57,299 nt of DNA from positions 1 through 57,299 of the forward strand of contig NZ_JACVQL010000113.1 of NCBI RefSeq assembly GCF_019733465.1, read 5' to 3'. The notes beneath the pieces are model-generated. The model worked only from the letters and a program-made list of their open reading frames with translations. It did no database searches and was not told the DNA's origin. The stretch is from Actinotalea ferrariae (GTDB taxonomy: Bacteria > Actinomycetota > Actinomycetes > Actinomycetales > Cellulomonadaceae). Of the stretch, positions 1 through 57,299 are shown in pieces (the first letter of the stretch is position 1; each line of letters starts with the position of its first letter). The position numbers and the translations under genes are program-made.

Positions 1-1
1 G

Positions 2-976
2 CGGGAGGCCGAGAAGGCGGCGCGCGAGGCGACGCTCGCCCAGCAGCGCGCCGCGCGGCAGATCGCCAAGGCACGGCAGACGGCGGAGCGGGCCGGGCTC
101 GTCCCGGAGCCGGCCACGTCGGTGGCAGGGCCGGCGCAGCCGGCCTCAGCGGAGGCTCCCCTGCCCCCCGACCTGCAGCTGCTGTGGCCGCGCCCCGCGG
201 CGTCGCGCCGCGGACCACGGCCCGGCCTGACCCTCGACGGCATCGCCGCGGCCGGCGTCGCGATCGCCGACGCCGAGGGTGTGGGCGCGGTGTCGATGGC
301 GCGGGTCGCCGAGTCGCTCGGCGTCACGACGATGGCGCTGTACCGCTACGTCCCCGGGAAGGACGACCTCCTCGCGCTCATGTACGACGTCGCGATCGGT
401 CCGGTGCCCACCGGCCCGGAGCGTGCTGTCCCGCTGCGGGACCGGCTCGAGCAGTGGTGCGCCGACCAGCTGGCGATGATGCACGCGCACCCGTGGCTCA
501 CGGACCTGCCGGCCGCCCCGCGGCTCGGGCCGAACCAGCTCGCGTGGCTCGAGCGCGGCATGGCGGCGCTCGCGGACAGCCCGCTGCCGCCCGCCGAGCG
601 CACCCAGGTCGTCGGGGCGCTCGCGCTCCAGGTCCAGAGCGAGGGCCTCGTCATCGCCGAGGTGGCGCGGCAGCGCCGCCGCGCCGCCGCGCTCGCCGAG
701 GGCGGGTCGCCGGACGGCCCCGAGGTCGCGCACCCGGCGCTGCTCGACTACGGCTCGCTGCTGCGGCAGCTCACGACCCCGCAGACCCATCCCGCCATCG
801 CCGAGGCGCTCGAGGCGGGCGGCTTCGACGACGACCCTGTGGACGACGACGGACCTGGGGACGAGCTCGCGTTCGGTCCCGGGCTGGCCTTCATGCTGGA
901 CGGCATCGACCAGCTGATGGCACGCGCGGCCGCCGCGCAGGCGGCCGCGGGACACGAGGAGGACGACGACGCATGA
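2..976 (+). CDS. TetR-family transcriptional regulator, 5' end outside the window
   Basis: A TetR/AcrR-type repressor. The N-terminal helix-turn-helix reads SVTTMALYRYVPGKDDLL-like (seen as LGVTTMALYRYVPGKDDLL, about residues 65-85 counted from the GTG at 122), followed by an all-alpha ligand-binding domain of the TetR_C type ending in an acidic tail. The frame is open to the window edge: a charged, alanine-rich stretch precedes the GTG at 122, which has no clear ribosome binding site. The true start is therefore probably to the left; 122 is the fallback. It overlaps tag by ATGA, so the two are likely co-transcribed. The ligand and targets cannot be told from sequence; it may control tag or an export gene to the left. 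Confidence 0.8.
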   Translation, partial: REAEKAAREATLAQQRAARQIAKARQTAERAGLVPEPATSVAGPAQPASAEAPLPPDLQLLWPRPAASRRGPRPGLTLDGIAAAGVAIADAEGVGAVSMARVAESLGVTTMALYRYVPGKDDLLALMYDVAIGPVPTGPERAVPLRDRLEQWCADQLAMMHAHPWLTDLPAAPRLGPNQLAWLERGMAALADSPLPPAERTQVVGALALQVQSEGLVIAEVARQRRRAAALAEGGSPDGPEVAHPALLDYGSLLRQLTTPQTHPAIAEALEAGGFDDDPVDDDGPGDELAFGPGLAFMLDGIDQLMARAAAAQAAAGHEEDDDA

Positions 977-1524
977 GGTGCTTCGGAGACGGCGACCCGC
1001 TCTACGAGGAGTACCACGACACCGAGTGGGGCGTGCCGGTCCGCGGCGACACGGAGCTCCTCGAACGGTTCTGCCTCGAGGCCTTCCAGTCGGGGCTCGC
1101 GTGGATCACGATCCTGCGCAAGCGCCCGGCCTTCCGCACGGCGTTCGCGGGCTTCGACCCCGAGGTCGTCGCGGGCTACGGTGACGACGACGTCGCGCGC
1201 CTGCTCGCGGACGCGGGCATCGTGCGCAACCGCGCCAAGATCGAGGCGACGATCGGCAACGCCCGCGCGGTCGTCGCGCTGCACGACGCGGGCCGCACGC
1301 TCACCGAGCTGGTGTGGTCCCACGCGCCCGACGTCCGCGTCCGGCAGCCGCGGGCGACGCGGTTCGACGAGGTCCCCGCGACGACGCCCGAGTCCGTCGC
1401 GCTCGCTCGCTCGCTCAAGGGCGCGGGTTTCCGCTTCGTCGGCCCGACCACCGCCTACGCGGCGATGCAGGCCTGCGGCCTCGTCGACGACCACCTCGCG
1501 GGGTGCCCGGTCGTCGCCGGCTGA
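973..1524 (+). CDS. tag: DNA-3-methyladenine glycosylase I
   Basis: Removes 3-methyladenine from alkylated DNA as the first step of base excision repair. The 183 residues match the family's usual length of about 185-190. The zinc-binding residues known for the family can be seen: Cys near the N-terminus (MRCFGDGDP), His in YHDTEWG, and the C-terminal pair in ACGLVDDHLAGC. The conserved FCLEAFQSGLAWITIL stretch is also present. The ATG at 973 overlaps the stop of the upstream TetR gene (ATGA), which indicates translational coupling. Function is assigned from family motifs. Confidence 0.95.
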   Translation: MRCFGDGDPLYEEYHDTEWGVPVRGDTELLERFCLEAFQSGLAWITILRKRPAFRTAFAGFDPEVVAGYGDDDVARLLADAGIVRNRAKIEATIGNARAVVALHDAGRTLTELVWSHAPDVRVRQPRATRFDEVPATTPESVALARSLKGAGFRFVGPTTAYAAMQACGLVDDHLAGCPVVAG

Positions 1525-1567
1525 GCCCCGGCGCGCGGTCCCCGCACGGCGTCCTTAGTGTCGACGC

Positions 1568-2740
1568 ATGGATGCCCGCCGCCCGACCTCATCCCTCTGG
1601 ACCGACAGCCTCGGCCGGGTCGCGGTGCGCAGCGCCCAGCTGCTGCTCGTGCTCGCGCTCGTCGCGTGCGCCGTCCTCGCGCTGAGGCAGCTCAAGCTCG
1701 TCGTCATCCCCGTGCTCATCGCGGCGATCATCGCGGCCGCGGTGAGCCCGGTCGTGCGGTTCCTCCGCAACCGCGGGCTCCCCGCGGCGCTCGCCACGTG
1801 GGCGGCGCTGCTCACCGGGCTCGGGACGCTCGGCCTCGTGCTGTGGCTCGTCGGCCGCGGCATCCGCAACGAGTGGGACGAGCTGCGTGACTCGGCCGAG
1901 GCCGGGCTCGACGAGCTGCAGACGTACCTCGCCGAGGGTCCGATCGCGATCGACGAGGCGCAGATCAGCGCCGCGCGCGACCAGGCGCGCGAGCTGCTGG
2001 GCAGCGAGGCCGTCCAGAGCGGCGCCGTCGCGGGCGCGAGCGCCGCGATCGAGGTGGTCGCCGGGCTGCTGCTGGGCGTCGTCGTGCTGTTCTTCCTGCT
2101 CAAGGACGGGCGGAAGATCTACGCGTTCTTCGTGCAGCCGCTCGGCCCGGCGCACCAGGAGCGTGCGTGGCGCATCGGCGACCGGTCGGTCGCCGTCCTC
2201 GGCGGGTACGTGCGGGGCACCGCGATCGTCGCGCTCGTCGACGCCGTCGTCATCGGGGTCGCGCTCGTCATCCTCGGCGTCCCGCTCGCCCTGCCGCTCG
2301 CGACGATCGTCTTCCTCGGCGCGTTCATCCCGCTCATCGGGGCGACGCTCGCCGGCGTGCTCGCGATCCTCGTCGCGCTCGTCGCGAACGGCCCGGTCAC
2401 GGCGCTCATCGTGCTCGCCGTCGTCGTCGCGGTGAACCAGCTCGAGGGCGACCTGCTCGCGCCCGTCGTCATCGGCAAGGCGCTCGCGCTGCACCCGCTC
2501 GCGATCCTGCTCGCGCTGACGGCGGGCACGATCATCGCCGGCATCGTCGGGGCGCTGCTGTCGGTGCCGATCGCCGCGGTGGCGTGGGCGGTGGTCAAGG
2601 AGTGGCGCGGGACCACGGACGACGACGAGCCCGCGCGACCACGCCGGCTCGGCCGACGCGGCGCCTCGCGAGGCCGTCCCGCCGAGGTGCGCCCACCCGA
2701 CGTCCGCCCCGCCGAGGCGCGCCCCACCACGACGGACTGA
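1568..2740 (+). CDS. AI-2E family transporter (PerM/TqsA-like permease)
   Basis: Integral membrane protein of 390 residues. Hydrophobic segments lie at about 21-39, 44-62 and 73-95, a soluble amphipathic stretch spans about 96-155, and a further cluster of membrane helices lies between about 157 and 350. This is the layout of the AI-2E exporter/PerM family. The polar C-terminal tail is rich in Arg and Pro (about 353-390). Family members export signals or metabolites, or act in Na+/H+ exchange, so the substrate here is unknown. The ATG at 1568 is the first good start after the 43-base gap behind tag. Confidence 0.85.
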   Translation: MDARRPTSSLWTDSLGRVAVRSAQLLLVLALVACAVLALRQLKLVVIPVLIAAIIAAAVSPVVRFLRNRGLPAALATWAALLTGLGTLGLVLWLVGRGIRNEWDELRDSAEAGLDELQTYLAEGPIAIDEAQISAARDQARELLGSEAVQSGAVAGASAAIEVVAGLLLGVVVLFFLLKDGRKIYAFFVQPLGPAHQERAWRIGDRSVAVLGGYVRGTAIVALVDAVVIGVALVILGVPLALPLATIVFLGAFIPLIGATLAGVLAILVALVANGPVTALIVLAVVVAVNQLEGDLLAPVVIGKALALHPLAILLALTAGTIIAGIVGALLSVPIAAVAWAVVKEWRGTTDDDEPARPRRLGRRGASRGRPAEVRPPDVRPAEARPTTTD

Positions 2741-2773
2741 GCACGGACGGCCACGACCGAGAGGACACCGCTC

Positions 2774-3175
2774 ATGGCACCGCTGCGCTGGTACTCCGTC
2801 GTCGTCGAGGCCCAGGACCACCGTGCGCTGGCGGCCTGGTGGGCCGAGGCGCTCGGGTGGGACACCGCCGTGGCCACGGACGACGAGGTCGTCCTCATCC
2901 CGCCGTGGGCCGAGCAGCTCGGGCCGACGCTCGAGTTCGTCCAGGTGCCACCCGGGCTCGTCTTCGTGCCGGTCGAGCATGCCAAGTCGGGCAAGAACCG
3001 GCTGCACCTCGACCTCGCACCGCACACGTCGCAGGAGCGGGAGGCGGAGATCGCGCGGCTCGTCGCGCTCGGCGCGCGACGGATCGACGTCGGTCAGGGC
3101 GACGACGCGACCTGGGAGGTGCTCGCGGACCCCGACGGCAACGAGTTCTGCGTGCTGTCGTCGAGGGACCGGTAG
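2774..3175 (+). CDS. VOC (glyoxalase/bleomycin-resistance-like) family protein
   Basis: A 133-residue single-domain protein of the vicinal oxygen chelate superfamily. It shows a beta-alpha-beta start (LRWYSVVVEAQDHRALAAWW), a central NRLHLDLAP strand, and the typical ending DPDGNEFCVL, whose Glu is a common metal ligand. The closest match by appearance is the Glyoxalase_6-type subgroup found in many copies in actinobacteria; substrates of these are mostly unknown. It starts 33 bases after the permease gene with a plausible AGAGGA ribosome binding site. A cluster of near-identical 18-19 bp repeats begins at its stop codon. Confidence 0.85.
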   Translation: MAPLRWYSVVVEAQDHRALAAWWAEALGWDTAVATDDEVVLIPPWAEQLGPTLEFVQVPPGLVFVPVEHAKSGKNRLHLDLAPHTSQEREAEIARLVALGARRIDVGQGDDATWEVLADPDGNEFCVLSSRDR

Positions 3176-3253
3176 CCCCCCGAGGGACCGGCAGCCCCCC
3201 GAGGGACCGGCAGCCGTTCGAGGGACCGCAGCCGTTCGAGGGACCGCAGCCGC
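3162..3253. repeat. Five tandem 18-19 bp repeats between convergent genes
   Basis: Five head-to-tail copies of a unit beginning CGAGGGACCGGCAGCC fill the space between the VOC stop and the SRPBCC stop. Copy starts are at about 3162, 3181, 3200, 3219 and 3237. The first copy overlaps the VOC stop codon. No typical terminator hairpin is seen. The unit has no recognised function. Confidence 0.8.
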
Positions 3254-3814
3254 TCAGGAAGGTTCGGTGATCGCAGCCTGCAGGCGGTCGAACCTGCCGG
3301 ACCACTCCTCCTTGAGCGGCGCGATCGCGTCGCCGTCGGCCGCGCTGTGCTGCACGGACAGGCGCGTGCGGTCCCCGGGCGCCGGGAGCACGTGGAGCGT
3401 CACCCGGGCGCCGTCGGGCCAGGACCAGCGGACGGACTTCACCGCACGCGTGCTGCGCACCTCGGGGACGACGTCGAGCCAGCGGGCGCGCAGCTCGGGG
3501 TCGGTGAGCCACGACAGCGTCACGTCGGTCGGCACCGGGAGGGTGCGGGTCGCGCTCGCCTCGAACCGGCCGTCGGGCCGCTGCCCCGGCTCACGCATGC
3601 CACGCGCCTGCTCGTAGCCGACGGTGATCGACTGCGCCCACCAGCCGTCGACGCCGTGGTCGACGAGCCACGCCGCGATGGCGGGATGCCGCCAGCCGGT
3701 GGCGCCGACCTCGTCCAGCACCGTGAACCACTCGTCCCGCCCGCGGCCCGTGCTGCGCCGCACGGCCTCGGCCCCGACGGCGTCCTCGTGCCTGCGGATC
3801 GGGTCCTTGACCAT
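3254..3814 (-). CDS. SRPBCC-domain protein with DUF4287-like N-terminus
   Basis: 186 residues. About 1-75 resemble DUF4287: a helical segment with RDEWFTVLDEVGATGWRHP and a WWAQSITVGYEQARG stretch. About 80-186 form an SRPBCC/AHSA1-like lipid- or ligand-binding fold, with the closing GWSGRF-type helix seen as KEEWSGRFDRLQAAI. The start at ATG 3814 was chosen because it begins the conserved region and nothing coding is seen above it. Such proteins are common in actinobacteria as stand-alone genes. The biochemical role is unknown; a link to stress or toxin-like functions of AHSA1 relatives would be a guess. Confidence 0.75.
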   Translation of the reverse strand: MVKDPIRRHEDAVGAEAVRRSTGRGRDEWFTVLDEVGATGWRHPAIAAWLVDHGVDGWWAQSITVGYEQARGMREPGQRPDGRFEASATRTLPVPTDVTLSWLTDPELRARWLDVVPEVRSTRAVKSVRWSWPDGARVTLHVLPAPGDRTRLSVQHSAADGDAIAPLKEEWSGRFDRLQAAITEPS

Positions 3815-3896
3815 GGCCCACGGTAACCCGCCGGCTGCGGTCGGTCGCCAAGGACGGGCACCGCCGGGTTCGGCGACCTGCCCTGCACCGCGCACG

Positions 3897-4700
3897 TCAG
3901 TCGTGGCGGACGTCGTCCCCCCGTGGCTCCGCGAGCGCCGCGGCCGTGAGTGCGAGCGCGACGGCGCGGCCGGGACACGCGTGCCGTCCGCGACCGAACG
4001 GTGCGCCGGTGAGGTCCACCTCGACCTCGACGCCGTCGGGTCCGAGGCGTCGGGTGGTCGGCACGGGCGGTCCGCCGCGCCCGGCGCGGCGGGCGTCGAC
4101 CAGCGCTGCCGTCGCGGCGTGCGCCTGGACCAGCACGCACAGGACGGCGGCGGTCCGCTCGTCGCGCGGGCCCAGCGCGACGACGAGGCGGTCGGCCGCC
4201 GCATCCGCCTCGCGGCTCTGCGGCGCGTGCGGCTGGTAGGCACCGGCGACCAGCGCGACGTCGGCCGCACAGCCCGCCTCGAGGCCGAGCAGCGACAGGA
4301 GCCGGAGCGTCGGGTCGCCACCCCCAGCCCGCCGCAGGTCGGTGGTCCCGTCGGGGCTCGCCCCCGCGGGCGCACCGCGGCTGGCACCCGCACTCGCACT
4401 CGCACTCGCACTCGCACTCGCACTCGCACCGGGACTCGCACCGGGGCTCAGGTCCAGGCCGAGCTCCAGGTCGGCGACGACCTCCTCGACCAGCGACCGC
4501 AGCCTCTGGTGACGCTCCCCCTCCGCGAACCGCGGGACGGACCCGCGCAGCCACGCGACGCCGGTCGGCGCGGCAGGCGACTCGGGGACGCGGAACCGGT
4601 CGTCGTCGAGCACCGCAGCGGCGAGAAGGTCCATGTGGTCACCCTGCCCCGGGGTCTCGGCGTCGACGAGCCCGATCGGCGGGCCCTGACCGACGGCCAC
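3897..4700 (-). CDS. Shortened cytochrome P450-like protein
   Basis: 267 residues from the GTG at 4700; an ATG at 4634 is the alternative. Near the C-terminus lies FGRGRHACPG, a full match to the P450 heme-thiolate signature (FxxGxxxCxG), followed by a typical L-helix (RAVALALTAAAL). The segment VAWLRGSVPRFAEGERHQRLR looks like the B/C-helix region. The protein is far shorter than the usual 400 residues, and neither an ExxR pair nor a clear I-helix AGxxT motif is visible. A Ser-Ala low-complexity tract sits at about 90-110. It overlaps the 3' end of ridA by a few bases or follows it directly. It could be a reduced heme-binding P450 relative or a decaying gene; catalytic activity is doubtful. 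Confidence 0.6.
   Translation of the reverse strand: MAVGQGPPIGLVDAETPGQGDHMDLLAAAVLDDDRFRVPESPAAPTGVAWLRGSVPRFAEGERHQRLRSLVEEVVADLELGLDLSPGASPGASASASASASASAGASRGAPAGASPDGTTDLRRAGGGDPTLRLLSLLGLEAGCAADVALVAGAYQPHAPQSREADAAADRLVVALGPRDERTAAVLCVLVQAHAATAALVDARRAGRGGPPVPTTRRLGPDGVEVEVDLTGAPFGRGRHACPGRAVALALTAAALAEPRGDDVRHD
4390..4425. repeat. Hexanucleotide microsatellite inside the P450-like gene
   Basis: Six perfect head-to-tail copies of GCACTC, with diverged copies on both sides, encode an alternating Ser-Ala run on the minus strand. Because the unit is six bases, copy-number change would lengthen or shorten the tract by two residues without shifting the frame. Confidence 0.9.
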
Positions 4701-4704
4701 GGCA

Positions 4705-5118
4705 TCACGCGATCGCAGTCGCCTCGAGCTCGACCATCTGGCCCGGGATCGCCAGCCGTGTGACGCCCAGCATCGTGGTGGTCGGCGCCACCCCTGCGGC
4801 ACCCAACCGCGACGCCAGCACGCCGTAGTGCTCGAGCAGGAGGTCGACGTCCGTCGCGTAGACGGCGAGCCGGACGACGTCGCTCAGCGTCATGCCCGCC
4901 CCCGCGAGGACGGCCTCGACGTTGTCGAGGCTCAGCGCGAGCTGCGCGGCCATGTCGCCCTCGTGCTGAGGCGCCCCGTCGCCGCCGGTCGCCGTCTGCC
5001 CGGAGCAGTAGAGGGTCCGGGTGTGCCCGGAGACCAGCTCCCCCTGGTTGAACCCCAGCCCTGTCGACCAGGTCACGGGGTTGATCGCAGTGCGCTGCAC
5101 GTCCATCTGCACGTCCAT
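4705..5118 (-). CDS. RidA family (YjgF/YER057c/UK114) protein
   Basis: 137 residues of the RidA fold, which in characterised members deaminates reactive enamine/imine intermediates. Visible family features are CSGQTA (strand with the substrate-contacting region), a central LSLDNVEAVLAGAGMTLSDVVRLAVYATD block and the C-terminal LAIPGQMVELEATAIA with the conserved Glu. Canonical RidA has an Arg at about position 105; here the segment reads TTTMLGVTRLAIPG, so Arg appears present. I chose ATG 5118 because GGAG lies 5 bases upstream; ATG 5106 repeats the same MDVQ codons without a ribosome binding site, and ATG 5187 would leave only 20 bases to the divergent regulator. Confidence 0.85.
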   Translation of the reverse strand: MDVQMDVQRTAINPVTWSTGLGFNQGELVSGHTRTLYCSGQTATGGDGAPQHEGDMAAQLALSLDNVEAVLAGAGMTLSDVVRLAVYATDVDLLLEHYGVLASRLGAAGVAPTTTMLGVTRLAIPGQMVELEATAIA

Positions 5119-5207
5119 CTGAGCTCCGTCCGGTGCGTCGTGAGTGAGGGTTCGAGCCTCTCGACGAATCACGACATCCCCGGTCATGTATTCCGTAGAG
5201 TCTCCGC

Positions 5208-6185
5208 ATGCGTGCCGATCGGTTGGTCTCGCTGGTCCTGCTGCTGCGGCGGCACGGGCGGCTCACCGCCACGGCCCTGGCCCGGGAGCTCGAGGTCAGT
5301 CCGCGCACCGTGCTGCGTGACATCGAGGCGCTCTCGACGGCGGGCGTCCCCGTGTACGCCGAGCGGGGCCGGCACGGGGGCTTCGAGCTGCTGCCCGGCT
5401 TCGCGACGGAGCTGACCGGGGTCAACCACGACGAGGCGCTCGCGCTGCTGGTCACCGGGGCGGCGCGCAGCGAGCACGTCCTCGGGCTGGGGCCCGCGCT
5501 CGCCTCGGCGATGCGCAAGGTGGTCGACGCGCTCCCCGAGGCCCATCGGACGACGGCGACCGACGCGGCGCGGCGGCTGCTCGTCGAGCCGGAGGTGGAC
5601 CTGGTCTCGCAGCGGCCTGCGGTCGAGGAGGACGTCGACCCGGCAGTCGCGACCGAGGTCCGGCGCGCCGTGCTCGGCGGGCGCAGGTTGCGGATCGACT
5701 ACGCGGCCACCGGCGAGACGCCGCGCCGGCGCATCGTCGACCCGATCGGCCTCGTCACCGTGCGCGGCCGCGGCTACCTGCTCGCGACGAGGTCCGGGGC
5801 GGACCGCACCTACCGGCTGGCGCGCGTGCGGGCCGCCGAGGCGCTCGGCGAACCGGCGCAGCGGCCGGAACGCGTCGACCTCGACCGGCTCTGGCGGGAA
5901 CGCTGCGCGCAGTTCCTGCGCGGCGGGGAGCAGGTCACCGCACGGGTCCGCGTCGACCCGGCACGTCGCGACGAGCTCGTGGGCACCGCGCTCGCGGTCC
6001 GCGCCGACGAGCCCGAGGTGGGTGGCTGGCAGCAGCTCGAGATCACGTTCCAGGACTCACGGCACGCCGAGTGGGCGCTGTGGCGGCTCGGTCCGCACGC
6101 GGAGGCCCTGGAGCCGCTGTCGCTGCGCACCGCGCTCCACGACCGCGCCGCCGCGATCGCCGCACGCTACGCGCCGCCGGCGTAG
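5208..6185 (+). CDS. WYL-domain HTH transcriptional regulator (YafY family)
   Basis: 325 residues. An N-terminal winged helix-turn-helix (about 1-60; LAREL-EVSPRTVLRDIEALS) of the HTH_11/DeoR-like type is followed by a WYL domain (about 140-215, with LRIDYA and RRIVDPIGLVTVRGRGYLLA) and a WCX C-terminal extension. WYL domains bind nucleic acids or ligands and link many regulators to stress and phage responses. It is divergent from ridA, and the roughly 90 bases between them should hold both promoters, so ridA and possibly the P450-like gene are the most likely local targets. That is inference from arrangement only. Confidence 0.9.
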   Translation: MRADRLVSLVLLLRRHGRLTATALARELEVSPRTVLRDIEALSTAGVPVYAERGRHGGFELLPGFATELTGVNHDEALALLVTGAARSEHVLGLGPALASAMRKVVDALPEAHRTTATDAARRLLVEPEVDLVSQRPAVEEDVDPAVATEVRRAVLGGRRLRIDYAATGETPRRRIVDPIGLVTVRGRGYLLATRSGADRTYRLARVRAAEALGEPAQRPERVDLDRLWRERCAQFLRGGEQVTARVRVDPARRDELVGTALAVRADEPEVGGWQQLEITFQDSRHAEWALWRLGPHAEALEPLSLRTALHDRAAAIAARYAPPA

Positions 6186-6238
6186 GCCGTCGGGTGCTAG
6201 GCGCCCACCGCGCGGGTCGTCCGCGGGGACCCTGCGGC

Positions 6239-6940
6239 TCACCGGACGTCGAGCACCGCCGACCCGAGGTCCAGCACCTCGCTCAGACCGCGCGCGCCGG
6301 CGGGCGTGACCGTGACCGAGCGGTCCGTGCCGGACGACACCACCCAGGCGCGACGCACGAGCTCCGCGCGCAACGTCGCGGCGAGCGCACCGCCCAGATG
6401 GCTGCGCCTCTCGGTCCAGTCGAGGCACGTGCGCAGCGCGACGCGCGTGCCGCTCGGCCGCCAGCCGTCCCCGCAGAGGTCGCCGAACCACGCGGCGCCG
6501 TCGTCCGTGAGCGCCAGCCCGTCGGTCACCGAGAGCAGCCCGCGCCCGACCATCGCGTCGAACAGCCCGACCCCGAGCCTCCCGGCGAGGTGGTCGTAGC
6601 AGGTGCGCGCGGCGGCGAGCCGGTGCCCGGCGCGCACGGTACGGGACGACGTCGGCCGCTGCGGCACGCCCGCGGTCGCGGCGAGGTCCTCGACGAGGCT
6701 TGCCATGGCCGGGTCGGCCAGCCGGACGTAGCGGTGGCGCCCCTGCCGCACGTCGGCGAGGATCCGCGCACCGACCAGCAGGTCGAGGTGCTCGCTCGCG
6801 GTGGACGGGGCGATGCCGACGTGCCGCGCGAGCTCTCCGGCCGTCCACGCGCGGTCGTCGAGCAGGGCGAGGCACATCGCGACCCGGCTGCGGTCGGCGA
6901 GCACGGCGACGAAGCGCGCGACGGACTCGGCGGTCAGCAC
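6239..6940 (-). CDS. ArsR-like winged helix regulator
   Basis: 233 residues. The N-terminal HTH_20/ArsR-type domain (about 1-75) contains the recognition region ARHVGIAPSTASEHLDLLVGARIL and a wing (RQGRHRYVRL). The C-terminal part carries a DNA-binding or sensor-like winged fold of unknown ligand. The paired Cys of metal-sensing ArsR proteins is not visible, so metal sensing is unlikely. The start is GTG 6940, chosen for its strong GAGGAGGTGA ribosome binding site. It faces the PEP-mutase-like gene at 7038 across a region with repeated GACCGTACGG palindromes, its probable operator. Confidence 0.82.
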   Translation of the reverse strand: MLTAESVARFVAVLADRSRVAMCLALLDDRAWTAGELARHVGIAPSTASEHLDLLVGARILADVRQGRHRYVRLADPAMASLVEDLAATAGVPQRPTSSRTVRAGHRLAAARTCYDHLAGRLGVGLFDAMVGRGLLSVTDGLALTDDGAAWFGDLCGDGWRPSGTRVALRTCLDWTERRSHLGGALAATLRAELVRRAWVVSSGTDRSVTVTPAGARGLSEVLDLGSAVLDVR

Positions 6941-6972
6941 GGCGTCACCTCCTCGCGTCCGCCCGATCCGCC

Positions 6973-7019
6973 GACCGTCACGGCCGGCTCCACGACCGTA
7001 CGGCCCCGACCGTACGGTC
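6973..7019. promoter_or_regulatory. Triple palindromic operator candidate between divergent genes
   Basis: Three related sites at 6973-6985 (GACCGTCACGGCC), 6994-7005 (GACCGTACGGCC) and 7008-7019 (GACCGTACGGTC, a perfect 12-base palindrome) lie between the ArsR-like gene and the PEP-mutase-like gene. The second and third start 14 bases apart. Position and symmetry suit a dimeric autoregulator; binding is inferred. Confidence 0.55.
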
Positions 7020-7037
7020 CGCACCGGACGATGGAGC

Positions 7038-7934
7038 ATGGCCGCCGACCGTGCACCGCGCCCGACGAGCACCGCCACGACGACGTCCTCGCGGACCAGG
7101 ATCGGCGGGCCACCGCGCGCGTCCGCGGTGAGGTCCGCCGTCGCGGCTGCGTTCGCGGCTCTCCACCGCCCCGGCGACCCGCTGCTCCTGCCCAACGCCT
7201 GGGACGTCGCGTCCGGGCTGGTCCTCGCGGACGCGGGCTTCGCGGCGGTCGGCACGACGAGCCTGGGCGTCACCGCCGCCGCCGGGCTGCCCGACGGTCG
7301 GCGCGCCGGCCGGGACCTCGTCGTCGCCCTCGCCGGGGCGCTCGTCGACCGCCTGCGCGTGCCCGTGACCGTCGACCTCGAGGACGGGTACGCCGACGAC
7401 CCGGCCGAGGTGGCCGAGCTCGCGGCACACCTGGCCGGGCTGGGCGTCGCGGGCGTCAACCTCGAGGACGGGCGGTCCGGCGACGGCGAAGCAGCGCTGC
7501 GGGACGAGGCCGCGCACGCCGGGGTGATCCGCGCCGTCGTCGCCGCCGCACCGAGTCTCTTCGTCAACGCCCGTACGGACGTGCACTGGCTCGGCATCGG
7601 CGACCCGGCCACCCGCCGCGACGCGACCGTGCGGCGCCTCCTGGCCTACCGCGACGCCGGCGCGCACGGCGTCTTCGTCCCCGGCCTGGCCGACCCGCAC
7701 GACGTCGCGGTGGTCGCGGCCTCCGTCGACCTGCCGCTCAACGTCCTGTGGCAACCGGGCGTCGACCTCGCCGACCTGGCACAGGCCGGCGTCGCGCGGG
7801 TGAGCACCGGCTCAGCCCTCTACCGTCACGCGCTCGGTGCGGCCGTCGAGACGGCCTGCGCCGCCCGCACCTCGGCGATGCCTCCCGTTCCGGCGCTCGG
7901 CTACGACCGGCTGCAAGGGCTCCTCACCCGCTGA
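7038..7934 (+). CDS. Isocitrate lyase/PEP mutase family protein
   Basis: 298 residues of the isocitrate lyase/phosphoenolpyruvate mutase TIM-barrel superfamily. Motifs include PNAWDVASGLVLADAGFAAV at the first strands, VDLEDGYADDP and VNLEDG for Mg-binding acidic loops, and VNARTDVHW near the active site. Relatives act as oxaloacetate hydrolases, 2-methylisocitrate lyases or carboxyphosphonoenolpyruvate mutases; the exact reaction cannot be told. The first about 45 residues are unusually Thr/Ser/Arg-rich and may mean the true start is an internal GTG; ATG 7038 has GGAG just upstream. Divergent from an ArsR-like regulator that probably controls it. Confidence 0.82.
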   Translation: MAADRAPRPTSTATTTSSRTRIGGPPRASAVRSAVAAAFAALHRPGDPLLLPNAWDVASGLVLADAGFAAVGTTSLGVTAAAGLPDGRRAGRDLVVALAGALVDRLRVPVTVDLEDGYADDPAEVAELAAHLAGLGVAGVNLEDGRSGDGEAALRDEAAHAGVIRAVVAAAPSLFVNARTDVHWLGIGDPATRRDATVRRLLAYRDAGAHGVFVPGLADPHDVAVVAASVDLPLNVLWQPGVDLADLAQAGVARVSTGSALYRHALGAAVETACAARTSAMPPVPALGYDRLQGLLTR

Positions 7935-7958
7935 GGCGTCGCCGCGCTCAGCGCCGGC

Positions 7959-8402
7959 TCAGCGCAGGCCGGCGGGCCCCGACGCGCGCTCGACGAGGGC
8001 CTCGACGATCGGCACGTCCGGGTCGAGCCACGGCACGGACAGCCACGCGCCGGCGGGCAACCAGGTGAGCTCGTCGTGCTCGACGAGCGGCTGCGGCTCC
8101 CCGGCCTCGACCGTCGCCGCCCAGAGCCGCATCACGTAGCCGTGGGTGATCGACCAGCCGCCGTCACGCGGTCCGGGCACCTCGCCGCCCAACGTGATCG
8201 TGATCCCGAGCTCCTCGCTGATCTCGCGGTGCAGCGCCTGGGTCGGCGTCTCGCCCGCGTCGACCTTGCCGCCTGGGAACTCCCACCGGCCGGCGAGCGA
8301 CAACGGCTTGCTGCGGCGGGCGGACAGCAGCCGGGTGGGGCGGTCGAGGTCGTCGACGAGGGCGGCCGCCACGACGAGCACGGGGTGCTGGCGGCTCGTC
8401 AT
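7959..8402 (-). CDS. Nudix hydrolase, MutT-like
   Basis: 147 residues with an intact Nudix box GKVDAGETPTQALHREISEELG (residues about 45-66; GX5EX7REUXEEXGU). The EFPGGK entry and the position of the box resemble MutT-type (d)NTP pyrophosphatases that clean oxidised nucleotides such as 8-oxo-dGTP; the substrate is inferred. It is convergent with the upstream gene and starts at ATG 8402. Confidence 0.88.
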   Translation of the reverse strand: MTSRQHPVLVVAAALVDDLDRPTRLLSARRSKPLSLAGRWEFPGGKVDAGETPTQALHREISEELGITITLGGEVPGPRDGGWSITHGYVMRLWAATVEAGEPQPLVEHDELTWLPAGAWLSVPWLDPDVPIVEALVERASGPAGLR

Positions 8403-8490
8403 GGGTGAAGTCTCCCAGACGGCCCGAGGGTCGGGCGGCGGGACAGCCCGACGGTCACCACGTCAGCCGGGTCCGGGCGGGTCGGGCGTC

Positions 8491-9054
8491 TCAGCTCGGG
8501 ACGTGCCACGAGCCGTGCGCGGCCTCCGCGAGCTGGGCGGCGATCTCGCGCACGTCGTCCTCGGGGCGACGGACCAGGCGGGTGAGGCGCCCGGACGCCT
8601 CGGCCACGAGGAGGTACACGTCGACGGTGCGGCCCGCCTGCGCCTCGGCCGTGATCAGCCGGTTGAGCCGGCACCGCTCCTCGCGGCGGGGGTTCTGCGC
8701 GTCGCGGCGGGAGACGTCCCCGAGGCCGTTGCGCTGACCGAACATCCGGGCGACGTCGGGCGTGGAGCCGACGTACCGGACGGTGCCGTGCGTGACCAGG
8801 GCGAACACACCTGGCCCGGACGGGAGCTCGTGCTCGGGCTCGATCCGCCCGAACGGCCCGAGGGCCCAGGCGGGGTACCGCTGCTCGACGGCGGCCATGC
8901 CGGCGAGCGGGGAGTGCATCAGGACCGTGCCGTCCGCGTCGCGCTCGACGAAGAGGCGGCCTGCGTGGGTGAGGACCCTGCGGTCCAGGACCAGGTGGTC
9001 CGGTGCCCAGTGCTCGTCGGCCGCAGGTCGGCGGGCCGGACGATCCACTGCCAC
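8491..9054 (-). CDS. GIY-YIG-like nuclease domain protein
   Basis: 187 residues. The central part (about 80-150) has GVFALVTHGTVRYVGST, a GIY-YIG-type strand pair (G-V-F...Y-V-G), then a Arg-containing helix and CRLNRLITAEAQAGRTVDVYLL, which parallels actinobacterial stand-alone GIY-YIG proteins. The usual catalytic Arg and Glu positions are not secure by eye. The N-terminal 75 residues are a separate domain of unknown type. Start is GTG 9054 with GGAGG close upstream; GTG 9048 with better spacing is equally possible. Function in DNA processing is inferred from the fold only. Confidence 0.6.
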   Translation of the reverse strand: MAVDRPARRPAADEHWAPDHLVLDRRVLTHAGRLFVERDADGTVLMHSPLAGMAAVEQRYPAWALGPFGRIEPEHELPSGPGVFALVTHGTVRYVGSTPDVARMFGQRNGLGDVSRRDAQNPRREERCRLNRLITAEAQAGRTVDVYLLVAEASGRLTRLVRRPEDDVREIAAQLAEAAHGSWHVPS

Positions 9055-9204
9055 CTGCCTCCTCGCTGGGCCCGTCGGGCCGGAGCTCCCGACATTACCC
9101 GGGCCGGGTGGCCGGTCCGAACCGGACCGGCCACCACCGGGGTCCCGCGGGGGCTCAGGAGGCCGTGCGACGCCGTGCTGGGGGGCTCGGCAGACGCGTG
9201 GGCG

Positions 9205-9447
9205 TCAGCGGAGGCCGATCTGACGCGCGCAGGCGACGGCGTCGGCACGCGTCGAGACGCCGAGCTTCTTGTAGACGCTGCGGACCTGCGACTTGACCGT
9301 GTTGCGCGTGACGAAGAGCTTCGTCGCGATCTCCTCGAGCGTCACGGTCTCGTCCAGGTTGGAGAGGATCACGCGCTCGCGGCGGGTGAGGGGCTCCGTG
9401 GTGCGCTGGGTCGGGACCATGCGCAGGTCGGTCGCTTCGATCGTCAT
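9205..9447 (-). CDS. LuxR-type HTH solo protein
   Basis: An 80-residue protein that is almost only a GerE/LuxR helix-turn-helix: LTRRERVILSNLDETVTLEEIA...VTRNTVKSQVRSVYKKLGVSTRADAVACAR. It has no receiver or autoinducer domain. ATG 9447 is preceded by GGAGGTC at good spacing, which supports the short form over the longer open frame. Such solos may act as DNA-binding regulators on their own. The 400-base region upstream, with repeated TTCACCCCC sites, is the likely control region. Confidence 0.8.
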   Translation of the reverse strand: MTIEATDLRMVPTQRTTEPLTRRERVILSNLDETVTLEEIATKLFVTRNTVKSQVRSVYKKLGVSTRADAVACARQIGLR

Positions 9448-9849
9448 GCTGACCTCCAGGGGCGCGGTGCTCGGGGTGAAGCACCGGTTGTGCGGGTACA
9501 CCTGGAGAGAGCGGGGACTTCACCCCCCATGACGCGGTTTTCACCCCCGATTTCGCGGCTCTTCGGTTGCGGGTGGCTCCCGAAGCCCGATATGGGCGTC
9601 GCCGCCGGGCGTTTGCGCTGGTCAGCGCGCCGAGTGATCGACAACGCCGTCCTGGGACGTTCACCCGAACGGAGTACACCTCAGCGGGAAGAACCCGGGG
9701 CTGCGGGAGGCGCGCGGGCACGACCCCGACCGGCCGGAGCCGACGTCGCGCGGGCCCGACGTCGCTCGGACCGACGACGCGCCGGAGCCGACGTCGCGCC
9801 GGAGCCGACCTCGTGCCCGCGGACGACGTCGTGCGCGGATCTCGGGGCG
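9448..9849. other. Gene-free stretch with promoter-like and repeat elements
   Basis: No reading frame here has a convincing start, ribosome binding site or family match. The left half holds the motif CTTCACCCCC/TTTTCACCCCC at about 9519 and 9538 and its inverse GGGGTGAAG at 9473, possible operators for the LuxR solo. The right half holds three direct repeats of CCGGAGCCGACGTCGCG at about 9734, 9782 and 9799 (the last shortened). gcvH ends at 9850. Confidence 0.6.
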
Positions 9850-10221
9850 TCAGCCCTCGACGAGCTCGGCGTACTCCTGCGCGCTGAGCAGCGGGCCCGT
9901 CGCGACCACCTCGACCCGGAGCAGCCAGCCCTGCCCGTAGGGGTCGGAGTTCACGAGGCTCGGGTCGCCGACGGCGTCCTCGTTGACCTCGACCACGGTG
10001 CCCGTGACGGGCGAGTAGATCTCGGAGACCGACTTGGTGGACTCGATCTCGCCGCACACCGAGCCGGCCGTGACCTGCGAGCCGACCTCGGGGAGCTCGA
10101 GGTACACGACGTCGCCGAGCGCCTCCGCGGCGTTCGCCGTGATGCCGATCGTCGCCGGGTCCCCCGTGGTCACCCACTCGTGCTCGGCGGTGTACTGCAG
10201 CTCGGTCGGGATGGCGCTCAC
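9850..10221 (-). CDS. gcvH: Glycine cleavage system H protein
   Basis: Lipoyl carrier of the glycine cleavage complex: it shuttles the aminomethyl group between GcvP and GcvT. 123 residues, the usual length. The lipoylation site is the Lys in [15 protein letters not shown]. The start is a GTG (10221) behind GGAGATCCC. It lies 46 bases after gcvT and is last in the gcvP-gcvT-gcvH operon, so it should be under the same glycine riboswitch. Confidence 0.96.
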
Positions 10222-10267
10222 GGGATCTCCTCGGGACGGTTCTGGCGCTGCAGCGGGCGAACGCAGG

Positions 10268-11496
10268 TCAGGTGCTGCTGGGACGACGGTAGAAGGGCAG
10301 GGCCACGACGCGCACGGGCTCGGCCCGGCCGCGCACGTCGACCGCGAGCTCGGTGCCCACGGCGCTGACCTCGGGCGTCACGTACGCCATCGCGATCGGG
10401 TGGCCGAGCGTCGGTGACGGCGCGCCGGACGTCACGTGGCCGACGACGGCGCCGCGGTCGGTGACCACCGGGTAGCCGTGGCGGGCCGCCCGGCGGGACA
10501 GGCCCTGGAGCCCGACGAGGACGCGCGACGGCTGCGACCCCGCGCGCGCGGCGAGCGGTGCCCGGCCGACGAAGTCGAGCGGCCGGCCCTCGGGGTCCAC
10601 CTTGTCGAGCTTCACCACGCGCGCGAGGCCCGCGTCGTGCGGCGCCGTCGTGCGGTCGAGCTCGTTGCCGTACAGGGGCATGCCGGCCTCGAGCCGCAGG
10701 CTGTCGCGCGCGGACAGGCCGGCGGGGACCAGGCCCTGCGGCTCGCCGACCGCGAGGACGGCGCGCCAGAGCGCCCGCGCGTGCGCGGCGTCGACGAACA
10801 GCTCGAAGCCGTCCTCGCCCGTGTAGCCGGTGCGTGCGACGAGCGCCGGGACGCCCGCGACGACCGCCTCGGTCGCCGCGTAGTAGCGCAGACCCACGAC
10901 GGCGGCCCGCTCGGCGGCGTCCAGGACGAGCTCGGCGAGGATCGCCTCGGCCGCCGGCCCCTGGACGGCGACGAGCGCCGTGGCCTCGGACTCGTCGGTG
11001 ACCTCGACGTCCGCGCCCGCGCAGCGCTCGCGCAGCTCGCTGAGGACGACGTCGACGTTCGACGCGTTCGCGACCACGAGCCAGGCGTCGTCGTGCGTGC
11101 GGTAGACGACGAGGTCGTCCAGGACGCCGCCGTCGGGTGCGCAGAGCATCGTGTACCGCGCGCGGCCGACGGCGAGCCCGGACAGGTTGCCCACTAGCGC
11201 GCGGTCCAGCGCGGCCCCGGCACCCGCGCCCGCGACGCGGATCTCGCCCATGTGGGACAGGTCGAACAGCCCGGCGGCGGACCGCACCGCGCGGTGCTCG
11301 GCGAGGTCCGACGTGTACCGCAGGGGCATGGACCAGCCCGCGAAGGGCGTCATCGCGGCCCCGAGCGCGACGTGCTCCTCGAAGAGCGGACCGCGACGTG
11401 CGCCGTCGGTGGCGGCGTCGTCGGCGTGCGGCACGGGCTGCGTGCCGAACTCGTTGAGCCGAGCGGCTCGCGGCTCGGCACCCGGGTCGGTGGCGG

Positions 11497-11500
<4 letters not shown>
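10268..11500 (-). CDS. gcvT: Glycine cleavage system aminomethyltransferase (T protein)
   Basis: Transfers the methylene group from the lipoyl arm of GcvH to tetrahydrofolate, releasing ammonia. 410 residues; the family core begins at [24 protein letters not shown], after about 35 extra N-terminal residues. [10 protein letters not shown] and the C-terminal barrel ([17 protein letters not shown]) are typical. ATG 11500 overlaps the gcvP stop (ATGA), so the start is well supported and translation is coupled. Confidence 0.95.
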
Positions 11501-14472
<2,972 letters not shown>

Positions 14473-14551
14473 GCTGGCGGCTCCGAGGACGAGCCCGGCG
14501 AGCCGGGCGGTGGCTGGGCCTCCCCGCTCTGTCATCGAGGGCGCGCGCCCC

Positions 14552-14740
14552 GACCTGAGAGTTTGGCCTGCGAGCCGTGCGGCCCGCCGGCGTGCACCGT
14601 CGGTGGACCGCCCGATGGTGCGGCGGTCGCTTTCCAGAGTTGCCTCGCTGCGGCGGTACGTGGGCCTGAGAGATTCCCGGGGAGGGCCTTGCTCCTTCGG
14701 CGTCGCGGACAGGCGGTCCGCGAGCTCTCCCACCGCAGCT
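14552..14740 (-). promoter_or_regulatory. Tandem glycine riboswitch
   Basis: Two aptamers in series upstream of gcvP, read on the minus strand. Aptamer 1 (about 14740-14662) shows GGGAGAG, then CGCCGAAGGAGCAA, then AATCTCTCAGGC. Aptamer 2 (about 14639-14554) shows CTCTGGAAAG, then CACCGACGGTGCA, then AAACTCTCAGG. These are the conserved glycine riboswitch blocks. A GGGCGCGCGCCC palindrome at 14539-14550 follows directly and could be part of the switch; there is no U-run, so control may be at translation. A -10-like TACGCT lies at 14767-14772. Glycine should turn the operon on. Confidence 0.93.
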
Positions 14741-14913
14741 CGAGCAGCGTGTTCGGTTGTGGGGCCAGCGTAGACCGCGCGGGGGCGCAACGGGGCGATG
14801 GTCGGGTGTCGATGGCCTCGGCGATGACGCGGGCTGCCAACGTCGTTCGAGATGGCGTGGCCCGCGTCGCGCGTGTGCTCGCTGAATCCGTCAGTTCACG
14901 TCCTGCTGAGCCC

Positions 14914-14960
14914 TTGTCCGGTCTGCCCGGTTCCGGGTAGAATTCGAACTGGTGTTCGAA
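14914..14960 (+). promoter_or_regulatory. Promoter with perfect LexA (SOS) box
   Basis: A -35 TTGTCC (14914-14919) and -10 TAGAAT (14938-14943), 18 bases apart, are followed by TTCGAAC-TGGT-GTTCGAA (14943-14960), a perfect palindrome that contains the actinobacterial LexA box TCGAAC-N4-GTTCGA. The box touches the -10, a classic repressor position. The site lies just upstream of the ATG at 14966 and indicates DNA-damage induction of the HNH gene. Confidence 0.85.
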
Positions 14961-14965
14961 GGGTC

Positions 14966-16354
14966 ATGGGGTCTGACGATGGGGGTGCACGGGTGGCGGT
15001 GCTGGCGGCGGTCGAGGCGCCGGTCGGCGCGATCGCGGCCGACGGCGTGGCCGCCGAGGACCTCGTCGCCGATGTGGCGACGCTCGTCTCGCGCGTCAGG
15101 GCGGCGGGCCGTGACGCGGCCGACTGGTCGCCGATGCAGCGTCGTTCAGTCCTTGCCGCGCTCGACGCCGCGATGGGGGCGCTCACCGCGGTCCGCGGCG
15201 ACGTCCTGGTGGCCGAGCGCGAGGCGGGGACCTGGCGCGGCTCGGGTGACCCGACGTTCGAGGCGTGGCGCGGTCGCACGTCCCGGGCCGGGACCCGAGC
15301 GGTGCTGACCCAGGTCCGCCAGGCGGAGACCGCGACCCAGCTCCCGCGCCTGGGGGCGGCGGTCCGGGACGGCGTCCTGCCGGTCGAGCACATGGAGACG
15401 TTGAGCCGCGTGGTCGCGGCCGCGCCGGCACCGGTGCGGGCGGCGCTCGCTCAGGAGGACCACCAGGCGGAGCTGCTCACGGTCGCGCGTCGGGTCGATG
15501 CCGGCGCGTTCGGCCGGGCCGCCGCACGGCTCGTCTCGCGCCTCGACCCCCGAGCGCACGAGCGAGGGCACCAGGCGCAGCGGGCAGCGCGGTACCTCCA
15601 CCTCGCCGACGCGTCCGACGGGACGCGGATCAGCGGCCTGGTCGACCGCATGGCCGGGCACCGCCTCCGGCTCGCGCTCGAGGCCGTGTCGCCGCGGCCC
15701 GGGCAGGACGACGAGCGGACGTCGGAGCAGCGCCGCGCCGACGCGCTCGACGTGCTGGCCGAGAAGGTGCTCGCCATGCCGCAGACGGGGAGCGGCGCCT
15801 CGGTGCGCCCGCACATCTCCTTCCTCATGGACGCCGAGACGTGGGCGGGCCTCCGCGCCCTGCGCGAGATCGAGACGACGGGCGCCGTGTCCGAGGACGC
15901 AGCAGCGTCGCTCGTGGCGCCGGTGACGCTCGAGGACGGGACGCCCGTCCCGCTGAGCGAGGTGGCGCGCGCGCTGTGCGACTGCGAGCTGACGCGCATC
16001 GTCATGGATGCCGACGGGGTGCCGCTCGACATCGGCCGCGGGCGGCGGACCTACACCGGAGCCCAACGCAGGGCCGTCATCGCGCGGGACCGTGGGTGCG
16101 TCTGGACGGACTGCGCCGCCGAGGCGCGGTGGGCGGAGGTCCACCACATCCGATGGTGGGACCGGGACGACGGGCCGACGTCGATCGAGAACGGCGCGCT
16201 GCTGTGCACGTTCCACCACCACGAGGTCCATCGACGCGACCTCGACATCACCCGGGAGCAGGGACCACCCGGGCCGGACGGCCGGCCGAGATACACCTTC
16301 CGCGACCCGCGCGGTCGTCCCGTGGCGACCCCGCGCGCGGTCGACGACCCCTGA
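14966..16354 (+). CDS. DUF222 / HNH endonuclease domain protein (13E12-like), SOS-controlled
   Basis: 462 residues. A long helical DUF222-type region (about 30-330) is followed by an HNH domain (about 365-430) with CVWTDCAAEARWAEVHHIRWWDRDD-like zinc/His core (key residues Cys, Cys, the HH of VHHI, and the Asn of IENGALLC, HHHEVH). This is the architecture of the mycobacterial 13E12 repeat family. The ATG at 14966 is used because the promoter and SOS box (14914-14960) rule out starts further left. Some 13E12-type genes of mycobacteria are known LexA targets, which fits. Its substrate and role are unknown. Confidence 0.9.
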   Translation: MGSDDGGARVAVLAAVEAPVGAIAADGVAAEDLVADVATLVSRVRAAGRDAADWSPMQRRSVLAALDAAMGALTAVRGDVLVAEREAGTWRGSGDPTFEAWRGRTSRAGTRAVLTQVRQAETATQLPRLGAAVRDGVLPVEHMETLSRVVAAAPAPVRAALAQEDHQAELLTVARRVDAGAFGRAAARLVSRLDPRAHERGHQAQRAARYLHLADASDGTRISGLVDRMAGHRLRLALEAVSPRPGQDDERTSEQRRADALDVLAEKVLAMPQTGSGASVRPHISFLMDAETWAGLRALREIETTGAVSEDAAASLVAPVTLEDGTPVPLSEVARALCDCELTRIVMDADGVPLDIGRGRRTYTGAQRRAVIARDRGCVWTDCAAEARWAEVHHIRWWDRDDGPTSIENGALLCTFHHHEVHRRDLDITREQGPPGPDGRPRYTFRDPRGRPVATPRAVDDP

Positions 16355-16386
16355 CCTCGTCGCCTGACCTCGTCGCCTGACCTCGC
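16353..16386. repeat. Three tandem 13-bp units overlapping the HNH stop
   Basis: CCTGACCTCGTCG occurs three times head to tail, the last copy imperfect; the gene's TGA stop is inside the first unit. No other function is visible in the short gap to the aminotransferase gene. Confidence 0.7.
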
Positions 16387-16494
16387 CGTGCCTCGGCCCG
16401 CCGGCCCGACGGCCCGCCGGCGCTCGATTCACCGCCACGGGCGGGCCTCCCGTCCTCCCACGGGCGGGGTTCACGTGCTGGCCGAGGGTGCGGC

Positions 16495-17679
16495 TCAGCC
16501 CACGGGCACGAGGCCGTGCTCGCGCTGCCAGGCGACGATGCGGTCGATCGCCTCGTCGACGACGTCGGGCGGCGAGGCGAAGGCGAGGCGGACCCAGCCG
16601 TCGCCGTCGACCGCGTCGAAGTCGGTCCCGGGGGTGAGGGCGACACCCGCCTCGTCGAGGAGGCGTGCGCACCAGGTGACCGAGTCGAGGCCCGAGCCCG
16701 ACACGTCGCCGTAGAGGTAGAAGGCGCCGTCGGGCGGGGCGACCCTGCTCCACCCGAGCTCCGGCAGGCGCGCGAGGAGGCGTGCGCGCGAGGCCGCGTA
16801 GACGCCGACCTCGAGCTCGGCGGCGGCGTAGCCCTCGGGCGTGAGCGCGGCGATCGCAGCGTGCTGCGCGAGACCCGGCGGGCACAGCGCGACGTTCCCG
16901 GCGAGCGCGTCGACGGGCGCGACGAGGTCCGGCGGCAGCACGAGCCACCCGAGCCTCCAGCCGGTCATCGCCCAGTACTTGGAGAACGACGAGACGACCA
17001 CGGCACCCGCGTCGGTCGCCGCGGCGGCGGTCGCGGCCTGCGCACCGTCGTAGGTGATGCCGTGGTAGATCTCGTCGCTGATCAGGCGCACGTCGTACTC
17101 CGCGCACCAGTCCGCGAGCGCGGCGAGGTCGGCGGCGCCGAGCATCGTCCCCGTCGGGTTCGCGGGGCTCGCGACGACGACGCCGTCGAGCCCGCCGTCG
17201 TAGTAGGCGGCCGTGAGCTGCTCGACGGTCGGCTGGTACCGGGTCTCCGGCCCGCACGCGAGCTCGACCACCTCGAGGCCCAGCGACCGCAGGATGTTCT
17301 TGTACGCCGGGTACCCCGGGCGGGCGACGGCCACGCGGTCACCCGGGTCGAACGCCGCGAGGAAGGCGAGCATGAACGCGCCCGACGACCCGGTCGCGAC
17401 CGCGACGCGCGCGGGGTCGACGTCGACGTCGTACCAGCGGCCGTAGTGCTGCGCGATCGCCCGGCGCAGCGCCGGCACGCCGACCGCCTCGGTGTACCCG
17501 ACGTCGCCGGCCGCGAGGAGCGACGCGGCCCGCTCGCGGACCACGCTCGACGCGCCGTGGAGCGGCTGCCCCGCGCACAGGTTGACGATCGACGCGCCGG
17601 CGTCGCGGCGCGCGTTGGCCGCGGCGAGGACCTCCATCACGGCGAACGGCGGGACGAGCGAACGGCGCGAGACCTTCAT
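16495..17679 (-). CDS. Class I/II pyridoxal-phosphate aminotransferase
   Basis: 394 residues of the aspartate aminotransferase fold. Visible landmarks are GSSGAFMLAF (PLP phosphate cup), ASPANPTGT (Asn/Pro/Gly), SDEIYHGI (Asp-Tyr pair) and SFSKYWAMTGWRLGW with the Schiff-base Lys. The C-terminal Arg that binds the substrate carboxylate is in WVRLAFA. MKVSRRS at 17679 is the first good start; it aligns with the usual N-terminus. The amino acid substrate cannot be told. Stands alone between the HNH and zinc-ribbon genes. Confidence 0.93.
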   Translation of the reverse strand: MKVSRRSLVPPFAVMEVLAAANARRDAGASIVNLCAGQPLHGASSVVRERAASLLAAGDVGYTEAVGVPALRRAIAQHYGRWYDVDVDPARVAVATGSSGAFMLAFLAAFDPGDRVAVARPGYPAYKNILRSLGLEVVELACGPETRYQPTVEQLTAAYYDGGLDGVVVASPANPTGTMLGAADLAALADWCAEYDVRLISDEIYHGITYDGAQAATAAAATDAGAVVVSSFSKYWAMTGWRLGWLVLPPDLVAPVDALAGNVALCPPGLAQHAAIAALTPEGYAAAELEVGVYAASRARLLARLPELGWSRVAPPDGAFYLYGDVSGSGLDSVTWCARLLDEAGVALTPGTDFDAVDGDGWVRLAFASPPDVVDEAIDRIVAWQREHGLVPVG

Positions 17680-17767
17680 CGGGCCATCCTGCCCCGCGGC
17701 CCCGGCCCGTGCGGATCCGGCGTCCCGGCGCCGGAGCGACGCGGGGCGCAGGCGCCGAGCCGACGAC

Positions 17768-18196
17768 TCAGCCGAAGTCGAGGATGTCGCTGAGCCAGGA
17801 CTCCTTCTTCTTGCGGTACGGCTGGTTGCGCGGGTCACGGCGCGGGTCGTAGCCGCCGCGCCCGTCGCGGTAGCCGTCCCGGTCGCGGTCCCTGTAGTCG
17901 TCCCGGTCGCGGTCCCGATAGCCGTCGTGCGAGCCGCGGTACGGCTCGGTCGGGTACGGCTGGGCCGGGTGGTCCTGCGGCGTCGCGGGGTAGGCGGGCT
18001 GGCCGTATGCGGCTGGGGCCGCCGGCGAGGCGAGCGTCGCCGCCGAGGGCGGCACGACCTCGGCCGCGGCACGGTCGAGGATCTTGTCGAGCTCGCCGCG
18101 GTCGAGCCAGATGCCGCGGCACGTGGGGCAGTAGTCGATCTCGACGCCCTGGCGCTCGGACATCACCAGGTCGACACCGTCGATGGGGCACTTCAT
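17768..18196 (-). CDS. TFIIB-type zinc ribbon protein with Arg/Asp/Tyr-rich tail
   Basis: 142 residues. The first 45 form a zf-TFIIB domain: MKCPIDG...YCPTCRGIWLDRGELDKIL, with the four Cys that bind zinc. The remainder is Pro/Ala-rich, then a low-complexity RDRD/GYRD tract (about 90-125) and a basic end KKKESW. Small zinc-ribbon proteins of this kind are widespread and uncharacterised. Start ATG 18196 is preceded by GAGGAGCTGCC. Confidence 0.85.
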   Translation of the reverse strand: MKCPIDGVDLVMSERQGVEIDYCPTCRGIWLDRGELDKILDRAAAEVVPPSAATLASPAAPAAYGQPAYPATPQDHPAQPYPTEPYRGSHDGYRDRDRDDYRDRDRDGYRDGRGGYDPRRDPRNQPYRKKKESWLSDILDFG

Positions 18197-18283
18197 GGCA
18201 GCTCCTCGGTCAGCGGACACGTCCGCACGGCACAACGACCGCGGGAGCCGGATGGTGCCCTGCGGCGGGCGGGAAGGGTCCGG

Positions 18284-18473
18284 GTCGTGGCGGCTCCCCG
18301 TCGTGGCGGCTCCGCGTGGTGGCGGCTCCGCGTGGTGGCGGCTCCGCGTGGTGGCGGCTCCCCGTCGTGGCGGCTCCCCGTCGTGGCGGCTCCCCGTCGT
18401 GGCGGCTCCCCGTCGTGGCGGCTCCCCGTCGTGGCGGCTCCGCGTGGTGGCGGCTCCGCGTGGTGGCGTCAGG
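18284..18473. repeat. Twelve tandem copies of a 16-bp minisatellite
   Basis: Unit GTSGTGGCGGCTCCSC (S = C or G) repeats every 16 bases from 18284, with the last copy truncated. Two variants occur in blocks, one with C and one with G at positions 3 and 15. The array lies between the zinc-ribbon gene start and the phosphatase gene end. There are no spacers, so it is not a CRISPR array. Confidence 0.92.
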
Positions 18474-18518
18474 TCCACGGCGAGGTTGGTGGCCGTGCGC
18501 CGCGGGGCGCGGGGCGCG

Positions 18519-19091
18519 TCATGCTCGGCCGCTGCGGGGCGCGGGCGCGTCCGGGACGGCGCGCTCGTCGAGGGCCGCGCGCACGTGCGCGAGGATGCCG
18601 TCGGCGGCCGCCTCCACCTCGGCGAGCGTGACCTCGAAGCCGGACTCCTCGCCGTACCAGGGGTCGTCGACGTCGAGCAGGTGCTCGGGGCCGCCCGTCG
18701 GCGCCTGAGGGTCGAAGCTGCGGAACATGCGGATGCGGCGCTCGAGCGCCGCGTCGCCACGGGCCAGCCGGCGCAACGTCGCGGCGTGGGTGGCGGTCAT
18801 CGGCAGCACGAGGTCGCGCGCCGCGAGGTCGACGGGGTCCACCTGGCGCGCGCGGTGCTGCGGGACGTCGTAGCCGTGCGCAGCGAGGACGCGGCGGGCG
18901 CGCGGGTCGATCGGGCGTCCGTGCTCCTCGTCGCTCGTCCCCGTGGAGTCGACCTCGACGACGTCGCCCAGCCCGGCCTCCTCGAGACGGGCACGGAGCA
19001 CCACCTCGGCCATCGGCGACCGGCAGATGTTGCCGGTGCACACGGTCATCACGCGGTACGGGGTGCGGCGGGGCGTCTCGGGTGGCGTCAC
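18519..19091 (-). CDS. Low-molecular-weight protein-tyrosine phosphatase
   Basis: 190 residues of the LMW-PTP family. The P-loop is VCTGNICRSPMAE (C-x5-R-S) near residue 15-25, and the general acid Asp is in DVDDPWYG near residue 150. The GTG at 19091 with GGAG nine bases upstream was chosen; an ATG at 19052 starts directly at the catalytic core and is the alternative. Dephosphorylates Tyr-phosphorylated proteins in family members; partners here unknown. Divergent from the small membrane protein gene. Confidence 0.93.
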   Translation of the reverse strand: MTPPETPRRTPYRVMTVCTGNICRSPMAEVVLRARLEEAGLGDVVEVDSTGTSDEEHGRPIDPRARRVLAAHGYDVPQHRARQVDPVDLAARDLVLPMTATHAATLRRLARGDAALERRIRMFRSFDPQAPTGGPEHLLDVDDPWYGEESGFEVTLAEVEAAADGILAHVRAALDERAVPDAPAPRSGRA

Positions 19092-19192
19092 GGGGCCATT
19101 CTCCAGCGGAGTCGGCGAGAGGGGCGGTCGACGGACGGACGGGCGCGTGCAGCCGACGAGGGCGCGGACGAGCGCGTGCGGCCGACCGTAGC

Positions 19193-19302
19193 GCGGACGG
19201 GTCACCGTCGACCGGGATGCGGACCGGCGCATACGACCGACGGGAACGCGGACGGGTCACCGTCGAGCAGGATGCGGACCGGCGGGTACGGCCGACGGGG
19301 AC
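19193..19302. repeat. 55-bp direct repeat, two copies plus remnants
   Basis: A 55-base unit starting GCGGACGGGTCACCGTCGA at 19193 is repeated at 19248 with few changes; a shorter remnant lies to the left near 19158-19192. It fills the space between the phosphatase and membrane-protein genes and so may carry both promoters. No known element matches. Confidence 0.75.
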
Positions 19303-19350
19303 GCGGACGCGCGGGCCGGGCGGCCGCGGCGCACACCTAGAGTGCTGCCC

Positions 19351-19794
19351 ATGATGGACGACCCCCGGATCACGCGCCCGCGCGAGCCCTGGGCCGTGAG
19401 CTTCGGGCTCCTCGCCGTCGTCGCCGGCTGCCTCGTCGCCGCACTCGTCTTCATGGCGCTCGTGTGGACGGTGCTGTCCGCAGCGCCCGACGCCGAGCTC
19501 GCGGCAGCGGGCATCGACGCGACCCCGGGCCGCCTCGCCTTCCTCATGGGCGGCTTCGCGGCGATCGGCTTCCTCGTGGTGGGGCCGACGCTCGCGTTCG
19601 CCGTCGGCTGGCTGCTGCGCCGGGTGCGCAACCAGTCGCTGCACGTGCTCGCCTTCGCCGCCCTGGGCGCCGTCGTCGGCGCGGCGGGCGGGTTCGTGAT
19701 CGGCGGGCCGCAGTTCGCCAACGTGCTGGGGGCGATGGTCGGCGTCTCCGTCGCGGCGGGCCGCGCGGCGCTCGCGCCCTTCGCCCGCGTCTGA
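19351..19794 (+). CDS. Small membrane protein of unknown function
   Basis: 147 residues with about four hydrophobic segments (about 15-45, 65-90, 98-117, 120-140), the last rich in Gly and Ala. I do not recognise the family. ATG 19351 starts the conserved hydrophobic part; an ATG three bases on and a GTG at 19342 are alternatives. It stands alone, with the phosphatase gene divergent on its left and, on its right, a structured non-coding region read toward it. Confidence 0.6.
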   Translation: MMDDPRITRPREPWAVSFGLLAVVAGCLVAALVFMALVWTVLSAAPDAELAAAGIDATPGRLAFLMGGFAAIGFLVVGPTLAFAVGWLLRRVRNQSLHVLAFAALGAVVGAAGGFVIGGPQFANVLGAMVGVSVAAGRAALAPFARV

Positions 19795-19846
19795 ACGCGG
19801 CGGGGTCTGAGGCACGGCGGGGGTCTGACCGCGGCCGGGCATGGAA

Positions 19847-19914
19847 CAGCCCGTGGGTTACCGGTCGGGATGACCGGCGCGCCGTGCTGGACGATGCACG
19901 GCCCCCACGGGCTG
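19847..19914 (-). ncRNA. Three-way-junction RNA fold, strand not certain
   Basis: Three perfect nested stems: P1 CAGCCCGTGGG (19847-19857) with CCCACGGGCTG (19904-19914), enclosing P2 CCGGTC-5 nt-GACCGG (19861-19877) and P3 GCCGTGC-8 nt-GCACGGC (19881-19902). Only a few unpaired bases join them. A further 10-base pair, GGTGACTGCC (19916-19925) with GGCAGTCACC (19994-20003), links it to the end of the small ORF at 19988-20026, which favours the minus strand. I do not recognise a known RNA class. Confidence 0.55.
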
Positions 19915-19987
19915 CGGTGACTGCCGTGGTCTCGCTGCCGCTCGGCGGCTCGGGACCGGAGGCAATCCGTCCGATCGACTCGGGCGA

Positions 19988-20026
19988 CTAGCGGGCAGTC
20001 ACCTCACGCGTCCGAAGAGAAATCAT
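19988..20026 (-). CDS. Twelve-codon ORF with extended Shine-Dalgarno
   Basis: Encodes MISLRTREVTAR and stops at TAG. AAAGGAGGTGGTCC at 20032-20045 can pair over about 14 bases with the 3' end of 16S rRNA (one G-U), far beyond a normal ribosome binding site; it sits 11 bases from the ATG. A promoter candidate (TTGGCA 20088-20083, TACGGT 20064-20059) lies upstream. The last codons pair with a downstream strand that leads into the three-way junction. No larger gene follows on this strand for 900 bases, so it is not an ordinary leader peptide. Function unknown. Confidence 0.6.
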   Translation of the reverse strand: MISLRTREVTAR

Positions 20027-20031
20027 CTTCT

Positions 20032-20088
20032 GGACCACCTCCTTTCCCGTGTGCCTCGACCGTACGTCGGCCTCCGCGGGACTGCCAA
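20032..20088 (-). promoter_or_regulatory. Promoter and extended Shine-Dalgarno of the small ORF
   Basis: Minus-strand -35 TTGGCA (20083-20088), 18 bases, -10 TACGGT (20059-20064), then AAAGGAGGTGGTCC (20032-20045). The Shine-Dalgarno is unusually long, which suggests selection for very strong ribosome loading. Confidence 0.5.
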
Positions 20089-20183
20089 GAGTTATTCGCA
20101 GAGCGATCGCGGATGGGCATCAGGGCCCGCGCGTCACCGACATCGGCACCGCCACCTGGCACCACGGTGGCGCGAGCGCGAGA

Positions 20184-20211
20184 CTCAACACACCAGGGCA
20201 GGTGCCGATAT
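20184..20211 (+). promoter_or_regulatory. Sigma-28-type promoter of the GGDEF-EAL gene
   Basis: CTCA (20184-20187), 16 bases, GCCGATAT (20204-20211). The -10 is identical to the Bacillus sigma-D consensus and the whole site matches seven others in the window. Predicted leader about 40 bases to the ATG at 20258. Confidence 0.75.
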
Positions 20212-20257
20212 ACCGAGGACCGGTTGACGACGCCGGAACCTGGACGAGGGGGGCGGC

Positions 20258-23029
20258 ATGCGCGGGTGGACCCTGCCTGCTGCTGTCACGACGCTCGGGG
20301 CGGCCGCCGTCGTCGTGTTCCTCACCGCGCCGGTGGGCTCCGCGCTCCAGGTCGGGTCGTTCCTCGTGCCCTTCACGCTGGCCGTCGCACTCCTCGGCCG
20401 TCGTGCCCTCACGGCCCGCGGCACGCTGCGACGGCCGCTGACCCTGCTGTGGTGGGGTGCCGTCGCGTACACGGCCGCGATGCTGCCGTGGTACCTCGCG
20501 CCCATGGTCTTCGAGACCGGCCTGCCCTTCCCCTCGCCGCTCGACGCCGTGTTCTTCGTGGCGTTCGGGACGTACGCCGCCTTCCTCGTGATCGTCCTGC
20601 GCCGCAGCGCGCCCGACCAGCGGGTCGAGAGCCGGATCGCGTTCACCGACTCCCTGATCCTCACCTCGGCGGCGTCCGCCGCGGTCTGGTCGCTCGTGAT
20701 CGAGCCCGGGCTGCGCTCCGACGAGCCCGCCTTCACCCGTGCGGTCGCGCTGATGTACCCGGCGTCGAACGTGGTGCTGTTCGCGCTCGCCGCGCGTCTC
20801 GCGGTGTCGAGCCGGCTCGTCACGACCGTCCCCGGGGTCCTCCTGCTCGTCTGGGTCGCCGGCGAGTTCGCGGGCAACGTCTTCTACGGCACGCAGGTCG
20901 CCGGTGGCACGTTCCTGCACGGCGGGCCCCTGACGACGACGTGGATGGCGTCGTACACCGCCCTCGCCGCACTCGCTGCGCACCCGGGGCTCGCGGCGCT
21001 CCTGCGCGGCGCCCGCGGCCGCCCGCCCGTGGCGGTGGGAGCACGCACCGCCGCCGCGGCCCGCTACGCGCGCCACGCGCTGCTGCTGGGCGCGACGCTC
21101 GTGCCGCTCGGCCTCATCGCGCTGCGTCCCGAGGAGGAGACGCAGCTCCTGGTCGTCGCGGCGATCACGTTCGCGCTCGTCATGATCCGGGTCCTGCTCC
21201 TCACCGGGGACCTCGGTGCGCAGCGTCGGCTCGCCGTCGAGCAGCAGCTGCTGCTCGACCGGGTCAACGCCCAGAACGTCGAGCTCCTGCGCTACGCGGT
21301 CATCGTCGACTCGACCGACGACTCGGTCATCACCGTCACGCTCGACGGCCAGGTCCGTGACTGGAACCCGGGCGCCACCCGGCTCTACGGCTACACCGCC
21401 GAGGAGATGGTGGGCCGCGACTCCGCGCAGCTCCTGCACGACGACGACCGCGACGCGTTCGCGAACGCGTTCCACACCGTCATGGAGCACGGGCACGCAG
21501 AGATCGAGACCGTCGCGCTGCGCAAGGACGGCTCGACGGTCGAGATCTTCGCGACCCTCTCGGCGATCCGCGACGACGACGGGACCACCACGGGCGTCGT
21601 CGGCATCGCGCGGGACGTCACCGAGCGCAAGGCCGTCGAGGCCCGGCTCCGCGACCACGCCCGCGAGATGCGGCGGCAGGCGTTCCAGGACCCGCTCACC
21701 GGGCTGGGCAACCGCGCGCTCTTCACGCAGCGGCTCGCCGAGCTGACCGACCCCGCCGAGGCGCGCGACCGGTCCGACATCGCTGTCCTCATGCTCGATC
21801 TCGACGACTTCAAGGTCGTCAACGACTCGCTCGGCCACGAGGCGGGCGACGCCCTGCTGGCCGCGGCCGCGACGCGCCTCGGCGACATCGTCGGCGAGTC
21901 CGGGACGGTCACGCGCCTCGGCGGCGACGAGTTCACCGTCATCCTCCCCACGGGCGGCGAGGCGGCGGGCGTCGCGCTCGCCGAGACGATCCTCGAGGCG
22001 TTCTCGCACGACTTCCACGTGCTCGGGCTCGCGCTGCGCACCGCGACGAGCGTCGGCGTCACCACGGGCGCGTCCGGGTCCGACGTCGGCTCGCTCCTGC
22101 GCAGCGCGGACCTCGCCATGTACGCGGCCAAGGCCGCAGGCAAGGGGACCCTGCGCGTCTACCAGGAGGACCTCCTCCAGCAGGCGCACGAGCGGCTCCA
22201 GCTCGAGAACCACCTGCGCCACGCCGTCGCGCGCGGCGAGCTCACGCTCGAGTACCAGCCCATCGTCGCGGCCGGCACGGGCGACGTCGTCGGGCTCGAG
22301 GCGCTCGCGCGGTGGCGGCACCCCCGGTGGGGCCAGATCTCGCCGGCGGCCTTCATCCCCGTGGCCGAGGCGAGCGGCACGATCGTGCCGATCGGCGAGT
22401 GGGTGCTGCGCACCGCGTGCCGCGAGGCGGCAGCCTTCGCCGCCACGCACGGACGCGCGGTCGGGATCTCGGTCAACGTCTCCGTGCGGCAGCTCCAGAG
22501 CGACGGCTTCCGCGACGTCGTCGAGGACGCGCTGCGCGACGCCGGCCTCGAGCCCGCGCTGCTCACGCTCGAGGTGACCGAGAGCCTGTTCATGTCCGAC
22601 GACCCGCGCTCGGGCGCCGTCCTCGACGAGCTGCACGCCCTCGGCGTCGAGCTGTCCGTGGACGACTTCGGCACCGGGCACTCGTCGCTCGCGAGGCTCC
22701 GGCTGCTGCCGGTCTCGGAGCTCAAGGTCGACCGCTCGTTCGTCAACGGCATCGGGCCCGACGGCGAGTGCGGCCCGATCATCGCCGCGGTGCTCGCCAT
22801 GGCGCGGGCGCTCGACCTGTCCGTCGTGGCCGAGGGCGTCGAGACCGAGGTCCAGCTGGACGCGCTGCGCCGTGCGGGCTGCGACCGGATCCAGGGCTTC
22901 CACATCGCACGCCCCATGCCGGCCGGCGACCTCGCGGCCCTGCCGCCCACGCTCGGCGCTCCCGACGGGCCGCGCGTCGGGTTGCTGCCGGGCACCGTCC
23001 CGGGTCGCGAGGCGGTCCGCACCGGCTGA
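20258..23029 (+). CDS. Membrane PAS-GGDEF-EAL protein (c-di-GMP synthesis and breakdown)
   Basis: 923 residues. About 10 hydrophobic segments within 1-320 form a membrane sensor of unrecognised type, followed by a PAS domain (about 345-450), a GGDEF domain with intact RLGGDEF near residue 555, and an EAL domain with GLEALARWRHP near 680, DDFGTGHSS, KVDRSFV and VAEGVET. All signature residues of both a diguanylate cyclase and a phosphodiesterase are present, so it could do either. It starts the cluster of c-di-GMP features here (riboswitch at 25258-25330) and has a flagellar-type promoter, which ties its expression to motility. ATG 20258 has a G-rich ribosome binding site. Confidence 0.93.
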   Translation: MRGWTLPAAVTTLGAAAVVVFLTAPVGSALQVGSFLVPFTLAVALLGRRALTARGTLRRPLTLLWWGAVAYTAAMLPWYLAPMVFETGLPFPSPLDAVFFVAFGTYAAFLVIVLRRSAPDQRVESRIAFTDSLILTSAASAAVWSLVIEPGLRSDEPAFTRAVALMYPASNVVLFALAARLAVSSRLVTTVPGVLLLVWVAGEFAGNVFYGTQVAGGTFLHGGPLTTTWMASYTALAALAAHPGLAALLRGARGRPPVAVGARTAAAARYARHALLLGATLVPLGLIALRPEEETQLLVVAAITFALVMIRVLLLTGDLGAQRRLAVEQQLLLDRVNAQNVELLRYAVIVDSTDDSVITVTLDGQVRDWNPGATRLYGYTAEEMVGRDSAQLLHDDDRDAFANAFHTVMEHGHAEIETVALRKDGSTVEIFATLSAIRDDDGTTTGVVGIARDVTERKAVEARLRDHAREMRRQAFQDPLTGLGNRALFTQRLAELTDPAEARDRSDIAVLMLDLDDFKVVNDSLGHEAGDALLAAAATRLGDIVGESGTVTRLGGDEFTVILPTGGEAAGVALAETILEAFSHDFHVLGLALRTATSVGVTTGASGSDVGSLLRSADLAMYAAKAAGKGTLRVYQEDLLQQAHERLQLENHLRHAVARGELTLEYQPIVAAGTGDVVGLEALARWRHPRWGQISPAAFIPVAEASGTIVPIGEWVLRTACREAAAFAATHGRAVGISVNVSVRQLQSDGFRDVVEDALRDAGLEPALLTLEVTESLFMSDDPRSGAVLDELHALGVELSVDDFGTGHSSLARLRLLPVSELKVDRSFVNGIGPDGECGPIIAAVLAMARALDLSVVAEGVETEVQLDALRRAGCDRIQGFHIARPMPAGDLAALPPTLGAPDGPRVGLLPGTVPGREAVRTG

Positions 23030-23186
23030 GGGCCCGGGTGCCCGGACGGCTCGCCGTGCGGGCGTGCGGCCCGCCGCTAGGGTCGGTGCCGACGACAGGC
23101 TGCGGTCCGCCGCCGTCCGTCAGCCCGTCGTCAGCCCGTCGGCGCCCGTCCGTCGGCGCCGGTCCGACGCCCCGCGGAGGTGAGCC

Positions 23187-25007
23187 ATGAGGACGACCCG
23201 TGCCCTCTGGGGCGTCGCGCTGGTCAGCCTCGCGCTCGGGGCGTGCACGGCGTCGCCGCCGGACGGCGAGAGCACCACGCCGACGCCGACCCCGACGCCC
23301 GAGGTCGCACAGGTACCCGAGCTGCGCCTGCCCGAGGAGCCGACCACCGTCCTCGACGCGGCCGACGCCGCCGCACGCGCCGCGTCGCTCAGCGAGGCGC
23401 TCTTCGCGAGCGCGCCGGTCGCCGTGATCGCGCCCGCCGACGACGTCGCGGCGCAGGTCGACGCCGCCGCGATGGCGGTCTCGCTCGGGGCGCCGCTCCT
23501 CCTCACGGGGACGGCGGGCGGGACGAGCCCCGACGCGGCGACCGACGTGACCGCCGCCGAGCTCGAGCGCCTCAACGTCGTCGCCGTGCTGGCCGTGGGC
23601 GAGGCGGAGGACGACGTCGACCTCGACGTGCCCGTCACGGCCGCGCCCGACGACGCCCAGGACCGTGCGGCGGTGCTGCGCGTCGACCCGCTCCCCACAC
23701 CGTCGACCGCGCCCGGTGCGGAGGTCGCCACGGTGGCAGCGCTCGCCGCCGGGGCCCACGACCCGGGCGCCGAGCCGTCAGGCGGGTCCGGGGGTGAGCC
23801 GTCCGAGGCGCCCTCGGACGAGCCTTCGGGTGAGCCGTCCGAGGAGGCGTCGGACGAGCCGTCCGGGAGCTCCCCGAGCCCTTCGTCGAGCCGATCGACC
23901 GGCACGTCGGCGGGCTCCTCGCCCAGCGCGTCGAGCGAGGACGGCGAGGACCGGCTCCCGTTGACCGAGCGCGCGGAGACGCCGTCGGGCGGGCTGGTCC
24001 TGACCACGGGCGACCCGGTCGACGTGGCCGCCGTGGCGACCGCGCGGGCCGCGGGCGTGCCCGTGCTCGTGGTCCCGGGCGGCGACCCGAGGGTCGGCAG
24101 CGCGACCGTCCAGGCGGTGGCCGCGGCCGCCCCCACGGCCGTCGTCGGGCTCGGCGCGGCGTTCGGCCCGCCCGAGACGCTCACGTGGAAGGTCGCGACC
24201 GCGGCGACCGGGGTCGAGCTGCCGGGCGGCGGGCAGACGCTCTTCCCCGGCCGGCGCCTCGTCGCGCTCTACGGCACGCCGACGTTCCCGGCGCTCGGGC
24301 TGCTCGGCGAGCAGGACCTGCCCTCGAGCATCGCGCGCGCGCAGGGTCTTGCGGCCGAGTACCAGGCACTCACGGCCGACGTCGTCGTGCCGGCCTTCGA
24401 GATCATCGTGACGATCGCGTCGGCGGGCGCCGGGCCGGACGGGAACTACTCGAACGAGCTGCCCGTCGAGACGTTCGTCCCGTGGGTCGAGGCGGCGCGG
24501 GACGCGGGTGTCTACGTCGTCCTCGACCTGCAGCCGGGTCGTACCGACTTCCTCACGCAGGCGCGCCTCTACGAGCCGCTGCTGCTCTACCCGAACGTGG
24601 GCCTCGCCCTCGACCCGGAGTGGCGGCTCGCGCCCGACCAGGTCCACCTGCGGCAGATCGGCTCCGTCCACGCGAGCGAGGTCAACGCCGTGAGCACCTA
24701 CCTCGCGGACCTCACGCGCGCCCACGCGCTGCCGCAGAAGCTCTTCGTGCTGCACCAGTTCAGCCACCGCATGATCGCCGACCGGGCGCTCGTGGACACG
24801 AGCCGGCCCGAGCTGGCGACGATGATCCACGTCGACGGGCAGGGCAGCCAGGGCGCCAAGGCCGGCACGTGGGCGTCCCTCCAGCAGGGCGCTCCCGCGG
24901 GACTGACGTGGGGCTGGAAGAACTTCGTCGACGAGGACGTGCCGATGCTCACGCCGCCCGAGACCTACGCCGTCCAGCCGGTGCCGGAGCTCGTCACCTA
25001 CCAGTGA
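23187..25007 (+). CDS. Cell-wall-associated lipoprotein with CW_binding_2-like repeats
   Basis: 606 residues. The signal peptide ends in a lipobox, LALGAC, with Cys 20 as the lipid anchor. Then come repeats that look like cell-wall binding repeat 2 domains (VAVIAPADD...AAMAVSLGAPLLLTG at about 70-110; VLVVPGGDPRVG at about 290-310), split by a Pro/Ser/Glu linker (about 190-260). The C-terminal half (about 370-606) has a TIM-barrel-like pattern (VVPAFEIIVTIASAG, VYVVLDLQPGR, LALDPEW, LFVLHQFSH) that recalls glycoside-hydrolase-like proteins, but I see no defined catalytic pair. Likely exported and wall-bound; function unknown. GGAGGTGAG precedes the ATG. Confidence 0.8.
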   Translation: MRTTRALWGVALVSLALGACTASPPDGESTTPTPTPTPEVAQVPELRLPEEPTTVLDAADAAARAASLSEALFASAPVAVIAPADDVAAQVDAAAMAVSLGAPLLLTGTAGGTSPDAATDVTAAELERLNVVAVLAVGEAEDDVDLDVPVTAAPDDAQDRAAVLRVDPLPTPSTAPGAEVATVAALAAGAHDPGAEPSGGSGGEPSEAPSDEPSGEPSEEASDEPSGSSPSPSSSRSTGTSAGSSPSASSEDGEDRLPLTERAETPSGGLVLTTGDPVDVAAVATARAAGVPVLVVPGGDPRVGSATVQAVAAAAPTAVVGLGAAFGPPETLTWKVATAATGVELPGGGQTLFPGRRLVALYGTPTFPALGLLGEQDLPSSIARAQGLAAEYQALTADVVVPAFEIIVTIASAGAGPDGNYSNELPVETFVPWVEAARDAGVYVVLDLQPGRTDFLTQARLYEPLLLYPNVGLALDPEWRLAPDQVHLRQIGSVHASEVNAVSTYLADLTRAHALPQKLFVLHQFSHRMIADRALVDTSRPELATMIHVDGQGSQGAKAGTWASLQQGAPAGLTWGWKNFVDEDVPMLTPPETYAVQPVPELVTYQ

Positions 25008-25019
25008 CGCGCGGGGATG

Positions 25020-25060
25020 CGTGAAGGGCCGGTCGCGCTCGGCACGACCGACCCTTCACG
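25020..25060. terminator. Bidirectional terminator hairpin
   Basis: CGTGAAGGGCCGGTCG (25020-25035) pairs with CGACCGACCCTTCACG (25045-25060) with one G-U. It separates the convergent lipoprotein gene and the riboswitch-controlled small gene. Confidence 0.8.
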
Positions 25061-25081
25061 ACGACGACGCGCGTGAACGCC

Positions 25082-25240
25082 TCAGACGGCGCGGAGCAGC
25101 TGCGTGGGGACGGCGTTGAAGCAGGCGCGCTCGCCGGCCATCGCGGCCCAGCGGGCCAGGACCTGCGCGGGGATCGCGGGGGCGGACGTCGAGTCCTCGA
25201 GGGACGTCGAGACGGACGCGGAGTTGCCGAGGTCGCTCAT
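25082..25240 (-). CDS. 52-residue protein under a c-di-GMP riboswitch
   Basis: A small ORF, too short for usual gene calling, encoding a protein that begins MSDLGNSASVSTSLEDS and ends with AVPTQLLRAV. The first 20 residues are Ser/Thr-rich and acidic; the rest is mildly hydrophobic with one Cys (GERACF). No membrane segment, signal peptide or family is recognised. It is supported by position: the ATG at 25240 follows 18 bases after a well conserved c-di-GMP-I riboswitch on the same strand, and a terminator lies just behind the stop. The ribosome binding site is weak (AGCAGG), which may fit control of translation by the riboswitch. Confidence 0.62.
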   Translation of the reverse strand: MSDLGNSASVSTSLEDSTSAPAIPAQVLARWAAMAGERACFNAVPTQLLRAV

Positions 25241-25257
25241 GACAGGCCTGCTCTCGT

Positions 25258-25330
25258 TCGGTGGCCCGGCTGACCCTGAGGGTCCCGTGGCTTTGCGTCC
25301 CCGCCTTGCGACGGGTTTGCCTTTTCGCTG
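25258..25330 (-). promoter_or_regulatory. c-di-GMP-I (GEMM) riboswitch
   Basis: Read on the minus strand: AAAGGCAAACC, a stem CCCGTC-GCAA-GGCGGG with GNRA tetraloop, GGGGACGCAAAGCC, then ACGGGACC-loop-GGGTCAGCCGGG. All core blocks of the class I cyclic-di-GMP aptamer and its tetraloop receptor stem are present in order. A -10-like TACAGT lies upstream at 25340-25345. No terminator follows the aptamer, so the switch may act on translation of the 52-residue ORF. Confidence 0.93.
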
Positions 25331-25482
25331 ACATCACGACTGTAGGTGGCCGTCCGCCCGCTGTGACCTGATCCACCCGACCACCACCCGTTCGGCGGAC
25401 ACCTTTCACCCGCTCCCCCCGGCACGTCGGCGTGCGCGGGAGCGCTCGATGCGGCGCGGCGTGCGCCCCGCGGGCGCTATCG

Positions 25483-25510
25483 CTCACACCGGCCCCGTGC
25501 CGGCCGATCG
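25483..25510 (+). promoter_or_regulatory. Sigma-28-type promoter of the M15 peptidase gene
   Basis: CTCA (25483-25486), 16 bases, GCCGATCG (25503-25510), on the plus strand. Same motif as at cheB, cheA, fliM, flbD and MCP4. Leader of about 100 bases to the ATG at 25620. Confidence 0.7.
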
Positions 25511-25619
25511 GACGAGGTCAGCCGCAGCACAGGCCCGCGACCGCGGGCGGCGCGCACAGCACGCGCGGCGCGCAGGGCGCGCACAGGGCGGACGACACGG
25601 ACGACAGGTGGAGGGGCGG

Positions 25620-26249
25620 ATGGACGGCGTCGCGGCGGTGAGCCAGCGCATCGGCGAGATCGAGGGCAGGCTCGCGCTGCTCGGGCTCTCGCGCGCGCCC
25701 GGCGGCGTGCTCGGCGGCCCGCTCCCGACGACGGCGCCCGCGACGGCCGCCGCGTCGACGTCGGGCCGCTCGTTCGAGGCGGCGCTCGCCGAGGCCTCCA
25801 CGACGCCCGCCCCGGCCGGCGTCGGCTCCGGCAAGGCGCTCGTCGACGCCAAGGGCGTCCCGGTCGAGCTGCGGCAGTACGGCAACGGCACGGTGCCCGC
25901 CTCGGCGCTGAGCAACGTCGAGGGCACCAAGCACACGCTCTGGACGCCCGCGGCCCGCTCTCTCGAGGCGCTGCGCTCCGCGGCGGCCGCCGACGGCGTC
26001 ACGATCGGCATCACCGACTCCTACCGGACCCTCGCGAGCCAGGTCGACCTCGCCGAGCGCAAGGGCCTCTACTCGCAGGGCGGCCTCGCGGCCAAGCCCG
26101 GCACGAGCATGCACGGCTGGGGCATGGCCGTGGACCTGTCGCTCGACTCCAAGGCCCAGGCATGGATGCGCACGAACGCGGGCGCGTACGGCTTCGTCGA
26201 GGACACGCCGCGCGAGCCGTGGCACTGGGGCTACCACCCGACGCACTGA
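25620..26249 (+). CDS. M15-type (VanY/D-Ala-D-Ala carboxypeptidase-like) peptidase, probable flagellar role
   Basis: 209 residues. About 100-209 are a zinc peptidase of family M15: SYRTLASQV, SMHGWGMAVDLSL (His and Asp ligands) and EPWHWGY (His ligand) are intact. The first 20 residues (VSQRIGEIEGRLALLG) form a short coiled-coil-like start of the kind seen in wall hydrolases encoded in flagellar clusters. No signal peptide is visible, which fits export by the flagellar system rather than by Sec. The gene is divergent from the che operon and has a flagellar-type promoter. It may open peptidoglycan for the rod, as FlgJ does elsewhere; this is inferred. GGAGGGGCGG precedes the ATG. Confidence 0.85.
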   Translation: MDGVAAVSQRIGEIEGRLALLGLSRAPGGVLGGPLPTTAPATAAASTSGRSFEAALAEASTTPAPAGVGSGKALVDAKGVPVELRQYGNGTVPASALSNVEGTKHTLWTPAARSLEALRSAAAADGVTIGITDSYRTLASQVDLAERKGLYSQGGLAAKPGTSMHGWGMAVDLSLDSKAQAWMRTNAGAYGFVEDTPREPWHWGYHPTH

Positions 26250-26338
26250 CGCCGCTGCGCATGTCCTTCTCGTAGCGCTCCGGCGCCGACCAGCGAGGCT
26301 GCCCACGACGCCGTCGAGGCCGCCGGTCCGCCCCGGGC

Positions 26339-26356
26339 CGCCGGTGACCACCGGCG
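26339..26356. terminator. Hairpin between convergent genes
   Basis: CGCCGGTG-AC-CACCGGCG, a perfect 8-base stem, in the 157-base gap between the M15 peptidase and the che operon end. GTCCTTCTCG (26265) and CGAGAAGGAC (26363) form a wider pair around it. No gene seen in the gap. Confidence 0.55.
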
Positions 26357-26406
26357 ACGTCGAGAAGGACCAGCGGCCTCGTGGGCGCTGTCGGGAGAGC
26401 CCGTTC

Positions 26407-26895
26407 TCAGACCACCAGGACCGAGAGCGTGCCCCGGCCGTAGCCCGTGATCTCGAGCTGCATGTCGAGGCGGGGGACGTAGGCCAGGAGCCACGTCTGG
26501 ATGTCGTTGGGAAGGGTCTCGCGCGGCGGGTAGGCCTCGTAGAGGCGCACGTGGGGCGCGTCCTCCTTGTTGAAGAGCGAGGCCATGATGTTGAGGATCT
26601 CCGACGCGTTGTCGTAGAGCACGGGCGTGAGCAGCCCGTTCGCGACGACGTCGTCGGCGGCCGTGCGCGGCATCAGCGCGATCGCGGCGCCGCTGTGCGC
26701 GGTGAGCGCGAGGTCCATGAGGACGATTGCGCGCAGGCCGAGCTGGTCGTCGACGTACGCGGCGACGGTCGCACCGCCCGGGGCGCGCGTGTCCGCGGGC
26801 GCGGTACCGACGTCGGCCGCGACGTCCCGGCCGAGCAGGCCCTCGAGGAGCTCGCGGACCTCGAGCGCGGCGGGCAGGGGGCTCTTGGCGCTCAT
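26407..26895 (-). CDS. CheC/CheX-like phosphatase domain protein
   Basis: 162 residues, last gene of the cheB operon, overlapping the cheY stop/start. The stretch DNASEILN fits the D/S-x3-E-x2-N part of the CheC/CheX/FliY active site, with Pro residues at about the expected distance (21-22 residues later, VRLYEAYPP). The rest is a mixed alpha/beta fold of matching length. CheC/CheX remove the phosphate from CheY-P to end the motor signal. With cheY directly upstream this is a likely CheY phosphatase, but the overall match is weak, so treat the function as inference. Confidence 0.6.
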   Translation of the reverse strand: MSAKSPLPAALEVRELLEGLLGRDVAADVGTAPADTRAPGGATVAAYVDDQLGLRAIVLMDLALTAHSGAAIALMPRTAADDVVANGLLTPVLYDNASEILNIMASLFNKEDAPHVRLYEAYPPRETLPNDIQTWLLAYVPRLDMQLEITGYGRGTLSVLVV

Positions 26896-27251
26896 GCGAG
26901 GAACGGGTCGATCGTGTCGCGGAACGTGTCCGCGGTGAACGGCTTGGCGATGAGGAAGAGAGCGCCCTCGGCCTCGGCCTGCTCGCGCATCTCCGCCGAG
27001 CCCTCCGACGTCACGAAGCCGAACGGCGTCTCGATGCCCTCGGCGCGCATGGCGCGCAGGAACTCGATGCCGGTCATCTCGGGCATGTTCCAGTCGGACA
27101 GCACGAGGTCGGGGTCCTCCTGGCGGACGACCTCGAGGCCGGCGGCACCGTCGGGCGCCTCGGTGACGTCCCAGTCGTAGCCGGCCTGGCGCAGGGTGCG
27201 GATGACGATCTGCCGCATCACGCGGCTGTCGTCGGTCACGAGGACTCTCAT
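26892..27251 (-). CDS. cheY: Chemotaxis response regulator CheY
   Basis: 119-residue single receiver domain. It has the acidic pair (VTDDS), the phospho-acceptor Asp in LSDWNMP (about residue 54), Thr in FVTSEG and Lys in IAKPF. Single-domain receivers of this kind bind FliM to change rotation. ATG 27251 has GAGGTGG upstream; a GTG nine bases earlier in frame is less likely. Overlaps the next gene by ATGA. Confidence 0.92.
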   Translation of the reverse strand: MRVLVTDDSRVMRQIVIRTLRQAGYDWDVTEAPDGAAGLEVVRQEDPDLVLSDWNMPEMTGIEFLRAMRAEGIETPFGFVTSEGSAEMREQAEAEGALFLIAKPFTADTFRDTIDPFLA

Positions 27252-27345
27252 CGGTACCACCTCGGTCGAGCGTCGTTCGGTGTGTTCAGGGTCAGGTCTC
27301 GCGAGCCTGCCGGCGAGCCGGGGGCCGTCGCGCGCGGGCCGCTCG

Positions 27346-27816
27346 TCACGGCAGCGTCCACAGGCCGACCTCGACGAGGCGCCCGCGCCAGTCGAGGGGG
27401 AGCGAGTGCAGCAGGTCCTCGGGGCGCGTGGCCGGCCGGGCGCGGTCGACCACGGGCAGGCCCAGCGCGTGCGGGTCCGCCACGAGCGCCTTGACGTTGC
27501 CGCCGACGACGTTCGCGACCTCGCCGAGCGCGTCGACCAGGTCCTCGTCGGAGACGGCCTCGTCCGCGCCCATGCCGAGCAGCGCGCGGGCGAGGTCCTG
27601 CGCCGTGCCGGCCTCGGTGCTCACGAGCACGCGGCCGGGGAAGGGTCCGTGGACGTCGACCCAGGCGTGCATCTCGTCGGCCAGCGGCGGGACGTCGCCC
27701 GTCCACGGCCGGACGAGGCCCGGCTCGCCGTCGATCATCGCCGTGAAGACCTCCTCGGCGATGGCGAGCACGGGGTCCGTGCCGTGGAACGCCGAGATGT
27801 CGATCGCGCTGCTCAT
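27346..27816 (-). CDS. cheX: CheX-like CheY phosphatase
   Basis: 156 residues with the CheX/CheC signature DALGEVANVVGGN (D-x3-E-x2-N at about residue 90-100), which in the family hydrolyses CheY-P. The N-terminal half is a beta-rich CheX fold. ATG 27816 overlaps the stop of the second cheY (ATGA), so the pair is translationally coupled. The neighbouring cheY genes are its likely substrates. Confidence 0.82.
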   Translation of the reverse strand: MSSAIDISAFHGTDPVLAIAEEVFTAMIDGEPGLVRPWTGDVPPLADEMHAWVDVHGPFPGRVLVSTEAGTAQDLARALLGMGADEAVSDEDLVDALGEVANVVGGNVKALVADPHALGLPVVDRARPATRPEDLLHSLPLDWRGRLVEVGLWTLP

Positions 27817-28196
27817 GCCGGCTCCTCCTGCCGCACCAGCCCGAGGAGCTGGAGCTTGTCCCTGATGGCGTCCGCCGTGAAGGGCTTGATGACGTACTCG
27901 TGGGCACCGGCCGCGAGCGCACGCACGATCTGCCCGTGCTCGCTCTCGGTCGTGACCATCATGAGCGTCACGTCGCGCCAGGCGCGGTTGGCCCGGACGG
28001 CGGTCACGAACTGCAGACCGTCCATGACGGGCATGTTCCAGTCGACGCAGCACAGGTCGACCTCGACGCCGGACTCGAGCAGGTCGAGCGCGGCGCGCCC
28101 GTCACCGGCCTCGACCGTCTCGAAGCCGAGCGGCGTCAACGTGCCCGCCACGATCCTGCGCATCACGCGCGAGTCGTCGATCACCAGTGCTCTCAT
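27813..28196 (-). CDS. cheY: Chemotaxis response regulator CheY (second copy)
   Basis: 127-residue receiver with VIDDS, CVDWNMP (phospho-Asp about residue 57), MVTTES and VIKPF. About half of the positions differ from the other CheY, so the two probably have separate roles, for example motor binding against phosphate sink. Starts at ATG 28196, overlapping the cheR stop. Confidence 0.92.
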   Translation of the reverse strand: MRALVIDDSRVMRRIVAGTLTPLGFETVEAGDGRAALDLLESGVEVDLCCVDWNMPVMDGLQFVTAVRANRAWRDVTLMMVTTESEHGQIVRALAAGAHEYVIKPFTADAIRDKLQLLGLVRQEEPA

Positions 28197-29023
28197 GCTG
28201 CCCTCCGTGCGGTCAGCCGGTAGACGGAGCTGCGCCCGACCGGCACCCGCTCCCACCCGTCGTCGATGCCGATGGTCGTCTCGGCGGCGCCGAGCAGCAG
28301 GTAGCCGCCCGGCCGGACGACCTGCTGCACCCGGCGCAGGACGTCGCGCTTGGTGGCCAGGTCGAAGTAGATGAGGACGTTGCGCAGGAACACGACGTCG
28401 AACGGCCCGCCCAGCGGCGGCGCCTCGAGGAGGTTGTGCTTCTGGAAGGTGATCGCCTGGCGCAGCGGCTCGGCCACCTGCCACTCGGCACCGGCGCGCG
28501 TGAAGTGCTTGACGAGCATCGGCGCGGGCAGGCCGCGGTTGACCTCGAGCTGGCTGTAGCGCCCGGTGCGCGCGCGGTCGACCATCTGCTGCGAGAGGTC
28601 CGTGGCGACGATGCGCATCCCCGTCGGGGGCACGAGGTCGGCGAGCACCATCGCGATCGAGTACGGCTCCTGCCCGCTCGAGCAGGCGGCCGACCAGATC
28701 CGCAGGGGTCCGACGCCGAACGGTCCGCGGGCCGCGAGCAGGTCGGGCACCACGTGGTCCGCGAGCGCGGTGAACGGCTGGGCGTCGCGGAACCAGGACG
28801 TCTCGTTCGTCGTGAGCGCCTCGACGACCGCCTCGACCGCCGTCGGGTGCGGCGCGGAACGCACCGAGCGGACGAACGTGTCGACGTCGGCGAGGCCCGC
28901 GGCGCGAGCGAGCGGCAGCAGGCGGCTCTCGACCAGGTACTCCTTGCCGAGCTCGAGCTGGATGGCGCTGCGCCGGCGCACGACGTCGGCGACCCACGCG
29001 AAGGTGTCCGGGGTGAGGCTCAT
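28193..29023 (-). CDS. cheR: Chemotaxis protein methyltransferase CheR
   Basis: Methylates Glu side chains of the chemoreceptors using S-adenosylmethionine, for adaptation. 276 residues, usual length: an N-terminal helical domain (about 1-75), then the SAM-binding fold with IWSAACSSGQEPYS, VATDLS and DVVFLRNVLIYFD. ATG 29023 overlaps the cheB stop by ATGA. No receptor-tethering pentapeptide is seen on the four MCPs here, so CheR should dock directly on the helices. Confidence 0.96.
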   Translation of the reverse strand: MSLTPDTFAWVADVVRRRSAIQLELGKEYLVESRLLPLARAAGLADVDTFVRSVRSAPHPTAVEAVVEALTTNETSWFRDAQPFTALADHVVPDLLAARGPFGVGPLRIWSAACSSGQEPYSIAMVLADLVPPTGMRIVATDLSQQMVDRARTGRYSQLEVNRGLPAPMLVKHFTRAGAEWQVAEPLRQAITFQKHNLLEAPPLGGPFDVVFLRNVLIYFDLATKRDVLRRVQQVVRPGGYLLLGAAETTIGIDDGWERVPVGRSSVYRLTARRAA

Positions 29024-30159
29024 CGCGCACCCCCGACGGCGTGCGTCTCGCCCGCGGTCGCGCGGACGAGCATCGCGGCGATCTCCTCGACGGGCTGCAC
29101 CGCGTGGGCGAGGCCGGCCGTGGCGACCGCGCCGGGCATGCCCCACACGACGCTCGACGCCTCGTCCTGGACGACGACCGTGCCGCCCGCGGCGACCACG
29201 GCCTCGCAGCCGGTGCGGCCGTCCTGGCCCATCCCGGTGAGCACGACCGCGAGCAGGTCGCCGCCGTAGACGCCCACGGCGGAGCGCATCATGACGTCGA
29301 CCGCCGGGCGGCAGAAGTTGACGGGCGGTCCCTGGTGCAGCCGCGTGCGCGCACCCGACGGCGCCGGGACGAGCTCGAGGTGCTGGTCACCCGGGGCGAT
29401 GTACACGGTCCCGGGCAGCAGCGTCTCGCCGTCGGCGGCCTCGACGACCGTGCTGCGGCCGAGGCGGTCCAGGCGGGCGGCCAGCTGACGCGTGAAGACG
29501 GGCGGCATGTGCTGCACGACGACGACCGGCACGGGCAGCGCCGCGGGCAGCGCGCCGAGCAGGCGCGAGAGCGCCTCCGGACCGCCGGTCGAGGAGCCGA
29601 GGACGACGGCGCGCACGCGGCGCGACTCGGGGCGGGGGCGCAGCGTCACGGCCGGCCGTGCGGGAGCTGCACCGGCCGACGTCGTCGCGCGGGATGCGGG
29701 GGTGCCGGCGGCACCGGCCGCACCGGCCGTGGCGGGTCCGCCGAGGCCCGGCCGGGGGACGAGCGCCTTGATCCGCGGCACGAGCTCCGAGCCGACGCGC
29801 GCGAGCGACTCCTGCACGCTGCCGACGTTCGCGGGCTTGGCGACGTAGTCGCTCGCACCGGCCGCGAGCGCGTCGAGCGTCGCGACCGCGCCGCGCTCCG
29901 TGAGCGTCGAGAACATGATGATCGGCATGCGGCGACCGCTGCGCCGCAGCGCGCGCACCGCCTCGATGCCGTCCATGACCGGCATCTCGATGTCCATCGT
30001 GACGAGGTCCGGCTGGAGCTGCTCGACCTTGGTCAGCGCGATCTGGCCGTTGGCCGCGATGCCCACGACCTCGATCGCGGGGTCCGCCGACAGCACGTCG
30101 GTCACGAGGCGTCGCACGACGACCGAGTCGTCGACGACCAGCACCCTGATCCGTGCCAC
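29020..30159 (-). CDS. cheB: Chemotaxis methylesterase CheB
   Basis: 379 residues. Receiver domain about 1-120 (VVVDDS, TMDIEMPVMDG), an Ala/Pro-rich linker, then the methylesterase domain with catalytic Ser in LGSSTGGPE, His in QHMPP and Asp in GMGQDG. Removes methyl groups from receptors. Start is GTG 30159 with GGAGG six bases upstream. First gene of the cheB-cheR-cheY-cheX-cheY-cheX-like operon, with a flagellar-type promoter at 30202-30229. Confidence 0.96.
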   Translation of the reverse strand: MARIRVLVVDDSVVVRRLVTDVLSADPAIEVVGIAANGQIALTKVEQLQPDLVTMDIEMPVMDGIEAVRALRRSGRRMPIIMFSTLTERGAVATLDALAAGASDYVAKPANVGSVQESLARVGSELVPRIKALVPRPGLGGPATAGAAGAAGTPASRATTSAGAAPARPAVTLRPRPESRRVRAVVLGSSTGGPEALSRLLGALPAALPVPVVVVQHMPPVFTRQLAARLDRLGRSTVVEAADGETLLPGTVYIAPGDQHLELVPAPSGARTRLHQGPPVNFCRPAVDVMMRSAVGVYGGDLLAVVLTGMGQDGRTGCEAVVAAGGTVVVQDEASSVVWGMPGAVATAGLAHAVQPVEEIAAMLVRATAGETHAVGGAR

Positions 30160-30201
30160 GAGGTTCCTCCGCTCCGTGCGGGGCCCCCCGCGACAGTCGT
30201 G

Positions 30202-30229
30202 TGATCGGCCGGGACGGCCGGTGTGTGAG
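30202..30229 (-). promoter_or_regulatory. Sigma-28-type promoter of the cheB operon
   Basis: Minus strand CTCA (30229-30226), 16 bases, GCCGATCA (30209-30202). Leader of about 36 bases to the cheB GTG. Confidence 0.75.
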
Positions 30230-30244
30230 TGCTCGACGCGCCGA

Positions 30245-30270
30245 CCCGAGGGCGAAGTTCCGCCCTCGGG
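30245..30270 (-). terminator. Terminator hairpin behind the first MCP gene
   Basis: CCCGAGGGCG-6 nt-CGCCCTCGGG, a perfect 10-base stem, between the MCP stop and the cheB promoter. Confidence 0.75.
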
Positions 30271-30289
30271 CCCGCGCCTGCCGGGTGGG

Positions 30290-31906
30290 TCAGTAGGTGA
30301 AGGCGCCGACCTGCTCGCGCAGGTCCGCCGACGTCGACGCGAGGGCGCCCACCTGCTCGCGCAGCTGGGTGAGCACGACCGTCGAGGACTGCGCCGCCGT
30401 GGCGACGCCCGTGATGTTCGCGGCGATCTCGGACGAGCCGAGCGCGGCCTCGGCGACGCCGCGGCTCATCTCGTTGGTCGTCGCCGTCTGCTCCTCGACC
30501 GCGCTAGCGATCGTCAGCTGGTAGTCGTTCATCTGCGCGATGACGCCCGAGATCTGCTCGATCGCGGCGACGGCCGACGTCGTGTCGCCCTGGATCGCCT
30601 CGACGCGGCGCGCGATGTCGCCCGTGGCGCGCGCGGTCTCCTGCGCGAGCTCCTTGACCTCGCCGGCGACGACGGCGAAGCCGCGGCCGGCCTCACCGGC
30701 GCGGGCCGCCTCGATCGTCGCGTTGAGCGCGAGCAGGTTGGTCTGCTCGGCGATCGTCGTGATGACCTTGACCACGTCCCCGATCTCCTGCGAGGACGTG
30801 CCGAGGCGGGCGACCGACGTCGTCGTCGCGGCCACGACGGACATCGCGGCCGTGCCGACCTTCGCCGCCTCGGTCGCGTTCTGCGCGATCTCGCGGATCG
30901 AGGCGCCCATCTGCTCCGCACCCGCGGCGACCGTCTGCACGTTGCGCGACACCTGCTCGGCCGCGGCCGCCACGACGCCCGCCTGGACGCTGGTCTCCTC
31001 CGAGCCGGCGGCCACCTGGTCGCCCGCGGCGGCCATGTCCTCGCTGGCCGCGGCGATGGTCGCCGTCGTGCCGACGACGCCGGAGAGGATCTGCCGCAGC
31101 GACTGCTGCGCGACGCCGGCCGAGCGCGCCATGCGGCCCAGCTCGTCGCGCTCCGTGACCTCGGCCGTGACCGTGAGGTCGCCCGCCGCCATCGCGTCGA
31201 GGCTCGCGCTGACGCTGCGGAGGCCGCGCGTGATCCGGCGCGTCACGAGCACCGCGAGCGCGGTCGCGACGCCGCCACCGACCAGGAAGCCGATGACGAG
31301 GCCCACGAGGACCGTGCGGATCTCGGCCGAGGCGCGCAGCTGGATGAGCTCGACCTCGTGCGTGAGCTGGCCGTCGGCCAGCTGCAGCGCGCGGCCCGCG
31401 TTGTCCGGGTCGCCCGCGACCGACGCGGCGAGCGCGGCCTCGAGGCCTGCGGTGTCGCCCGCCTCGACCAGCGGCAGCAGGGTCGCGTCGCGGTACTCCA
31501 GCCACGCGTCCCAGCGGGTGCGGAAGTCCGCCCACTGCTGGGTCTGCGACTGCGGGTAGGCGTCGACCTCCGTGATGAGCTCCGCGGCGCGGCGGTCGTT
31601 CCAGGCGGCCGAGGTGAGCAGCTGCGTGCGCTGGGCGTCGTCCGCGGCGCCCGCGGCCCGGCGCACCAGCAGGTGGCTGGTCTGCTGCACGGTGCGCAGC
31701 TCGGACATCGAGCCCTGCAGGTCGTCGGTCAGCTCGCGCACGGTGGCGAGGTTGTCCCCCGCCCGCACGAGCGCGAGCGCGCCGATGCCGCCGACGACGG
31801 CGAACACGCTGCCGAGGACGAGGAGGGACGCGCCGACCTTGACGGCGACGGGGCGGTCCCAGAACCAGGCCGTGCCGCGGCGCGGGGTGGTCGTGACGGC
31901 GCTCAT
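30290..31906 (-). CDS. Methyl-accepting chemotaxis protein, partner of a binding protein
   Basis: 538 residues. Membrane segments at about 23-45 and 185-210 enclose a four-helix-bundle-type sensor. A HAMP domain (about 210-265) and signalling domain follow, with the hairpin tip seen as [19 protein letters not shown] (conserved in all MCPs). The ending AFTY is shared with two other MCPs here. ATG 31906 overlaps the stop of the sugar-binding lipoprotein gene (ATGA), so the binding protein is probably its ligand carrier, as ChvE or the galactose-binding protein is for Trg-type receptors. Confidence 0.94.
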
Positions 31907-33003
31907 CCGAGCTCCTCCTGCGTGTAGTAGCCGCTCTCGACGAGCACCTGCGTGTAGTTGTCCCGCGTCACGACCTGCGACGTGAGGAGGTACGACGGCA
32001 CGACGCGCACGCCGTTGTCGTAGGACGTCACGTCGTTCGTCTCGGGCTCGCGGCCCGCCAGGAGCGCGTCGACCATCTGGACCGCCACCTCGGCGAGCTG
32101 GCGGGTGTCCTTGTAGATCGTCGAGTGCTGCTCGCCCGCGATGAGCGCCTTGACCGCGGCGACGTCGGCGTCCTGGCCGGTGACGACGGGCCACGGCTGG
32201 TCGGCGCCGCCGTAGCCGTGGGTGCGGAGCACCTCGAGGATCGGCACCGCGAGGATGTCGGCGGGTGCGAGCACGCCGTCGAGCCGCGTGCCGGCGTGGT
32301 GGGTGTCGAGCAGCGCGCCCATGCGGGTCGCGGCGGTCTCGCCGTTCCAGGCCGGGGTCGCGATGGTCGCGAAGTCCGTCTCGCCCGAGGCGACCTCGAG
32401 GACGCCCGCGTCGAGGTACGGCTGCAGGACGCTCATCGCGCCCTCGTAGAAGACCGTCGCGTTGTTGTCGTCGGGCGAGCCGGCGAAGAGCTCGACCGCG
32501 AAGGGCCCGGTGACGCCCGTCGGCTCACCGGCCTCGTCCAGCACGCCGAGGCCCTGCAGGAGCGAGGTGCCCTGCTGGACGCCGACGCGCGCGTTGTCGA
32601 ACGTCGCGTAGTAGGCGACGTCGGGCGAGTCGCGGATGAGGCGGTCGTACGCGATCACGGGCACGTCCTGCGCGGCGGCGCGCGCGAGCACGTCCTTGAG
32701 CGCGGTGCCGTCGATCGACCCGACGACGAGCGCCTCGGCGCCCGCGTCGAGCATCGCCTCGATCTGCGCGACCTGCGTCGGCACGTCGTCCTCGGCGAAC
32801 TGCAGGTCGACGTCGTGCCCGAGCGCCTCGAGCTGCGCGGTGACGTTCTCGCCGTCCGCGATCCAGCGGGGCGACGTCGTCGTCGGCATGGCGACACCCA
32901 CAAGCTGGATGGCGTCGTCCGCGGCGTCGGGTGCGCAGGCGGTGAGCGCGAGCGTCAGCCCGAGCACCCCCGCCCCGAGGATCGGTCCGGTCCGGCGTCC
33001 CAT
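31903..33003 (-). CDS. Sugar-type periplasmic-binding lipoprotein (ChvE/XylF-like)
   Basis: 366 residues. A signal peptide ends in LTAC with Cys 23 as the lipid anchor. The mature part is a type I periplasmic-binding fold of the ABC sugar family ([41 protein letters not shown]). There is no ABC permease or ATPase nearby; instead the gene overlaps an MCP gene, so it looks like a dedicated chemotaxis sensor that presents a sugar to the receptor. The ligand is not known. Promoter-like CTCC-N16-GCCGATGG lies 75 bases upstream. Confidence 0.88.
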
Positions 33004-33078
33004 GCTGCTGCCTCCTGCGTCGCGTCCTGCGTGCGCGCGGCCCCAGGGCCGGCGCCGGCCCCTCCTGGGCCCGCCCTC

Positions 33079-33106
33079 CCATCGGCACCGGCGGCGGCCT
33101 GTGGAG
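33079..33106 (-). promoter_or_regulatory. Sigma-28-type promoter (variant) of the binding-protein/MCP operon
   Basis: Minus strand CTCC (33106-33103), 16 bases, GCCGATGG (33086-33079). One mismatch in the -35 compared with the other seven sites. Leader about 70 bases. Confidence 0.55.
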
Positions 33107-33130
33107 CGCGGGACTGTGTGCTCCGCATCA

Positions 33131-33173
33131 CGCCGGACGCCTCACGTCCGGCGCACCACGCCGGACGCCTCAC
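33131..33173 (-). terminator. Repeated hairpin behind the second MCP gene
   Basis: CGCCGGAC (33131) pairs with GTCCGGCG (33146), and this again with CGCCGGAC (33159), so two alternative hairpins can form. CACGCCGGACGCCTCAC occurs as a direct repeat. Likely ends the upstream MCP transcript; no U-run. Confidence 0.5.
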
Positions 33174-33200
33174 AGGCGTGGGCGTCAGCAGGTGAAGGCC

Positions 33201-34877
33201 TCAGTAGGTGAAGGCGGCGACGCGGGTGCGGAGCTCGGCGGCCATGCGGGCCAGCTCGGCGACGGAGACCTGGAGCTGGGTCAGGACGTGGCTCGAGCCC
33301 GCGGACGCCGTCGCGACGCCCGTGATGTTGACGGCGATCTCACCCGAGCCGGTCGCGGCCTCCGCGACCCCGCGGCTCATCTCGCTCGCCGTCGCGTGCT
33401 GCTCCTCGACCGCCGACGCGATCGTCGTCTGGTAGTCGCTGATCCTGCCGATGACGCCGGTGATCTCACCGATCGCCTCGACCGCCGACGCCGTCATGGC
33501 CTGGTTGGCGCTGATCCGCGCCGCGATGTCCTCGGCCGCACGCGCCGACTCGCGCGCGAGCTCCTTGACCTCGCCCGCGACGACGGCGAACCCGCGGCCC
33601 GCGTCGCCCGCGCGCGCGGCCTCGATGGTCGCGTTGAGCGCGAGCAGGTTCGTCTGCTCCGCGATGCCGGTGATGACCCGGATCACCGAGCCGATCTCCT
33701 CGGCGCTCGTGCCCAGCGCGCTCACGGCCGCGGCCGTGGTGCGCGTGCGCTCGGCGGCGCGCTCGGCGACCTGCGCGGCCTCCGCCGCGTTCTGCGCGAT
33801 CTCCCGGATCGAGGCGCCCATCTCCTGCGTGCCGCCCGCGACGGCCTGGACGTTCCGGCTCACCTGCTCGGCCGCGGCGGCGACGACGCCGGCCTGGGCG
33901 GCCGTCTCCTCGGACGACGACGTCACCTGCGCGCCCGCCGCCGACATCTCCTCGCTCGCCTCGGCGAGCGTCAGCGAGGCCTCGGCCACCTGCGCGAGCG
34001 TCGCGCGCATCGCCTCCTGGGCCGTCGCGAGCGCGCGCGCCATCTCGCCGATCTCGTCGTGGCTCGCGACGTCGGCCGTGACCGTGAGGTCGCCGTCGGC
34101 CATGGCCTCGAGCGAGCGGCGCACGCGGCCGACGGAGCGCCGGACCTGCTCGGCCGTGAGCAGGCCCAGCACGACGAGGACGACGAGGGCGACGCCGATC
34201 CGCAGGAAGGTCGTGGTGCGTGCGTCCGCTGCCTGCGCGGACGCGCCGTCGGCCGCCTCGTCCATCATGGCCGTGACGTCGCCCGTGGCGGCGTCGAGGT
34301 AGCGCGCGTACTCGATGGTGATGGGCTCGAGGCGGCCGCCGAGCAGACGCGTGTACTCGCCGCGGTCGTCGTCGAGGGCGGCCTGGAGGACCTCCTCGTC
34401 GCGCACCTGGGTCCACCGACGCTGCGCGTCGACGAACGCGTCCCAGTCGGCGAGCTCGACGCCGCTCGCGTCGATCGCCGCGACGTCGGCCGCGATCTGC
34501 TCGTCGTTGGTCGTCAGCCGGTTGAGGAAGGGCTGCTTGGTGCCCGGCAGCTCGTGCGCCGCGATCTGGGCGAGGATCGTCACGGCCTCGGCCTGGTTCT
34601 CGCGCAGCCGGCTCAGCGGTGCGGCGACCTCCTCCTGCAGCGTCGCGAGGTCGGCGGTGCCGTCGGCCACCTGCTGCATGCCTGCGACCGCGCTCGCACC
34701 GACCGCGACCGACGAGGCGAGGGCGATGCCCACGAGCACGAGGATCCGGGTCCGCAGGGAGCGGTCCGCGTACCACGCGAGCCCGCGGCGATGCTCCTCG
34801 CTGCGCTCGCCGGTGCGCGCGCCCGCGGGCGTGCGGGGACCGCGACGGACGAGGGCTGACAGGGGCGGTACGCGCAT
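33201..34877 (-). CDS. Methyl-accepting chemotaxis protein
   Basis: 558 residues. Membrane segments at about 43-65 and 220-245, with an extracytoplasmic four-helix-type sensor between them. A HAMP domain and a signalling domain follow, with [19 protein letters not shown] at the tip. Ends in AFTY. Starts ATG 34877, with GAGGAG upstream. It has no sigma-28-type site of its own and a terminator precedes it, so its promoter is not clear. Signal unknown. Confidence 0.93.
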
Positions 34878-34939
34878 CGGTGCGGGCTCCTCGGACGGTC
34901 GGGCGGCGGTGCCCGACGGCGACTGGCGGGACGACGACG

Positions 34940-34973
34940 CCCCGGTGCGGCGACCTGCGCCGCCGCACCGGGG
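34940..34973 (-). terminator. Terminator hairpin behind the third MCP gene
   Basis: CCCCGGTGCGGCG (34940-34952) pairs perfectly with CGCCGCACCGGGG (34961-34973) across 8 bases. Ends the cheA-cheW-MCP transcript. Confidence 0.8.
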
Positions 34974-34979
34974 TGACCG

Positions 34980-36722
34980 TCAGTAGGTGAACGCCCCCAC
35001 GCGGGTGCGCAGGTCGGCGGCCATCTCGGCGAGCTCGGCGATCGAGGTCTGGACCTGGCCGAGCACCTCCGTCGAGGACTGCGCGGCCGACGCCACACCC
35101 GTGATGTTGACGGCGATCTCGCTCGAGCCGGTCGCGGCCTCGGCGACGCCGCGGCTCATCTCGTTCGTGGTCGCCGTCTGCTCCTCGACCGCGCTCGCGA
35201 TCGTCAGCTGGTAGTCGTTGATCGAGGCGATGATCTGCGAGATCTCGCTGATCGCCGCGACGGCCGTGGTCGTGTCGGTCTGGATCGCGTCGACACGCCG
35301 TGCGATGTCCTCGGTCGCCCGCGCCGTCTCCTGCGCGAGGTCCTTGACCTCGCCGGCGACGACCGCGAACCCCTTGCCCGCCTCGCCGGCGCGCGCCGCC
35401 TCGATCGTGGCGTTGAGCGCGAGCAGGTTCGTCTGCTCGGCGATCGACGTGATGACCTTGACGACGTTGCCGATCTCCTGCGACGACGTGCCCAGCTTGG
35501 CGACCGAGGTCGTCGTCGTCTGCGCGACGTCGGTGGCACGCGCGGCGACCTTGGCGGCCTCCGTCGCGTTCTGGGCGATCTCGCGGATCGAGGCGCCCAT
35601 CTGCTCGGCGCCGGCGGCGACGGCCTGGACGTTGCGCGAGACCTGCTCGGCCGCGGCGGCGACGACGCCGGCCTGGACGCTCGTCTCCTCCGAGCCGGCG
35701 GCGACCTGCGCACCGGCGGCGGACATCTCCTCGCTCGCGGCGGCCATCGTGCCGGACGCCTCGGCGACCTGGGAGAGCGTGCCGCGCAGGCTGGCCTGTG
35801 CGGTGCGCAGGGCGGCGGCCATCCGGCCGATCTCGTCCGCGCTGTCGACGCTCGCCTCGACCGTGAGGTCGCCCGAAGCCATCGCGTCGAGCGCGCCCTC
35901 GACCTCGCCGAGCGAGCGGCGGATGCTGCGCGCCGTGACGACGCCGAGCGCCGTCGACAGGAGCAGGCCCACGCCGACCACGAGGAACGTCACGATCTTG
36001 GCCTGGGCCGCCTCGGCCGCGGCGGCGTCGGCGATCTCTCCGACGTACGCGGTCGCGCCCGCCTCGACGGCCTCGAGGTCCTCGACGAAGGCGTCGATCA
36101 GGGGCTGGCCCGACGCCAGCCGACGCTCCTCGACGCGCTCGCGGTCCTCGGCCATGGCGGCCGGCAGGAGCTGGGTGTCGCGGACGTCCTTCCACGCCTC
36201 CCAGTTCTCGACGAACGAGCCCCACCGGGGCTCGAGGTCGCCGATGGCGGCCGTGAGGCGGTCGATGGGCGCCTGGATGTCCGCGTCGGTCTCCACGATC
36301 TTCGCGGCCCACTGCTCGCGCTGCTCGTCCGTGGCCGCCCCGGCGACCTGCGCGATGAGCATGCGCGCCTTGATCTCCTCCTGGTGCACGATCGCGAGGT
36401 CCATGACCGTGGTCGCCTGGATCTCGGCGAGCATCTCGGTGTCGGCCGCCACGCCCTGGAGGTTGACGCTGCTCACCACGGCGCCCGCGACCGCGGTCGT
36501 CGCCATGACGCCGAGCGTGCCGAGGATCTTCGCCATGACGCCGCGGTCGGCGAGCAGCCGACGACGGCGCGACGGCGTCGCGGCGGAGGTGCCGGACGCG
36601 CCGGGCGCCGCGGTCGGCTTCGACCCCGCGGGGCGTGCGGAGGCGGTCCGCTGGGTCGGCACGGCAGCGACGCTCCCGGCCTGCGCCTTCGGCGCGGCGG
36701 GTCGCTGGGTCGTGGTGGACAT
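34980..36722 (-). CDS. Methyl-accepting chemotaxis protein, third in cheA-cheW operon
   Basis: 580 residues. A Thr/Ala-rich cytoplasmic start (about 1-55), membrane segments at about 62-85 and 245-265, a four-helix sensor, HAMP and a signalling domain with [19 protein letters not shown]. The start is ATG 36722, preceded by AAGGAG at 6 bases; the ATG 15 bases earlier in frame lacks this. It follows cheW by 39 bases, so it is co-transcribed with cheA and cheW and is probably a main receptor. Signal unknown. Confidence 0.93.
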
Positions 36723-36761
36723 CTCGTGCTCCTTCATGAGCGGTTGCTCGGGGGGTGTGTG

Positions 36762-37181
36762 TCAGGCGGCGACGGCGCGGTCGACGTCGAGCGCCAGCAG
36801 GAGGCGGTCGTCGAGCTTGTAGGCGCCGAGGATGAGGTCGCGGAGCTCGGGGCCGAGCGTGTCGGGCGGCGCCTCGAAGCGGTCGTCGTCGACGTCCAGG
36901 ACGTCACCGATCTCGTCGACGAGCAGGCTGATCGGCTCACCGTCGACCGTGACCACGACCATCATCGGCTCGGCGTCGCGCGCCAGCGGCGGCAGGCCCA
37001 GCGCGACGCGGAGGTCGACCGTGAGGACCACCTGGCCGCGGAGGTTGACGAGCCCGGCGACGCCGGAGGGCGCGAGCGGGACGGCGGTCCGCGGCTGGGA
37101 CCGCAGCGCCTCCTGCACGTGGACCACGTCGACGGCGTAGTGCGCGCCGGCGAGGACGAAGGTGGCGAGCTGGCGGCTCAT
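36762..37181 (-). CDS. cheW: Chemotaxis coupling protein CheW
   Basis: 139 residues, a single CheW SH3-like domain (FVLAGAHYAVDVVHVQEAL, VAGLVNLRGQVVLTVDLR, LLVDEIGDVLDV). Couples receptors to CheA. ATG 37181 overlaps the cheA stop by ATGA. Confidence 0.95.
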   Translation of the reverse strand: MSRQLATFVLAGAHYAVDVVHVQEALRSQPRTAVPLAPSGVAGLVNLRGQVVLTVDLRVALGLPPLARDAEPMMVVVTVDGEPISLLVDEIGDVLDVDDDRFEAPPDTLGPELRDLILGAYKLDDRLLLALDVDRAVAA

Positions 37182-39883
37182 CGGGTGCCTCCTGCGAGGA
37201 CGAGCTGCTCGAGCTCGTCGGCGAAGTCGTCGTCGGGGGCGTCCGGCCCGTCGGCGTAGAACAGGGGGTCGGCGGCGGCGACGGCCGACCGCACGTCGAG
37301 CAGCTCGGTGACGCGGTCCTTGAGGACCGTCGAGCCGACGAGGCCCAGGTCGCCCAGGTCGCTGTGCACCGTGACGTCGTCGTCGACGATGTCGACGATC
37401 TGGTCGACGACGATCGCCACGCTCCGGCCGCGTCGCGAGGACACGACGACCGTGAGCTCGTCCTTGTCCTGCGTGAGGCTGCCGAGCATCCGGTCGAGCC
37501 GGACGACGGGCGTGATGGAGCCGCGGTACTGGAGCACCTCGCGGCCACCGACGTGCTCGAGCAGCGAGGCCGGCAGCTTCTCGAGCCGCGTGACGGAGGC
37601 GAGCGGGATCGCGACCCGCCGGCCGTCGCCGATGCCGGCGACGAGCACCTGGACGGTCTCGCGCAGCGCGGCACGGTCCTCGGCCGAGCGCGAGCGCTCG
37701 ATCTCGCCGCGGTCGCCGGCCATGGCGCGACGCCCGATCGCCTGGATGTCGAGGATGAGCGAGACGCGGCCGTCGCCCAGCAGCGTCGCGCCGGCGTAGA
37801 GGCCGATCGCCTTGAGCCGGCCGGAGAGCGGCTTGACGACGATCTCCTCGGTGTTGAGCACGCGGTCGACGAGCAGGCCGAACCGGCGGCTGTCCGCCTC
37901 GAGGACGGCGATGACGGCCCCGGCGCGGTCGGCGGGCACGTCGGCGCCGAAGACCTCGCGGAGCTCGACGAGCGGGAGCAGCTCGCCGCGCAGGCGGTAG
38001 ACGGGCGCCGAGCGCACGTACTCGACGGCGCCCGAGGTCTGCGCGTCGAGCGCGACCAGCTCGAGGAGGCTGACCTGCGGGATCGCGTACAGCTCGCCGT
38101 CGCACGCGACGGTGAGCGCGGGCATGATCGCGAGCGTCAGCGGGATCCGCAGGCGCCAGGTGGTGCCGCGACCCAGCTCGGACTCGACGTCGACGGTGCC
38201 GCCGATCGCCTCGATCCGCGTGCGGACGACGTCCATGCCCACACCGCGGCCCGACACGTTCGTGACGGCGTCGGCGGTCGAGAAGCCGGGCAGGAAGAGC
38301 AGCTGGAGGAGGTCGGCGGGCGCCATGAGGGCGACCTGCTCGGCCGTGCGCAGGCCGCGCTCGACGGCCTTGGCGGCCACCTTGTCGACGTCGATCCCGT
38401 GACCGTCGTCGACGATGTCCACGACGACCTGGCCGCCCGAGTGCGAGGCGCGCAGCGACAGCACGCCCTGCGCGGGCTTGCCGGCCGCGAGGCGTCGGTC
38501 CGCGGGCTCGATGCCGTGGTCGACGGCGTTGCGGATGAGGTGGGTCAGCGGGTCCTTGATCGCCTCGAGGAGGCTGCGGTCGAGCTCGGTGTCGCCACCG
38601 ATCATCTCGAGGCGCACCTGCTTGTCGCACGCGGCCGCGAGGTCGCGGACCATCCGGGGCACCTTGGACCACACGTGCTCGATGGGCTGCATGCGCGTCT
38701 TCATCACGCCCTCCTGCAGCTCCGACGCGATGAGGCTCAGGCGCTGGGAGGCGCGCACGAGCTCGACGTCGTCCGTGGCGCCCGCGAGGCGCGAGATGGC
38801 GTTGCGGGCGAGGACGAGCTCGCCGACCTGACGCATGAGCGCGTCGAGGAGCTCGACGTCGACCCGGATCGAGCCGTCCGTCGCCGAGCGCGTGGCCGTC
38901 GTGTCGCTGTCCTCGCCGTTGCGGCGGCCGGCCTTCGCGCCTGCGGCGGGCGCGGCCGGGCGGGCGGGCTCGGGTGCAGGCGAGGTCGCGGTCTGGGAGT
39001 CGGGCTGCGTCGTGGGCTGCACGGTCGCTGCGGGCGCCGGCGTCGCGGTCGTGTCGGCCGACGGCGCTGTGCTCGACGGGGTAGTGCTCGACGGCGCGGT
39101 GCTCGGCGCGGTGGCCGACGGCGTCTCGGCCGAGGCCACGGGTGCCTTCGCCGCGGCGGGCTTCTTGGCGCGGATGGTGCGCGAGCGCGGGCGGGCCGTC
39201 TCGGCGGCCGGCGCGGGTGCTTCGGGGGTCACGATGGCGGCCTCCTCGACCGGGTCGGCCGCTGCGGCCTCGTCGTGCGGGTCGGCCGACGCCGGGCGGA
39301 CGGCGCCCTTCTCGGCGGTCGCCGGGGGTGCGGTGCGCTGCGCGGGCACGACGGCCCCTCCGGGCGCCTGCGTGGCGTCGGCCGTGTCGGCGGTGTCGGC
39401 CGTGTCGGTGGCGGCCGCGATGTCTGCGGTCCCGGCGACGTCGGCGGCGTCGGCGATCTCGGTGATCTCCCTGGTGGGCTGTGCGGCGGCGGTCGCCGTG
39501 CCGTCCAGGACGGCCTGGATGCGCGCGACGACGGGCGCGACGTCGACGTCACCCTCGCTCTTCTCGGCCTCGATGCGGCGGAGGATGTCGCGGACGACGT
39601 CGACCATCTCGAGCAGCACGTCGGTGGTGGCCTGGTCCGTGGAGCGCAGACCGTCACGCAGCTCGACGAGCAGGTTCTCGCCCGCGTGCGTCACGCTCTC
39701 GAGCGCACTGAAGGCCAGGAACCCGCTCGTCCCTTTGATCGTGTGGATCGTCCGGAAGATGCTGCTCAGCAGCTCCCGGGACCCGGGCGCCGCCTCGAGC
39801 GCGACCAGGTCGGAGTCCAGCTGGTCGAGGTTCTCGTGCGACTCGACCAGGAACTCGTGGACGATCTCGTCCAGGTCCTCCAC
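37178..39883 (-). CDS. cheA: Chemotaxis histidine kinase CheA with two CheW-type domains
   Basis: 901 residues. HPt domain about 1-110 with phospho-His 47 in TIHTIKGTS, a long Ala/Thr/Pro-rich linker (about 140-345) without a clear CheY-binding P2 domain, dimerisation helices, HATPase with HLIRNAVDHGIE and DDGHGID, and then two CheW-like domains in tandem (about 620-750 and 765-890) in place of the usual one. The start is GTG 39883 behind GGAGG. Phosphorylates CheY and CheB. Flagellar-type promoter at 39935-39962. Confidence 0.95.
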   Translation of the reverse strand: MEDLDEIVHEFLVESHENLDQLDSDLVALEAAPGSRELLSSIFRTIHTIKGTSGFLAFSALESVTHAGENLLVELRDGLRSTDQATTDVLLEMVDVVRDILRRIEAEKSEGDVDVAPVVARIQAVLDGTATAAAQPTREITEIADAADVAGTADIAAATDTADTADTADATQAPGGAVVPAQRTAPPATAEKGAVRPASADPHDEAAAADPVEEAAIVTPEAPAPAAETARPRSRTIRAKKPAAAKAPVASAETPSATAPSTAPSSTTPSSTAPSADTTATPAPAATVQPTTQPDSQTATSPAPEPARPAAPAAGAKAGRRNGEDSDTTATRSATDGSIRVDVELLDALMRQVGELVLARNAISRLAGATDDVELVRASQRLSLIASELQEGVMKTRMQPIEHVWSKVPRMVRDLAAACDKQVRLEMIGGDTELDRSLLEAIKDPLTHLIRNAVDHGIEPADRRLAAGKPAQGVLSLRASHSGGQVVVDIVDDGHGIDVDKVAAKAVERGLRTAEQVALMAPADLLQLLFLPGFSTADAVTNVSGRGVGMDVVRTRIEAIGGTVDVESELGRGTTWRLRIPLTLAIMPALTVACDGELYAIPQVSLLELVALDAQTSGAVEYVRSAPVYRLRGELLPLVELREVFGADVPADRAGAVIAVLEADSRRFGLLVDRVLNTEEIVVKPLSGRLKAIGLYAGATLLGDGRVSLILDIQAIGRRAMAGDRGEIERSRSAEDRAALRETVQVLVAGIGDGRRVAIPLASVTRLEKLPASLLEHVGGREVLQYRGSITPVVRLDRMLGSLTQDKDELTVVVSSRRGRSVAIVVDQIVDIVDDDVTVHSDLGDLGLVGSTVLKDRVTELLDVRSAVAAADPLFYADGPDAPDDDFADELEQLVLAGGTR

Positions 39884-39934
39884 TACGCCCTCCGTGGCTC
39901 TGCGGGAGACGGATCCGTCCGCCTCACGGTTGCC

Positions 39935-39962
39935 TGATCGGCGCACCCCTCGCGGATGTGAG
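39935..39962 (-). promoter_or_regulatory. Sigma-28-type promoter of the cheA operon
   Basis: Minus strand CTCA (39962-39959), 16 bases, GCCGATCA (39942-39935). Leader about 45 bases to the GTG. Confidence 0.75.
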
Positions 39963-40041
39963 GATCCGGCCCGAGGTGACCGGGTGAGGTCGCCGGCGCG
40001 ACGTCGCGGCCGACGTCGCCCCGCGCGGTCGCCCAGCGCGC

Positions 40042-40110
40042 AGCGGGAAGCGGGAAGCGGGAAGCGGGAAGGGGGAAGGGTTGCGCACGGATAGCGGCCG
40101 TAACCCTTCC
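40042..40110. repeat. Heptanucleotide repeat and hairpin
   Basis: AGCGGGA occurs four times head to tail from 40042, followed by a hairpin with GGAAGGGTT (40074-40082) and AACCCTTCC (40102-40110). Part of the 548-base gap between cheA and the winged-helix gene. Confidence 0.75.
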
Positions 40111-40219
40111 CCGAGCCGGCCCCCTCGGATCGGCGGCGGCACCTGCGAGGTGCGGGCAGTCGGCCGGCACGGTCGTCGGAGACCTGGTATCGCCATGTGT
40201 GACGAAGTCTCCGACCGGG

Positions 40220-40382
40220 GTGCCCCGGCTCCGCGCGGGGCGTCGGCGGCAGCGGCGGGGGTGTCCCGGCTCCGCGCGGGGCGTCGTCGGCAGCGGCAAG
40301 GTGTCCCGGCTCCGCGCGGGGCGTCGTCGGCAGCGGCAAGGTGTCCCGGCTCCGCGCGGGGCGTCGTCGGCGGCGGCACGGG
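40220..40382. repeat. Four tandem copies of a 40-bp repeat
   Basis: Unit starting GTGTCCCGGCTCCGCGCGGG at 40261, 40301 and 40341, with a diverged first copy at 40220. The two middle copies are identical. No spacers, so not CRISPR. Lies 50 bases before the winged-helix gene; no other function is seen in this part of the gap. Confidence 0.9.
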
Positions 40383-40431
40383 GCGCGGGCGTCTGGTGGG
40401 GCTGTCGGGGGCGCGGCCTAGCGTGGGGACC

Positions 40432-41517
40432 ATGGTCGACGTCGTCTCGCTGCGGGTGCTGAACCGGACCTTCCTCGCCCGGCAGCACCTGGACGCGCGG
40501 GTCTCGGCGGCCGTGGAGGACGTCGTCGGGCAGCTCCTGGCGGTGCAGGCGCAGGAGCCGAACTGGGCGATCGTCGGGCTCGCGTCGAGGGTCGAGGGCC
40601 TCAGCGCCGCGGACCTCGAGCGGGCGGTCGAGGACCGCGTGCTCGTGCGCTCACCGCTGCTGCGCGGCACGCAGCACCTGCTGCGCGGGGACGACTACGT
40701 GTGGGTCCGCCCGACGATCCACCCCGTCCTCGAACGCCTGACCCGCAGCCCCTACTACGCCGAGCAGACGGCCGGCATCGCGCCCGAGGAGCTCGTCGAC
40801 GCGGCGCTCGACGCCCTGGGCGACGGGCTCGTGCCACGGCGCGACGTGGGCGCCGCGCTCGTCGCGCGCTTCCCGGGCCGCAAGGCCGCGGTCCTCGCCG
40901 CGGCCGTCGAGTCGGCCGTGCCCGTGGTGCACGGCCCGCGCACGTCGGCGTGGGGCTCGTGGTGGAGCCGGCGCGGCATCGAGGTCGCGCGCGCCGAGGC
41001 GTGGCTCGGCCGGCCCATGGCGCAGCCCGACGTGCGTCGCCTCGTGCGGCGCTACCTCGCCGCCTACGGGCCCGCGGGGGTCATGGACGTCCAGGCGTGG
41101 TCCGGTCTGACCCGGCTCGCGCCGCTGCTCGCCGAGATGCGCGGCGAGCTCCGCGTGCTGCGGGGCCCGGACGGCGCCGAGCTGTTCGACCTGCCCGACG
41201 CGGTCCTCGCCGACGAGGACGCGCCCGCGCCGGTCCGGTTCGTGGCGGCGTTCGACAACGCGGTGCTCGGGCACCGGGACCGGACGCGGATCCTGCCCGA
41301 GGAGGTGCGGCGCACCGTGATGCCCGGCTACTCGATGGTGCACGCGACCGTGCTGGTCGACGGCTTCGTGGCCGCCACCTGGGAGCTCGCGGACGGCGAC
41401 GTCGTCGTGCACCCGCAGCGTCCCCTGACGCCGCGCGAGCGCGACCAGGTCGCGGAGGAGGGCGAGCGGGTCCGGGCGATCGTCGGCCTGGCCGACGGCG
41501 AGGTCGTGCTGCGCTGA
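40432..41517 (+). CDS. Winged-helix DNA-binding domain protein (HTH_42/YcaQ-like)
   Basis: 361 residues. Regions VLNRTFLARQHLDAR, LAVQAQEPNWAIVGLASR and LVRSPLLRGTQHLL match the HTH_42 family, which includes YcaQ and AlkZ, glycosylases that unhook DNA crosslinks. The QxQ-type catalytic motif of AlkZ-like enzymes is near QAQEP here, so DNA repair activity is possible but not shown. The only plus-strand gene inside the motility cluster, which splits the che genes from the flagellar body genes. Not obviously linked to motility. ATG 40432 has GGGGAC upstream. Confidence 0.82.
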   Translation: MVDVVSLRVLNRTFLARQHLDARVSAAVEDVVGQLLAVQAQEPNWAIVGLASRVEGLSAADLERAVEDRVLVRSPLLRGTQHLLRGDDYVWVRPTIHPVLERLTRSPYYAEQTAGIAPEELVDAALDALGDGLVPRRDVGAALVARFPGRKAAVLAAAVESAVPVVHGPRTSAWGSWWSRRGIEVARAEAWLGRPMAQPDVRRLVRRYLAAYGPAGVMDVQAWSGLTRLAPLLAEMRGELRVLRGPDGAELFDLPDAVLADEDAPAPVRFVAAFDNAVLGHRDRTRILPEEVRRTVMPGYSMVHATVLVDGFVAATWELADGDVVVHPQRPLTPRERDQVAEEGERVRAIVGLADGEVVLR

Positions 41518-41760
41518 GCGGCGCCGTCGCGCTCACGCCGGCACCGTGCGGAGGTCGGCACCGTGCGGAGGTCGGCACCGCGGATCCCACGTCGGAATGG
41601 ACGTCGGCGTGGAGAATCGGCTCCGCGGTACGGACTCCTACACAGGAGACGCGGCTCGGGGGGGAGCGCCGTGAGACGGGTGGGGACCCGAGCGCCGTGA
41701 GGCGGGTGGGCCGGGGCTGACCGCGCGGCGACCGAACGCGCGCGGCGGTGCGCTCGGGGG
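41518..41760. other. Gap with short repeats between convergent genes
   Basis: Contains GGCACCGTGCGGAGGTC repeated twice and GAGCGCCGTGAG repeated twice, plus a small CTCCT-ACAC-AGGAG hairpin near 41635. No gene is seen. Confidence 0.6.
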
Positions 41761-42006
41761 CTACTCGGCCGGGGGCTTGGGCGGCCGGAGGGCCTTGAGG
41801 GCCTCCTCGGCGGCGTCGTCGGCCGAGCGTGCGGCCTCGAGGTTCGCGTTGGTGACCGCCTCGAGCACCTCGGCGCGGTTCACACGGACGTGGCGGGGGG
41901 CGTCGATGCCGATCCGTACGCCGTCGCTGCGCACATCGATGATGGTGATGACGATGTCGTCGCCGATCACCAGGCGTTCGCCGACGCGGCGACTCAGGAC
42001 GAGCAT
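41761..42006 (-). CDS. csrA: Carbon storage regulator CsrA
   Basis: 81 residues. MLVLSRRVGERLVIGDDI and VRIGIDAPRHVRVNRAEV are the RNA-binding beta strands with the key N-terminal Leu-Ser-Arg and the Arg of VHR-type core. Longer than the usual 60-75 residues by an Ala/Pro-rich tail. In flagellated bacteria CsrA represses flagellin translation and is held by FliW; no fliW is in the window. Last gene of the fliM operon. Confidence 0.97.
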   Translation of the reverse strand: MLVLSRRVGERLVIGDDIVITIIDVRSDGVRIGIDAPRHVRVNRAEVLEAVTNANLEAARSADDAAEEALKALRPPKPPAE

Positions 42007-42052
42007 GCAGCGAGAGTAGTCGCTCTCCGGCGTCGGAACCGGCCGAGCGGCC

Positions 42053-43399
42053 TCAGTCCCAGCGCGCGTCCTCCGCGAGCCGCTCGCTCAGGACGGCCGC
42101 CCAGACCACGGGCGAGGCCGGCAGGCCGTCCACCCAGCCGACCGGGACGCCCACGTTGAGCACGGAGCCGGGCGACTGCGCCTCGAAGCTGCCCATGGCC
42201 GCTACCGCGTCGAACCCGCGGCGCACACCGACCTCGCGCAGCCACCGCCGGGTCTCCGCGACCCGCCGCGACGCGTCGACGACGGCCCAGCACTGGTCCG
42301 GTGCCAGCGCCTCGAGGAGCTCGGCCGCGGCCGGACGGCCGGACGCGTCGACGCCGACCGCGACGAGCGTCGCGCCGTCGCCGGCCCGGCCGCGCAGCCG
42401 GGCGGCCGCGACGGTCGTCTGGATGCGCCGGCCGTGGCCGGGCACCGCGTCCATGTCCCCGGCGAGGACGACGTCGTGCGGGTCGATGCCCGCGCGGTAG
42501 GCCATCTGCATCGCGGTGCGCAGCGCCGCGGCAGGCTCGCCGACGACGGCGATGACGCCCGTGTCGAGTCGCAGCACGGGGGCGGGCGGGAAGCGGCGGA
42601 CCAGCGTCGACAGCGGGACGGCCGCCCGCAGGTCCCCCAGACCCGCGAGCAGCGACGTGGGCAGCCCGAGCTCGAGCAGGGCGCCGACGGTCGCGCCGTG
42701 CGGGTCGGCGTCGGTCGGGGCGGCCGAGCCCGCGGCGCCCGGCTCGAGCCGCGCCACCTCGGTGCCGGCCGGCTCGACGTCGGTGAACCCGACATCCGTG
42801 ACCTCGACGTCCGTGACCTCGACGTCCGTGACCTCGACCTCGGTGACCTCGACGTCCGTCCCGCCGTGCGCGGTGCCCGCGGAGGTGAGCTGCACGTCGT
42901 CACCCACGAGCTGGCCGAGCGACTCGAGCACCTCGGCGAACGTCGGGCCGGTCGTCGAGATCTCCGGCGTCTCGGGCGCCGCCGGGACCTGCTGCGCGCG
43001 CGCCGCGGCGGCGGCCGCAGCGACGGCGTCGGCGCCGGCGACGGCCGAGCCCGAGGTCCCGGGCACGGCCGGAGCACCACCGCTGGCCCCCGGCGCGGTC
43101 ACGGCCGACGTCGCGTCCGCGTCCTCGGCGGCGTCGGCGGCCGCGAGCAGCGCCTCGATGCCGACCGGGGCCGACGTCGTGCCTGCGGACGCGTTGCGCT
43201 CCTGGATGCGGCGCCCGGGGTGCACCGGGTCGGGCACCTCGACCGTGAGCTCGTAGTGCTCCTTGGCGAAGAACCCGCCGATGCCGCCCGTGCGGATGCG
43301 CTCGGCCTTGACGATGCGCGCGCCCGGCCCCATCTCGGCCTTGACGCGCAGCATCAGCGAGCGCAGGTCCTCACCGTCAAGCAGCAATCGCGTGGGCAT
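42053..43399 (-). CDS. flhF: FlhF-like protein with lost GTPase motifs
   Basis: 448 residues. N-terminal about 1-65 match FlhF (LMLRVKAEMGPGARIVKAERI), the middle is a low-complexity Ala/Thr region (about 85-215) and the C-terminal 220 residues have an SRP-GTPase-like pattern. Where the P-loop GxxxxGKT is expected the sequence reads VIAVVGEPAAALRTAMQM, without the Lys-Thr, so GTP binding is probably lost. FlhF sets flagellar site and number. A 15-18 base repeat (V-T-D-V-E, five times at about 42785-42850) lies in the linker. It overlaps flhA by 23 bases. Confidence 0.8.
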   Translation of the reverse strand: MPTRLLLDGEDLRSLMLRVKAEMGPGARIVKAERIRTGGIGGFFAKEHYELTVEVPDPVHPGRRIQERNASAGTTSAPVGIEALLAAADAAEDADATSAVTAPGASGGAPAVPGTSGSAVAGADAVAAAAAAARAQQVPAAPETPEISTTGPTFAEVLESLGQLVGDDVQLTSAGTAHGGTDVEVTEVEVTDVEVTDVEVTDVGFTDVEPAGTEVARLEPGAAGSAAPTDADPHGATVGALLELGLPTSLLAGLGDLRAAVPLSTLVRRFPPAPVLRLDTGVIAVVGEPAAALRTAMQMAYRAGIDPHDVVLAGDMDAVPGHGRRIQTTVAAARLRGRAGDGATLVAVGVDASGRPAAAELLEALAPDQCWAVVDASRRVAETRRWLREVGVRRGFDAVAAMGSFEAQSPGSVLNVGVPVGWVDGLPASPVVWAAVLSERLAEDARWD

Positions 43400-45437
43400 C
43401 CCTGACCACCCCCACGGTCTCGATCTGCAGGCCCGCCCCGGTCACCTCGCTGTAGGAGAGCACCGCGAGGCGGGGGAGCGCCAGCGCCACCGTACGGCGC
43501 AGGGCAGGTCGGAGGGTGGGGGCGCACACGACGACGGACTCGCGACCGCTCGCCTCGCCCTGCGCGACGACGCCGCGCAGGTCGGCCAGCAGGCGCTCGA
43601 GGCGGTTCGGGTCGATGAGCAGGTGGGACCCGCCCTCGCCGGGACGGATCGACTCGACGAGCGCCTGCTCGAGCGTCGGGTCGAGCGTCACGACGCGCAG
43701 GACCCCGTCGTGCGCGTACGGCGCGGCGAGCGCCGGGCCGAGCGCACCGCGCGCCGCCTCGACGAGCGTCTCCGGCTCGGTGCTGACCTTCGCGCGCAGC
43801 GTCAGGCCCTCGTAGATGCGGGACAGGTCGCGGATCGCGACCTGCTCGGAGAGCAGGCCCTGGAGCACGCGCTGCACCTCGCCGAGCGTGAGCAGCCCGG
43901 GGACCAGCTCGTCGACGACGGAGGGGTTGACCTGCTTGACGCCCTCGGTGAGCACGCGGACGTCCTCACGCGAGAGCAGCCGGGCCGCGTTGGCGTCGAT
44001 GATGGCGCCGAGGTGCGTGATGAGCACGGACACCCGGTCGACGACGGTCGCGCCGACCATCTCGGCCGCGTGCCGCAGCTCGGTCGGGATCCACTTGCCG
44101 GGCAGGCCGAACACGGGCTCGACGACGGCCGTGCCGCCCACGCCCTCGAGGTTGTCGCCGAGCGCGAGCAGCCGCCCGCCGGGCGCCTCGCCCCGGCCGA
44201 CCTCGACACCCGCGATGCGGACGACGTAGGTCGAGCGCGGGAGGTCGACCGAGTCCCGCGTGCGCACGGGCGGCACGACGAAGCCGAGCTCCATCGCGAC
44301 CTTGCGGCGCAGGCCCCGCACGCGGGCGAGCAGGTCCTGGTCCGTGCCCGAGCCGACCATGTCGACCAGGTCGGGCGCGAGCAGGATCTCGATGGCGTGC
44401 ACGCGCATCTGCTCGATGAGCGCCTCGGGCGTGTCCGCCTGCGCGGGACGCGCCGGGTCGGTGGCACTCTCGGCGAGCGCTGCCTGGGCCTCGGCGGCGT
44501 CGGACGTCTTGATCCGCCACGCCGCGACCAGGAGCAGCGAGCCGACGAGCACGAACGGCAGCTTGGGGAGCCCCGGGATGAGCGCGAGCGCGATCGCCGC
44601 GGCACCCGAGATCTGCAGCGCCGAGCGCGACTGCATGAGCTGGCCGGCGGCGGCCGTGCCCATGTCCTCCGACGCCGTCGCGCGGGTCACGATGAGACCC
44701 GTCGAGACCGACATGAGCAGCGCGGGGATCTGCGTGACGAGGCCGTCACCGATGGTCAGGAGGCTGAACCGCTCGAGCGACTCGCCCGCGGACATGCCCA
44801 TCTGCATCATGCCGATCGCGAACCCGCCGAGCAGGTTGATGACGGTGATGATGATGCCCGCGATGGCGTCGCCCTTGACGAACTTCGAGCCACCGTCCAT
44901 CGCGCCGTAGAAGTCGGCCTCGGCGGCGATGTCGGCGCGGCGCTGGCGTGCCGTGTCCTCGTCGATGAGGCCCGCGTTGAGGTCGGCGTCGATCGCCATC
45001 TGCTTGCCGGGCATCGCGTCGAGCGTGAACCGCGCGCCGACCTCGGCGACGCGGCCCGCACCGTTGGTGATCACCGCGAACTGGATGACGACGAGGATGA
45101 GGAAGATCACGAGGCCGATGACGAGCGAGCCGCCGACGACGAAGTGCCCGAACGCGTCGATGACCTGACCCGCGTAGCCGTCGCGCAGCACGAGGCGCGT
45201 CGAGGCCACGTTGAGGCCCAGCCGGAACAGCGTCAGCACGAGCAGCATCGACGGGAACACCGAGAAGTCGAGCGGCCGCTTGACGTACATGCTGGTCAGC
45301 AGCACGACGAGCGAGATCGTGATGTTCAGGACGATGAGCACGTCGAGCAGCGCTGCCGGCAGCGGCACCACGAGGAGCAGGACGATGCCGACGACGCCGA
45401 CCGGCACGCCCAGCGTCATGAGCTGCTTGCCCTTCAT
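43377..45437 (-). CDS. flhA: Flagellar export apparatus protein FlhA
   Basis: 686 residues. The N-terminal half has eight membrane segments (about 5-300) with the FHIPEP-region landmarks FPSMLLVLTLFRLGLNVAST and AMPGKQMAIDADLNAGLIDE. The C-terminal half is the cytosolic domain that binds chaperone-substrate complexes. Forms the export gate ring. The ATG at 45437 fits the family start (MKGKQLMTLGVPV). Confidence 0.97.
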   Translation of the reverse strand: MKGKQLMTLGVPVGVVGIVLLLVVPLPAALLDVLIVLNITISLVVLLTSMYVKRPLDFSVFPSMLLVLTLFRLGLNVASTRLVLRDGYAGQVIDAFGHFVVGGSLVIGLVIFLILVVIQFAVITNGAGRVAEVGARFTLDAMPGKQMAIDADLNAGLIDEDTARQRRADIAAEADFYGAMDGGSKFVKGDAIAGIIITVINLLGGFAIGMMQMGMSAGESLERFSLLTIGDGLVTQIPALLMSVSTGLIVTRATASEDMGTAAAGQLMQSRSALQISGAAAIALALIPGLPKLPFVLVGSLLLVAAWRIKTSDAAEAQAALAESATDPARPAQADTPEALIEQMRVHAIEILLAPDLVDMVGSGTDQDLLARVRGLRRKVAMELGFVVPPVRTRDSVDLPRSTYVVRIAGVEVGRGEAPGGRLLALGDNLEGVGGTAVVEPVFGLPGKWIPTELRHAAEMVGATVVDRVSVLITHLGAIIDANAARLLSREDVRVLTEGVKQVNPSVVDELVPGLLTLGEVQRVLQGLLSEQVAIRDLSRIYEGLTLRAKVSTEPETLVEAARGALGPALAAPYAHDGVLRVVTLDPTLEQALVESIRPGEGGSHLLIDPNRLERLLADLRGVVAQGEASGRESVVVCAPTLRPALRRTVALALPRLAVLSYSEVTGAGLQIETVGVVRDAHAIAA

Positions 45438-45486
45438 CGGTGGTCTCCCTCGGTGGTGGTGATGGTGGTCAGGTGGGTCGTGACGT

Positions 45487-46590
45487 TCATGCCGCCTCCA
45501 GGCGCGACGGCCCGCCAGGGGCCCGGTGGGTGCCGGCGGCCGCGCCGCGGCGCCGCAGCGCCATGACGAAGGCGAGGACCTTCGCGACGGCGACGAAGAG
45601 GTGCGCGGGCACCTCCTGGTTGAGCTCGCACGCGCCGTGCAGCGCACGGGCGAGCGGGATGTCCTCGACCATGGGGACGCGCTTGTCGCCCGCGACCGCG
45701 CGGATGCGCGCCGCGACGTGGCCCGCGCCCTTGGCGACGACGCGCGGCGCGCCCTTACCCGGTTCGTAGCGCAGCGCGACGGCGACGTGCGTCGGGTTCA
45801 CGAGGACGACGTCGGCCGTGGCGACCTCCGCGATCATGCGGTTGCGGCTCATCGCGATCTGCTTGGAGCGGATCGCGCCCTTGAGCTGCGGGTCGCCCTC
45901 GGCCTGCTTGTTCTCGTCCTTGATCTCCTTCTTGCTCATCCGGGTCTGCTTGCGGTTGCGCCGCATGACCACGATGACGTCGAGGGCGGCCAGGACGAGG
46001 CCGGCGATGACCGCCGTGCGGATGACGTCGGCGACGCCGCCGCCCGCCGCGCCGAGGATCTGCGAGAGCGAGTGCGTGCCCGAGCCCAGCATGAGGGGGA
46101 CGAAGCCCTGCACCACGGTCCACAGCACGATGCCGATCGCCGCCGTCTTGAGCGCGGCCTTCGCACCGTTCCACCCGGCCTGCGGGCCGAAGGTGTTCTT
46201 CAGGCCCTTCGCGAGGTTGAACTGCTTGAACGACGGCTTGAGCTTCTTGGCCGAGATGTGGATGCCGCCCTGCATGGCCGAGGCCACGACCGCGGCGAGC
46301 ACGACGACGCCCAGCATCGGCGCGAGCGTGCGCAGCACCGACCCCATGCCGTCCCAGAGCGCGTTCACCGCGAGCTCGGGCGTCGGGTTCGCGACGACCT
46401 CGCGGACCAGCGAGAGCTGGTCCACGGCGGCGCCCGACCCGGACTGCAGCACGACGGGCAGCATGAGCGCGCCGACGCCGATGCCGAGCCACGCCGAGAC
46501 GTCCTGCGAGCGCTGGAGCGCGCCGTCGCGGCGCAGCTCCTTCATCCGCTTCGGTGTGGCCTTCTCGGTCTTGTCCTCGCCGCCGCTCAT
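45487..46590 (-). CDS. flhB: Flagellar export apparatus protein FlhB
   Basis: 367 residues. Starts GEDKTEKATPKRMKELR, has four membrane segments (about 30-215) and the autocleavage motif NPTH near residue 265 in the cytosolic domain, so substrate-specificity switching should work. ATG 46590 overlaps the fliR stop (ATGA). Confidence 0.97.
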   Translation of the reverse strand: MSGGEDKTEKATPKRMKELRRDGALQRSQDVSAWLGIGVGALMLPVVLQSGSGAAVDQLSLVREVVANPTPELAVNALWDGMGSVLRTLAPMLGVVVLAAVVASAMQGGIHISAKKLKPSFKQFNLAKGLKNTFGPQAGWNGAKAALKTAAIGIVLWTVVQGFVPLMLGSGTHSLSQILGAAGGGVADVIRTAVIAGLVLAALDVIVVMRRNRKQTRMSKKEIKDENKQAEGDPQLKGAIRSKQIAMSRNRMIAEVATADVVLVNPTHVAVALRYEPGKGAPRVVAKGAGHVAARIRAVAGDKRVPMVEDIPLARALHGACELNQEVPAHLFVAVAKVLAFVMALRRRGAAAGTHRAPGGPSRLEAA

Positions 46591-47369
46591 CGCGCGACCC
46601 TCCCGACGTCGGTCAGCGCGGTGTCCGTGAGGGCCGCGACCACCTGCGGGAGGGCGAGGTACGCGGTCACGCCCAGGAGCACCGTCAGCAGGATCTTGAG
46701 CGGGAAGCCGAGGGCGAAGGCGTTGAGCGCGGGCGCCACACGCGTGAGCAGGCCGAGCCCGACGTCGGCCAGGAACAGCACCGCGATGAGCGGCCCGGCG
46801 ACCTGGAGGGCGGCGAGGAACATGCCCGTGACGCCGGTGGTCACCGTCTCCGCCATCACGGCGAGGTCGAGCGGCGTGCCGAGCGGCAGGGCGTCGAAGC
46901 TGCGCACGAGGCCGCCGATGACGACCTGGTAGGCGTCGGACGCGAACAGCAGCACGATCGCCGTGAGCTGGTAGAGCCGCGCGAACTGCGCGCCGTTGCT
47001 CATGCTCATCGGGTCGAACGCGGCCGCGAGCTGGAAGCCGCCGAAGAGGTCGAGCATGTTGCCCGCCGCCTGGACCGCTGAGAACACGAGCATCACGAGG
47101 AAGCCGAGCGCCGAGCCGATGAGGACCTGGAGCAGCACGTCACCGATGAACTGCGCGGTGCCGGACGCGATCGACGTGCCGAGCCCGGGCCCGGCCGCCT
47201 CGGTCGCGCGCGGGGCTGCGAGCATGCCGAGCCCGACGGCGAGCATGGCCTTGACCTGACCCGGGATCGCGCGGTGCGAGAAGGGCGGCGCGATCAGCAG
47301 GAACGCCGCGATGCGCACGCCCGCGAGCATGACGACCTCGAGCGACGCGAGGGGCAGGGTCAGGCCCAC
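46587..47369 (-). CDS. fliR: Flagellar export apparatus protein FliR
   Basis: 260 residues with about six membrane segments; part of the FliPQR export gate. Start is GTG 47369; three bases lie between it and the fliQ stop. Confidence 0.96.
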   Translation of the reverse strand: MGLTLPLASLEVVMLAGVRIAAFLLIAPPFSHRAIPGQVKAMLAVGLGMLAAPRATEAAGPGLGTSIASGTAQFIGDVLLQVLIGSALGFLVMLVFSAVQAAGNMLDLFGGFQLAAAFDPMSMSNGAQFARLYQLTAIVLLFASDAYQVVIGGLVRSFDALPLGTPLDLAVMAETVTTGVTGMFLAALQVAGPLIAVLFLADVGLGLLTRVAPALNAFALGFPLKILLTVLLGVTAYLALPQVVAALTDTALTDVGRVAR

Positions 47370-47372
47370 GGG

Positions 47373-47645
47373 TCAGCCCCCGAGGAGCGACGGGATGCGC
47401 TCGAAGATCTGGTGGGTGAACGCGACCGTCTCGGAGATCATCCAGTGGCCGGCGACCAGCAGCGCGACGGCGACGGCGAGCGCCTTCGGCACGAAGCTGA
47501 GCGTGACCTCCTGGATCTGCGTGATCGACTGCAGGAGCGACACCGCGAAGCCGACGACGAGCGCGGTGACCAGCACGGGTGCGCAGAGCTTCCCGGCCAG
47601 GATGAGCGCCTGCATGCCGATGTCGAGGACCTCGTTCGGGTTCAT
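47373..47645 (-). CDS. fliQ: Flagellar export apparatus protein FliQ
   Basis: 90 residues, two membrane segments (about 15-40 and 52-72); the usual size. MNPNEVLDIGMQAL start. Overlaps the fliP stop by ATGA. Confidence 0.96.
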   Translation of the reverse strand: MNPNEVLDIGMQALILAGKLCAPVLVTALVVGFAVSLLQSITQIQEVTLSFVPKALAVAVALLVAGHWMISETVAFTHQIFERIPSLLGG

Positions 47646-48499
47646 GAGTAGCTCCCGACGAGCGCCGTGATGATGAGGCCCCAGCCGTCGACGAGGACGA
47701 AGAGGAGGAGCTTGAAGGGGAGCGACACCATGACGGGCGGCAGCATCATCATGCCCATCGACATGAGCGACGCCGAGACCACGAGGTCGATGACCAGGAA
47801 GGGCACGAACACGACGAAGCCGATGATGAACGCGGAGCGCAGCTCCGAGAGCATGAACGCGGGCACGAGGGTGCTCATCGGCACCGTCTCGGGCGACTCG
47901 GGGTTGACCTGGTCGGCCGCCCGGGTCACGAGCGCGAGGTCCTCCTGACGCGTCTGCCCGAGCATGAACTCGCGCAGCGGGGCGGTCGCGGCGTCGAGCG
48001 CCTGCGAGAAGGTCAGCGTGCCGTCGAGGTAGGGCTGGACGCCGACGTCGTTCACGTCGCCGAGCACCGGGGCCATGATGAACAGGCTGAGGAAGAGCGC
48101 GAGGCCGGCGAGGACCTGGTTCGGCGGGACGCCGGTGAGGCCGAGCGCGTTCCGGGTGAGGGCGAGGACCACGAAGATCTTCGTGAAGCTCGTCATCATG
48201 AGCAGCAGCGACGGGGCGACCGAGAGCAGCGTGATCGTCAGCAGGACGACGATCGAGCTGTCCGGCGTGCCGTCGATGCCGTTGATGTCGAGCGAGATGG
48301 TGGGGCCGTCGGCGGGGTCGGTCGGTGCGACCGGTGCGGCCGGGTCGAGGGGCGGTGCCGGGGCGGCGTGCGCACCGTCGGCGAGGGCGATCGCGAGGAC
48401 CGCCATCACGAGCAGCGCGAGGGCGACGGCGACGAGGCGCGCGCGCCCGGTCGGACCCGTCACGGCGGGCTCAGCCCGCGTGGCGAGGGTGTGGCTCAA
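47642..48499 (-). CDS. fliP: Flagellar export apparatus protein FliP
   Basis: 285 residues from a TTG start at 48499 that overlaps the fliO stop as TTGA. An ATG-less longer frame exists but lacks a ribosome binding site. N-terminal signal-like segment (about 15-40), then the FliP core with SVAPSLLLMMTSFTKIFVVLALTRNALG and the closing SLPFKLLLFVLVDGW. Forms the gate pore with FliQ and FliR. Confidence 0.95.
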   Translation of the reverse strand: MSHTLATRAEPAVTGPTGRARLVAVALALLVMAVLAIALADGAHAAPAPPLDPAAPVAPTDPADGPTISLDINGIDGTPDSSIVVLLTITLLSVAPSLLLMMTSFTKIFVVLALTRNALGLTGVPPNQVLAGLALFLSLFIMAPVLGDVNDVGVQPYLDGTLTFSQALDAATAPLREFMLGQTRQEDLALVTRAADQVNPESPETVPMSTLVPAFMLSELRSAFIIGFVVFVPFLVIDLVVSASLMSMGMMMLPPVMVSLPFKLLLFVLVDGWGLIITALVGSYS

Positions 48500-49017
48500 C
48501 GACGGATGGTCCGTTCCTGCACCGCAACCACCGCCTGGCGCCACGTCGCGGCGTCCAGGATCGATCCCTCGAGGGGGTTGCGGGGCGTGGGGACCGCGGG
48601 CATCCGTGCCGCGGGGGTGGATGAGGACTGGGTGACGGGCTGGGCGACGTCGGGCGTCACGTCCCGCAGGTCGTCGGGCACGACGGTGTCGGCGACGACG
48701 GCCTCGAGCTCGGCCGGGTCGAGCGCGATGCGCTCGCGCACGCCCTCCTCCTCGGCCGGCGCCGGCTCGACCTCGGTGAGGAGGTTCACGCCGTGCTCGC
48801 TGACGCCGAGGAGCAGGCGCCGCCCGCCGATCTCGACGAGGGCCACGCCCGTGCGGCCGCCGAGCGACTGCTTGGCGACCACGCTCAGCGCGGCCTGCCG
48901 CGAGCGCTTGACCGTGCCGGTGCCCGCGGCCCTGCGGCCGAGGAACCAGAGCACGCCCAGCACGCAGGCGAGCGCGAGGAGCACGCGCAGGCCGAGCACG
49001 AGGGTCGAGGAGTCCAT
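48496..49017 (-). CDS. fliO: Flagellar assembly protein FliO
   Basis: 173 residues: one membrane segment (about 7-27) and a cytosolic part with the FliO pattern QSLGGRTGVALVEIGGRRLLLGVSEHGVNLL. The C-terminal 90 residues are acidic and poorly conserved. Helps stabilise FliP during assembly. One base separates it from the fliN stop. Confidence 0.9.
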   Translation of the reverse strand: MDSSTLVLGLRVLLALACVLGVLWFLGRRAAGTGTVKRSRQAALSVVAKQSLGGRTGVALVEIGGRRLLLGVSEHGVNLLTEVEPAPAEEEGVRERIALDPAELEAVVADTVVPDDLRDVTPDVAQPVTQSSSTPAARMPAVPTPRNPLEGSILDAATWRQAVVAVQERTIRR

Positions 49018-49018
49018 G

Positions 49019-49807
49019 TCAGGCGCCCTGCTCCGTCGAGACGATCTCGGTGACGCGGATGCCGTAGTGCTCGTCGACGACGACGACCTCGCCGCGCGCG
49101 ACGAGCCGGCCGTTGACCATCACGTCGGCGGGGGCGCCGGCCTCGCGGTCGAGCTCGAGCACCGTGCCGGGCACGAGCTCGAGCACCTGGCGGACGGGCA
49201 GCCGCGTGCGGCCGATCTCGGCCGTGAGCGTCATCTCGACGTGCTGGAGCAGGCGCATCGTCGCCTCGCGGTCACGCGGCGCCGGGGTCGAGCCCCGCTG
49301 CTGCGGGACCTGCGGGGCGTGCACCGAGGACGCGCTCGCGCCGGCGCCGGTCGGGCGGAGGCGGATGCCGCACCACGCCTGGGGGCCGGTGGGGCCGGAG
49401 AGGGCGAAGACGACGAGGCCGTCGTCGTCCAGGTCGGAGCCGAGCGGACCGGTCGTGGCCTGCTCGAGCACGCCCGGGCCGAGCACCGCGACGGCGCCCT
49501 CGAGCGCCGGGCGGAGCGCGTCCGCGAGGGACACGCCGGCACCGGCACCGGCGAGCGCGTCCGCGACGGCCGCGTCGGCGACGACGACGAGCTCGGCGCT
49601 CGTGCCGCCGACGAACGACGCGCGCACGGCGGGCGCCGACGGCGCGGGACCGTTCGCGGGCTCGTGGACGGCGACCTCGAGCGTCGCGGTCGAGGGCAGG
49701 AGGCGCGCGAGCTCGGTCGCGACCGTGTGCGCGGTCGCGAGGACGTCGGCGTCGTGCCGGTCGAGCGTCGCGACGCTCACGGGCAGGCTGGCGGGCAGAG
49801 ACGTCAT
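49019..49807 (-). CDS. fliN: Flagellar switch protein FliN, extended form
   Basis: 262 residues. The C-terminal about 80 are the SpoA domain (VEMTLTAEIGRTRLPVRQVLELVPGTVLELDREAG). The first about 160 residues are an extra domain with weak likeness to the CheC/FliY fold but without a clear active site. Typical FliN is 100-140 residues, so this is nearer to FliY in layout. ATG 49807 overlaps the fliM stop. Part of the C-ring with FliM. Confidence 0.93.
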   Translation of the reverse strand: MTSLPASLPVSVATLDRHDADVLATAHTVATELARLLPSTATLEVAVHEPANGPAPSAPAVRASFVGGTSAELVVVADAAVADALAGAGAGVSLADALRPALEGAVAVLGPGVLEQATTGPLGSDLDDDGLVVFALSGPTGPQAWCGIRLRPTGAGASASSVHAPQVPQQRGSTPAPRDREATMRLLQHVEMTLTAEIGRTRLPVRQVLELVPGTVLELDREAGAPADVMVNGRLVARGEVVVVDEHYGIRVTEIVSTEQGA

Positions 49808-50748
49808 CGGGTGCTCTCCTCGGAGGTGACGACCAGGCAGGCGAGGCGGGAGCCGTTGCTCCCGAGGGCGGCGCGGGCCATGACGACGTCGTCGACGACG
49901 ACGTCCATCGGGGTGCCGACGCGGTGCGTCAGCGGGATCAGGTCGCCGACCTGGAGGTTCTCCAGGCGGGCGGGGGTCACGGTGACGGGCGCGAGGCGCA
50001 CCGAGACGCCGACCGGCACCTCCTGCACCTGGGCCGCGAGGCGCCCGACGGCGGCCTCGTGCTCGCGGACCTCGTCCGACGAGCGACGGACCGTGCCGTC
50101 GCCGTCGCGCAGGGGCCCGAGGAGGAGGTCGGCGGGGAGCATGATCGACGCGGTGCTCGTGTGCTCGCCGGCGACCATCTCGAAGGTCGCGACCAGCACG
50201 GGTGCGGACGCGGCGGCGGCCTGCACGAACTGCGGGCTGTACTGCACCGACTTCACGGCGGCGTCGATCGGCGCCACGGACGTGAAGGCGTAGGTGAGGT
50301 CGCCCAGCGAGAGCTGCACGAGGTCGCGCACGAGGCGCCACTCGATGTCGGTGAGCTCGCGCTCGAGGTCGTCGAGCACGATGCCCGGGCCGCCGAGCAG
50401 GTAGTCGACCCAGAGCATCGCGGTGTCCATCGGGAGCTGCACGAGCGCGGTGGACCGGCCCTGCTCGACCGTGCACAGGATCATCGCCGTGGGCGCCGGC
50501 AGCGGCCGCACGTAGTCGTCGTACGACATGAGCTGCACCGAGACGAGCGTGGCCTGGGCGACGGCGCGCAGGCGCGACGTGAGCAGGGTGCTCCACTGGC
50601 GCCCGTACGTCTCGAAGCCCATCTCGAGCACACGGCCGTGCTCGCGGGCGAGCGTCATCGGGCGACGGAAGTCGTAGAGCTCGGGGGCGCGGGTCGGCGC
50701 TCCCGACGCGCGGCGCGCGGGGCTGGTTGCTGCTTCCTGGACCGTCAC
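49804..50748 (-). CDS. fliM: Flagellar switch protein FliM
   Basis: 314 residues. The conserved ELYDFRRPMTLAREHGRVLEMGFETYGRQW block begins at about residue 24, and the SpoA domain closes the protein (VRLAPVTVTPARLENLQVGDLIPL). The N-terminal CheY-binding EIDALL-type motif is not obvious. GTG 50748 is the only start that keeps the core. It lies 7 bases after the -10 of the predicted sigma-28-type promoter, so the transcript is likely leaderless. First gene of the long fliM-fliN-fliO-fliP-fliQ-fliR-flhB-flhA-flhF-csrA operon. Confidence 0.95.
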   Translation of the reverse strand: MTVQEAATSPARRASGAPTRAPELYDFRRPMTLAREHGRVLEMGFETYGRQWSTLLTSRLRAVAQATLVSVQLMSYDDYVRPLPAPTAMILCTVEQGRSTALVQLPMDTAMLWVDYLLGGPGIVLDDLERELTDIEWRLVRDLVQLSLGDLTYAFTSVAPIDAAVKSVQYSPQFVQAAAASAPVLVATFEMVAGEHTSTASIMLPADLLLGPLRDGDGTVRRSSDEVREHEAAVGRLAAQVQEVPVGVSVRLAPVTVTPARLENLQVGDLIPLTHRVGTPMDVVVDDVVMARAALGSNGSRLACLVVTSEESTR

Positions 50749-50755
50749 GCGTGCC

Positions 50756-50783
50756 CCATCGGCCGTGGTACTGGGGTGATGAG
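50756..50783 (-). promoter_or_regulatory. Sigma-28-type promoter of the fliM operon
   Basis: Minus strand CTCA (50783-50780), 16 bases, GCCGATGG (50763-50756). The expected start of transcription is at about 50748-50750, on or next to the fliM start codon. Confidence 0.75.
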
Positions 50784-50930
50784 GGATCCGCGCAGGGACG
50801 CGTGAGCTCTCGGCGTGTCGCCCGTCGGCGGGTCGTGCCCCCGGTCACCGCTCCGCGGTCACCGGGGTGAGGTGGCGCCCTCCATGGCGCCGCGAGTGCA
50901 CCGGCTTCCGTGCCGGCTCCGTGCTGGTCG

Positions 50931-51025
50931 TGCTCGTCGTACGGGTCGTGCTGGTCGTGCAGGTGGTGCTGGTCGTGCAGGTGGTGCTGGGTGCTGCTGG
51001 TCGTGCGGGTGCTGCTCGTCCTACG
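50931..51025. repeat. GGTCGTGCTGGTCGTGCA-type tandem repeats between fliM and fliL
   Basis: About nine imperfect copies of a 9-15 base unit built on GGTCGTGCTGGTGG fill part of the 300-base gap between fliM and fliL. Apart from the fliM promoter nothing else is seen in this gap. Confidence 0.75.
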
Positions 51026-51049
51026 TCGTCGCGGCGTGGGCCTCGCGGC

Positions 51050-51571
51050 TCACTGCGTGACGTAGTCCGTCAGGTACACGTCCATCACCTCCCCGTGGTA
51101 CGCCTCGGCGAGCTGGTGGCGCAGCTCCTCCTTGAGGGCCGCGCGGCCCTCCGCGGAGGAGACCTCCTCGACCGTGCGGCCCGAGAACAGGGCGATCGCG
51201 AGGTCGAGCGCGTGCGCGGACGAGACCTCGCCGTGCACCTCGGCGGTGAGCTGCAGGGCGATGCCCAGGCGCAGGTAGTGGCCACCCGCGAGGTTGATGC
51301 TCACGGCCTCGACCGTGACGACCTCGCCCGGCTCGGGTGCGGGCTCCTCGGCGACGACCTCCTCGCCCGACGCGGCCCCGGGTCCCATGAGGAACCACCA
51401 GCCGGCGCCGCCCCCGACGAGCAGGAGCGCGAGGAGGACGACGACGAGCTTCTTCTTCTTCCCGCCCTTGGCCTCGCCCTCGGGCTCCTCCGCCGCCGGT
51501 GCGGCGGCCGGGGACTTCCCCGAGGCGCCGATGGTCGGCTTGGACGCGATGATGCGCTGTTCGGTGGGCAT
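51050..51571 (-). CDS. fliL: Flagellar basal-body protein FliL
   Basis: 173 residues: a cytosolic Ala/Glu/Lys-rich start, one membrane segment (about 41-61) and an extracytoplasmic stomatin-like FliL domain (VEAVSINLAGGHYLRLGIALQL, ALKEELRHQLAEAYHGEVMDVYLTDYVTQ). Supports the stator. The ATG at 51571 follows the motB stop by two bases. Confidence 0.94.
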   Translation of the reverse strand: MPTEQRIIASKPTIGASGKSPAAAPAAEEPEGEAKGGKKKKLVVVLLALLLVGGGAGWWFLMGPGAASGEEVVAEEPAPEPGEVVTVEAVSINLAGGHYLRLGIALQLTAEVHGEVSSAHALDLAIALFSGRTVEEVSSAEGRAALKEELRHQLAEAYHGEVMDVYLTDYVTQ

Positions 51572-51573
51572 GC

Positions 51574-52464
51574 TCACCCCTGGTGTGCTTCGGCGAGGGA
51601 CGGGAGGAGGGCGCGGACGTCCTCCGGGACGGAGCTGAGGACGACGAGGTCCACGCGGCGGTTGGCCTCGAGCGGGTCGACGCCGGGATCGGTGATCGGG
51701 CGGGCCTCGCCGAAGCCGACGGCGGCGATCCGCTGGGGCGCCACGCCACCGACCTCGACCAGGCGGCGGAGCACCTGGGTCGCGCGGTCCGAGGAGAGCT
51801 CCCAGTTGGTCGCGTAGCGACCGGAGACCGGGATGGAGTTCGTGTGGCCCTCGACCGAGATCTCGTCGGGCAGGCCCGCGAGGACGGGTGCGGTCGTGTC
51901 GACGATCCGCTTGGCGGTGTCCGTCAGCTCGGCGCTCGCGGCGCTGAAGAAGACGTCGTCGGCCACCATGCCGATCACGAGGCCGCGCTCGGTGACGCGG
52001 AACCGCACGCGGTCCGCGAGGCCGACGGGCGTGAGGGCGGCGGAGATCTGCTGCGCGATCGCGTCGAGCCGCTGGTACTCGGTGCTCGCCGCCTCGGCGC
52101 GCTGCTCGGCCTCGGTGACCTCGCGCGACGGGCCCTCGATCGGCTCGACCTCGATGGCCGCCTCCGCGAGCAGGTCCGGCGTGATCTGGAAGGTCTCGAC
52201 GCCGGTGAGCGTGCCGCTGCTGCCCTCGAGCATGACGGGTGCGGGTGCACCGAACCCGGCGGCGAGGGACTGGCGCAGCTGCTCGAACTTGACCTGGTCC
52301 ACCTGGCTCATGGCGTAGAGCACGATGAACAGGCCCACGAGGACGGTCATCATGTCGGCGTAGCTCACGGCCCACCGCTCGTGGTTCTCGTGCTCCTCCT
52401 CGTGCGCGGCCTTCGAGCGACGTCGGCCGCCCGAGTGCCCGCCCGAGCCGTGCCCGGCGCTCAC
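51574..52464 (-). CDS. motB: Flagellar stator protein MotB
   Basis: 296 residues. One membrane segment (about 35-53, SYADMMTVLVGLFIVLYAMS) with the proton-path Asp 37, a linker, and an OmpA-type peptidoglycan-binding domain (about 165-280, EISVEGHTNSIPVSG...NWELSSDRATQVLRRL). GTG 52464 overlaps the motA stop (GTGA). Confidence 0.96.
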   Translation of the reverse strand: MSAGHGSGGHSGGRRRSKAAHEEEHENHERWAVSYADMMTVLVGLFIVLYAMSQVDQVKFEQLRQSLAAGFGAPAPVMLEGSSGTLTGVETFQITPDLLAEAAIEVEPIEGPSREVTEAEQRAEAASTEYQRLDAIAQQISAALTPVGLADRVRFRVTERGLVIGMVADDVFFSAASAELTDTAKRIVDTTAPVLAGLPDEISVEGHTNSIPVSGRYATNWELSSDRATQVLRRLVEVGGVAPQRIAAVGFGEARPITDPGVDPLEANRRVDLVVLSSVPEDVRALLPSLAEAHQG

Positions 52465-53255
52465 GCCGCGGCCTTCTTGCCCGCGGCCTTCGGGTCCGCG
52501 GCCGGCTCGGAGCCGGGCGGCATGAGGCTGCGCAGGCGCTGGCCGACGAGGCGCGGGTTGGCGCCGGACTGGATCGCCAGCAGGCCTTCGACGGCGAGCT
52601 CCATGTGGGCGATCTCGAGCTCCGAGGCCCGTCCCACGCGGGCGCCGAGCGGCAGCCACATGAGGTTGGCCGAGAGCAGGCCCCACAGGGTCGCGACGAA
52701 CGCCGCCGCGATCATGTCGCCGAGCTCGTCGGGGTTCGAGAGGTTCTCGAGCACGTGCACGAGCGAGACGACGGTGCCGATGATGCCGATGGTCGGCGCG
52801 TAGCCGCCCATGTTGTTGAAGACCTTGGCGGTGCTCTTGTCCTGGGCGCGCTTGCTCGCGATCCGGTCCTCGAGCATCTCGCGGAGGTCGTCCGGGTCCG
52901 TGCCGTCGATCGCCGACTGGAGGCCCGAGCGCAGGAAGGGGTTCTCGACCGTGCGGGCGGCGTCCTCGAGCGAGAGGAGGCCCTCGCGCCGCGCGCGGTC
53001 GGCGAGGCCGACGACGACCTCGACGGTCGCGTCGAGGTCCGGGCGCTTGAAGGTCAGCCAGCCCTTGAGCGTCTTGAACGCGTGCAGGAAGTCCTGCATC
53101 GTCGTCGAGGCGAGGCCCGCACCGATCGTGCCGCCGATGACCAGGATCATCGGGGCCGGCAGGACCACCGACATGGGGCTCGAGCCCTCGAGGAAGATGG
53201 AGAGGATCACCATCGCGAACGCGAAGGCGATCCCTGCCAGGGTTGCCGGATCCAT
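52461..53255 (-). CDS. motA: Flagellar stator protein MotA
   Basis: 264 residues, four membrane segments (about 5-22, 32-52, 150-172, 183-205) and a charged cytosolic loop. PTIGIIGTVVSLVHVLENL and LWGLLSANLMWLPLG are typical. Start ATG 53255 shares a base with the flbD stop. Confidence 0.96.
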   Translation of the reverse strand: MDPATLAGIAFAFAMVILSIFLEGSSPMSVVLPAPMILVIGGTIGAGLASTTMQDFLHAFKTLKGWLTFKRPDLDATVEVVVGLADRARREGLLSLEDAARTVENPFLRSGLQSAIDGTDPDDLREMLEDRIASKRAQDKSTAKVFNNMGGYAPTIGIIGTVVSLVHVLENLSNPDELGDMIAAAFVATLWGLLSANLMWLPLGARVGRASELEIAHMELAVEGLLAIQSGANPRLVGQRLRSLMPPGSEPAADPKAAGKKAAA

Positions 53256-53533
53256 CAGTCGGCCTCCGGGACGGCGGTCAGCGACCGCGGCTGCTGCCGC
53301 AGCTCGGTGACGGGAGCCAGCTCGTCGCTCTCACGCGAGTAGTCGAGCGTCGCGGCGGCCACGCGGGCGCGGTACCGGACGACGAGCTCGGTGATCTCCT
53401 CGAGCGACTCCGTGACGATGTACTTGGTGCCGTCGATGAGCGTGAGGATCGTGTCCGGCGTGCTCTCGACGCGCTGGAGCAGGTCGGGGTTCACCGCGAA
53501 GCGCGGTCCGTTGAGACGCGTGACGACGATCAT
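53255..53533 (-). CDS. flbD: Flagellar protein FlbD
   Basis: 92 residues. First 60 match the FlbD family (MIVVTRLNGPRFAVNPDLLQRVESTPDTILTLIDG-type start, key residues seen), with a longer polar tail. Role poorly known; usually next to motA. First gene of the flbD-motA-motB-fliL operon, with a leader of about 50 bases. Confidence 0.92.
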   Translation of the reverse strand: MIVVTRLNGPRFAVNPDLLQRVESTPDTILTLIDGTKYIVTESLEEITELVVRYRARVAAATLDYSRESDELAPVTELRQQPRSLTAVPEAD

Positions 53534-53587
53534 GGCTATCCATCCCTGGTGCTGCCTCGGGGCCCGTCCATGAGCCCTGCACCTGTC

Positions 53588-53614
53588 CCATCGGCCGGTC
53601 TGGCCCGATGTGAG
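53588..53614 (-). promoter_or_regulatory. Sigma-28-type promoter of the flbD-mot operon
   Basis: Minus strand CTCA (53614-53611), 15 bases, GCCGATGG (53595-53588). One base shorter in spacing than the others. Confidence 0.7.
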
Positions 53615-53696
53615 GCGTTGTGCGGGTGACGGTGGTGCGGTCGGGGTACGTGCTGTGCGCGCGACGCGGTGCGCGTGCGGTGCGGTCGAGCTGCGG

Positions 53697-54869
53697 TCAG
53701 ACCTTGATCGTCGAGACCAGCGAGAACAGCTCGGCGGACAGCTCGCGCATCTGCTGCGCGGCGAGGTCCGTGTGACGCGCGCCCTCCTGCGCCTCGCGTG
53801 CGGCCGTGCGCACCGAGCCGATGGAGCCCGCGATGTCGGCGGACCCGCCCGCGGCGCCCGCGACGGCGTGCGACATCTGCGCCGTCGTCGCGGACTGCTG
53901 CTCGACGGCGGCGGAGATGCTGGTCTGGTACTCGGCGATGGTCCGGATGACCTCCGTGACCGTCGCGAGCTCGCCGACGGCCTGGTGGGTGCGGTCCTGG
54001 ATCGCGCCGATCTGGACGGTGATCTGCTCGGTGGCGCGCGCGGTCTCCTGCGCGAGCTCCTTGACCTCGCCGGCGACGACGGCGAAGCCCTTGCCGGCCT
54101 CGCCCGCGCGGGCCGCCTCGATCGTCGCGTTGAGCGCGAGGAGGTTGGTCTGCTCGGCGATCGAGGTGATGAGCTTGATGACCTGGCCGATCTCGGCGCT
54201 GGCCTCCCCGAGGCGGCCGACGGTGCCGTGCGCGGCCGAGGCGGCGGTCACGGCGTCGGCGGCGATCGTTGCCGCCTGCGCGGCGTTCCGGGAGATCTCG
54301 TCGATCGCCTGGCGCATCTCGCCCGCGCCCGCGGCGACCGTCTGCGCGTCGGCGGTGACGCCGCGCGCGGTCGCGTCGACGGCGTCGAGCTCGCCGGCCG
54401 TGGCGTCGGCCGCCCCGTGCATGGACCCGCTCACGCGGGCCAGCTCGTCGGCGGCCTCCTGGAGCACGGTGGCGTTGGTGCGCAGCCCGTGGACCGTCGA
54501 CGCCATCCAGTCGACGGTGCCGTTGAGCGCGTTGCCCATGAGGCCGAGCTCGTCGTCGCCGAGGTTCTCGAGCCGGCCGCTGAGGTCGCCCGAGTGCACC
54601 TGGCCGAGGAAGGCGCCCGTGCGCTTGAGCGGGCGCGTGATGCTGATCTGGGCCCACACGGCGAACACCACGGACGGGATCGCGACGAGCGGCCCGATCC
54701 ACACGAGCCACCCGAGCGAGTCGAGCGTCGCGGCTGCCGCGGCCGGGTCGCCCGCGGCGATCTGGCCCGCGGCGCGCGAGGTGGTCGAGTGCGCGAGCAC
54801 GCAGACGACGACGAGCGCCACCACGGGGATGGCGACGCCGAGGCGCGCCTTGGTCCGGTTGCTGATCAC
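53697..54869 (-). CDS. Methyl-accepting chemotaxis protein with almost no outer domain
   Basis: 390 residues from GTG 54869, chosen because GGAG lies 5-6 bases upstream and a flagellar-type promoter (54901-54928) sits just before it. Two membrane segments (about 8-27 and 55-77) enclose only about 27 residues, then HAMP and the MCP signalling domain ([19 protein letters not shown]). The signal is thus probably sensed in or under the membrane. Unlike the other three MCPs it does not end in AFTY. Confidence 0.9.
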
Positions 54870-54900
54870 GGTTCTCCAGTCGTCGAGCAGGTCGCCGTAC

Positions 54901-54928
54901 CCATCGGCCGGCCGGGTCCGCGTCTGAG
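54901..54928 (-). promoter_or_regulatory. Sigma-28-type promoter of the fourth MCP gene
   Basis: Minus strand CTCA (54928-54925), 16 bases, GCCGATGG (54908-54901). Leader about 25 bases. The longer reading frame above it would cross this promoter, so it is not the gene start. Confidence 0.78.
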
Positions 54929-55079
54929 GCGGGACCGACACCTCCCGCGCCGCCGTCGTGAGACCTGCGCCACCCGCTGAGCGTGCGCGCTCGGCGCGCG
55001 AGGTCGACGTGCCGCGTACCCTCCCCTCCCGGCCGACGCCCCTCTCCACCGAGATGCGCGGCGCACGGTGCTGGAGTCG

Positions 55080-55116
55080 CCGATGGGGCCGGTGGGATTC
55101 CCACCGGCCCCATCGG
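55080..55116 (-). terminator. Strong hairpin behind flgE
   Basis: A perfect 17-base stem (left arm from CCGATGGGG, right arm to CCCCATCGG) with the 3-base loop ATT. Separates the fliK-flgD-flgE transcript from the MCP gene. No U-run. Confidence 0.85.
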
Positions 55117-55168
55117 GACCATCAGTCACATGCGCCGCACGGCCCGGTGCTCGGGCCTGCCGCGCGCG

Positions 55169-56353
55169 TCAGCGCTTGAGGTTCACGAGCTCCTGGAGCA
55201 GCTCGTCCGACGTCGTGATGACGCGGCTGTTCGCCTGGAAGCCGCGCTGGGCGATGATCAGGCTCGTGAACTCGGCCGAGAGGTCGACGTTCGACATCTC
55301 GAGCGTGCCGCCCGAGAGCTCGCCACGACCGCCGGTGCCCGCGGCGCCGACCTGCGGGTCGCCCGAGTTGACCGTGGTCCGGTAGAGCGAGCCGCCGGCC
55401 TTCTCGAGACCCGCGGGGTTGGTGAACGTCGCGAGCGACACGCGGCCGAGCGGCTGCTTGAGGCCGTTGCTGAATGAGCCGAGCAGCGTGCCGTCGGCGT
55501 TGATCATGAACGACTGGAGCGTGCCGGCGGAGCGGCCGTCCTGGCTCGCGGCCTCGACGGTCGTCAGGCCCGCGTAGCCGGTGAGGGTGCTGAGGTCGAC
55601 CTCGACGTCACCGGCGTCGAACGTGCCGCCGGCCGTGAGCACGCCGGCCGCGCTGAACGTGACCTCGGCGGGGGTGCCGACCGCGACGCCGTCGCGGGTC
55701 GCGGCGACGCCCCAGCCCGTGGCCGTGCGCGTGAAGGCCAGGTTGAGCGACGCCGACGTGCCGTCCTCCGCGTGGACCTCGATCTGGCGGTTGAGCACGG
55801 TCCCGACGGCCGCGTCGGACGGCAGGTTGCCCTCGAACGTCGCGCCCTCGGTCGCCGCCGCGCCCATGAGCGTCGCGATGGGCAGGCGGATGTCGACCAG
55901 CGGGCCGTTGACGTCGATGCTGCCGTCGGGGGCGGCCGCCCAGCCCTGGACGAGGCCGCCGTCGGGCGTGACGAGCTGGCCCGTCGCGTCGAAGTCGAAG
56001 GCACCGGCGCGCGAGAAGAACTGCTCGGCGCCCTTCTTCACGACGAAGAAGCCGTCGCCCGAGATCATCATGTCCGTCGAGCGGTTGGTGAGCTGGGCCG
56101 CGCCCTGCTGGAAGTTCGTCGTGATGCCCGCGACGCGCACGCCGAGGCCGACCTGCGCCGGGTTGGTGCCACCGCTCACGCCCTGCTGGGGGCCACCGGC
56201 GTTGGTGAGCACCTGGGACAGCGTGTCCTGGAACTGGGCCTGCGACGCCTTGAAGCCGGTCGTGTTGACGTTGGCGATGTTGTTGCCGGTCACGTCGAGC
56301 ATGGTCTGGTGGGCCCGGAGGCCGCTGATGCCGGAGAAGAGCGAGCGGAGCAT
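55169..56353 (-). CDS. flgE: Flagellar hook protein FlgE
   Basis: 394 residues. N-terminus MLRSLFSGISGLRAHQTML and DVTGNNIANVNTTGFK, and C-terminus QANSRVITTSDELLQELVNLKR, are the coiled-coil ends of flagellar axial proteins; the D1 start DGFFVV is present. Forms the hook. Follows flgD by 29 bases. Confidence 0.96.
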   Translation of the reverse strand: MLRSLFSGISGLRAHQTMLDVTGNNIANVNTTGFKASQAQFQDTLSQVLTNAGGPQQGVSGGTNPAQVGLGVRVAGITTNFQQGAAQLTNRSTDMMISGDGFFVVKKGAEQFFSRAGAFDFDATGQLVTPDGGLVQGWAAAPDGSIDVNGPLVDIRLPIATLMGAAATEGATFEGNLPSDAAVGTVLNRQIEVHAEDGTSASLNLAFTRTATGWGVAATRDGVAVGTPAEVTFSAAGVLTAGGTFDAGDVEVDLSTLTGYAGLTTVEAASQDGRSAGTLQSFMINADGTLLGSFSNGLKQPLGRVSLATFTNPAGLEKAGGSLYRTTVNSGDPQVGAAGTGGRGELSGGTLEMSNVDLSAEFTSLIIAQRGFQANSRVITTSDELLQELVNLKR

Positions 56354-56382
56354 GGGAGTTCCCTTCGAGTGGTGAGGAGGCC

Positions 56383-56931
56383 TCAGGCGGCCGGGGTGGC
56401 CGACGCGTCGGCGGAGGTCTGGGTCGCGGCGGAGCCGCTGGTCGGGGTGGTGGCGGGCGCGGCCGGAGCGGGCACGGTGCCGGCCGGGGTGGCCGCCGAG
56501 GCGGCACGCACGAGCGTCACGCCGTCGAGGGGCACCTGCTGCCCGTCGACGGTGATCATCGGCACGGGGCCGGCGAACGAGACGGACTCGACGACGCCGG
56601 TGCGGGGCGTGCCGTCGGCGGCGACGTAGCCGATCTGCTGGCCGACCATGCCGCCCGCGGCGATCCGCATCTGCAGGCTGAAGCTCTCGCGCGAGGTCTC
56701 GGCCATCGCGGACAGCTGCTCCATCGAGGCGAGCTGCGTGGACTGGGCCATCATCTCGGTCGTGTCCATGGGCGACGTCGGGTCCTGGTTGCGCAGCTGG
56801 GCGACGAGGAGCGCCAGGAAGACCTCCTGGTCCATCTCCTTCTTGGCGGTCGAGGCGGTGGCGGTCGCGTGCACGCTCGTGCCCGCGGCGGCCGACGGTG
56901 CGGTCGCGGCACCGGTGATCGGGATGTCCAT
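56383..56931 (-). CDS. flgD: Hook scaffolding protein FlgD
   Basis: 182 residues. QEVFLALLVAQLRNQDPTSPMDTTEMMAQSTQLASMEQL is the conserved N-terminal core (seen at about 34-75). The C-terminal part is an Ala/Thr/Pro-rich tail instead of a full FnIII-type domain. Cap for hook assembly. Confidence 0.94.
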   Translation of the reverse strand: MDIPITGAATAPSAAAGTSVHATATASTAKKEMDQEVFLALLVAQLRNQDPTSPMDTTEMMAQSTQLASMEQLSAMAETSRESFSLQMRIAAGGMVGQQIGYVAADGTPRTGVVESVSFAGPVPMITVDGQQVPLDGVTLVRAASAATPAGTVPAPAAPATTPTSGSAATQTSADASATPAA

Positions 56932-56940
56932 GAGGTCCTC

Positions 56941-57299
56941 TCAGACGACGAGGTCGAGACCGCGAGCGGTCGGTCGGTGGTCGGTGGGTGCTGCGGCCTC
57001 GGCCGCGGTGGCGCTCGGCGTGCCGGCCGACGACGGCGTGCGGCGCCCGTCGCCCGTGCCGGTGCCCTGCTGCTCGCCCTGGCCCAGGTGACCGGCGAGG
57101 CCCGGGCGTCCGCCCTGGCCGCCGTCCTGCGTGCGCGCGCCGAGGCCGAGGTCGCCGGGCAGCCCCGCGGCCACGAGGTCGCGCCGCAGGTCGGGCAGCG
57201 CGGCGCGCAGGGCGTCGCGCGCCTGGTCGGTCGCGCCGAGCAGCTCGACGCGGACGCCGTCCTTCCCGATGTGCGCGATGACGCGGACCGGCCCGATGG
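56941..57299 (-). CDS. fliK: Flagellar hook-length control protein FliK, C-terminal part only
   Basis: The frame is open to the right window edge. The first visible residues, IGPVRVIAHIGKDGVRVELLGATDQARDALRAALPDLRRDL in part, match the FliK C-terminal (Flg_hook) domain, which switches export to late substrates via FlhB. The last 55 residues are Gly/Gln/Ala-rich. Ten bases separate it from flgD. Confidence 0.85.
   Translation of the reverse strand, partial: IGPVRVIAHIGKDGVRVELLGATDQARDALRAALPDLRRDLVAAGLPGDLGLGARTQDGGQGGRPGLAGHLGQGEQQGTGTGDGRRTPSSAGTPSATAAEAAAPTDHRPTARGLDLVV

Follow-up and report, generated by a model that had tools for sequence, protein, structure and literature searches.

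Motility, membrane and biofilm genes abound in the known regulon of the c-di-GMP-I (GEMM-I) riboswitches, and in Streptomyces the bldC gene works in development alongside c-di-GMP and BldD. The locus described here joins a riboswitch of this class to a very short gene on the minus strand of the window, by which is meant the whole stretch of 57,299 nucleotides from Actinotalea ferrariae that was analysed. The riboswitch is of a known kind, and its target is an undescribed small protein that is specific to Cellulomonadaceae in the samples searched. Since the pairing recurs across this actinobacterial family, the 52-residue protein is probably an undescribed, regulatory output of c-di-GMP. The recurrent riboswitch flags a protein family that is lacking from Pfam and NCBIfam, that almost all of the searched Cellulomonas and Actinotalea genomes carry, whether they are flagellated or not, and that is often accompanied by a riboswitch-bearing bldC copy. 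The locus is therewith a small, testable handle on the use of c-di-GMP in these actinobacteria.

The aptamer and the genomes that carry the pair

The original prediction had placed a GEMM-I aptamer on the minus strand, and the covariance-model search proposed along with it returned scores above threshold. Rfam cmscan of the whole window matched RF03167 (c-di-GMP-I-GGC; gathering score 59) at 25329-25256 minus with 62.0 bits (E 2.9e-12), covering model positions 1-80, i.e. its full length, and an RF01051 (c-di-GMP-I; gathering score 35) search of the window's own genome placed 25256-25329 minus, with 67.2 bits, at the top of six sites. The gathering thresholds of both families are exceeded, and the parent label c-di-GMP-I is correct for this aptamer; the GGC subtype label is not firm because the RF03167 bits are lower than the RF01051 bits. 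At the positions equivalent to G20, A47 and C92 of the Vc2 numbering, which we take to be the ligand-pocket bases, the window aptamer has G, A and C. A G at position 20 marks c-di-GMP rather than 3',3'-cGAMP, and an A there favours 3',3'-cGAMP. Across 156 loci, a count that takes in L007 (read in the wrong orientation) and the G030 and G033 sites twice, the position-20 equivalent is G in 146, A in 6 and unreadable in 4. The 6 of 152 readable aptamers with A are L128 (G144), L161 (G131), L178 (G135), L044 (G002), L077 (G001) and L078 (G030), and the first three of these stand before the small protein gene.

An RF03167 search of 59 genomes, the window's own and its relatives, found the riboswitch in 26, with six copies in the window's genome, and the downstream sequence was read for all 103 listed sites. 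In Actinotalea, each of the 19 genomes has one riboswitch site that is followed by an ORF of 47-58 aa whose sequence follows VPPQVLARWAAxA..RA...LPxQ or a variant close to it (alignment A1). A profile search places the peptide in 19 of 19 Actinotalea genomes, at one place each, with a weak second match in G001 (E 0.003); the profile was built from the same 19 genomes, so that presence is given by construction, but the position behind the riboswitch is not. The family-wide profile search at E 0.01 matched 80 of 221 genomes, some of them by chance. The Cellulomonas version usually begins MDQRG and ends VPAQRE or similar, and the wider profile A2 matches 77 of 81 Cellulomonas genomes at E 0.01. 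Its strong matches (E <= 1.1e-5) comprise 76 places in 74 of the 81 genomes, and all 76 adjoin a c-di-GMP-I aptamer: 67 through a listed upstream RF03167 site, 6 as read in the sequence, 2 through RF01051 (G129 and G097:C1), and one, G112, counted by coordinates, its profile match overlapping the RF03167 site by 10 nt. The ORF is accordingly conserved behind the riboswitch in relatives, as had been predicted, at 19 Actinotalea and 76 strong Cellulomonas places that all adjoin an aptamer.

An upstream riboswitch site is also present for at least 3 of the 15 weaker Cellulomonas matches. Both peptide and riboswitch are missing from the Cellulomonas genomes G063 and G123, the latter only 61% complete; of the two riboswitches in G133, one stands before bldC and the other has no detected peptide, and G093 has a single riboswitch, before bldC, and no peptide match. 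By sequence pattern, 8 of 51 weaker family matches were without an aptamer; one of the 8, L160 (G145), is a true pair whose aptamer the pattern had missed. The matches L197, L200, L202, L205, L208 and L209, most of them within long frames, look like chance and were rejected, and for L198 (G032) no RF01051 site was found in its genome. In an order-level sample, 15 of 396 genomes match the profile, all in Actinotalea or Cellulomonas, and in a class-level sample 2 of 394 do, namely the window's own and G903, which was set aside as a likely chance match with no aptamer motif in its 3-kb locus. The peptide was not found outside Cellulomonadaceae in these order- and class-level samples, which represent a part of all species, and a literature search of titles and abstract starts found no description of this riboswitch-peptide pairing.

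Layout of the unit and the modelled direction of the switch

The 52-codon ORF expected after the aptamer is found at 25240-25082 minus, with its start codon 15 nt past the aptamer, and encodes the small protein of family A1/A2, which, as judged from conservation, profiles and coding tests, combines a conserved helix containing a W with a [VLI]P.Q motif at the C-terminus. A likely -10 promoter hexamer, TACAGT (25339-25344, minus), stands 9 nt ahead of the aptamer and is marked by the recurrence of TANNNT, which 68 of 72 peptide loci have 8-11 nt upstream of the aptamer (15 of 19 in Actinotalea and 53 of 53 in other genera, where 62 loci were tried and 53 parsed). The background farther upstream in peptide loci is 0 to 0.03 hits per offset, and in non-peptide riboswitch sites TANNNT lies 6-13 nt before the aptamer in 9 of 84; the sites compared take in L007 in the wrong orientation. 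Given 68 of 72 peptide loci versus 9 of 84 other sites, the peptide gene likely has its own promoter type, with a candidate -10 predicted from sequence, and its RNA probably starts within P1; a strict sigma-70 promoter scan called none at the window locus. The GUC on the 5' side of P1 (25330-25332, minus) is by its recurrence probably near the transcript 5' end, GTC being found immediately 5' of the aptamer in 69 of the same 72 loci.

Past the stop codon follows a long hairpin at about 25060-25018 minus, with a folding energy of -50.1 kcal/mol for a 78-nt stretch (z -4.7; 0 of 200 shuffles equally stable), which is the likely 3' end of the unit, possibly common with the convergent gene, and which lies ahead of the point where the convergent ORF 23187-25007(+) ends. 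The terminator that had been predicted after the ORF is thereby matched by a strong hairpin, but this hairpin is without a U run and was not called by the simple terminator scan. The predicted span of 25082-25330 fits, although the likely -10 box (25344-25339) and the 3' hairpin fall outside it.

Behind its promoter, the unit would begin its transcript directly with the c-di-GMP-I aptamer, continue 15 nt later with the 52-codon gene and end in a hairpin. In the model that we consider reasonably probable, this is a self-contained c-di-GMP output unit, in which translational OFF control acts on a soluble regulatory peptide that binds a partner and is no dedicated flagellar part. Control is most likely translational because the distance from P1 to the ATG has no space for a terminator, and the control point would be translation initiation. 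Ligand binding would close helix P1, whose 3' strand abuts the candidate Shine-Dalgarno region GAGAGCAGG (25247-25255, minus), assigned directly 3' of P1 from the sequence and from the modelled accessibility of its GAG element. High c-di-GMP would then most likely lower translation, though the direction could be reversed; that the peptide is controlled by c-di-GMP at all is what we infer from this arrangement.

The model of opposite sign, in which the Shine-Dalgarno region is released on binding of c-di-GMP and the peptide is switched ON, is possible, if on balance doubtful. Accessibility was modelled with P1 forced versus forbidden, as secondary structure free of ligand and tertiary contacts, and in these terms the window GAG element has an accessibility of 0.49 with P1 formed and of 0.73 without it. 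Among 149 evaluated loci, including L007 in the wrong orientation and the G030 and G033 sites twice, P1 formation lowers the accessibility in 80 and raises it in 26; leaving out those three rows gives 78 lower and 26 higher among 146 loci, and for 138 distinct sequences 71 lower and 26 higher. The 26 loci speak for the ON direction, and include the G000:C66 bldC copy (0.84 versus 0.71), but the 80 others show the reverse; 24 of the 26 are other targets, while the peptide loci divide into 51 of 71 lower and 2 higher. Outside Actinotalea, the accessibility is lowered by more than 0.1 in 44 of 52 peptide loci and raised in 1, and within Actinotalea it is lowered by more than 0.1 in 7 of 19, raised in 1 and without change above 0.1 in 11. 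For the other riboswitch targets the directions balance (29 lower and 24 higher of 78). The modelled accessibility favours, for the peptide, the OFF direction at high c-di-GMP. An extended P1 was also considered and rejected as unsupported in the peptide loci, where the pairing is no better than with swapped partners. In this control, which takes in L007 in the wrong orientation and the G030 and G033 sites twice, the swaps equalled or exceeded the true pairing in 158 of 200 for 18 Actinotalea loci, in 46 of 200 for 48 Cellulomonas loci and in 6 of 200 for all 152 loci together.

Genomic neighbours and the wider regulon

The c-di-GMP enzyme at 20258 and the nearby motility genes of the original prediction are present in the window. 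By Pfam, the gene at 20258 is a PAS-GGDEF-EAL gene and a response regulator and a CheX gene (27346) lie upstream of the unit; FlhA is at 43440-45386, and the remaining flagellar and chemotaxis labels were assigned by eye. The convergent gene has 606 codons, a lipoprotein-like start (by eye) and no match in Pfam, and in Actinotalea the unit sits between a VanY-type gene and this convergent gene, at the 3' edge of a chemotaxis cluster. The window's genome has 27 GGDEF matches. The cmscan gave three Rfam matches over threshold in the whole window, RF03167 among them; a glycine riboswitch (RF00504, 59.8 bits) lies at 14644-14742 (-) ahead of a gcvP-looking ORF, and the actinobacterial sRNA Ms_IGR-5 (RF02471, 83.1 bits) at 19841-20052 (-), just before the opposite-strand GGDEF-EAL gene.

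Such surroundings hinted that the motility genes explain the peptide, as an effector of flagellar motility or chemotaxis, a reading that we now regard as improbable. Relatives of the CheX gene (27346) and of the VanY-type gene do lie near the peptide in 16 of 18 other Actinotalea genomes examined, and so do relatives of the convergent gene (likewise 16 of 18; some loci end at contig ends), but in seven loci of three other genera the peptide lies away from any chemotaxis neighbourhood. A search for FlhA was positive in 114 of 221 family genomes, and 23 of the 74 strong Cellulomonas peptide carriers, some with fragmentary assemblies and several as single contigs, have no FlhA match. With a match in 51 carriers (G084 and G101 by fragments only) and in 6 non-carriers, there is no association (Fisher p 0.67). 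Genome G077, taken as C. flavigena, has the pair and no FlhA match; this species is reported to be without flagellar genes (PMC3035266, PMC3544764) and described as non-sporulating (PMC3035266). In Actinotalea, G016, G004 and G012 have the peptide and no FlhA match, G012 being assembled in about 630 pieces and carrying chemotaxis genes. A motility-specific role was rejected as the main reading, the chemotaxis neighbourhood being seen only in Actinotalea and the peptide persisting without FlhA. The peptide gene is not a dedicated flagellar gene, and its chemotaxis neighbours mislead, because it recurs without an FlhA match and in other surroundings elsewhere.

The company kept by the riboswitch itself is broader. 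The 87 listed Actinotalea sites, sorted by a rough pattern and re-sorted by eye, precede 31 BldC-like genes, 19 peptides (16 by pattern and 3 from the tiny class), 3 decayed BldC-like ORFs (2 by pattern and 1 from the tiny class), 3 EAL genes, 2 DUF7793 genes, 15 long ORFs and 14 other tiny ORFs. Most of the Cellulomonas sites listed, 150 in all, have the peptide or a bldC copy behind them: at least 70 stand before a peptide match, at least 64 before a bldC copy and 16 before neither by coordinates, 3 of the latter (G111, G112 and G114) having a peptide match that overlaps the site; at least 55 Cellulomonas genomes have both riboswitch-peptide and riboswitch-bldC. The peptide would in this way belong to a general c-di-GMP lifestyle programme, together with BldC-like, EAL and other riboswitch targets.

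Several further features of these sites may be recorded. The decayed BldC-like ORFs of 61-66 aa in L083 (G018), L096 (G005) and L055 (G017) keep the riboswitch and seem to miss parts of the HTH, and look as if riboswitch-bldC cassettes duplicate and degenerate; tandem cassettes within 0.5 kb are seen at L053 (G003:C31:119790 and 120226). Behind another c-di-GMP-I riboswitch of the window's genome (L017 / L035, G000:C77:5284-5358) stands a second class of tiny ORF, of 31 aa (MSSTLLQRS...), and short ORFs like it, which could be leader peptides, follow sites in other Actinotalea (14 of 87 in the rough sort). The riboswitch also stands before a DUF7793/SpoIIAA-like gene in L102 (G002:C8), L101 (G010), L074 (G013) and L037 (G030), identified by Pfam in the G002 copy and by eye in the others; the overlapping frame after the G002 copy is GGDEF-like by eye, a possible c-di-GMP feedback operon.

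The small protein and its comparison with BldC

The tiny ORF had been argued to be real on account of its riboswitch, and conservation and codon patterns agree. The frame test covered 19 core codons in 65 distinct sequences, and because the core was anchored on the protein motif, the test leans towards the true frame. The true frame gave a mean BLOSUM score of 1.75 and stops in 0 of 65, and the next best frame gave 0.93 with 7 sequences broken; two other wrong frames scored 0.55 and 0.69, with only 1 and 2 broken sequences. An alanine that is shared by 65 of 65 sequences is written by GCC, GCG, GCT and GCA. In a computation that took in 15 of 19 genes and 5 of 10 pairs, dN is below dS in all 5 pairs, from 0.04 versus 0.30 to 0.26 versus 0.35, with 0.14 versus 0.29 for the window and L016, and with a ratio only modestly below 1 for the window and G007 (0.26 versus 0.35). 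Conservation is poor in the N-terminal half of the peptide. On these codon-level comparisons, the ORF qualifies as a real gene under protein-level selection, and shows that even a very short ORF can be authenticated by its riboswitch.

The short unit and its strong terminal hairpin would also suit a riboswitch that controls a regulatory RNA, or an ORF that serves as a leader for a downstream gene, the peptide itself being functionless; this is very unlikely given the protein-level conservation with synonymous change, and the leader was rejected in particular on the grounds that the following gene runs convergently in the window and that the downstream surroundings change from genus to genus. 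That the ORF is there by chance, with the aptamer controlling something else, is scarcely credible: high-GC DNA is rich in spurious ORFs, several of which overlap this place on the opposite strand, but those opposite-strand frames are less conserved, the same pairing is found at 95 places (in related genomes, some nearly identical), and conservation and the frame test rule chance out.

Searches of Pfam, NCBIfam and PDB sequences returned no named small-protein family for the peptide, the best hint in the family searches being Lsr2 at E 0.2 in 1 of 21 members. AlphaFold2 on A2 predicts a single helix over residues 25-41, with pLDDT of 88-90 over residues 21-40 and of 55-71 for the remainder (pTM 0.36). 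The conserved positions are L28, W31, A32 and A35, then P45 and Q47, which suggests a binding face and a tail, and the modelled peptide probably consists of a single amphipathic helix with a binding partner. The product would be a soluble regulatory peptide with a disordered N-terminus, an amphipathic helix at 25-41 and a conserved [VLI]P.Q tail, and would act by binding a protein partner.

A more specific proposal names BldC as that partner. In the BldC structure, Phe21, Val23 and Trp31 pack on Leu11, Ile40, Thr42, Leu43 and Gly44 of the next subunit (PMC5859096). The peptide could be a BldC mimic, possibly a decayed BldC paralogue with a retained riboswitch, that caps the head-to-tail BldC polymer on DNA; the Val23-Trp31 face of BldC would be imitated by the peptide helix, with V/I at -8, L/V at -3, W at 0 and A at +1, and the BldC tail by the VP.Q tail. 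If this were true, BldC and its antagonist would both be set by one class of riboswitch, and c-di-GMP would in that way tune the activity of BldC, but we hold the proposal to be unlikely. By hhalign, the start of the peptide helix has a weak profile similarity to BldC FRVDPKTVTRWA (P 0.015, probability 2.9). The ungapped tail match to BldC was reached by 1 of 300 column shuffles and the cheap-gap alignment by 2 of 300, and [VLIAF]P.Q near the end is found in 32 of 32 A2 peptides versus 1 of 55 window ORFs; 13 of 250 unrelated segments of window ORFs score at least the BldC mean. The signal for BldC homology is weak and mixed, and homology is kept only within this bolder proposal.

Compared with known systems, our model of a self-contained c-di-GMP output unit combines a familiar sensor with an unfamiliar product. 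The window aptamer is like other c-di-GMP-I riboswitches (RF01051, with the RF03167 subtype) in its full-length model match and pocket bases, and differs from them in that, with its ligand predicted, it adjoins the gene for an undescribed stand-alone small protein. That protein is close in size to BldC, a 68-residue MerR-like winged HTH protein (PDB 6ama/6amk; PMC5859096), is found with the same riboswitch in the same genomes, and has in common with it a C-terminal [VLI]P.Q-type tail and a stretch resembling VDPKTVTRWA. It differs from BldC in having no wing and no HTH by Pfam: at E <= 1, no HTH family was matched by any of 21 members of the peptide family, whereas a true BldC-like protein does match.
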